Assembly (NCBI GenBank): GCA_012838795.1
Contig: DUOO01000062.1
Location: forward strand, 1-33,325
Reading direction: 5' to 3'
From: Clostridiaceae bacterium
GTDB taxonomy: Bacteria; Bacillota; Clostridia; Saccharofermentanales; DTU023
Length of the DNA stretch: 33,325 nucleotides
The notes under the pieces: model-generated
Told to the model about the DNA's origin: nothing
Databases searched by the model: none
Seen by the model: the letters and a program-made list of their open reading frames with translations, nothing else
Program-made: the position numbers and the translations under genes
Shown: positions 1-33,325 of the stretch, piece after piece
Numbering within the stretch: the stretch's first letter is position 1
Layout of the letters: each line of letters begins with the position of its first letter

Positions 1-33
1 AGCTTTGAGGGTGTATTTTTATACCCTTATCCA

Positions 34-150
34 TACCGGTGATGATTGCGGCGAGGACACACCTGTTCCCATCCCGAACACAGAAGTTAAGCTCGTTCGC
101 GCCCACGATACTTGGTTGGTGACGACCCGGGAAAATAGGTATTGCCGGTT
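34..150 (+). rRNA. rrf: 5S ribosomal RNA
   Basis: This is the 5S rRNA of the large ribosomal subunit. The conserved core is readable: GATGATTGCGGCGAGGACAC, then CCTGTTCCCATCCCGAACAC and AGAAGTTAAGC. The 5' end (ACCGGT at 35-40) pairs with the 3' end (GCCGGT at 144-149) to form the terminal helix, which sets the limits to within a few bases. The first 33 bases are spacer, with a small GGGTGT/ATACCC stem (9-26) that may be an rRNA processing element. The 23S gene presumably lies just outside the window. Confidence 0.95.
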
Positions 151-160
151 TTTATCAAAA

Positions 161-192
161 GAGTCAGGTTTTAAACCTGACTTTTTTGTTTT
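161..192 (+). terminator. Rho-independent terminator of the rRNA operon
   Basis: The inverted repeat GTCAGGT/ACCTGAC (163-169 and 175-181), with TTTAA in the loop, is followed by TTTTTTGTTTT. It lies 13 bases after the 5S rRNA and closes the rRNA transcript. Confidence 0.9.
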
Positions 193-228
193 GAAATGTT
201 AAATTGACTAACTTTTCTTCTAGGATAA

Positions 229-469
229 ATTACATTATCCCAGATCTGGGACAATGTAATCGGCAGGAAGTATTTCTTGTTTGCTAACATACCCAGAAGA
301 GCTACTGCTAGTGCCATTCTCTACTCCCTTGTAGAAACAGCCAAAGATATGGGAGTTGATCCAATAGTTACTTTGTTTATACCCTGATAGAAGCGGCAAA
401 TTACGTGATACTGATGAATTTGAGAAAATTGCTGAACTGACGCCTCAATATTTTAAAAATCTCGGTTAG
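229..469 (+). pseudogene. IS66-family transposase, C-terminal remnant (frameshifted)
   Basis: Translation from 262 reads GRKYFLFANIPRRATASAIL and continues YSLVETAKDMGVDP before a stop at 385-387. This strongly resembles the C-terminal block of IS66 transposases, whose typical form is IGRKNYLFSNTPRGA..S..YS.VETAK.NGL.P. A +1 frame carries on downstream (392-469) with LRDTDEFEKIAELTPQYF and then a TAG stop, which fits a frameshifted tail. No start codon, no DDE catalytic core and no IS ends were recognised, and a stop precedes the readable part at 226-228. The fragment is therefore non-functional and marks an old insertion between the rRNA operon and the sugar-import operon. Confidence 0.8.
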
Positions 470-730
470 ACGTTGTTGGAACGCCAATAGATTTGACGCT
501 CACATTCAAGAAACTGGAGTATTTGCTTATTTGATTTATATAAAATATTTAATGGGACAATATTAATTATTCTATAATCTTGTTGAATGTTACTTTATTT
601 TTAATAAATTATTTAAAGCATCTTATTTTATAACTTGATTAATTATCAATAACAAAAGAATATTACGAAATAATAGCAATATATCTTTGAACATTGTCAA
701 TGTGCACAAATTATTTCAGATTATTTTTAC
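470..730. other. AT-rich spacer, no gene recognised
   Basis: This stretch is very AT-rich and holds no plausible coding frame. The only structure noticed is a short imperfect dyad, TTGAT-TAATT-ATCAA (635-649). The start of the stretch may be further decayed IS66 sequence. Confidence 0.6.
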
Positions 731-759
731 TTGATATATGTAAAAAATGACTTTATTAT
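731..759 (+). promoter_or_regulatory. Promoter of the sugar-import/transketolase operon
   Basis: A -35 box TTGATA (731-736) and a -10 box TATTAT (754-759) are separated by exactly 17 bp, which is near-ideal sigma-A spacing. The expected transcription start falls inside the palindrome at 760-788, giving a short leader ahead of the first gene at 817. Confidence 0.75.
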
Positions 760-788
760 AATAAATAATCGATAATCGATTATTTATT
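760..788. promoter_or_regulatory. Perfect 29-bp palindrome, probable operator
   Basis: The 14-base arm AATAAATAATCGAT (760-773) is repeated exactly as its reverse complement (775-788) around one central A. It also contains a nested palindrome, ATAATCGATTAT (772-783). It starts at the base after the -10 hexamer and so covers the transcription start. A repressor bound here would block initiation. The obvious candidate is the GntR/FCD protein encoded at 5856. That link is inferred from position only. Confidence 0.7.
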
Positions 789-816
789 GTTTTAAGAAGA
801 GATGTGGAGGTAAGCT

Positions 817-2313
817 TTGGAATACATTTTAGAAATGACAAATATTAATAAAAGCTTTTCCGGTGTTCAAGTTTTGAATGATATTAATTTTAAATTGAAA
901 AAAGGTGAGATTCATGCTCTCCTTGGTGCTAACGGAGCTGGAAAATCGACATTAATTAAAATATTATCCGGTGCTCACCTAAAGGATAGCGGTACAATCA
1001 AAATTAATGGTAAAGTTGTAAACATTACGAATCCCGTAGAAGCCAAAAACTTAGGAGTTCAGTGTATATACCAAGAACTGTCTTTGATTCCTGATTTGAC
1101 AATTGCTCAAAACATTTTCATAGGTAAGGAAGAGTTAAATGGTATTTTCCTAAATCACGAAATTATGAACAAAAAAGCAAAAGAATTAATGAATGATTTA
1201 GAAATTGATGTTGATATCAAGACTAAAGTCAGAGATTTAGGTATAGGACATCAGTTTTTCACGGAAATATGTCGTTGTTTGATAGGGAATGCCAGCATAG
1301 TAATAATGGATGAGCCTACTTCAGCAATGAGTCCTATTGAATACAAACAATTTCTTAAAACAATTCGTCTTTTGAGAAATAGAGATATTTCTATTATTTA
1401 TATTTCACACCACTTAGATGAAATATTTGATTTTTGTGATTCAATTACTATTTTACGTAATGGGTTCAATCAACTTTCAACAACAGTTGCTTCTGTAAAT
1501 AAAAGAACTGTAATAGAGGAGATGGTTGGAGAAGATGTTTCAGACTATTTGGAGAGGGAGTATTTAGGAGAATTCGGAAATGTAAAACCAATTTTAAAAG
1601 TTGAAAATGTATCTACGGACAAACTGAAAGATGTTTCTTTTACGGTGAAAACAGGAGAAATTTTTGGTGTAACAGGTTTATTAGGTGCAGGGAAAACTGA
1701 ATTGGGCAATGTCTTATTTGGCGTTGATAGATTTATTAAAGGGAAAATAACATTTGATGGACATGAGTTTTCTCATGACTCTATTCAAGACAGAATAGAT
1801 ATGGGAATAGGTTTAGTTCCTGAGGACCGAAAAATAAGTGGGTTATTTCAAGAATTTTCAATTAAAAATAACGTTTCATTATTAAATTTGAACTTGTTCA
1901 AGACGTTGAATTTGTTTATTAATCGAAAAAAAGAAGCTGAATTTTCAGATAGATTTGCTAAAGATTTAAATGTAAAATTCAACAATTTAAATGACAAAGT
2001 AAGATTTTTAAGCGGTGGTAATCAGCAAAAAGTTGTTTTAGCAAAATGGATATCTAAAAATCTGAAATTATTAATACTGGATGAGCCAACTCGAGGTATA
2101 GATGTCGGTTCTAAAGAAGAAATCTATTCTCTAATTCGAAAATTGGCCAGAGAAGGCTTAACGATTATCGTGATGTCTTCCGAGGTACCTGAAGTTATTG
2201 CTTTGTCAGAAAGAATTTTGGTTTTGCATAATGGTCAGTCAAAAGGGATTTTAAACGGAGACGATGCCACTGAAAGTGACATTTTAACATTAACAACTGA
2301 AGGAGATAATTAA
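817..2313 (+). CDS. Ribose-type sugar ABC transporter, tandem ATP-binding protein
   Basis: This is the energising subunit of a monosaccharide importer of the RbsA/MglA/XylG family (498 aa, two fused nucleotide-binding domains, cytoplasmic face of the membrane). The N-half has Walker A GANGAGKST (37-45) and Walker B IVIMDEPTS (D165, E166). Its signature loop is degenerate: LGIGHQF at 141-147 where the family normally has LS(I/V)G(D/Q)QQ. The C-half has Walker A-like GLLGAGKTE, a full signature LSGGNQQKV (398-406) and Walker B LLILDEPTRG (D422). The TTG start at 817 is preferred because GGAGG (806-810) sits 6 bases upstream; an in-frame ATG follows at 835. It is the first gene of the operon and is followed with no gap by the permease. 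Importer class is clear; the sugar is not. Confidence 0.95.
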   Translation: MEYILEMTNINKSFSGVQVLNDINFKLKKGEIHALLGANGAGKSTLIKILSGAHLKDSGTIKINGKVVNITNPVEAKNLGVQCIYQELSLIPDLTIAQNIFIGKEELNGIFLNHEIMNKKAKELMNDLEIDVDIKTKVRDLGIGHQFFTEICRCLIGNASIVIMDEPTSAMSPIEYKQFLKTIRLLRNRDISIIYISHHLDEIFDFCDSITILRNGFNQLSTTVASVNKRTVIEEMVGEDVSDYLEREYLGEFGNVKPILKVENVSTDKLKDVSFTVKTGEIFGVTGLLGAGKTELGNVLFGVDRFIKGKITFDGHEFSHDSIQDRIDMGIGLVPEDRKISGLFQEFSIKNNVSLLNLNLFKTLNLFINRKKEAEFSDRFAKDLNVKFNNLNDKVRFLSGGNQQKVVLAKWISKNLKLLILDEPTRGIDVGSKEEIYSLIRKLAREGLTIIVMSSEVPEVIALSERILVLHNGQSKGILNGDDATESDILTLTTEGDN

Positions 2314-3252
2314 ATGGGATCTGATATCAAAGCAAATAAAATAAAAAACATTCGCAAATATGCGTTAGTAATTATTTTTGTTGCATTATGTGCTTTCTTC
2401 ACTATTATGACTGATAGTTTTCTTACGATGTCAAATATTGTAGATATGTTGCGATCAAACTCAATCAGCGGTTTGTTATCTGTAGGTGTAACCTATGTAA
2501 TCTTAGCCGGTGGGATTGATCTTTCTACAGAAGCAGTAGCTTGTTTAGCTGGAATAGTTGCCGGCGTACTGAGTGATAAGCCTTTTATTGCATTAATTGC
2601 AGGTATTTTGGTAGGACTCATAGTGGGATTTATTAATGGCACGTTGTTGGTTTATACGGGAGTACAACCTTTTATTTATACTTTGGCAATGAGCAGGTTA
2701 CTTAAAGGAGTAGTATTAATTTATACAAAAGGTATTGCGATTTATGATATTGATGAATCACTAAAAGTTTTTGCACGTGGTTCATTAGGACCTGTACCGA
2801 TACCTATATTTATTTTTGTACTATTAGTTGTTGTTTCGTATTTATTACTCAATCACACAAAAACCGGGAGATATTTATATTCTGTAGGAAGTAATAGAGA
2901 AGCATCCAGATTATCAGGAATACCTACCAAAAAGATTTCTATTATGACTTATGTGATTTCGGGAGTGTTAGCAGCATTAGCTGGTGTTCTTTTAACTTCC
3001 AGGGTCTCTTCTGCCGAGGCAAACGCAGCGGAAGGTTGGGCTTTGAACGCAATCAGTGCCGTTATTATTGGTGGTACAAGTATGAGGGGTGGTGAAGGAG
3101 GAATTCTCAACACTATATTAGGAATATTTTTACTTGCGGTTTTAGATAATGGGATGGTACTGATGAATGTTCCGACTAATTACAATCAATTTATTAAAGG
3201 AGCATTGATGTTGGTTGCAATCTTATTAGATACAAGCAGAAAAAAAGATTAA
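2314..3252 (+). CDS. Ribose-type sugar ABC transporter permease
   Basis: This integral membrane subunit of the BPD_transp_2 (RbsC/XylH/YjfF) family is 312 aa, a usual length. Hydrophobic segments are spread over the whole chain, starting with YALVIIFVALCAFFTIM near the N-terminus. Family hallmarks include VTYVILAGGIDLS, the loop AEGWALNAISAVIIGGTSMRGG, and a hydrophobic C-terminal part ending LMLVAILLDTSRKK. The start codon abuts the stop of the ATPase gene, and AAGGAG at the end of that gene serves as the ribosome binding site, so the two are translationally coupled. Only one permease gene is present, so the channel is probably a homodimer. Confidence 0.95.
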   Translation: MGSDIKANKIKNIRKYALVIIFVALCAFFTIMTDSFLTMSNIVDMLRSNSISGLLSVGVTYVILAGGIDLSTEAVACLAGIVAGVLSDKPFIALIAGILVGLIVGFINGTLLVYTGVQPFIYTLAMSRLLKGVVLIYTKGIAIYDIDESLKVFARGSLGPVPIPIFIFVLLVVVSYLLLNHTKTGRYLYSVGSNREASRLSGIPTKKISIMTYVISGVLAALAGVLLTSRVSSAEANAAEGWALNAISAVIIGGTSMRGGEGGILNTILGIFLLAVLDNGMVLMNVPTNYNQFIKGALMLVAILLDTSRKKD

Positions 3253-3297
3253 TACAATAAAAAAACAAATACACAAATATTGGGAGGTATTAAGAAA

Positions 3298-4326
3298 ATG
3301 AAAAAAATTATTAGTGTTTTGTTGGTCTTATGTTTAGCAATAGGTCTTGTTGCAGGATGTAGTGACAAAAAAGATGAAGAAGAAAAAACAGAAGCTAAAA
3401 AAGAGGAAGAAAAGACGGAAGACAAGAAAGAAGAAAAAACAGAAGCAGATGCAGAATCGGAAGACGATAAAGATTATTATCTAGGGTATAGTCTTTGCGA
3501 ATATACCATGAATTTAGCAGCAGGAACAGCTCAATTATTTGAAGAAGAATGCGAAGCAAGAGGATTTAAATATACTGTAACTGATGCGGAAAAAGATGCT
3601 TCTAAGCAGATTGATGATATCAATGCGCTGATTAATATGGGAGTTGACGGTATTGTGGTAATGGCAGTTGATGGACAGGCCGTGGCTCCGGGTGTTGAAG
3701 CAGCTTATGATGCAGGAATTCCGATAGTTGTCGTTTTAAGAGATATGCCATCTGTATCCGATAAATATTTAGCTTTCTGTGGAGTTAATGATGTGGAGAT
3801 AGGCCGTTTAGCAGGTGAGTGGCTCGTAGATGCTATTGACGGTAAAGGCAAAGTAGTTTATTTAACAGGTACTCCGGGTCATTCTACTGCAATTGACAGA
3901 TCTGAAGGATTTAAAGGAGTATTAGAAGAATATCCCGACATTGAAATTGTTGCAGAACAAGCTGGAAATTGGAATCGGACAATAGCAATGGAAGTCATGG
4001 AGCCAATTTTACGAGCAAATCCTGAAATAGACGGTGTATGGTGTGCTAATGATGAAATGGCAGGTGGAGCGATTCAAGCAATTGATGCTGCAGGCAGATC
4101 AGGTGAAATGGTTGTTGGTGGTGCTAATCTCCAAAGAGATGGATGGGAAAGATTAATGTCGGGCGAACAACAAGCAGACATTACAACACCGCCTCAAATG
4201 GTATTAGATGCGATACAAGCATTGGTAGATCACTTGGACGGTAAAGAAGTAGAAAAAAGAATACTACAACCTTTAGATATTGTAACAAAAGAAAATGCGG
4301 CAGAATTTGAATATCAAGCATATTAA
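3298..4326 (+). CDS. Sugar-binding lipoprotein of the ABC transporter
   Basis: This is the extracellular substrate-binding protein (342 aa, periplasmic-binding-protein type 1, ribose-binding fold). A lipoprotein signal peptide is clear: MKK, a hydrophobic core, then LVAGC with the lipidated Cys at position 21. A strongly charged Lys/Glu linker (about residues 24-55) leads into the ligand domain, which begins YYLGYSLCEYTMNLAAG and contains IDDINALINMGVDGIVVMAV, typical of the family. The start at 3298 is chosen because GGGAGG (3282-3287) is correctly spaced and a proper signal peptide begins there; a reading frame open from 3280 would put extra residues ahead of the signal. Ligand specificity cannot be read from the sequence. 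Confidence 0.95.
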   Translation: MKKIISVLLVLCLAIGLVAGCSDKKDEEEKTEAKKEEEKTEDKKEEKTEADAESEDDKDYYLGYSLCEYTMNLAAGTAQLFEEECEARGFKYTVTDAEKDASKQIDDINALINMGVDGIVVMAVDGQAVAPGVEAAYDAGIPIVVVLRDMPSVSDKYLAFCGVNDVEIGRLAGEWLVDAIDGKGKVVYLTGTPGHSTAIDRSEGFKGVLEEYPDIEIVAEQAGNWNRTIAMEVMEPILRANPEIDGVWCANDEMAGGAIQAIDAAGRSGEMVVGGANLQRDGWERLMSGEQQADITTPPQMVLDAIQALVDHLDGKEVEKRILQPLDIVTKENAAEFEYQAY

Positions 4327-4393
4327 TAATTTATAGATTATTATGTGTTATAAATTTTATTGAATGAATCTATTATATAAAGGAATAAGAAAT

Positions 4394-4801
4394 ATGTACC
4401 CAATTATTAATGAAAATGCTGTTAAAGAAAAGAATGTTCCGGGGAGAACATTAAGATGGGCAGTTCACAAAGAAGATGGATTGAATGCAAATCATTGTAC
4501 CATGTGTATCATGCATGTAGAGCCTGGTGAAACTGTACAACCTGCTCATTCCCATGAAGATTCTGAAGAAGTACTTTACATTATAAAAGGTGAAGGAAAA
4601 GTCTACATAGACGGAGTAATTTATCCTTTCAAAAGCGGAGACATTGTTCTGTTTGAAGTAGGTAAAATTCATATGGTTAGAAATACAGGTAAAGAGGTAC
4701 TAAAAGTAGCTTGTTTCTTTGCACCCTATACAGATTTGGACACATACACATATTTTACGGAAATTGATTTTGATTCAGGAGAGGAATTTGTTAATGAATA
4801 A
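4394..4801 (+). CDS. Small single-domain cupin protein
   Basis: A 135-residue cupin with both conserved motifs. Motif 1 is PAHSHEDSEEVLYIIKGEG, whose two His and following Glu would bind metal. Motif 2 is SGDIVLFEVGKIHMVRN, with the fourth ligand His. The fold is shared by sugar isomerases, epimerases and dioxygenases as well as non-enzymatic sensors, so the role is open. In this operon an isomerase or mutarotase step is an attractive inference. The start at 4394 is preferred over an in-frame ATG at 4364 because AAAGGA lies about 10 bases upstream of 4394 and nothing similar precedes 4364. The last 8 bases overlap the next gene. Confidence 0.85.
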   Translation: MYPIINENAVKEKNVPGRTLRWAVHKEDGLNANHCTMCIMHVEPGETVQPAHSHEDSEEVLYIIKGEGKVYIDGVIYPFKSGDIVLFEVGKIHMVRNTGKEVLKVACFFAPYTDLDTYTYFTEIDFDSGEEFVNE

Positions 4802-5819
4802 AAATAATCCTTTATACAATTTTTCTATAGATGAAAGTGATCTGCAATATGTTGGGTATGATTTACAAAGACCGGAGTGCATTTTGGCTGAAAAAGACGG
4901 TAGTCTTTGGGCAGCCGATGCTCGTGGTGGAGTAGTACATATAAAACCTGATGGAACTCAAAGTGTCATTACGCAAAAACATGATGCATCTTCTCTTAAA
5001 GAAGGTGACAGAGATCGGTTTTTCGCCGGAACTTTACCAAATGGTCTAGCTTTTACAGAAGATGGTGATATCTTAATATCCAACTTTGGTACAGATTGTT
5101 TAGAAATAATGAAAAGAACAGGAGAGACAAGAGTCCTCCTAGATTCTATTGATGGTATGCCAATTGGTAAAGTAAATTTTGTTTTAAGAGATTCGCTAAA
5201 TCGAATTTGGATAACCGTTACTACTCAAAAAAAGAACTGGATAGATGCTCTTGTTCCGGATTTAGATGATGGATACATTATTCTTTATGAGGAAGGAAAA
5301 GAAGCAAGAATAGTTGCTGATGGATTACATTTTACAAATGAAGTACGTTTTGATAAAGATGAAGAATATTTGTATTGTGTTGAAACAGTTGGTGTTAGCG
5401 GAGGAAGAATAGTACGATTCCGTTGCGAAGATGGAGAATTAAAAAACAAAGAAGTCTTTGGTCCTGAAAGATGGGGGCCTGGTGCATATCCGGATGGAAT
5501 AGCATTTGACTCTTACGGCAATCTTTGGGGCACGATGGTTTATTCAGACAAAATTTTCATCATTACTCCGGAAGGAGAAGGAAAAATTATCTTTGATGCT
5601 GGCGACCAAGAAAAAGTAAAAGCTCTGGACGATGCTTTTTATAAAAGTGAAGTGGATTATGATACTTTGTTTGCAACAGGCAAAGGCCCGGCTCCTTGGA
5701 TGGCTAGTATAACTTTTGGGGGTAAAGATCTTAAAAATGTATATGTAGGATCATTGAGAGGAACAAAAATTCCATATTTTCGTTCACCGGTTGCAGGGTT
5801 ACCTATGGTACACTGGTGA
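4794..5819 (+). CDS. SMP-30/gluconolactonase-family protein (probable sugar lactonase)
   Basis: A 341-residue six-bladed beta-propeller of the SMP-30/gluconolactonase/LRE-like family. These enzymes are mostly metal-dependent hydrolases opening sugar lactones. The three usual metal-ligand motifs are present in order: RPECILAE (Glu), HFTNEVRF (Asn) and YPDGIAFD (Asp). Blade repeats such as DGSLWAADARGG, LPNGLAFTEDGDILISN and YGNLWGTM are visible. The start at 4794 is chosen because AGGAGAGGA (4777-4785) is well placed and it creates an 8-base overlap with the cupin stop; starts further upstream would lie deep inside the cupin gene. Paired with the downstream dehydrogenase it suggests oxidation of an aldose to a lactone followed by ring opening. 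That pairing is inference, since some propellers of this fold are not lactonases. Confidence 0.88.
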   Translation: MNKNNPLYNFSIDESDLQYVGYDLQRPECILAEKDGSLWAADARGGVVHIKPDGTQSVITQKHDASSLKEGDRDRFFAGTLPNGLAFTEDGDILISNFGTDCLEIMKRTGETRVLLDSIDGMPIGKVNFVLRDSLNRIWITVTTQKKNWIDALVPDLDDGYIILYEEGKEARIVADGLHFTNEVRFDKDEEYLYCVETVGVSGGRIVRFRCEDGELKNKEVFGPERWGPGAYPDGIAFDSYGNLWGTMVYSDKIFIITPEGEGKIIFDAGDQEKVKALDDAFYKSEVDYDTLFATGKGPAPWMASITFGGKDLKNVYVGSLRGTKIPYFRSPVAGLPMVHW

Positions 5820-5855
5820 TATTAAAGAAAAAATGGAGGTGCTGATAAGGTAGAT

Positions 5856-6521
5856 ATGGAAATAATAAACAGATCAACGATAAGCAATCAAGTTTTAGAA
5901 TATTTTAGAGATAAAATCATGAACCAGGAACTGCGACCTAATGAGAGAATTATTGAAACTCGTGTTGCGAAGGAACTTGGTGTTTCACAGGGTAGTGTAA
6001 GAGAAGCTATTCAGAAACTTGATGCTATGGGATTGGTTAAAGTTAAGCCTTATTCAGGTACCTTTGTACGACCTTTTGATGAAAAAAGATTAAAAGATGC
6101 CTATGAATTGAGGAATCTTCTTGAAGGATTTTCTGCACCTTATGCATGTGAAAATATTTCAGAGCAGGCGATTGAACGAATGAAACAGTTACGTTCCGAA
6201 ATGGATATTTATGCAGCTAGAAATGATAGAAGAAGTTTGGTTAAATGTGATGTTGAATTTCATAGAGAAATTATTCTAGCTGCAGATAATTCTATTTTAG
6301 AAAAAATGTGGGATATTGCTTGTGTACCACAATGGACTGGATACACAATCATGTTACATGATGATGTATATTATTTCCCAAAATCTCATGATAATATTCT
6401 GAGTTATTTGGTGCAGCGAGATTCACAGAACTTAATTTCTGAATTAAATAATCATTTTGACAATGCTAAAACAATAGCGGTTAAAAATTGGATAAAACAC
6501 GAGAAGACTAATAACAAATAA
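5856..6521 (+). CDS. GntR-family transcriptional regulator, FadR-like with FCD domain
   Basis: This DNA-binding regulator (221 aa) has an N-terminal winged helix-turn-helix (about residues 8-72; LGVSQGSVREAIQKLDAMGL is the recognition region) and an all-helical FCD effector domain (about 80-210). Likely FCD metal ligands are D132, H136, H178 and H200, in the arrangement usual for the metal-binding subgroup whose ligands are often small carboxylates or sugar acids. It lies inside the operon between the lactonase and the dehydrogenase. It is the natural candidate to bind the palindromes at 760-788 and 6527-6550. A ribosome binding site AAGG sits 5 bases before the ATG, with a stronger GGAGGT 15 bases upstream. 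Confidence 0.92.
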   Translation: MEIINRSTISNQVLEYFRDKIMNQELRPNERIIETRVAKELGVSQGSVREAIQKLDAMGLVKVKPYSGTFVRPFDEKRLKDAYELRNLLEGFSAPYACENISEQAIERMKQLRSEMDIYAARNDRRSLVKCDVEFHREIILAADNSILEKMWDIACVPQWTGYTIMLHDDVYYFPKSHDNILSYLVQRDSQNLISELNNHFDNAKTIAVKNWIKHEKTNNK

Positions 6522-6526
6522 TAACA

Positions 6527-6550
6527 TATTAAATAATTGATTATTTTATA
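6527..6550. promoter_or_regulatory. Near-palindrome resembling the operon operator
   Basis: Arms TAT-n-AAATAAT (6527-6537) and ATTATTT-n-ATA (6540-6550) are symmetric around a central TG, with one mismatched pair. The core ATAATTGATTATTT matches the right half of the 760-788 palindrome (ATAATCGATTATTT) at all but one base. It lies directly before the ribosome binding site of the dehydrogenase gene and just after the regulator gene. The high AT content makes chance similarity possible. Confidence 0.45.
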
Positions 6551-6562
6551 AAAGAGGTGTAT

Positions 6563-7633
6563 ATGACAAAAACTATGAAAGCACTACAGTTAGTAGCAGC
6601 AAATGACTTACAACTCAAAGAAGTAGAAATACCAAAAGTTGGTGAAAATGAAGTGTTATGCAAAGTTTGGTCAACTTCAATATGTGGTACAGATCAACAT
6701 ATAATTGATAATTATTATCCAGGATATTGGCCAAAGTCTTTTCCTATTATTTTAGGACATGAATGGTCTGGTGAAATTGTTGAATTAGGAAAAAATTCTG
6801 ATAAGTTTGGATGGAATGTAGGAGATAGAGTTGCAGGCATAGCCAATGTTGGTTGCGGCCATTGTAAAAATTGTCTGGAAGGTCGTTGGACAATCTGTTT
6901 GAACTATGGGAAAAAAGATATACATCAAATGTATGGACATATTACAAATGGAGCTTATGCTGAATACATTTCTGTTTCGATAAAAAGCATTGCAAAAGTT
7001 CCCGATGATATGTCACATAACTTAGCTGCATGCATGGATCCGATAAGTATTGCCCTGCATATGATTGAACGAAGTGGTTTGAAAATTGGAGAAGATGTTC
7101 TGATAAATGGTTCTGGTGCTCAAGGTTTATATAGTGTGATTTTAGCAAAAGCCATGGGTGCAAATCGGATTTTTATATCGGGTAGCGGAAGCCGCTTAAT
7201 GAAAGGAGCCGAGTTGGGTGCAATTCCTATTGATTACAAAAAAGAGAACGTAGTTGACTATATCATGGAAGCGACAGACGGTTTAGGTGTAATGCGCGTT
7301 TTCGAATGTACAGGAACTGAACTAGGAATAAATCAAGCATGTCATGTAGTGTCGAGAGGCGGTTGCATTTCTACGATAAGCTTACCGAAAGATGATGTGA
7401 AAATTCCGATTCGTCAGATAGTTTTAGATGAAATTGATTTGCATGGAAGTAGAGCAAATCCTAATACTTTACCAAGAGCAATTCTGGTTGCTGACCAACA
7501 TATTGAAGCACTTGATTCGATGATTACTCATGTGTTTTCGATAGAAGATTATCAAAAAGCATTCAGTATTTTCAATGGACGACTGGAAGATTCACTCAAA
7601 GTAGTTATTAAGCCTAATGGCTTTGAAAAATAA
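6563..7633 (+). CDS. Zinc-dependent medium-chain alcohol/polyol dehydrogenase
   Basis: A 356-residue member of the medium-chain dehydrogenase/reductase family, closest in motif to sorbitol, threonine and related polyol dehydrogenases. Catalytic zinc ligands are C41 (SICGTD) and H66-E67 (GHEW). The structural zinc loop has four cysteines, C98, C101, C104 and C112. The NAD(P)-binding turn is NGSGAQGLYSV. The likely reaction is oxidation of a secondary or anomeric hydroxyl of the imported compound. The ATG at 6563 is chosen because AGAGGTG (6553-6559) lies just upstream; a GTG at 6557 would sit inside that ribosome binding site. It follows the regulator after 41 bases containing the operator-like dyad. 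Substrate is not predictable from motifs alone. Confidence 0.93.
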   Translation: MTKTMKALQLVAANDLQLKEVEIPKVGENEVLCKVWSTSICGTDQHIIDNYYPGYWPKSFPIILGHEWSGEIVELGKNSDKFGWNVGDRVAGIANVGCGHCKNCLEGRWTICLNYGKKDIHQMYGHITNGAYAEYISVSIKSIAKVPDDMSHNLAACMDPISIALHMIERSGLKIGEDVLINGSGAQGLYSVILAKAMGANRIFISGSGSRLMKGAELGAIPIDYKKENVVDYIMEATDGLGVMRVFECTGTELGINQACHVVSRGGCISTISLPKDDVKIPIRQIVLDEIDLHGSRANPNTLPRAILVADQHIEALDSMITHVFSIEDYQKAFSIFNGRLEDSLKVVIKPNGFEK

Positions 7634-7678
7634 AAGTCTTTTATCACTTAATTTAGAAAGATTTAGATATTTATAGAA

Positions 7679-7749
7679 TGACCCTATTTAATGTAATAGT
7701 TGTTTTTTGTAAAACACTATCCCAAGATATGTATTGTTAGATAGGGTTA
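7679..7749 (+). other. Potential structured RNA leader between dehydrogenase and transketolase genes
   Basis: A 9-bp closing stem TGACCCTAT/ATAGGGTTA (7679-7687 and 7741-7749, one G-U pair) encloses a second hairpin, ATAGT-t-GTTTT/AAAAC-ACTAT (7696-7720) with a TTGT loop. No T-run follows, so it is not a standard terminator. It lies in the largest gap inside the operon (161 bases). It could be an mRNA processing or stabilising element; no known riboswitch class was recognised. Confidence 0.4.
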
Positions 7750-7794
7750 TTAGATATATTCAAAAAATGTTAAGTATATATACTAGGAGGAATC

Positions 7795-8661
7795 ATGAAT
7801 CAAGTACCTGATTATGAAGCGATAAAACGATTTAGTGCAGATATCCGAATCAATACGATAAAATCAATCCACTCAACCGGTTCGGGTCATATAGGAGGTT
7901 CAGCCTCAATAGCAGACGTACTGGCAGTATTGTACGGCGGTATGATGAGAGTTGATCCGAAGAATCCGAAATGGGCTGAAAGAGATTGGTTAGTATTATC
8001 GAAAGGTCATTGCGGCCCGGCTCTATATGCGACATTAGCTCTCAAAGGTTACTTTCCGATGGACTGGCTGACGACATTAAATAAACCTAATACAAATCTG
8101 CCAAGTCATGCCGATGCAAATAGAACTCCCGGAGTAGACATGTCAACGGGCTCTTTGGGTCAAGGAATATCAGCAGCAGTAGGTATAGCGCTAGGTAACA
8201 GAACCCAGAAAATAGACAGCTATACATATTGTATAGTAGGCGATGGCGAGTTGAACGAGGGAGAAGTGTGGGAAGCATGTTCAGCCGCGACAGATCTGAA
8301 ATTAGATAATTTAATAGTATTTGTTGATTGGAACAAAAAACAATTGGATGGCAGGCTGGAAGAAATACTTGAGCCGGGAGATATCTCAAAGAAATTTGAA
8401 GTATTCGGTTTTGATGTCCAGACAGTCGTGGGTTATGATTATCAAGCCATCTGGGAAGCAATCGAGAAAGCAAAATCAATCAAAGGTAAGCCGAGTGTAA
8501 TAATTTTGGATACGATAAAAGGGCTAGGCGTAAAACTGGCGGAAGAAAAAGAGTTTAATCATCATTTGCCTATTACAGATGAAGGTGCAGAAGAAGCAAT
8601 AGCTGAAATAGAGCGAAGATTATCAGAAGGAACATATCCTGTAGGAGATTTCAAATGGTAA
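7795..8661 (+). CDS. Transketolase, N-terminal (thiamine diphosphate-binding) subunit
   Basis: This is the pyrophosphate-domain half of a split transketolase (288 aa), which moves a two-carbon ketol unit from a ketose to an aldose acceptor. Hallmarks are GSGHIGGS (H32), SKGHCGPALYA (H72), LPSHAD, STGSLGQG, the diphosphate/Mg motif GDGELNEGEVWE (149-160) with DWN (N180), and a late HHLP. The complete N domain ends just after the motif region, and the C part is encoded by the next gene with a 7-base overlap. AGGAGG (7785-7790) lies 4 bases before the ATG. Isoleucine is very often coded by ATA here, unlike most genes after about 22,000. Split transketolases accompany several dedicated sugar pathways as well as general metabolism. 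Confidence 0.95.
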   Translation: MNQVPDYEAIKRFSADIRINTIKSIHSTGSGHIGGSASIADVLAVLYGGMMRVDPKNPKWAERDWLVLSKGHCGPALYATLALKGYFPMDWLTTLNKPNTNLPSHADANRTPGVDMSTGSLGQGISAAVGIALGNRTQKIDSYTYCIVGDGELNEGEVWEACSAATDLKLDNLIVFVDWNKKQLDGRLEEILEPGDISKKFEVFGFDVQTVVGYDYQAIWEAIEKAKSIKGKPSVIILDTIKGLGVKLAEEKEFNHHLPITDEGAEEAIAEIERRLSEGTYPVGDFKW

Positions 8662-9623
8662 AAATACGAAAAGAAATTAAAATATCCCCGGAAGAAATGC
8701 GCTATGCATATTGCGATGCTTTAATAGAAGCAGCAAAAGATAACGAAAAGATCGTGACCATTGATTGCGATTTGAGCAATTCATGCGGAACCAAGAAATT
8801 TAAAGCAACCTATCCGGATAGAGGATTTAATGTAGGAATCCAAGAACAGAACGGTTGTGCAATGGCAGGCGGCTTATCGGCAACAGGATTAATACCATTT
8901 TTTCATTCATTTGCCGTATTTTCTACAAGAAGAGTCTATGATCAATTCTTTTTGAGTTGTGCCTATGCCAAGCAAAATGTAAAAATAGTCGGAAGCGATG
9001 CCGGAGTAAGTGCTGCCTCTAATGGAGGAACACATATGGCATTTGAAGACATAGCCTTGGTACGAGCGATGCCTACAGCGACAATAGTAGAGCCATCCGA
9101 TCCGACCATGATGAAAGCCTTGGTTCCGCAAATAGCAAATACTTATGGAGTATTCTATTTAAGGATGCCTCGCAAAACCGTATATGATATTTACGAACCT
9201 GGATCTACCTTTGAATTGGGAAAGTCAGTGACGATCAGAGAGGGAACAGATGTAACATTGATAGCAAGTGGCTTGATAGTAGTTAATGCTCTGAAAGCTG
9301 CTGACCTGTTAGCCGAAATCGGAATATCCGCCAGAGTAGTGGATATGTTTACGATCAAACCGATAGATGTAGACAATATAGTAAAATGTGCGAAGGAAAC
9401 GGGAGCAATAGTAACTTGTGAGAATTCCAACATTCTAGGCGGACTGGGCGGTGCAGTATCTGAAGTATTAGGTGAACATTTACCGACACCAATTGAGAGG
9501 ATAGGCGTTAAAGATTTATTTGGTGAAGTAGGTCCACAAGATTATCTGGAAGAGCGTTTTGAATTAACAGCCGAAGATATTGTTAAGAAAGCAAAGAAGG
9601 TTTTTGCTAGAAAACAAGCCTGA
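8655..9623 (+). CDS. Transketolase, C-terminal subunit (pyrimidine-binding and C-terminal domains)
   Basis: The second half of the split transketolase (322 aa). The conserved Glu that activates thiamine diphosphate is E64 in NVGIQEQN. A pyrimidine-domain motif follows, then a C-terminal domain with VTLIASGLIVVNALKAADLL and AIVTCENSNILGGLGG. The segment usually written (E)DG(A/P)(S/T)HQ reads SNGGTHMAFED here (H127 kept, Asp and Gln changed), and YLRMPRK supplies candidate phosphate-binding arginines. The ATG overlaps the end of the N-subunit gene, and TAGGAGA lies upstream, so the subunits are translationally coupled. Function as a transketolase is well supported; the donor ketose is unknown. 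Confidence 0.94.
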   Translation: MVKIRKEIKISPEEMRYAYCDALIEAAKDNEKIVTIDCDLSNSCGTKKFKATYPDRGFNVGIQEQNGCAMAGGLSATGLIPFFHSFAVFSTRRVYDQFFLSCAYAKQNVKIVGSDAGVSAASNGGTHMAFEDIALVRAMPTATIVEPSDPTMMKALVPQIANTYGVFYLRMPRKTVYDIYEPGSTFELGKSVTIREGTDVTLIASGLIVVNALKAADLLAEIGISARVVDMFTIKPIDVDNIVKCAKETGAIVTCENSNILGGLGGAVSEVLGEHLPTPIERIGVKDLFGEVGPQDYLEERFELTAEDIVKKAKKVFARKQA

Positions 9624-9696
9624 GAGCTCTTAGATTAATTCTACTCAATGAAATTTATTGAAGTATTGTAGTACTGTTTAGAAAGTAGGTAGACGC

Positions 9697-11223
9697 ATGT
9701 CAGTAGAAAGAGAAAGAAAAAAATATTGTATTAATGGTGAATGGTTGGACTCAGAGACAGATAAATATATGGAGGTAACCGATTCCAGTACTGGAGAAGT
9801 AATAGCGGAAGTACCGTGTTGTACGAAAGAAGAAGTTGAAGCAGCGATAAGTTCTGCAGCATCAGCCTTTCCTAAATGGTCCCAATTATCTTTAAGCCAT
9901 CGTACACAAATGATGTTTAAATGGCGCAATATATTGCTGGAACATTTGGATGAATTAACGCATTTATGTGCACAAGAGTTAGGAAAAAGCTGGTCGGAAG
10001 CAAAAGGCGATGTATTAAAAGCAATTGAACCAACAGAATTTGCCTGTTCCTTACCCTACATAATGCAAGGTTCTGGCGCATTGCAAGTAACAACTGGTTT
10101 TGATTGTACGACCTATAGACAACCGTTAGGCGTAGTAGCCGGCATTATCCCATTCAACTTTCCTGCTATGATTCCTTGGGGTTGGGTAGTACCTTTAGCA
10201 ATTGCGACAGGTAATACAGTAGTACTGAAAGCTGCTTCATATACTCCTTTAACCTCGATGAGAATTTTAGAATTATTTTATGAAGAAGGCGGTTTCCCGA
10301 AAGGTGTAGTAAATTTAGTAACATGTTCTCGTAAGGAATCCGAGTTATTCTTAACTGATCCGAGAATAAAGGCAGTAAGTTTTGTTGGAACAACCGGAGT
10401 AGGCAAACATATCTATTCAGTAGCAGCCTCGCACGGCAAACGTGTACAAGCCCAAACAGAAGCAAAGAACCATGCATTGATACTGGAAGATTGTGATTTG
10501 GAGAATACAGTATCTGCAGTAATAAATTCATGTTTCGGTTGTGCAGGAATGCGTTGTATGGCGTTGCCTGTAGTAGTAGTCCAAGAAAGTATAGCAGATA
10601 AATTTGTAGCAAAATTAAAAGAGAGAGCAGAAAACTTAAAAGTGGGTTGTGCCTATGATCCCGAAACACAAATGGGAGCGTTAGTAACAGCAGAACATAA
10701 GAAATCGGTAGAAGCCTGGATTCAAAAAGGCGTAGAAGAAGGAGCGGAATTAGTTCTGGATGGTCGCAATTATGTAGTACCCGGTTTTGAGAACGGTTTC
10801 TTTGTCGGACCGACAATTTTCGACCATGTCAAACCGGAAATGAGCATAGGTAATGAAGAGATATTCGGTCCTGTGGTTTGTGTTAAACGCGTAAAAGATT
10901 TTGATGAAGGTCTTGCTTTAATGAATAGTAGTCCATTTGCAAACGGATCTTCAATCTTTACACAAAACGGCTACTATGCCCGTCAGTTTGAACTTATGAC
11001 AGACGGCGGAATGGTCGGAGTTAATGTAGGTATCCCCGTACCGACAGCCTATTATCCGTTCTCCGGAAATAAAGACTCTTTCTTCGGTGACCAACACGTT
11101 TTGGGACTGGATGGAGTACGTTTCTTTACCAGAGCAAAGACAGTTACAAAACACTGGTATGATGAACACGGCAAAGCTAAAAAATCAGTTGATACTTGGG
11201 AAGGTACAGTTGAAAGAATTTAA
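9697..11223 (+). CDS. Aldehyde dehydrogenase, methylmalonate-semialdehyde (CoA-acylating) family
   Basis: A 508-residue aldehyde dehydrogenase resembling MmsA/IolA, which form an acyl-CoA from a semialdehyde. Supporting motifs are IPFNFPAMIPWGWVVPLA, EAKNHALIL in place of the classical ELGGKSP (so the general-base Glu region is replaced by KNHA, as in CoA-acylating members), catalytic C287 preceded by R286 in GMRCMAL, EEIFGPV, and the C-terminal PFSGNKDSFFGDQH followed by DGVRFFTR. At the position where, from memory, Bacillus IolA has the substrate-binding Arg called R124, this protein has Lys (K108). That may indicate a different aldehyde. It is the last gene of the operon, 73 bases after the transketolase, with a weak ribosome binding site (GTAGGTAG). 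Confidence 0.92.
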   Translation: MSVERERKKYCINGEWLDSETDKYMEVTDSSTGEVIAEVPCCTKEEVEAAISSAASAFPKWSQLSLSHRTQMMFKWRNILLEHLDELTHLCAQELGKSWSEAKGDVLKAIEPTEFACSLPYIMQGSGALQVTTGFDCTTYRQPLGVVAGIIPFNFPAMIPWGWVVPLAIATGNTVVLKAASYTPLTSMRILELFYEEGGFPKGVVNLVTCSRKESELFLTDPRIKAVSFVGTTGVGKHIYSVAASHGKRVQAQTEAKNHALILEDCDLENTVSAVINSCFGCAGMRCMALPVVVVQESIADKFVAKLKERAENLKVGCAYDPETQMGALVTAEHKKSVEAWIQKGVEEGAELVLDGRNYVVPGFENGFFVGPTIFDHVKPEMSIGNEEIFGPVVCVKRVKDFDEGLALMNSSPFANGSSIFTQNGYYARQFELMTDGGMVGVNVGIPVPTAYYPFSGNKDSFFGDQHVLGLDGVRFFTRAKTVTKHWYDEHGKAKKSVDTWEGTVERI

Positions 11224-11275
11224 TCTGATATTCTTTCACATGATTTTATAATAATCTATCAGAAAATAATCCATA

Positions 11276-11320
11276 TTATCCATGATGTAACTTAGATATA
11301 TCATGGATAATTTATTTGGG
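11276..11320 (+). terminator. Probable terminator at the end of the operon
   Basis: An 11-bp perfect stem TTATCCATGAT/ATCATGGATAA (11276-11286 and 11300-11310) is followed by TTTATTT. It lies 50 bases after the aldehyde dehydrogenase stop. The T-tract is interrupted, so efficiency is uncertain. Confidence 0.65.
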
Positions 11321-11417
11321 ATTGATCTTGGTTAATAGTGAGTTATAAATAAATACCGAAGATTTATGTTATCTTAACAATATCTTTAATTAGCTTTAAA
11401 ATGTGCTATCTAATTGC

Positions 11418-12743
11418 TTAATGTTTACTTAATTGAGTCAATTTTTCGTTTTTGATGCGATCGACTTCAAATTTTACTTTTTCGATGTCGAGTGTTTTGT
11501 ATTCGCCGTTTCGATAGAGGATTTGTCCGTCAACCATAGTGAGATAGATGTTCTTTTGATTTGCTGAATATATTATATTGGTAGCCAAGTCATAAATCGG
11601 TTGCATGTTGGGTGTATCCAGATCGAAAATAACAAGGTCTGCCGTATTTCCTTCTTTGATTTGGCCGCTGTTGTTTCTGCCTTGGGCAATTGCTCCGTTA
11701 ATTGTAATCATTTGCAACAGTTGTTCAGGTTTTAATAATTTAGGATCTTTTTTTAACCCTTTTTGGATTAATGCTGCTAAACGGGTTTCCTGTAAAAGAT
11801 CAAGATCGTTGTTACTTGCGGCACCATCGGTACCTATGCAAACTGTGACACCGAAATCCAACCATTGGCCGACCGAAGCGAAGCCGCTGCCTAATTTCAT
11901 GTTGCTGGCAGGGTTATGTACTAACACGGCATTATTTTGTTGAATGATCTTTAAATCTTTTGCTTCGACATAAACCCCGTGTGCAAGAATGCATTTTTGT
12001 TGAAAAACACCGAGATCAAAGAAATATTCAGCAGGAGTTTTACCTTGATGTCTTTGCTTACACTCTTCGTGTTCGAATGCTGTTTCAGATAAATGTAATT
12101 GAATGATCAGATTATTATCTGCAGCAAATTCCAATAATTGCAGAACTTGATCCGGATAAGAAGTATACTCGGCATGAATTCCTGCATCGGCAATGATTTT
12201 TCGATTGGGATTATTATTCATGTAATCTAACAAAAACATTTCATCACGATAGGATTCGGTTTCAGAAAATTTTACTCCCGGTCCGAAATCAGTGATCGCA
12301 TTACACAGATTAGCTTTGATTCCAACTTGATCAATGGCTTTGACAATACCCGGCATTCGCATGTACATATCGGAAAAAGAAATGATACCGGAAGCCAAAA
12401 ATTCACTTAAACCCAATAAGGTTCCCCAATAAGTATCTTCAGCGGTCAGCAGATTTTCAAAAGGAAAAATCTTGGTGAAAAGCCAGTCTTGTAAATTTAA
12501 TCCTTCGCCATATCCGCGCAGCAAAGTCATCGGTACATGGCTGTGCATATTATAAAAACCGGGAAGAACCACTCTGTTTTTTCCATCAATGATTTCCGGT
12601 TTTTGCTCGGAAATTAAATCATTATAATTGTCGTCAGAACCTGATCTTATTTGTTTAATAATATTATTCTCAACTAATATGTCAACATTTTTCTGATGAA
12701 CGAAATTGTGATCAAGATAATCAATATTTTTTAATAGAAACAT
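11418..12743 (-). CDS. mtaD: Amidohydrolase, 5-methylthioadenosine/S-adenosylhomocysteine deaminase type
   Basis: A 441-residue cytosolic metal-dependent amidohydrolase of the ATZ/TRZ group, best matching MTA/SAH deaminases. These convert 5'-methylthioadenosine or S-adenosylhomocysteine to the inosine analogue in methyl-cycle salvage. Metal and catalytic motifs are in order: PGFYNMHSH (H67, H69), QLHLSET, LAHGVY and GTDGAASNNDLDLL. The early MTLLRGYGEGLNLQDWL is typical of this subfamily. It has its own AGAGGT ribosome binding site, and it lies on the opposite strand to the sugar operon, with which it converges. Other aminohydrolases of the same fold (guanine or triazine type) are less likely. 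Confidence 0.88.
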   Translation of the reverse strand: MFLLKNIDYLDHNFVHQKNVDILVENNIIKQIRSGSDDNYNDLISEQKPEIIDGKNRVVLPGFYNMHSHVPMTLLRGYGEGLNLQDWLFTKIFPFENLLTAEDTYWGTLLGLSEFLASGIISFSDMYMRMPGIVKAIDQVGIKANLCNAITDFGPGVKFSETESYRDEMFLLDYMNNNPNRKIIADAGIHAEYTSYPDQVLQLLEFAADNNLIIQLHLSETAFEHEECKQRHQGKTPAEYFFDLGVFQQKCILAHGVYVEAKDLKIIQQNNAVLVHNPASNMKLGSGFASVGQWLDFGVTVCIGTDGAASNNDLDLLQETRLAALIQKGLKKDPKLLKPEQLLQMITINGAIAQGRNNSGQIKEGNTADLVIFDLDTPNMQPIYDLATNIIYSANQKNIYLTMVDGQILYRNGEYKTLDIEKVKFEVDRIKNEKLTQLSKH

Positions 12744-12851
12744 TTTTACCTCTTTAAATTTATTTGTTAATGCATACAGGTATTCTTAGACTTATTTACG
12801 ATGATATTTTAATTGTTTTATTATATAAAATATTATTATTCAACATCTTTA

Positions 12852-12873
12852 ATATGGGTTAAATATGGGTTAA
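12852..12873. repeat. Two tandem copies of an 11-base unit
   Basis: ATATGGGTTAA occurs twice back to back (12852-12862 and 12863-12873), ending next to the stop codon of the minus-strand PBP gene. A degenerate third unit (TTATGGTTGA) reaches into the coding end. Confidence 0.7.
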
Positions 12874-15273
12874 TTATGGTTGAGGATCGGGAGTAACCGG
12901 TTCGGGAACACTTGGTTCCGGTTCAGGCTCAACTGACGGATCGGCAAGTGATTCGGTCGGTTCTGTATCAGGCAGTGTACTTTGAGTTTCAGATGGAACT
13001 TCAGAAGGTTGATTAAGCGGTTCTGTTTGAGTTGCAGATGTTGTTGCTTCGGTTGTTGAACTCGGTTGAGTTTTTGCATGAAGATTACATCTGCTTAAAG
13101 GATTCGCTGGCGAACCATCAATCAGATAAGCTGTAAAAGCATTTGGACAATTATCAGTTGCTAATAAACCGGTATCACCGCATACTCGTGTTTCAGATAT
13201 TCCTACAGGTTGGGTAAAGTCTTTGTCTGTTAATCCGGAATGGATTTCTGTCATACAAGCATTCCAAATATCGGCTGCATTGTTGAAATCAATTTCCGGA
13301 ATTTCGATTTTTCTGCCGTTTGTATTATCGTATCCATACCAGACAGCTGCCGTGTAATAAGGAGTATATCCGCAAAACCATACATCAATTGCGTCCTCTG
13401 AAGTTCCGGTTTTCCCTGCTGCATGAATATTATCCGGTTTTGCTCCGCAGGAAGCAGCAACTTTTTCCAAGTTTTTTGTCAGAACATAGGCTGAAGTTGG
13501 ATTGTAAACTGCTGTTTGCGGTGGTGAGATATTATCCAAAAGGACAGTTCCGTCATGTCGCAATACTCTGGTATAAGATGTCGGTTCAACGTAAATTCCT
13601 TCATTAGCCAAGACACTATAGGCACCTGCCATTTCTAATGTGCTGACACCTACGGACAGACCGCCAAGAGCAGTCGAAGGATATTGCTCATCCATGCGAT
13701 TGATTCCGCTCATTTTCAGATAAGTCAGACCGAGTTCGGGAGTTATCGTATTGATGAATAAATCTGCGGCAACCGTATTGGTGGAATTGATCAGAGCTTT
13801 TTCCAAAGTAATATTACCCAGATAACTCTCATAAGAATTCTCAGGGTAAGGACGCTCCGGATCACCCGGATCTAAATATACCATTTTATCATTGAAAATA
13901 GTTGCATCAGATATTAGTTGTGAATCAAGTGCGGGACCATACACGACTAAGGGTTTGATTGATGATGCAGGTTGTCTTTTGGCACTGGTTGCCCGATTAA
14001 AAATAAAATTATTTTTCTTTTCGCCGAAACCTCCGACCATTCCTCTGATTCGTCCCGGATCATTTAAATTGTTCTCTAAAACTGTGATCCCTGCTTGCGG
14101 AGATTCCGGACTGTCCGGAATTTGCGAAGGGTCTTTTGATACTAATGCCGGATCCTTAAATACTTCTTCCAATTTGCTTTGTATATCCGGATCCATGGTA
14201 GTTTCGATAATCAAGCTTTGATTAAAAACAGTCAAGGATGCCATTTCAGGACTATATCCGCTCTTTGTTATCAAATCTGTAATCAATTCATTTATCACAT
14301 ATTCAACAAACCAATTGTATATATTAGTATCGGCTTTGCTGACGTAGCTGAAATCAAAAATAAGTTCCGTATTGAGTGCTTCGTCATGTTCTTCTTCAGT
14401 AATAACTCCAAGCTCTTCCATTTTGCCTAGTATAGTCCGCATACGGCGTAAAGCATTCCTGCGGCCATGTTCGGTTAACGGATTGTAGATAGCAGGTTGA
14501 TTGGGGATACCTGCCAAAAAAGCTGATTCCATCAAATTGAGCTCGGAAGCTTCTTTGTTAAAATAAGTCTGTGCTGCGGCGCCGATACCGACGATATTGT
14601 TAGCCATAGGGACCAGATTAAGATATAATTCCAGAACTCCTTCTTTGGAAAAAGTTTTTTCCAATTCGATAGCTGAATACCATTCCTGAATTTTTCTTTG
14701 GGCCGAAATATCGTTGGCTCCGGAAATCATTTTTATTGTTTGTTGAGTGATTGAAGAACCGCCATGTGTAGGAGTACCTCCGTTGGCAATTGCACTTATT
14801 ACTGAACTGGCAATCCTTTTTGCATCAATTCCGGGATGACTAAAAAAACGCTCATCTTCAATTGCGATAAAAGCATCATCAATATAAGTATGCTCTATAT
14901 CGTCATAAGATACATACTCTCTTTTTGCATAAGATGAACCGGTTAATTCAGCAATTTTATTTCCGTTTTTATCCAACAGAATAGTGTTTTCTTCAAAGTT
15001 TCTCATGTCGGAAACTACAACCGGATTTGCGGTTGAAATATAGCCGGCTAACATACCGCTGCCGAAACCTGTAATTAAAAAACCGATGGTTAAGACAAAA
15101 ATGAGAAGTATTTTTAAGCCGCGCGAAGCGGCATAAGACAAAGTACCTAAAAAAGAATTAGGTTTTGCTTGCTTCGATGGTTTGCCTTTTACACGTTTTT
15201 TTAAATCTAATTTTGATTTTGCCTTACGTCTGGCTATTTTTGATTCGAGTTGTTTATTATTATCTTCTGACAT
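12874..15273 (-). CDS. Class A penicillin-binding protein (bifunctional transglycosylase/transpeptidase)
   Basis: A 799-residue peptidoglycan synthase. A basic cytoplasmic N-terminus (1-50) precedes one membrane helix (about 53-76). The GT51 glycosyltransferase domain shows AIEDERFFSHPG (catalytic E139) and GGSSITQQT (171-179). The transpeptidase domain has all three active-site motifs: S437-S-I-K440, S497-T-N499 and K621-T-G. After it come a short Cys-containing segment (RVCGDTGLLATDNCP) and a Ser/Thr/Pro/Glu-rich low-complexity tail ending PEPVTPDPQP. The start has AAGGTG 5 bases upstream. It is a housekeeping wall-synthesis enzyme of PBP1a/PonA type. Confidence 0.95.
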   Translation of the reverse strand: MSEDNNKQLESKIARRKAKSKLDLKKRVKGKPSKQAKPNSFLGTLSYAASRGLKILLIFVLTIGFLITGFGSGMLAGYISTANPVVVSDMRNFEENTILLDKNGNKIAELTGSSYAKREYVSYDDIEHTYIDDAFIAIEDERFFSHPGIDAKRIASSVISAIANGGTPTHGGSSITQQTIKMISGANDISAQRKIQEWYSAIELEKTFSKEGVLELYLNLVPMANNIVGIGAAAQTYFNKEASELNLMESAFLAGIPNQPAIYNPLTEHGRRNALRRMRTILGKMEELGVITEEEHDEALNTELIFDFSYVSKADTNIYNWFVEYVINELITDLITKSGYSPEMASLTVFNQSLIIETTMDPDIQSKLEEVFKDPALVSKDPSQIPDSPESPQAGITVLENNLNDPGRIRGMVGGFGEKKNNFIFNRATSAKRQPASSIKPLVVYGPALDSQLISDATIFNDKMVYLDPGDPERPYPENSYESYLGNITLEKALINSTNTVAADLFINTITPELGLTYLKMSGINRMDEQYPSTALGGLSVGVSTLEMAGAYSVLANEGIYVEPTSYTRVLRHDGTVLLDNISPPQTAVYNPTSAYVLTKNLEKVAASCGAKPDNIHAAGKTGTSEDAIDVWFCGYTPYYTAAVWYGYDNTNGRKIEIPEIDFNNAADIWNACMTEIHSGLTDKDFTQPVGISETRVCGDTGLLATDNCPNAFTAYLIDGSPANPLSRCNLHAKTQPSSTTEATTSATQTEPLNQPSEVPSETQSTLPDTEPTESLADPSVEPEPEPSVPEPVTPDPQP

Positions 15274-15303
15274 AAAACACCTTTTTTATGTATATCATAT
15301 GTA

Positions 15304-15332
15304 ATTATAATAGCAATTATTGTGTCAAACAA
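15304..15332 (-). promoter_or_regulatory. Minus-strand promoter of the PBP gene
   Basis: On the minus strand a -35 box TTGTTT (15332-15327) and a perfect -10 box TATAAT (15309-15304) are separated by 17 bp. They lie about 30 bases upstream of the PBP start codon. Confidence 0.65.
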
Positions 15333-15548
15333 GTTAAAGCAATATTCCGAATGTCAGCCTGAATATTATATGTGTAAAAGCTTTGATCCAACTTGACTTA
15401 AGCAGAAAACATATTTTTAGTGCAAATTACTATAAATAATCGGTGATTTTTAGTGAAAATATGGTATTTTTGTTTAGACAAAGTGAAAAAACAGTAATAT
15501 AATTGTTTTTACCCTATATTAGTTTAAAATAATTTAATCACAGTTAAT

Positions 15549-15583
15549 TATAGTTGTAATATTTTTAACAAGATACAACTATA
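15549..15583. repeat. Inverted repeat in the divergent PBP/NlpC intergenic region
   Basis: Perfect 10-base arms TATAGTTGTA (15549-15558) and TACAACTATA (15574-15583) are separated by 15 bases. They lie just upstream of the plus-strand promoter at 15587-15615. This could be a regulator site or an RNA hairpin; neither arm is followed by a T-run. Confidence 0.6.
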
Positions 15584-15586
15584 TAA

Positions 15587-15615
15587 TTTAAAGAATTATT
15601 AATATAGTGTATAAT
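15587..15615 (+). promoter_or_regulatory. Putative promoter of the SH3-NlpC/P60 gene
   Basis: A weak -35 box TTTAAA (15587-15592) lies 17 bp before a perfect -10 box TATAAT (15610-15615), about 95 bases upstream of the start codon. Confidence 0.5.
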
Positions 15616-15682
15616 ATTAAAGTTACGAGAATACATTTAATAACAATAGGAATCGAGAGATTTGCATTGAAAAGATATAATG

Positions 15683-15700
15683 ATTATCGGAAACGATAAT
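15683..15700 (+). promoter_or_regulatory. GAAA-tetraloop hairpin abutting the ribosome binding site
   Basis: ATTATCG (15683-15689) pairs with CGATAAT (15694-15700) across a GAAA loop, a stable GNRA-type hairpin. One base later comes GGAGG, the ribosome binding site of the NlpC/P60 gene. It may protect the mRNA 5' end or tune translation. Confidence 0.5.
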
Positions 15701-15710
15701 TGGAGGTTTT

Positions 15711-17387
15711 ATGAATAACTCTCAACATAATCCGAAATTCGGTAAACTTAAGAAAATGCTTAATCAAATGCCCGGCAGCATTTTGAAAAAAGCTTTTTTA
15801 TATGGTCTTCCGGTATTATCAGCGATTTTGGTGATAGCAGTTGTTGCCACGTCAATATTGATCAAACCGAATCAAGCCGATGCCAATTTAGAAAACAATC
15901 AAAGAGAATATTCTCAGGTAAAAATTGAACCGTTGGAAAGGGTTGAAATTTCTGAGTTTGTGGAAAAAGATTTAGTTCAGGTAAAAAGGGATAGCAATCC
16001 TTTGACATTACAGGAACTGGTTGAAGGTGGAACCGGTGTTGAACTAAAAGAGGAAGATACGATCAGCATCGTTGAAATTCATGCCAGTGCAAAAGCTACT
16101 GAAGTTGAAACAATTGAATCTGAAGTTGCTGAAACGACAAAACCTGAGTTTACGAAACCGCAACAACAAGTTGTAAATGATGTAGCTGTCGAAAAAAGTG
16201 TTGATTCGGATACTGAACAAAATTCTGAAGCTTCTGAACAAATTGAGGAAGCAGAAGTTTCTGATAAAGCAGAGGTTTCTGATATAGAAGAACCGGAAGT
16301 GCCTGAATATGAAGAAACTTGGGTTAATAAATATGTCAATACTTCAGTATTGCTAAATATCAGAGAAACACCTTCATTTGATGCAGCGGTAATCGGAACG
16401 TTAGAGCGCGGCGATATGGTTACCGAAATTTCAACAAATTACGAATGGTCAGAAATTTTGCTGAGCGAAGGAAAAGTCGGCTATGTATATAATCAATTTT
16501 TAACGCTCGATTATGTTGCTCCTGCCGCAGAACCTGTTCCTGAAGTTACAGTTAATCAATCAGATTTTGAAGCTTTATCCGGTACCATGTACATAGGTGT
16601 CGGGGCAGCTAATTTAAGATCTGAAGCAAATACAAGCTCAGATATCAACTGTACTCTCTATTACGGTGCACCTGTTTACTTACAAGGCTATGCCGATGGC
16701 TGGTATTCAGTTTCTGATGATAGCGGCTCAAGCGGATATGTAAGAGAAGATCTTTTACGCAGTGACCCTGTACCTCAAGAAGAAATTGATGCCTTAAGAG
16801 CTTCTGCAGAAATCCCTGCAGAGACCACAACACAAACTGAAGCACCTGCTGCGACTGAAGCGCCTGTTGCGACTGAGGAACCGGCACCGGCTGAAGAACC
16901 GGCACCGACTGAAGAACCGGCACCGACTGAAGAACCGGTACCGACTGAAACACCGGTTCCAACTGAAGCACCCGCTCCGTCTGAGCCTGTTGCACCCGGC
17001 GGAAGTGGTGGTGTTGCTGCGGCACAAATTGCGGCAAGCAAGGTAGGTTTACCTTATGTTTATGGTACAGCAGGGCCGTACTCATTTGACTGCTCAGGTT
17101 TGGTTCAGTTTGCAGTATACCAAGCCGGCGGCTCAATCAGCAGATCGGCGGCCAGCCAGGCAAGTGCCGGTATTGCTGTTCCGTTCTCTTACGGAGATTA
17201 CTCGGCATTGGCTCCGGGTGATGTATTGTGTTTTGCCTTCAACGGTGGTGGTGTGAGCCATTCAGGCATGTATATAGGCGGAGGACAATTTGTTCATGCA
17301 ATGAATCCTAATGATGGTATTCAAATTAATTCGTTGAGCGGTTATTGGGCAAGTTCTCTAGCTTATGTAAGACGTGTTTTCTATTAA
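15711..17387 (+). CDS. Membrane-anchored SH3-domain NlpC/P60 peptidoglycan hydrolase
   Basis: A 558-residue cell-wall endopeptidase. A single N-terminal membrane segment (about 25-50, LYGLPVLSAILVIAVVATSI) is followed by a Glu-rich stalk. Two bacterial SH3 domains follow (about 208-268, LLNIRETPSFDAAVIGTLERG; and about 290-350, ANLRSEANTSSDINCTL). A Pro/Thr/Glu repeat linker (about 372-427) leads to the NlpC/P60 domain (about 435-558). The catalytic triad is visible: C461 (DCSGLVQF), H517 (SHSGMYIG) and H529 (QFVHAMN). Such enzymes cleave stem peptides during wall growth or separation. GGAGG lies 5 bases before the ATG. It is divergent from the PBP gene, another wall enzyme. Confidence 0.95.
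   Translation: MNNSQHNPKFGKLKKMLNQMPGSILKKAFLYGLPVLSAILVIAVVATSILIKPNQADANLENNQREYSQVKIEPLERVEISEFVEKDLVQVKRDSNPLTLQELVEGGTGVELKEEDTISIVEIHASAKATEVETIESEVAETTKPEFTKPQQQVVNDVAVEKSVDSDTEQNSEASEQIEEAEVSDKAEVSDIEEPEVPEYEETWVNKYVNTSVLLNIRETPSFDAAVIGTLERGDMVTEISTNYEWSEILLSEGKVGYVYNQFLTLDYVAPAAEPVPEVTVNQSDFEALSGTMYIGVGAANLRSEANTSSDINCTLYYGAPVYLQGYADGWYSVSDDSGSSGYVREDLLRSDPVPQEEIDALRASAEIPAETTTQTEAPAATEAPVATEEPAPAEEPAPTEEPAPTEEPVPTETPVPTEAPAPSEPVAPGGSGGVAAAQIAASKVGLPYVYGTAGPYSFDCSGLVQFAVYQAGGSISRSAASQASAGIAVPFSYGDYSALAPGDVLCFAFNGGGVSHSGMYIGGGQFVHAMNPNDGIQINSLSGYWASSLAYVRRVFY
16838..16990 (+). repeat. In-frame 18-base repeats encoding a TEEPAP linker
   Basis: Variants of ACTGAAGAACCGGCACCG recur here within the NlpC/P60 gene, encoding Thr-Glu-Glu-Pro-Ala-Pro. 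The two central copies are nearly identical and the flanking ones diverge. Copy number could vary by slippage without loss of frame. Confidence 0.8.
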
Positions 17388-17442
17388 TTGTTTATTAAGC
17401 AGATTATCGAAAAACTCATAACTAAATAATTTACTTACGGTC

Positions 17443-17478
17443 AAAGGGGTTGTCTCGAAAAGACAGTCCCTTTTTTAT
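17443..17478 (+). terminator. Rho-independent terminator after the NlpC/P60 gene
   Basis: AAGGGGTTGTCT (17444-17455) pairs with AGACAGTCCCTT (17461-17472) around a short CGAAA loop, with one G-T mismatch region. A T-run follows (17471-17476). Confidence 0.88.
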
Positions 17479-17615
17479 GGTAATTTAAAAGGCAATTCAA
17501 CTTTTTGTTTTCAAAGAATTCCCTTTTAGCACTTTAAAAGTATTGTTTATTTTGGATATAATATCTTGTCAGACTAGGCTATTTTAAGGTTGAAAATTAT
17601 ATAGATAGAGCAATT

Positions 17616-17648
17616 GTTACATTTTTTTGTATGTAACGTATGTATAAT
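17616..17648 (+). promoter_or_regulatory. Inverted repeat and -10 box upstream of the VanW gene
   Basis: GTTACAT (17616-17622) and ATGTAAC (17631-17637) are perfect 7-base arms 8 bases apart. They are followed 5 bases later by TATAAT (17643-17648). No good -35 box was found at the expected distance, so the promoter may depend on an activator or the dyad may be a repressor site. The rest of the 17,388-17,788 gap holds only the terminator and AT-rich sequence. Confidence 0.45.
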
Positions 17649-17788
17649 AGTTATCTTTGATAATTTAAATTTTAAAACAAGAGAAAAATGATTTTAGATG
17701 TTATAATGAAAAAAGTAAATTTTATGCAAAATCTTTGTTGTTTCAGGATTAATTTCGGAGGAAGTTATTAAGTATAAAAAGGGTGTGT

Positions 17789-19957
17789 ATGACCAATAGA
17801 AATAGTGCAAACAGGAAACCAAGCAAGCCAATTCATCGGCAAGTAAATCCCAAGAGCAGGTTGAAAAAGAATGTTGCCGATCTCCCTGATAATATGAAAA
17901 CAGCTCGACCTTTACAAGGAGTCAAGCCTCATAATCAAAGTAAAGCAAAGCCGGAAACACTGAACAGAGCGGTCCGACTTGATGTTGGACAAAACATGAA
18001 AGGCAAAAGCGGCAATACCGGTTTTGTTAACAATAGACAGAATTTTAATGCTGTTAAGAAAACGTATGCTACAGCAAACAATGGCACAAATCAAAATGTT
18101 AATAATAAGATGAATTCCGAAAGCGGAAAAAATCCGGAACCCGGAGTTAAAAACGGTCAAAAACCAAATTCAAAGAACATGAAGAAAACAAATGATAAAA
18201 CATTATATTTGGTTTATACATTGGCGGCGATTGCATTAATTTTGCTAGTGATGACGGTTATTCATTTTCTGAAAGACGGTGAACCTGAATCTGAAGATAA
18301 TGATGTTACAAAAGTTGACAATACAACTGAAAGCGAAATTGTATCACCGGTGGAAGAAGGCATTGCTTCAAACATTTATTTTGGTGATATTTCTTTAGGT
18401 GGCATGGAATACGCAGATTTTGAAAAAGCAATTACAGAAAAATCTGATACGATATTAAAGAAATTCAAGATAGATTTGAAGAATGAAAAAGACGAAAACA
18501 ATGAAAAGAAATCAAGTCTGAATGCTTTCGAATTGGGTATCAGTTTAGATCTTGAAAAAATTTATCAGAATGCGGAAAAGCTGAATGATTTAATTAAACA
18601 GAGTCCATCACAAATAACGAACTTATTTTTTCATGTCGTAAAAGCAGAAGCTATGGTTGGTAATAACGATAAACCTGCTGAAATAACTGAATTAGCAGAT
18701 GTTAAGGATGATAAATACAATTTACATCCGATTTTTGTGATAGATGAAAAAGCTCTGAAAAATGCTGTAGAAGATTTTTCTGCAAAAGTCGAAATTAAAC
18801 CGGGAAAGCTGACAGCAACGGGTTTTAATCTCGAAACTTTGGAATTTGAATTCGGCGAAGGAACCAAAGGTTATAAATTAGAGACAGAAAAATTAATTAA
18901 TGAACTTAAACAAGCCTTTTCGGGAAACAAATTGAATGAATCTATTAAATTGAAATTTATTGAGTCCGATGAGATTCCGGAAGAAGAACAAAACATCGAA
19001 TTCGGTTTTATATCTTCAGGGTTAACAGAATTAGTTTCTCATGATCCTGCTCGCGATTCCAATGTTAAGAGGGTTGCTGAATTACTTAGCGGTATTGTAG
19101 TTCAGCCGGGCGAAGAATTTTCATATTGGACAAATATTAATCCGATTTCTGTGGAAAATGGTTATACCTATGGCGGTGCAATTGCTGATGACGGTTCGTA
19201 CGAATCTGTGATCGGCGGAGGTGTATGTCAAGGCAGCAGTACCCTGTATCTGGCTTTAGTCAGAGCTGATTTGGAAATTACCGAACGAAACAACCATACA
19301 ATTCCGAGTGCATATGCGATTGAGGGGATTGATGCCATGGTTGCCGACTGGTCGGATTTGAAGTTTGTAAATAATACCGGGTATCCGATAGCGATCGTGG
19401 GCTATTATGTTGATTCTACTTCAATCGAATTTCAAATTTACGGAAAGAAATTGCCGCCGGGAGTAACGATTGACTTAGATCCGCAATTTGTAAGTTATGC
19501 TGCTGCTAAACCACCGAAAAAAGTAGTTAATAAAGATTTAAAGCCGGGTGAAGAAGTTGTGGTAAAAAATGAAGTTATCGGTTCGTATTGGACTACTGAT
19601 AAAGTGTATTACCGCGATGGTGTAGAGTATGATCGAGTTCATTTTAATGATTCATATTATTGGTCATATGCAGGCGTTATTGAATACAATCCTGATTCAC
19701 CGGACAGTACAACTACCAAAAAAACAACCGAGAAAACAACTGAAAAAACAATTGAGGAATCATCTTCGGAAGAAACTTCGGAGCAGACGACTGAGCCGAC
19801 ACCGGAGGATACAACACCGGAGGATCCGACACCTACTACAACGGAAGCACCGACAACAGCCGCTACCACAACGGCAGCACCGACAACTGAGGAACCGCAG
19901 ATTCCGGATTCCCCGGAAGAAGATCCTTCTGCAGATTCAGGCGATGCAGAACCTTAA
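17789..19957 (+). CDS. VanW-family protein with G5-like domain and Thr/Pro-rich tail
   Basis: A 722-residue surface protein. A long Lys/Asn/Gln-rich basic N-terminus (1-135), probably cytoplasmic, precedes one membrane helix (about 138-161, YLVYTLAAIALILLVMTVI). An extracellular region follows, then the VanW domain (about 415-550) with VVQPGEEFSYWTNINP and GGGVCQGSSTLY. Next comes a G5-like segment (about 560-625, PPKKVVNKDLKPGEEVVVKN) and a low-complexity Thr/Glu/Pro tail. VanW is named from vancomycin-resistance clusters, but its biochemical role is not established and most family members are unrelated to resistance. The ATG at 17789 is preferred, with AAGGG just upstream; a GTG at 17783 is also in frame. 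It converges with the next gene, overlapping by 4 bases. Confidence 0.9.
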   Translation: MTNRNSANRKPSKPIHRQVNPKSRLKKNVADLPDNMKTARPLQGVKPHNQSKAKPETLNRAVRLDVGQNMKGKSGNTGFVNNRQNFNAVKKTYATANNGTNQNVNNKMNSESGKNPEPGVKNGQKPNSKNMKKTNDKTLYLVYTLAAIALILLVMTVIHFLKDGEPESEDNDVTKVDNTTESEIVSPVEEGIASNIYFGDISLGGMEYADFEKAITEKSDTILKKFKIDLKNEKDENNEKKSSLNAFELGISLDLEKIYQNAEKLNDLIKQSPSQITNLFFHVVKAEAMVGNNDKPAEITELADVKDDKYNLHPIFVIDEKALKNAVEDFSAKVEIKPGKLTATGFNLETLEFEFGEGTKGYKLETEKLINELKQAFSGNKLNESIKLKFIESDEIPEEEQNIEFGFISSGLTELVSHDPARDSNVKRVAELLSGIVVQPGEEFSYWTNINPISVENGYTYGGAIADDGSYESVIGGGVCQGSSTLYLALVRADLEITERNNHTIPSAYAIEGIDAMVADWSDLKFVNNTGYPIAIVGYYVDSTSIEFQIYGKKLPPGVTIDLDPQFVSYAAAKPPKKVVNKDLKPGEEVVVKNEVIGSYWTTDKVYYRDGVEYDRVHFNDSYYWSYAGVIEYNPDSPDSTTTKKTTEKTTEKTIEESSSEETSEQTTEPTPEDTTPEDPTPTTTEAPTTAATTTAAPTTEEPQIPDSPEEDPSADSGDAEP

Positions 19958-20916
19958 TAAACAATCGGTTTATACTTAAAAGAATATAGTTGATGATCTT
20001 CTTTATTGATACCATGAAAATCACTACCGGCGGTAAAAGCCAGGTTCAGTTTTCGGGCCAGCAAGAAGATCATTTTTTGTTGTTCGGGAGTTGCATTGCT
20101 GTGAAAAGCTTCAACACCGACATCGGTCAGTTTTGCTATCTTTGTAATTTTTTCGGTTAATATATCTTGATTTCTGCACCAACCGTACTGATGAGGATGT
20201 GCAACCACGGGAAAACCTTCGGATTGTTCAATTAATTTTAGAGCATATTCGAGTTCAACTCGTTGCCTGGGAACGTATGCCGGTTTTCCTTCTGCAAGAT
20301 AATTGTCAAATGCTTGTTGAATGGAATTAACATAATTATTGGCAACGAGCCATTTGGCAACTTTAACCCTTCCGGTGACCGGTTGTTCAGCTGAAGGATC
20401 AAGCTCGTCATCAGGAATCGGTATTCCCAGCTGATTTAGCCGTTTAATCATTTCCTGATTTCGTTTACCGCGCTTAACTCTTTGCTCTTTCAGAAAACTG
20501 TCTAATTGTTTGATAGATTGTCCTGAATAATATGCTAACAGATGAATTTCCTGATTTTCAAAGATTACTGATAATTCAACACCGGGGATTAATATCGGAT
20601 ATGAATAATTAACATTTTGAGTTTTGTACTGAACGGATGAAAAAACTTGATTTGGATGGCACTTGGATAATGTAAATTGATCCGGATGTTGTTCTGATAA
20701 AAAATCGTCAAGAACAGGATATTGTTCAATGAGCTCGAGACAGCCTTGAATTGTATCATGGTCTGTTAATGCAAGGTATTTAAGTTGATTGTTTTTTGCA
20801 AGTTGCATTACCTGTTCCGGAGTATAACTCCCGTCAGAAGCAGTTGAATGAGTGTGAAGATCAATTCCGCCGGTTTCAGTAATTTTGCTTAAAAACAATC
20901 CTAATTTAATATTCAT
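19954..20916 (-). CDS. PHP-domain phosphoesterase (YciV/RNase AM-like)
   Basis: A 320-residue polymerase-and-histidinol-phosphatase (PHP) domain hydrolase. Metal-binding motifs are in order: DLHTHSTASDG (H21, H23), LTDHDT (D52-D54), PGVELS (E114), VVAHPHQYG, EAFHSNA and GSDFHG. The family includes nucleoside 3',5'-bisphosphate phosphatases and the 5'-3' exonuclease RNase AM. About 60 residues separate the TDHD and GVE motifs, longer than the roughly 30 I expect, so there is an insertion around residues 65-105. The ribosome binding site is weak (AAGG, 12 bases upstream). It follows the glycosyltransferase gene after 17 bases and is probably co-transcribed with it. Confidence 0.9.
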   Translation of the reverse strand: MNIKLGLFLSKITETGGIDLHTHSTASDGSYTPEQVMQLAKNNQLKYLALTDHDTIQGCLELIEQYPVLDDFLSEQHPDQFTLSKCHPNQVFSSVQYKTQNVNYSYPILIPGVELSVIFENQEIHLLAYYSGQSIKQLDSFLKEQRVKRGKRNQEMIKRLNQLGIPIPDDELDPSAEQPVTGRVKVAKWLVANNYVNSIQQAFDNYLAEGKPAYVPRQRVELEYALKLIEQSEGFPVVAHPHQYGWCRNQDILTEKITKIAKLTDVGVEAFHSNATPEQQKMIFLLARKLNLAFTAGSDFHGINKEDHQLYSFKYKPIVY

Positions 20917-20933
20917 TTTATGATGAGCCTTGA

Positions 20934-21863
20934 TTATTGTTCTTTATCCGGCAGATTAAGTTGTTCTGAAACCAGATATCGTGGTCGCCCTTTAATTTCA
21001 TTGAAAATATTGGCAATATATAATGCGATCATACTCAAGCTGATCATAATTGCTGATCCGATTAATAAAACCAACAGAATAACAGTTGTAAAACCTTCAA
21101 CGGCACGACCTGAACACCAATTGATCAGAGTCTGAACAGCCAAAACTAAAAAGAAAATCGACAGGATGAAAGTCAGCAGGGGAACAATCAATAAAGGTTT
21201 TGCTGAAAATCCGGTGATGGCCGAAATACTCAAACGTAATAACTTGCGGAATGACCATTTGGATTCACCGCCTTCCCGATCTTGCACGACAAAAGGAATT
21301 ACAATTCGCTTAAATCCCATCCAGGCTGACAAACCGCGAAAGAAAGTATCTCTTTCTTTGAATTGTCGCCAAGCAAGGACGACTTTACGATCCAACAATT
21401 TGAAATCCGAGGCGTTATCCAAACTATTACCGGAGAATTTTTTAAACAAACCATAAAATATTTTTGCAGATAATTTAGAAAACAGACTTTCTTTACCACG
21501 GGATTTTTTCACGCCTTCAACTACATCATAACCTTGTTTCCACAGATTAATCATTTCAGGAATTAATTCAGGAGGATGTTGCAGATCGGAATCCAAAATG
21601 ATTACCGCATCACCTTCCGCTTGTTCCAATCCTGCGCAGAGAGCGGCCTCTTTACCATAGTTTCGTGACAAGCGTATAGCACTGATTTTCGGATTTTGTT
21701 GTCCGGCTTTTGTCAATAATTCCCAAGAATCGTCTGTTGAACCGTCATCAACAAATAGTAGAGAATAATCAGCAACTTCATGCATTATTTGCTCTAAGGT
21801 ACAGATCGTTTTTGATAAAATTCCGCTTTCATTGAAGCAGGGTATAATGAGGGTTATTTTCAA
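20934..21863 (-). CDS. GT2-family polyprenyl-phosphate glycosyltransferase (DPM1/GtrB-like)
   Basis: A 309-residue membrane glycosyltransferase transferring a sugar from a nucleotide donor, typically to undecaprenyl phosphate. The GT-A domain has IPCFNES, VDDGST (D39, D40), RNYGKEAALCAGL and LDSDLQHPPE (D91, D93). Two C-terminal transmembrane helices (about 221-245 and 259-288) are typical of the GtrB/DPM1 branch. The start is assigned to TTG at 21863 because AAGGAG (minus strand, 21878-21873) lies 9 bases upstream of it. An in-frame TTG at 21884 would place that ribosome binding site inside the protein. The product probably decorates wall polymers or other surface glycans. Confidence 0.92.
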   Translation of the reverse strand: MKITLIIPCFNESGILSKTICTLEQIMHEVADYSLLFVDDGSTDDSWELLTKAGQQNPKISAIRLSRNYGKEAALCAGLEQAEGDAVIILDSDLQHPPELIPEMINLWKQGYDVVEGVKKSRGKESLFSKLSAKIFYGLFKKFSGNSLDNASDFKLLDRKVVLAWRQFKERDTFFRGLSAWMGFKRIVIPFVVQDREGGESKWSFRKLLRLSISAITGFSAKPLLIVPLLTFILSIFFLVLAVQTLINWCSGRAVEGFTTVILLVLLIGSAIMISLSMIALYIANIFNEIKGRPRYLVSEQLNLPDKEQ

Positions 21864-21905
21864 GAGTTTTATCTCCTTAATCAATCAAATTAGTAATTAA
21901 AATAT

Positions 21906-21934
21906 TTGTCTTAAATATTTATTAGTTATACAAT
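21906..21934 (+). promoter_or_regulatory. Putative promoter of the pgk-tpi gene
   Basis: A -35 box TTGTCT (21906-21911) and a -10 box TACAAT (21929-21934) are spaced by 17 bp in the gap between the divergent glycosyltransferase and pgk-tpi. A perfect TATAAT at 21973 is too close to the start codon to serve. Confidence 0.45.
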
Positions 21935-21992
21935 ATTTTAAGATTATTACAGATAGATTGTAACATAGAAAATATAATAAGGGGTGCTTGCT

Positions 21993-23939
21993 ATGGCCAA
22001 AAGAAAAAAGAAAAACATTGAAGATGTATCCTTACAGAACAAAAAAGTAATTGTCAGAGTGGACTTTAATGTTCCTCTGGATAAACAAACAGGTGAAATA
22101 ACAGATGATAAAAGAATCAGAGCTGCTTTGCCGACCATTCAATATTTAGTTGATAATAAAGCAAAAGTAATTTTAATGTCACATTTAGGCAGACCGAAAG
22201 GATTTGATCCGAATCTGTCAATGAAACCGGCTGTTGATCGTTTGAGTGAATATTTAAAACAAGAAGTGGTTTTAGCAGCCGATGTTATCGGTGAAGATGC
22301 CAAAGCCAAAGCTGAAAATTTACAGGCAGGCGAAGTAATGATGTTGGAAAATTTACGTTACCAAGCTGAAGAAACCAAAAACGATCCTGCCTTCGCAAGA
22401 GAACTTGCCGGTCTGGCTGACATATATGTAAATGATGCTTTCGGAACCGCACATCGGGCACATGCCTCAACTGCGGGTGTAGCTAATTATCTGCCTGCTT
22501 ATGCAGGCTATTTGATCCAAAAAGAGATCGATGTAATGGGCAAAGCAATTACTGATCCGAAACAACCGTTTGTAGCAATTTTAGGTGGTGCCAAAGTATC
22601 GGACAAAATCGGTGTTATTCGCAATCTGTTGCCGCAAGTTGAAACTCTGATTATCGGAGGCGGAATGGCATTTACTTTCTTAAAAGCCAAGGGTCTTGAG
22701 ATAGGAACTTCCTTGTGCGAAGAAGATAAACTTGATTTGGCAAAATCATTATTGGAAGAAGCTGAAGCACAAAATGTCAATCTGTTATTGCCGGTTGATA
22801 CAGTTGCAGCAGCAAATTTTGCGGCTGATGCAGCATTTGAGATTGTTGATGTAGAGGCAATGCCGAGTGATATGATGGGCCTTGATATCGGACCTAAAAC
22901 GATTGAAAAATTCTCAGCAGCTGTCAAAACAGCAGGTACTGTTGTATGGAACGGTCCGATGGGTGTTTTTGAATTTGAAGAATTTGCCAAAGGTACGAGA
23001 GCCATTGCTGAAGCTTTAGCAAATTCCGATGCGATTAGCATTGTAGGCGGCGGTGATTCTGCCGCGGCAGTTGAATTAATGGGATTTGCAGATCAGGTGA
23101 CACATATTTCAACCGGTGGCGGAGCATCTTTGGAATTACTTGAAGGTAAGGTTTTACCGGGACTGGACTGCCTTTTAGATGGTGGTGAGGGACGTCAAAC
23201 TTTTGCTGCCGGTAACTGGAAAATGAATGCCGGTGTTCCTGCCGATGCAGAAAAATTATTAAGTGAATTATTACCTTTAGTTAAAGATGCTGATTCAACG
23301 ATTGCGATCGGTGTTCCTTTCACTGCGCTTACTAAAGCTTTAGAAGTTACGGCATATAGCAATATTAAGATTGCTGCTCAGAATTGTCATTTTGAAGATA
23401 ACGGTGCTTATACCGGTGAAGTTTCAGCGAAAATGCTGGCTTATATGGGGGTGCCCTATGTAATTATCGGTCACTCGGAACGTCGTGAATATTTTGCTGA
23501 GACAGATGAAACGGTCAATTTAAAAGCTAAAGCGGCTCTTCACTGGGGGGTTCGACCAATTATTTGCTGCGGTGAAAGTTTGGAACAACGTGAAGCAGGC
23601 GAAACTTTTGCTTGGATCAGAGAGCAGATCACCAATGGTTTGAAGGATATTCCTGCCGAAAAAATGGGGTTTATCACCATTGCTTATGAACCGATTTGGG
23701 CAATCGGTACGGGAAAAACCGCCTCTGATGAACAAGCTCAGGAAGTCTGTGCTTACATCAGGGAATTGGTTGCCGAATTATATGATCCGGAGATTGCCGC
23801 AGAATTAAGAATTCAATACGGCGGATCGGTCAATGCAGGAAATGCAGCAGGCTTATTTGCTCAACCGGATATTGACGGGGGTTTAGTCGGCGGTGCTTCA
23901 TTAAAACCTCAGGATTTCAGTGTTATTTGCTTAGCATAA
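21993..23939 (+). CDS. pgk/tpi: Phosphoglycerate kinase-triosephosphate isomerase fusion
   Basis: A single 648-residue chain with two glycolytic enzymes. Residues about 1-397 are a full phosphoglycerate kinase ([55 protein letters not shown]), which makes ATP and 3-phosphoglycerate from 1,3-bisphosphoglycerate. Residues about 403-648 are a full triosephosphate isomerase: NWKMN (catalytic K410), GHSERREYF with the electrophilic His, [13 protein letters not shown] with the base Glu, and YGGSVN. The linker is very short (about GGEGR) and no in-frame ATG lies near the junction for a separate isomerase. The start at 21993 follows AAGGGG by 8 bases; a GTG at 21984 would overlap that site. PGK-TIM fusions are known from Thermotoga. 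Confidence 0.96.
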
Positions 23940-23947
23940 TCAGATAT

Positions 23948-24025
23948 GGGGGCTGTTTCATTAAAAGAGGTGTAGTAAGTTCAATTTTGCAACACTAATA
24001 ATTCTGAAACACCCCTTGTTTTTTA
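23948..24025 (+). terminator. Terminator or attenuator between pgk-tpi and gpmI
   Basis: GGGG-C-TGTTTCA (to 23960) pairs with TGAAACACCCC (24005-24015) with one bulged C and a loop of about 44 bases. TTGTTTTTT follows. It lies only about 30 bases before gpmI, and no separate gpmI promoter was found between them. Confidence 0.75.
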
Positions 24026-24055
24026 TTACAATTTTTAATCTAAGGAGTTTATTAA

Positions 24056-25618
24056 ATGACAGAAATCAAACAAAGACCGGTTGCTCTTTTTGTTTTAGAC
24101 GGTATCGGAATTAATGAAAACATCGAGAATAATGCCGTATATACGGCGAAAACCCCTAATTTGGACAAATATAAGGCTGAATGGCCCAATACAAGCATTA
24201 AAACCTCCGGTCAAGATGTGGGCTTGCCGGACGGTCAAATGGGCAATTCGGAAGTAGGTCATATGAATATCGGAGCAGGACGTGTTGTCTATCAAGATTT
24301 AAGCAGGATCAGCAGAGCAATTGACGATAAAAGCTTTTTTCAAAATCAGGCTTTGATTAATGCAATGGAACGTGCTAAGCAAAATCAGTCGGCTCTGCAT
24401 TTTTTAGGTCTGTTATCCGATGGCGGAGTTCACAGTCACCAAAAACATTTATATGCTTTATTACAAATGGCAAAAGATCATGGTTTGGACAATGTATATA
24501 TTCATTGTTTTTATGATGGTCGTGATGTTCCGACTACAGCCGGAGTAGGTTATACGGAGGAATTATCAGAAAAAATCTCTGAAATCGGTATTGGAGAAAT
24601 TGCCTCAGTCAGCGGTCGTTACTATGCGATGGATCGTGATAACCGTTGGGAACGTGTTGTACAAGCTTATGATGCAATTACCAGTTGTGCAGCAAAAACC
24701 GGTACCGACCCGGTTCAGGTATTAAAAGATTCTTATGCTGCAGGTGTAACCGATGAATTTATAATCCCGACTACAATTGTTAATCAAGCAGGTGAGCCGG
24801 TAGGGCCGATTCAAAATAATGACAGTGTTATTTTCTATAATTTCCGGCCGGATCGGGCACGTGAATTAACCAGAGCTTTGAAGGAACCGGGTTTTGCTGA
24901 ATTTGATTTAAAAACCGGGCATTTGGATCTGTACTATGTAACTATGACCGAATACCATAAAGATTTTTATGATTTCCCTCAATTTGAAATTGCTTATGGA
25001 CCTGAAGTATTGAAGAATACTTTTGGCGAGTATATATCGGGTTTAGGTTTTACCCAATTACGTATTGCGGAAACCGAGAAATATCCTCATGTTACTTTCT
25101 TCTTTAATGGCGGTATTGAAAAAGAATATCCCGGAGAGGACAGAGCTTTACTGCCTTCACCCAAAGTTGCAACATATGATTTGAAGCCTGAAATGAGTGC
25201 ATATGATATTACTGAAGAATTATTAAAACGTCTGGATTCAAATAAATATGATGCAATTATCTGTAACTATGCAAATGGTGATATGGTAGGTCATACGGGC
25301 GTGTTTGAAGCTGCAGTGGCCGCAGTTGAAGCGGTTGATAGTTGTGTCGGACAAGTAGTTGAAAAAATCTTGGCAATGGGAGGCATAGCTTTATTGACTG
25401 CCGACCATGGAAATTGTGAACAGATGGTTGATCCCGTCACTAAAGAAATTTTCACAGCTCATACGACATTTCCGGTGTCCTTAACCATTGTCGGCAAAGA
25501 AGACATTGAATTAAAAGCCGGAGGCCGCTTGGCGGATCTTGCACCGACCATGTTGGATTTGATGGGACTTGAACAGCCCGTTGAAATGACCGGTGAAAGT
25601 CTAATTGTCAGAAAATGA
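24056..25618 (+). CDS. gpmI: 2,3-bisphosphoglycerate-independent phosphoglycerate mutase
   Basis: A 520-residue metal-dependent mutase converting 3-phosphoglycerate to 2-phosphoglycerate in glycolysis. Alkaline-phosphatase-type metal motifs are present: FVLDGIGIN (D15), the phospho-serine loop MGNSEVGHMNIGAGR (S65), and ADHGNCEQM near the C-terminus with HTTFPV. The phosphotransferase insert has DGRDVPTTAG, SGRYYAMDRDNRWERV and FRPDRARELTRAL. Length matches the family. AAGGAG lies 8 bases before the ATG. It follows the pgk-tpi fusion, and expression is probably coupled to it by partial read-through of the intervening hairpin. Confidence 0.97.
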   Translation: MTEIKQRPVALFVLDGIGINENIENNAVYTAKTPNLDKYKAEWPNTSIKTSGQDVGLPDGQMGNSEVGHMNIGAGRVVYQDLSRISRAIDDKSFFQNQALINAMERAKQNQSALHFLGLLSDGGVHSHQKHLYALLQMAKDHGLDNVYIHCFYDGRDVPTTAGVGYTEELSEKISEIGIGEIASVSGRYYAMDRDNRWERVVQAYDAITSCAAKTGTDPVQVLKDSYAAGVTDEFIIPTTIVNQAGEPVGPIQNNDSVIFYNFRPDRARELTRALKEPGFAEFDLKTGHLDLYYVTMTEYHKDFYDFPQFEIAYGPEVLKNTFGEYISGLGFTQLRIAETEKYPHVTFFFNGGIEKEYPGEDRALLPSPKVATYDLKPEMSAYDITEELLKRLDSNKYDAIICNYANGDMVGHTGVFEAAVAAVEAVDSCVGQVVEKILAMGGIALLTADHGNCEQMVDPVTKEIFTAHTTFPVSLTIVGKEDIELKAGGRLADLAPTMLDLMGLEQPVEMTGESLIVRK

Positions 25619-25663
25619 ATTGAAAAAATACAGCTGATTGTCAGTTAAGCCGGAATACTTGGA

Positions 25664-25713
25664 ATTGAAAATATTCATTTTTCAATAATAAAATATTATA
25701 AATATGCTATAAT
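25664..25713 (+). promoter_or_regulatory. Promoter with upstream inverted repeat for the PFOR gene
   Basis: An extended -10 element TGC-TATAAT (25705-25713) lies about 60 bases upstream of nifJ. The -35 region is weak. It is overlapped by a dyad, ATTGAAAA (25664-25671) and TTTTCAAT (25679-25686), with perfect 8-base arms 7 bases apart. The dyad is a candidate regulator site; it does not match the Rex or Fnr consensus I know. Confidence 0.5.
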
Positions 25714-25772
25714 ACAATGTGTATAAAAAAAATTAATATTAGTTATAATTTTTAGTCAAAAGGAGAGAACTT

Positions 25773-28700
25773 ATGACAAAAGACAAACAATTTATGACGA
25801 TGGACGGTAACATGGCTGCTGCATATACATCATATGCATTTTCTGAGGTTGCCGGGATTTTTCCGATTACTCCGTCGTCACCCATGGCTGACTATGTTGA
25901 TAAATGGGCTCAAGAGGGACGTAAAAACATTTTCGGACAGACAGTGGACGTTATAGAAATGCAATCCGAAGCAGGAGCTGCGGGTTTCGTACATGGTTCA
26001 TTGGCAACAGGTGCATTGACAACCACTTATACAGCATCTCAAGGTCTGTTGTTGATGATACCAAATATGTATAAAATAGCCGGCGAGCTATTACCTTGTG
26101 TATTTCATGTTTCTGCCAGAGCACTTGCAGGACAAGCTCTTTCGATATTCGGTGATCAATCCGACGTAATGGCATGTCGTCAAACCGGATTTGCGATGCT
26201 GGCATCATCCAGTGTTCAGGAAGCACATGAAGTAGCGGCAATTGCTCATCTAGCTACAATTAAAGGGCGTGTACCTTTCCTGCATTTCTTCGACGGTTTC
26301 AGAACATCACATGAAATTCAAAAAATAGAAGTTCTAAATTATGATGATTTAGCTGAATTAGTTGATAAAGATGCACTGGAAGCTTTCCGCAATCGCAGTC
26401 TGAGCCCGAATGATCCTGTAATTCGCGGTACGGCTCAAAATCCGGACATAAACTTCCAAGCTCGTGAAGCTTCCAACATATATTACCAAAACTTATTACC
26501 GATAGTAGAAGAATATATGAAAGAAATCAGCGAATTAACCGGTCGCGAGTATAAACCGTTCAAGTATTACGGTGCGGAAGATGCTGAAGAAATCATCATT
26601 TGTATGGGTTCCGTATTTGAAACTGTTTGTGAAACAGTGGATTATCTCAATGCTCGCGGTCGCAAAGTCGGGGTAATACATGTTTACTTATATCGTCCGT
26701 TCTCAATAGATCGTCTGCTTGAAGCAGTTCCGAAATCAGTTAAAAAAATCGGTGTTTTGGATCGGACCAAAGAGCCGGGTGCTGAAGGCGAACCTTTGTA
26801 TCTTGATGTTGTTGCAGCATATAAAGGCGCAGAAAATGCACCGATTATTGTCGGCGGTCGTTACGGTTTAGGTTCTAAAGATACAACACCGGATCAAATT
26901 GCTGCAGTATTTACGAATTTAAGTAATGCTTCACCGCTGCACGGTTTCACAATAGGTATTAACGATGATGTAACGCATTTTTCCTTGCCGCTCGGTGACA
27001 GTATTGATGTTGCCAAAGAAGGAACATTTGCTGCACGTTTCTGGGGTTTGGGTTCAGACGGTACCGTAGGTGCTAATAAAAACTCAATTAAAATCATCGG
27101 CGATCATACAGATATGTATGCTCAAGCATACTTCAGCTATGATTCGAAAAAGTCAGGCGGCATTACGATCTCCGACCTGCGTTTCGGCAGTGAGCCGATC
27201 CGTGCACCATATTTGGTTGATAAGGCTGATTTCATTGCCTGTCATAATCAAGCTTATGTTAACACTTATGATATGCTTACACCGCTGAAACCGGGAGGAT
27301 CTTTCCTCTTGAATACACAATGGGATCAAGCTGCTTTGGAAGAACATCTGCCGGGTAAAATGAAACGTTTCATTGCCGAAAACGATATTAATTTCTACAC
27401 AATCAATGCGATTGATTTAGGTGTTGAAATCGGTTTGGGCACCAGAGTCAATACAATCTGCCAGGCTGCATTCTTCAAAATTACTGAAGTTATTCCGGTA
27501 GAAGATTCTGTTAAATACATGAAAGAAATGATCGTTAAATCCTACGGCTCAAAAGGTGAAGAAGTCGTTAACATGAACTATGCTGCCGTTGATGCAGGTA
27601 TCGAGCATGTTAAGAAAGTAGATGTTCCGGCAGAATGGGTTAATGCTCCGGATGAAGTCTTACCGGTTCGTGAAGCCCCGGATTTCGTGAAGAACATTGC
27701 TGATGTAATGAATCGTCAAGAAGGAGATTCACTGCCTGTTTCAGCATTTATGGATTATGTTGACGGGCATATTCCGCTGGGTACTACCAAGTATGAAAAA
27801 CGTGGCATTGCAGTTAATATTCCAAACTGGATCCCGGAAAAATGTATTCAATGTAATCAATGCTCATTTGTATGTCCGCATGCTGTCATTCGTCCCGTTT
27901 TGTTGAATGATGAAGAAGCATCAGCAGCACCGGAAGGATTCATTACAATCGGCGGTTCTAAACCGTATGATGAATTCCAATACAAAATCCAAGTTTCAGT
28001 TTTAGACTGTACAGGCTGCGGAGTCTGTGCTGTTCAATGTCCTGCTAAAGCTCTGGAAATGGAACCGATTGGTGATCATATGAACGAGATTGAGAATTGG
28101 GAATATGCAGAAACCGTATCGCATAAAGCAAATCCGATGAAGAAAACGACAGTTAAAGGTTCACAGTTTGAAAAACCGTTATTTGAGTTCTCCGGAGCTT
28201 GTGCAGGTTGTGGCGAAACACCTTATATTAAACTTTTAACTCAATTGTTCGGTGATAGAATGCAAATCTCCAATGCAACAGGTTGCAGTTCAATTTGGGG
28301 TGCTTCTTCACCTTCGGCACCATATACCAAGAATAAAGACGGATTCGGACCGGCATGGGCTAATTCATTGTTTGAAGATGCGGCAGAACATGGATTGGGC
28401 ATGCACATGGGTGCAAAACAAATCCGTAAGCGTGCTACGAAAAAAGTTGAAGATCTGATGGCTCTTAATGCTTGTGAAAACATAAATGCTGCTGCACAAG
28501 CCTGGCTGGACAGTTATGAAGACGGAGAGGCTACACGTAAGACAACTGCAGATTTGATAGCTGCTTTAGAAAGTTATACCGGAGATAATGCTGAGGCAAA
28601 AGCTTTAGTCGCCGGAATTCTTGAATTAAAAGATTACTTGATGAAACGTTCATCCTGGATTATCGGTGGTGACGGCTGGGCATACGATATCGGTTTTGGC

Positions 28701-29321
28701 GGCTTGGATCATGTTTTGGCATCAGGCGAAGATATCAATATCTTTGTTCTCGATACCGAAGTATATTCCAATACCGGCGGTCAAGCTTCGAAATCAACTC
28801 CGTTAGGCGCAATTGCCGAATTTGCTGCCGGCGGTAAACCGATTAAGAAGAAAGATCTCGGCATGATCGCGACAACATATGGTTATGTTTATGTCGGCCA
28901 AATTGCCATGGGAGCAAATCAAACTCATGCTTTAAGAACGATTGCCGAAGCTGAAGCATATAACGGTCCTTCAATTATCATCGCATATGCTCCGTGCATC
29001 TCACACGGTATCAGAGGCGGTTTAACCTTGTCACAAACCAGAATGAAAGATGCGGTCGAAACCGGCTACTGGCATCTTTGGAACTATGATCCGAGAAAAG
29101 CTGAAAAAGGTGAAAATCCGTTTACGCTTACATCTAAGCCGCCTAAACGTGATTATCATGAGTTTATTACCAGAGAAGTACGTTATACTGCTCTGAACAG
29201 GAAATACGAGAAAGAACAAGTTGAAGAAATTTTCGAAAAAGCAGCCAAGGCTGCCGAGGAACGCTATCAAGTATATATACGGATGGCAGAAGCGGAATTC
29301 AGCAAAGCAGATGCCGAATAA
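25773..29321 (+). CDS. nifJ: Pyruvate:ferredoxin (flavodoxin) oxidoreductase, single-chain
   Basis: A 1182-residue homodimeric iron-sulfur enzyme oxidising pyruvate to acetyl-CoA and CO2 and reducing ferredoxin or flavodoxin, a mark of anaerobic metabolism. Domain order is standard. The N-terminal pyrimidine-binding domain starts GNMAAAYTSYAFSEVAGIFP. The CoA and gamma domains follow. A two-cluster ferredoxin domain has CIQCNQCSFVCP (from C691) and CTGCGVCAVQCP (from C746). The C-terminal diphosphate domain has the proximal-cluster motif CAGCGE (C810) and GGDGWAYDIGFGG (from 965) with NTGGQASKSTP. AAAGGAGAG precedes the ATG. It follows lower-glycolysis genes, so the region forms a glycolysis-to-acetyl-CoA block. 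Confidence 0.98.
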   Translation: MTKDKQFMTMDGNMAAAYTSYAFSEVAGIFPITPSSPMADYVDKWAQEGRKNIFGQTVDVIEMQSEAGAAGFVHGSLATGALTTTYTASQGLLLMIPNMYKIAGELLPCVFHVSARALAGQALSIFGDQSDVMACRQTGFAMLASSSVQEAHEVAAIAHLATIKGRVPFLHFFDGFRTSHEIQKIEVLNYDDLAELVDKDALEAFRNRSLSPNDPVIRGTAQNPDINFQAREASNIYYQNLLPIVEEYMKEISELTGREYKPFKYYGAEDAEEIIICMGSVFETVCETVDYLNARGRKVGVIHVYLYRPFSIDRLLEAVPKSVKKIGVLDRTKEPGAEGEPLYLDVVAAYKGAENAPIIVGGRYGLGSKDTTPDQIAAVFTNLSNASPLHGFTIGINDDVTHFSLPLGDSIDVAKEGTFAARFWGLGSDGTVGANKNSIKIIGDHTDMYAQAYFSYDSKKSGGITISDLRFGSEPIRAPYLVDKADFIACHNQAYVNTYDMLTPLKPGGSFLLNTQWDQAALEEHLPGKMKRFIAENDINFYTINAIDLGVEIGLGTRVNTICQAAFFKITEVIPVEDSVKYMKEMIVKSYGSKGEEVVNMNYAAVDAGIEHVKKVDVPAEWVNAPDEVLPVREAPDFVKNIADVMNRQEGDSLPVSAFMDYVDGHIPLGTTKYEKRGIAVNIPNWIPEKCIQCNQCSFVCPHAVIRPVLLNDEEASAAPEGFITIGGSKPYDEFQYKIQVSVLDCTGCGVCAVQCPAKALEMEPIGDHMNEIENWEYAETVSHKANPMKKTTVKGSQFEKPLFEFSGACAGCGETPYIKLLTQLFGDRMQISNATGCSSIWGASSPSAPYTKNKDGFGPAWANSLFEDAAEHGLGMHMGAKQIRKRATKKVEDLMALNACENINAAAQAWLDSYEDGEATRKTTADLIAALESYTGDNAEAKALVAGILELKDYLMKRSSWIIGGDGWAYDIGFGGLDHVLASGEDINIFVLDTEVYSNTGGQASKSTPLGAIAEFAAGGKPIKKKDLGMIATTYGYVYVGQIAMGANQTHALRTIAEAEAYNGPSIIIAYAPCISHGIRGGLTLSQTRMKDAVETGYWHLWNYDPRKAEKGENPFTLTSKPPKRDYHEFITREVRYTALNRKYEKEQVEEIFEKAAKAAEERYQVYIRMAEAEFSKADAE

Positions 29322-29430
29322 TTATTACTTAAGATTGTGCTGAATAATAGAATATTAAAGATGATCTCAGAAAAATAATAATTAATGCAGAAACATTACT
29401 GCAAAGGCAAATAATAAATATGTTATAATA

Positions 29431-29468
29431 AATCCCCGTAGCAAAATGAAGTTACGGGGATTTTTTCT
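29431..29468 (+). terminator. Rho-independent terminator after nifJ
   Basis: A perfect 10-bp stem AATCCCCGTA (29431-29440) and TACGGGGATT (29453-29462) is followed by a T-run to 29466. This is a strong terminator. Confidence 0.95.
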
Positions 29469-29561
29469 GAACAAACGGCTAAGACAAATTCAGATTTAAA
29501 GAACATATGAATTCAATAGATGAGCAGTTAGATTTTGTTATTTAAAGAAAGGGAAGATTAA

Positions 29562-30572
29562 ATGCAGGTAAGTTTCAACAGTACATTGCATCTGTCAGAT
29601 ACCTTGGTGCCTGATTTATTCATCACAGAATATATTAATAAATTAAGCGGAAATGCAATACGCTGTTATTTGACCTTGCTTTTAACTTTTCAACATGGCA
29701 ATCGCAAGGCTTCCCCGGCAGACATTGCACAAAGGCTTGGTGTGAGTGTGAATAAAGCGGAACAGGCATTGACTGAATTACAACAAGTTCAGCTGATCGT
29801 TATTCAGAGCGGTATAATAGAATTGGTCGATCTGAAAGCTAAAGAAATTAAACGCAGTTTGCTGCGCAGTCCGCCTGATGAGAATGTTTCGGAAACGGAT
29901 CTTTCACGGAGAGAAGCTATTGTACAGCAAATTAATGATACATTCTTTCAAGGAGTGATGTCTCTGGGATTTTATACTGTGATCGATGAATGGTTCAGTC
30001 AATATCAATTTGAACCTGAAGTTGTTTACGCCATTTTTGCTGAGGCAAGCTCCAAACAAATGTTGAAAAATCCGGGTTATGTATCAGGGATTGCCCAAAA
30101 TTGGGGTAAGTCCGGTGTCAAAACTTATAGTCAGCTAAATCAATATTATAAAAAATTTGAAGAAAGACAGATTTTGATCCAAAAAATTCGAAAAAAATTG
30201 AAGATCAAAGGTTTTTTAACAGAATATCAGGAAGAGTTTGTTGACAGGTGGACCAAAGAATACGGTTATAATTTTGAAATCATTGATTTGGCGATGGCCC
30301 AAACCGTCAATGTCGGATCACCAAGCTTTAAGTATATAGATACCATTCTCACTGCTTGGCATAAAAAAGGATTAAAGACAGCAGAAGCTATTGAAGCGGA
30401 TCAAAAGGCACATCGTGAACAATCAATCAGTGCAAGGAAAGTTACAAGTTCGCCAAAAACAAGACGCAGACTTAAGACAAGAGAACAGGCTGAGCAAGAT
30501 ATTCCGGAAGAAGAATTATATCGCTTAGACCTGATTCAACGTTATTCTGAAGCCGGAGAAGATAAAGAATGA
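29562..30572 (+). CDS. DnaD-domain primosomal/replication initiation protein
   Basis: A 336-residue DnaD/DnaB-like protein acting in helicase loading at replication origins or restart sites of Bacillota. The N-terminal part (about 1-85) looks like a winged helix (SPADIAQRLGVSVNKAEQAL). Two DnaD-type helical domains follow (about 120-195 and 200-275). The second carries the family signature in FKYIDTILTAWHKKGLKT, the YxxxIxxxW pattern. A basic C-terminus follows (KVTSSPKTRRRLKTRE). Its stop overlaps the start of the DnaC/DnaI-like gene by four bases (ATGA), supporting joint function in helicase loading. The ribosome binding site is AAAGGGAAG. Confidence 0.9.
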   Translation: MQVSFNSTLHLSDTLVPDLFITEYINKLSGNAIRCYLTLLLTFQHGNRKASPADIAQRLGVSVNKAEQALTELQQVQLIVIQSGIIELVDLKAKEIKRSLLRSPPDENVSETDLSRREAIVQQINDTFFQGVMSLGFYTVIDEWFSQYQFEPEVVYAIFAEASSKQMLKNPGYVSGIAQNWGKSGVKTYSQLNQYYKKFEERQILIQKIRKKLKIKGFLTEYQEEFVDRWTKEYGYNFEIIDLAMAQTVNVGSPSFKYIDTILTAWHKKGLKTAEAIEADQKAHREQSISARKVTSSPKTRRRLKTREQAEQDIPEEELYRLDLIQRYSEAGEDKE

Positions 30573-31600
30573 TGCGGAATATTGATCAACAAACTAAAAA
30601 ACGTTTGAATCGTTATTATGAATTATTAAGACAAAAAGCAGAACGTATCCGCGATCAGAAGGTGAATTCAATTCATCAAGCTTACCCTGAAATAAAGGAA
30701 TTGGAAAACAAGAGAATTCAGGCGGGAATAGCTCAAGTCAGAAATAAAATCAGCGGATTTGTCGGGCAAAACACTTTGGATTTGGCTGAGGTTGACCAAG
30801 AGTTAAAATCTGTTTTAATTGCGAAAAATATTCCATTGGATTATTCAGAGCCTGACTATAATTGCGATATTTGTCGAGATAGCGGTTGGATTGCTGACGG
30901 GTATTGCTCCTGTGTCGATCGAGTATTAATTGAAATAAATCAACAGACTAATTTGTATTTGCCGGCTTCTGATCAAACATTTGCAAATTTTGATTTAAAT
31001 CTTTTTTCTAACCGGAAAAATCCGGTATTTTTTCAAGGACAACTTTCACCCAGAGAAGCTATGCGCGGTTTGCGGACTATCGCCAAAAGATATGCAGAGA
31101 ACTTTCGTGATAATCCGGAAAATTTATATATGTTCGGTACAACCGGCACCGGCAAGACTTTTCTAATGTCTTGTATTGCCAATGAATTGAGTAACCTGGG
31201 TGTTAATCTGGTTTTTATTAAAGCTGTTAAACTATTTGAATTAATGGCTCAACGCAGAACATTGCTCAACAGTTACAGTCCTGATCCGGAAGAGCAGGAT
31301 TTCATTAACAGGACCTTTGAATTAATCAATAATACTGAATTACTTTGTATTGATGATATCGGCCTCGAGGCAAAGGGATTGCTTAATACCTATTCTGATT
31401 TGATTGTTCTGCTGGATGATCGTTATAATGCCAAATTGCCGGTAATTATGACCGGCAATTTAAAACCGTCGGAACTTGGCGAAGACTATGATGAAAGAAT
31501 TCAGAGCAGAATTACCGGAAATTTTCAACTGTTAATGTTTGAAGGCCCTGATGTTAGAACTCAGACTGCCAAAGGGAGAATAGAACAAGATGCGGATTAG
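30569..31600 (+). CDS. DnaC/DnaI-like AAA+ ATPase (helicase loader)
   Basis: A 343-residue ATPase of the DnaC/IstB/DnaI group. An N-terminal coiled region (about 10-85) leads to a four-cysteine, zinc-type knuckle, C99-x2-C102 and C113-x-C115. The AAA+ domain has Walker A FGTTGTGKTF (190-197), Walker B LLCIDDIGLE, sensor 1 VIMTGNL and an arginine motif in DERIQSRITG. It probably loads the replicative helicase onto DNA together with the DnaD protein encoded just upstream. An IstB transposition helper is less likely because no istA is nearby and the cysteine knuckle fits helicase loaders. Two ATGs stand in tandem at 30569 and 30572. Confidence 0.92.
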   Translation: MMRNIDQQTKKRLNRYYELLRQKAERIRDQKVNSIHQAYPEIKELENKRIQAGIAQVRNKISGFVGQNTLDLAEVDQELKSVLIAKNIPLDYSEPDYNCDICRDSGWIADGYCSCVDRVLIEINQQTNLYLPASDQTFANFDLNLFSNRKNPVFFQGQLSPREAMRGLRTIAKRYAENFRDNPENLYMFGTTGTGKTFLMSCIANELSNLGVNLVFIKAVKLFELMAQRRTLLNSYSPDPEEQDFINRTFELINNTELLCIDDIGLEAKGLLNTYSDLIVLLDDRYNAKLPVIMTGNLKPSELGEDYDERIQSRITGNFQLLMFEGPDVRTQTAKGRIEQDAD

Positions 31601-31985
31601 AACAGGCATAGATATCCTGGATTTGCGAAGATTCAACAAGTCTCTTGAACGCAGGGGAGAAAAATTTCTTTTAACTTTTTTAGTGGAAGAAGAAATTAAA
31701 AATGCGCAGAATAAACCGGAGAGTTTAGCAGGTTTTTTCGCTGCTAAAGAAGCCGTTGCCAAAGCCATCGGCAGTGGTATCTGGCAGGCAGATGTAAAGT
31801 GGCATGATATTTTTATCTCGAATGATGAATTAGGTAAGCCGCAGGTTGATTTGAGCGGTGAAGCTTTGAAAAGATATGATAAAATGAGCGGGACAGATAT
31901 AGATATCAGTATCAGTCATGAAAAAAATTATGTTGTTGCAGTTTGTGTTATATTGACTGATTCGAAAAAAAATAATTATGAGTAA
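31590..31985 (+). CDS. acpS: Holo-[acyl-carrier-protein] synthase
   Basis: A 131-residue phosphopantetheinyl transferase that transfers 4'-phosphopantetheine from CoA to acyl carrier protein, activating it for fatty acid synthesis. Mg-binding residues are D8 in RTGIDILDLRRF and E54 in GFFAAKEAVAKAIG; the later GKPQVDLSG and DIDISISHEKNYVVAV are typical. Length is normal for AcpS. The gene overlaps the upstream ATPase gene by 11 bases and the downstream gene by 8, so all are in one operon. Confidence 0.95.
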   Translation: MRIRTGIDILDLRRFNKSLERRGEKFLLTFLVEEEIKNAQNKPESLAGFFAAKEAVAKAIGSGIWQADVKWHDIFISNDELGKPQVDLSGEALKRYDKMSGTDIDISISHEKNYVVAVCVILTDSKKNNYE

Positions 31986-33099
31986 AAAAGTAAAGAAAAC
32001 TGATAAAAAGAAAAATAAAAATATTGCAGCAGAGTTAGCAGATCGCAAGCTGGAAATTGTTAAGCAGGAGATCTATATTGATAAAATCAAACCTCGACGT
32101 TTTCCTCGTTGGTTAATTCCAATGGTTTTAGTGGCAGCATTGTCTTTAGCATTAATTTTATTTGTACCGAAACTATTTACCAAATATCAGATGGAAAAAA
32201 CAGAGAGAAACAATTCCGAACAAGTTGAAATTGATCCTTTTCTTCAAGGAGCTAATGCAGTATTAAGTCAAAGAAGTGTAGCAGTTCGGGAAGAACCGAA
32301 TCGTCAAAGTCTTCGTATTACTTCCGGTATTTATAATGAACCTGTTAAAATTTTAGACCCGAAAACCAATAACGGATATTATCTGATTGAGTTGACTGAT
32401 GGAGTACAGGGTTATGTTTTGGCAGATGAATTGACCCTTAACCTGAATTCGTATAAAGCTGAATCAGCAAAATATAAAGTATTGTTGATTAATCGCGAAA
32501 AAGCAATCGTTTCCGATACAATCGGCGGCAATGTAATTGCATTGGCTCCCATGGGCTGTGTACTATATGCGGATTATGTGACGGAACAAGTAGTGCGTGT
32601 GATTCTTCCAAGTGGGGATATCGGATGGATGAGCAGAGAAAATTTAGTAGTGCTTGATCTGAATGAAGCAATTCCCGAACCGGAAAAAAAGCAAGCGGAT
32701 ATCTTTTGTTCCAGTGCATTGATTTTTATTAATGTAGCATATGTACCCGGCGGAATGGATATGAGCGGGATTGATTTACCTTCGATAATATACCTTGCCG
32801 GGAAAACGAACGGTTTGAATATTCCGAGAATAATGGAAAAACAAGCTAACTGCGGTACTCAGATTTCTTTTGAAAGAGATAAATATGGTATGCCGAATAT
32901 AGATGCTTTGAAAGCAGGGGATATTCTATTCTTTTCATTAGATAAAAATCCTGCGAAATTGACTTCGTCTGCGATATATTTAGCAGACGGAAATATTCTA
33001 TATGCTTCAGGAAATCAAGGTTCAATTCAAATAATCAGCCTGCCGGCAAACGAAAAACTTGCTGAATCTTTAGTTGTTATAAGGCGATTGTTTGATTGA
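31978..33099 (+). CDS. Membrane-anchored SH3 protein with an inactive-looking NlpC/P60 domain
   Basis: A 373-residue protein with a basic cytoplasmic N-terminus (1-45) and one membrane helix (about 46-65, LIPMVLVAALSLALILFVP). Two SH3-like segments follow (about 95-155, VAVREEPNRQSLRITSGIY; and about 165-225). The C-terminal domain (about 240-373) is NlpC/P60-like. Aligned by eye with the active enzyme at 15711, DCSGL becomes D266-LPSI and HSGMYIGGGQFVHA becomes SSAIYLADGNILYA. The catalytic Cys and both His are thus replaced by L267, S330 and Y342, while scaffold such as ALKAGDILFFS is kept. It probably binds wall material or regulates a hydrolase; this is inference. It is the last gene of the dnaD-acpS operon. 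Confidence 0.85.
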   Translation: MSKKVKKTDKKKNKNIAAELADRKLEIVKQEIYIDKIKPRRFPRWLIPMVLVAALSLALILFVPKLFTKYQMEKTERNNSEQVEIDPFLQGANAVLSQRSVAVREEPNRQSLRITSGIYNEPVKILDPKTNNGYYLIELTDGVQGYVLADELTLNLNSYKAESAKYKVLLINREKAIVSDTIGGNVIALAPMGCVLYADYVTEQVVRVILPSGDIGWMSRENLVVLDLNEAIPEPEKKQADIFCSSALIFINVAYVPGGMDMSGIDLPSIIYLAGKTNGLNIPRIMEKQANCGTQISFERDKYGMPNIDALKAGDILFFSLDKNPAKLTSSAIYLADGNILYASGNQGSIQIISLPANEKLAESLVVIRRLFD

Positions 33100-33175
33100 A
33101 AAACAGAATAATTGGAGAGAAAAGCTGAAGAGAAAATATATTCATAATAATTCTTCTGATTATTATAAAAAGAGT

Positions 33176-33204
33176 TTGACAACTTGAAGATTCATTGATA
33201 TTAT
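33176..33204 (+). promoter_or_regulatory. tRNA operon promoter
   Basis: A perfect -35 box TTGACA (33176-33181), 17 bp of spacer and a -10 box TATTAT (33199-33204) lie 28 bases before the first tRNA. Confidence 0.85.
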
Positions 33205-33232
33205 CATTAAGCGTTTAAAATAGCGTATGCAC

Positions 33233-33309
33233 GGCGGCGTAGCTCAGCTGGCCAGAGCATTCGGTTCATACCCGGACGGTCGTAAGTTCAAATCTTACCG
33301 CCGCTACCA
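33233..33309 (+). tRNA. tRNA-Met (CAT), elongator type
   Basis: The full cloverleaf can be drawn: acceptor GGCGGCG/CGCCGCT, D stem GCTC/GAGC, anticodon stem TTCGG/CCGGA with anticodon CAT at 33267-33269, T stem GTAAG/CTTAC with loop TTCAAAT, and an encoded CCA end. The paired first acceptor position and close match to known elongator sequences argue against the initiator. Ile-CAT (lysidine type) is less likely. Confidence 0.95.
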
Positions 33310-33313
33310 AGAT

Positions 33314-33325
33314 GGCCCGTTGGTC
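33314..33325 (+). tRNA. Start of a second tRNA, probably tRNA-Glu (truncated by window end)
   Basis: GGCCCGTTGGTC begins 4 bases after the CCA of the Met tRNA and matches the typical start of Bacillota tRNA-Glu. Only 12 bases are present, so the anticodon is outside the window. Confidence 0.6.

Follow-up and report, generated by a model that had tools for sequence, protein, structure and literature searches.

What role remains for an NlpC/P60 domain once its catalytic residues are gone, and why is it anchored in the membrane and encoded directly behind acpS and a helicase-loader gene? This question is raised by a gene of a Clostridiaceae bacterium (assembly GCA_012838795.1), located in the 33,325-nucleotide stretch of contig DUOO01000062.1 that was analyzed as a whole and is referred to here as the window. 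An earlier, sequence-only reading had given the gene, which encodes 373 residues, its correct coordinates and reading frame, and had described the product as a membrane-anchored, catalytically dead NlpC/P60 relative. The latter description is supported, the catalytic loss being common to all orthologues tested in the order and the domain being under purifying selection. The features of the locus are collected in Table 1.

Table 1. Features of the pseudoenzyme locus and of the intact NlpC/P60 gene in the same window
Feature	Coordinates	Strand	Basis or detail
Complete NlpC/P60 enzyme (comparator, possible partner)	15711..17387	+	C461/H517/H529 intact
DnaD-domain replication protein	29562..30572	+	PF07261 E 9e-26; TIGR01446 E 2e-20
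DnaC/DnaI-type AAA helicase-loader-like ATPase	30569..31600	+	NF005304 E 1e-68, above cut-off; DnaI model E 9e-14
acpS, holo-ACP synthase	31590..31985	+	TIGR00516 E 4e-26, above cut-off
Membrane-anchored NlpC/P60 pseudoenzyme, 373 aa, YkfC architecture	31978..33099	+	ATG 31978; stop 33097-33099
Predicted transmembrane segment, residues ~46-66	32113..32175	+	AF2 helix 46-78; Kyte-Doolittle peak
First SH3b domain, residues ~92-155	32251..32442	+	Pfam SH3_3 100-152, E 3.8e-7; AF2 strands
Second SH3b-like domain, residues ~165-231	32470..32670	+	AF2 strands 166-227; full-length fit to 3h41; no Pfam match of its own
Degenerate NlpC/P60 domain, residues 235-373	32680..33096	+	Pfam NLPC_P60 (PF00877) 254-355, E 5.4e-6, 26.8 bits vs cut-off 23; structure matches; dN/dS
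Leu267 codon (TTA), place of catalytic Cys	32776..32778	+	
Ser330, place of catalytic His	32965..32967	+	
Tyr342, place of third (orienting) residue His	33001..33003	+	

The protein starts with a Lys-rich stretch (residues 1-42) followed by a strongly hydrophobic helix (Kyte-Doolittle peak of 2.69 over the 19 residues from residue 45), and is therefore likely to be anchored in the membrane once, near its N terminus, which is predicted to lie inside. The two SH3b domains ahead of the NlpC/P60 domain agree with the YkfC subfamily. An AlphaFold2 model built with 48 orthologues (mean pLDDT 86.4, pTM 0.75) was compared with solved structures, and dipeptidyl-peptidase VI structures together with YkfC of Bacillus cereus (3h41) ranked first in the Foldseek search. 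Superposition on 3h41 with VIA-align covered 264 residues within the range 92-373 of the predicted model (Z 28.1, rmsd 2.6 A, 20% identity), this match being expressed as residue ranges. YkfC and the Bacteroides dipeptidyl-peptidases VI (3npf, 3pvq, 4r0k) share their three-domain fold with the whole ectodomain of the model (Z 26-28), and a sequence match to this group reaches E 6e-10. The NlpC/P60 domain of the model displays the papain-like fold found in the PDB comparison (7cfl: Z 17.8, rmsd 1.8, 120 residues). The complete SH3b-SH3b-NlpC/P60 fold of YkfC is predicted with high confidence to be retained across the whole ectodomain.

The window protein differs from YkfC in its transmembrane anchor and in its active site, where all three triad residues and most of the S1/S2 residues are replaced. 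In a MAFFT alignment, the triad places are occupied by Leu267, Ser330 and Tyr342, precisely as the sequence-only reading had it by reference to the triad of the enzyme at 15711-17387, which was also given correctly; phmmer alignments to solved NlpC/P60 structures agree, with the register off by at most one residue at the first His. The protein thus lacks the Cys-His dyad which, along with a polar third residue, marks an active peptidase. Another Cys, at 248 or 292, had been considered as a potential partner for a His elsewhere in the protein. There is no Cys248, the cysteines being located at positions 194, 244 and 292, and none of these is well conserved among orthologues. Furthermore, the entire 373-residue protein contains no His, which precludes any Cys-His arrangement or chemistry, and an alternative pair was accordingly rejected. 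The loss is shared throughout the window's order, a point on which the earlier reading had called for a check: a Cys-His dyad is present in none of the 62 orthologues that contain enough of the domain, and in 23 of these the domain is devoid of His. The Cys place is held by Leu, Met, Pro, Thr, Ile, Val and other residues.

The substrate-contacting residues, defined from the published YkfC contacts with gamma-D-Glu and L-Ala (PMC2954226), have changed as well. In own-order orthologues, the place of YkfC Trp228 is taken by Pro, Asp or Glu, that of Ser257 by Leu, Met or Ile, and the Ser at position 239 is mostly lost; Asp256 is kept in 6 of 24 orthologues (Ile285 in the window protein), and Asp237 is replaced by Ser in 15 of 24. 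The equivalents of Tyr226 (14/24) and Arg255 (20/24) are more often kept, and the structural Gly and the Gly-Asp motif are retained. With Trp228, Ser239, Ser257 and, in most cases, Asp256 exchanged for other residues, frequently Pro, Leu or Met, the pocket is unlikely to support canonical binding.

Despite these changes, the protein is nearly ubiquitous in its order. A related protein was found in 56 of 59 relatives, and an orthologue in 177 of the 188 genomes of the order, including 102 of the 106 with a completeness of 90% or more and a contamination of 5% or less. No match was obtained in the remaining 11 of the 188 genomes; three of these, from family f4, are near-complete assemblies of one to three contigs that retain acpS and the DnaD/DnaC-type genes, indicating that the protein is not indispensable everywhere. 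Nei-Gojobori dN/dS estimates for the window and three congeners are 0.03-0.08 for the NlpC domain and 0.09-0.15 for the SH3b part, and the domain is as constrained as, or more constrained than, AcpS (0.09-0.13) and DnaC (0.10-0.12) within the same genus, all values being rough because synonymous differences are large. One orthologue copy (L067, G014:C52) is split over two frames, which reflects a frameshift or else an error in sequencing.

The DnaD-type protein, DnaC-type loader and AcpS named as neighbors in the sequence-only reading were all recovered by profile matches (Table 1). In the window, the four genes overlap by a few bases, with acpS extending 8 nt beyond the pseudoenzyme start. 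Among 56 loci of the order, acpS adjoins the pseudoenzyme gene in 53 and 48 contain a DnaC-type gene; several of the loci that deviate lie at contig ends. Scans for promoters and terminators around the gene yielded no clear excess over shuffled sequences. At many of the order's loci, a pyruvate:ferredoxin oxidoreductase-like gene (window 25773-29321) lies ahead of the DnaD gene, and further upstream in the window is a bifunctional phosphoglycerate kinase/triosephosphate isomerase gene (21984-23939; NF010569, above cut-off). The contig is bounded by a 5S rRNA (35-150) at its start and a tRNA-Met (CAT; 33233-33309) at its end.

The wider family was gathered by profile searches that covered the class, an outside order and the phylum, since searching named genome contigs had produced only near relatives and distant matches. 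The closest relatives in other Clostridia (L131-L145 and others) contain two SH3b domains in the same domain order, and several are encoded near acpS. Most of the outside-order proteins (L131-L145) have a lipobox-like L..GC or C in place of the transmembrane helix found in the window's order, indicating that the anchor has changed. The triads of these YkfC-like lipoproteins are a mixture of intact and broken. The Cys-His-His triad is complete in L131, L138, L158, L177, L184, L216 and L187; others have Ser-Asp-His (f25), Gly-Asp-Tyr and Ser-Glu-Tyr (parts of f49), Ala-Ser-Tyr (f58) and further combinations. In a maximum-likelihood tree of 69 proteins, built after removal of the triad columns, the own-order set forms a single clade with 100/100 support. 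If loss is treated as irreversible, five losses of the dyad are required on the best tree and five or six in 968 of 1000 bootstrap trees, with never fewer than three; when changes in both directions are allowed, four are needed, and strongly supported branches alone force two. Across the wider family, the dyad thus seems to have been lost independently some five or six times, the exact number being uncertain because the tree backbone is partly unresolved. The sampled loci outside the order also differ in their upstream genes: in L142 (2256-7068) and L216 (308-5603), the family gene is preceded by those for AcpS, a metallophosphoesterase and an SMC-like ATPase. In L133 (1911-6879), the metallophosphoesterase and SMC-like ATPase precede the family gene, and a SleB-like hydrolase and YpeB are encoded nearby after it.

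What, then, does the protein do? The strong conservation of the dead domain across the order points to action by binding, and we consider it probable that the protein is a non-cutting, YkfC-derived membrane pseudoenzyme, most likely a scaffold or adaptor. Its ancestor would have been a YkfC-type endopeptidase acting on peptidoglycan peptides. The single N-terminal helix is predicted to place the three-domain ectodomain outside the membrane, towards the wall, where replacement of the triad and of most gamma-D-Glu/L-Ala substrate residues would prevent cutting; the protein may recruit or regulate wall enzymes or, with lower likelihood, hold wall peptides directly. The role suggested from sequence alone, that of a sensor, scaffold or regulator of wall hydrolases, is a plausible candidate. 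There are analogies for such a mode of action. In Escherichia coli, the degenerate LytM regulators, among them EnvC and ActS (for the latter see PMC8360153), are non-catalytic relatives of wall hydrolases which activate wall enzymes. These proteins have a different fold (M23), so that only the mode of action would be analogous.

SH3b domains often bind the wall, and the protein could instead be a muropeptide sensor or wall tether, with peptidoglycan still bound by either the dead pocket or the SH3b domains. A precedent is the NlpC/P60 protein RipD (Rv1566c) of Mycobacterium tuberculosis, described as binding peptidoglycan but not cutting it (PMC6628586, PMC12067865): it too has lost the NlpC catalytic residues, and RipD structures are among the matches of our model (4jxb, Z 15.0). 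Its NlpC domain is N-terminal and followed by a C-terminal pentapeptide repeat, whereas that of the window protein is C-terminal and preceded by two SH3b domains. The frequent retention of the Tyr226 and Arg255 equivalents fits with tethering, but the replacement of the other YkfC contacts speaks against canonical use of the pocket, and we regard this alternative as rather unlikely. A function linking wall growth to chromosome replication or lipid synthesis, for which the overlapping genes, the frequent adjacency of acpS and the frequent presence of a DnaC-type gene would speak, is improbable: the operon suggested by the sequence-only reading is real as synteny within the order, but other genes directly precede the family gene outside it, where sampled, which makes the link weak evidence for a shared function, and the three f4 genomes have acpS and the replication genes without the pseudoenzyme. 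The connection to replication may be mere neighborhood.

Residual catalysis with a different set of residues is more improbable still. A general caution (PMC10211241) is that catalytic residues may have migrated in some pseudoenzymes, and Asp or Glu recurs at the catalytic His place in several branches; however, the absence of His, the poor conservation of all three cysteines and the many unrelated residues found at the lost positions among orthologues argue against it. Least of all do we believe in a decaying pseudogene or assembly artefact, for which nothing but the missing catalytic residues could be adduced: the frame is open in nearly all matched relatives, synteny extends across the order, and dN/dS is far below 1, with the NlpC domain under tighter constraint than the SH3b part within the genus. 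Such purifying selection on a dead domain is not that of a decaying gene, and decay was rejected on these grounds and on conservation. Returning to the scaffold or adaptor, a more far-reaching version, in which YkfC-type endopeptidases repeatedly became non-catalytic wall regulators in Clostridia and, within the window's order, gave rise to an almost universal membrane adaptor that has a particular wall enzyme as its partner, is tentative and on balance doubtful. No description of the family was found in the openly licensed papers searched, and non-catalytic NlpC/P60 proteins are little described in general, RipD being the sole named example found. A dead version kept across an order, with Clostridia relatives ranging from intact to broken, offers a natural series for studying the fold without catalysis.

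A candidate partner is the complete enzyme encoded at 15711-17387. The source genome (96% complete) contains three NLPC_P60 matches: besides this enzyme and the pseudoenzyme, there is a partial match. In many genomes of the family, 12-22 kb separate the pseudoenzyme from an orthologue of this enzyme, a spacing that may reflect general synteny, and co-occurrence is weak: at a threshold of E 1e-12, the three pseudoenzyme-free relatives are without the enzyme, as are four genomes with the pseudoenzyme. Synteny with a wall enzyme, or with genes for replication, does not prove an interaction. The partial match (L237, G000:C5:16014) lies in a 226-residue open frame and covers only profile positions 46-104, hence is without the catalytic Cys part. 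Downstream of it, we noted by eye sequences resembling an M23 peptidase as well as a serine resolvase, which may be what is left of a mobile element.
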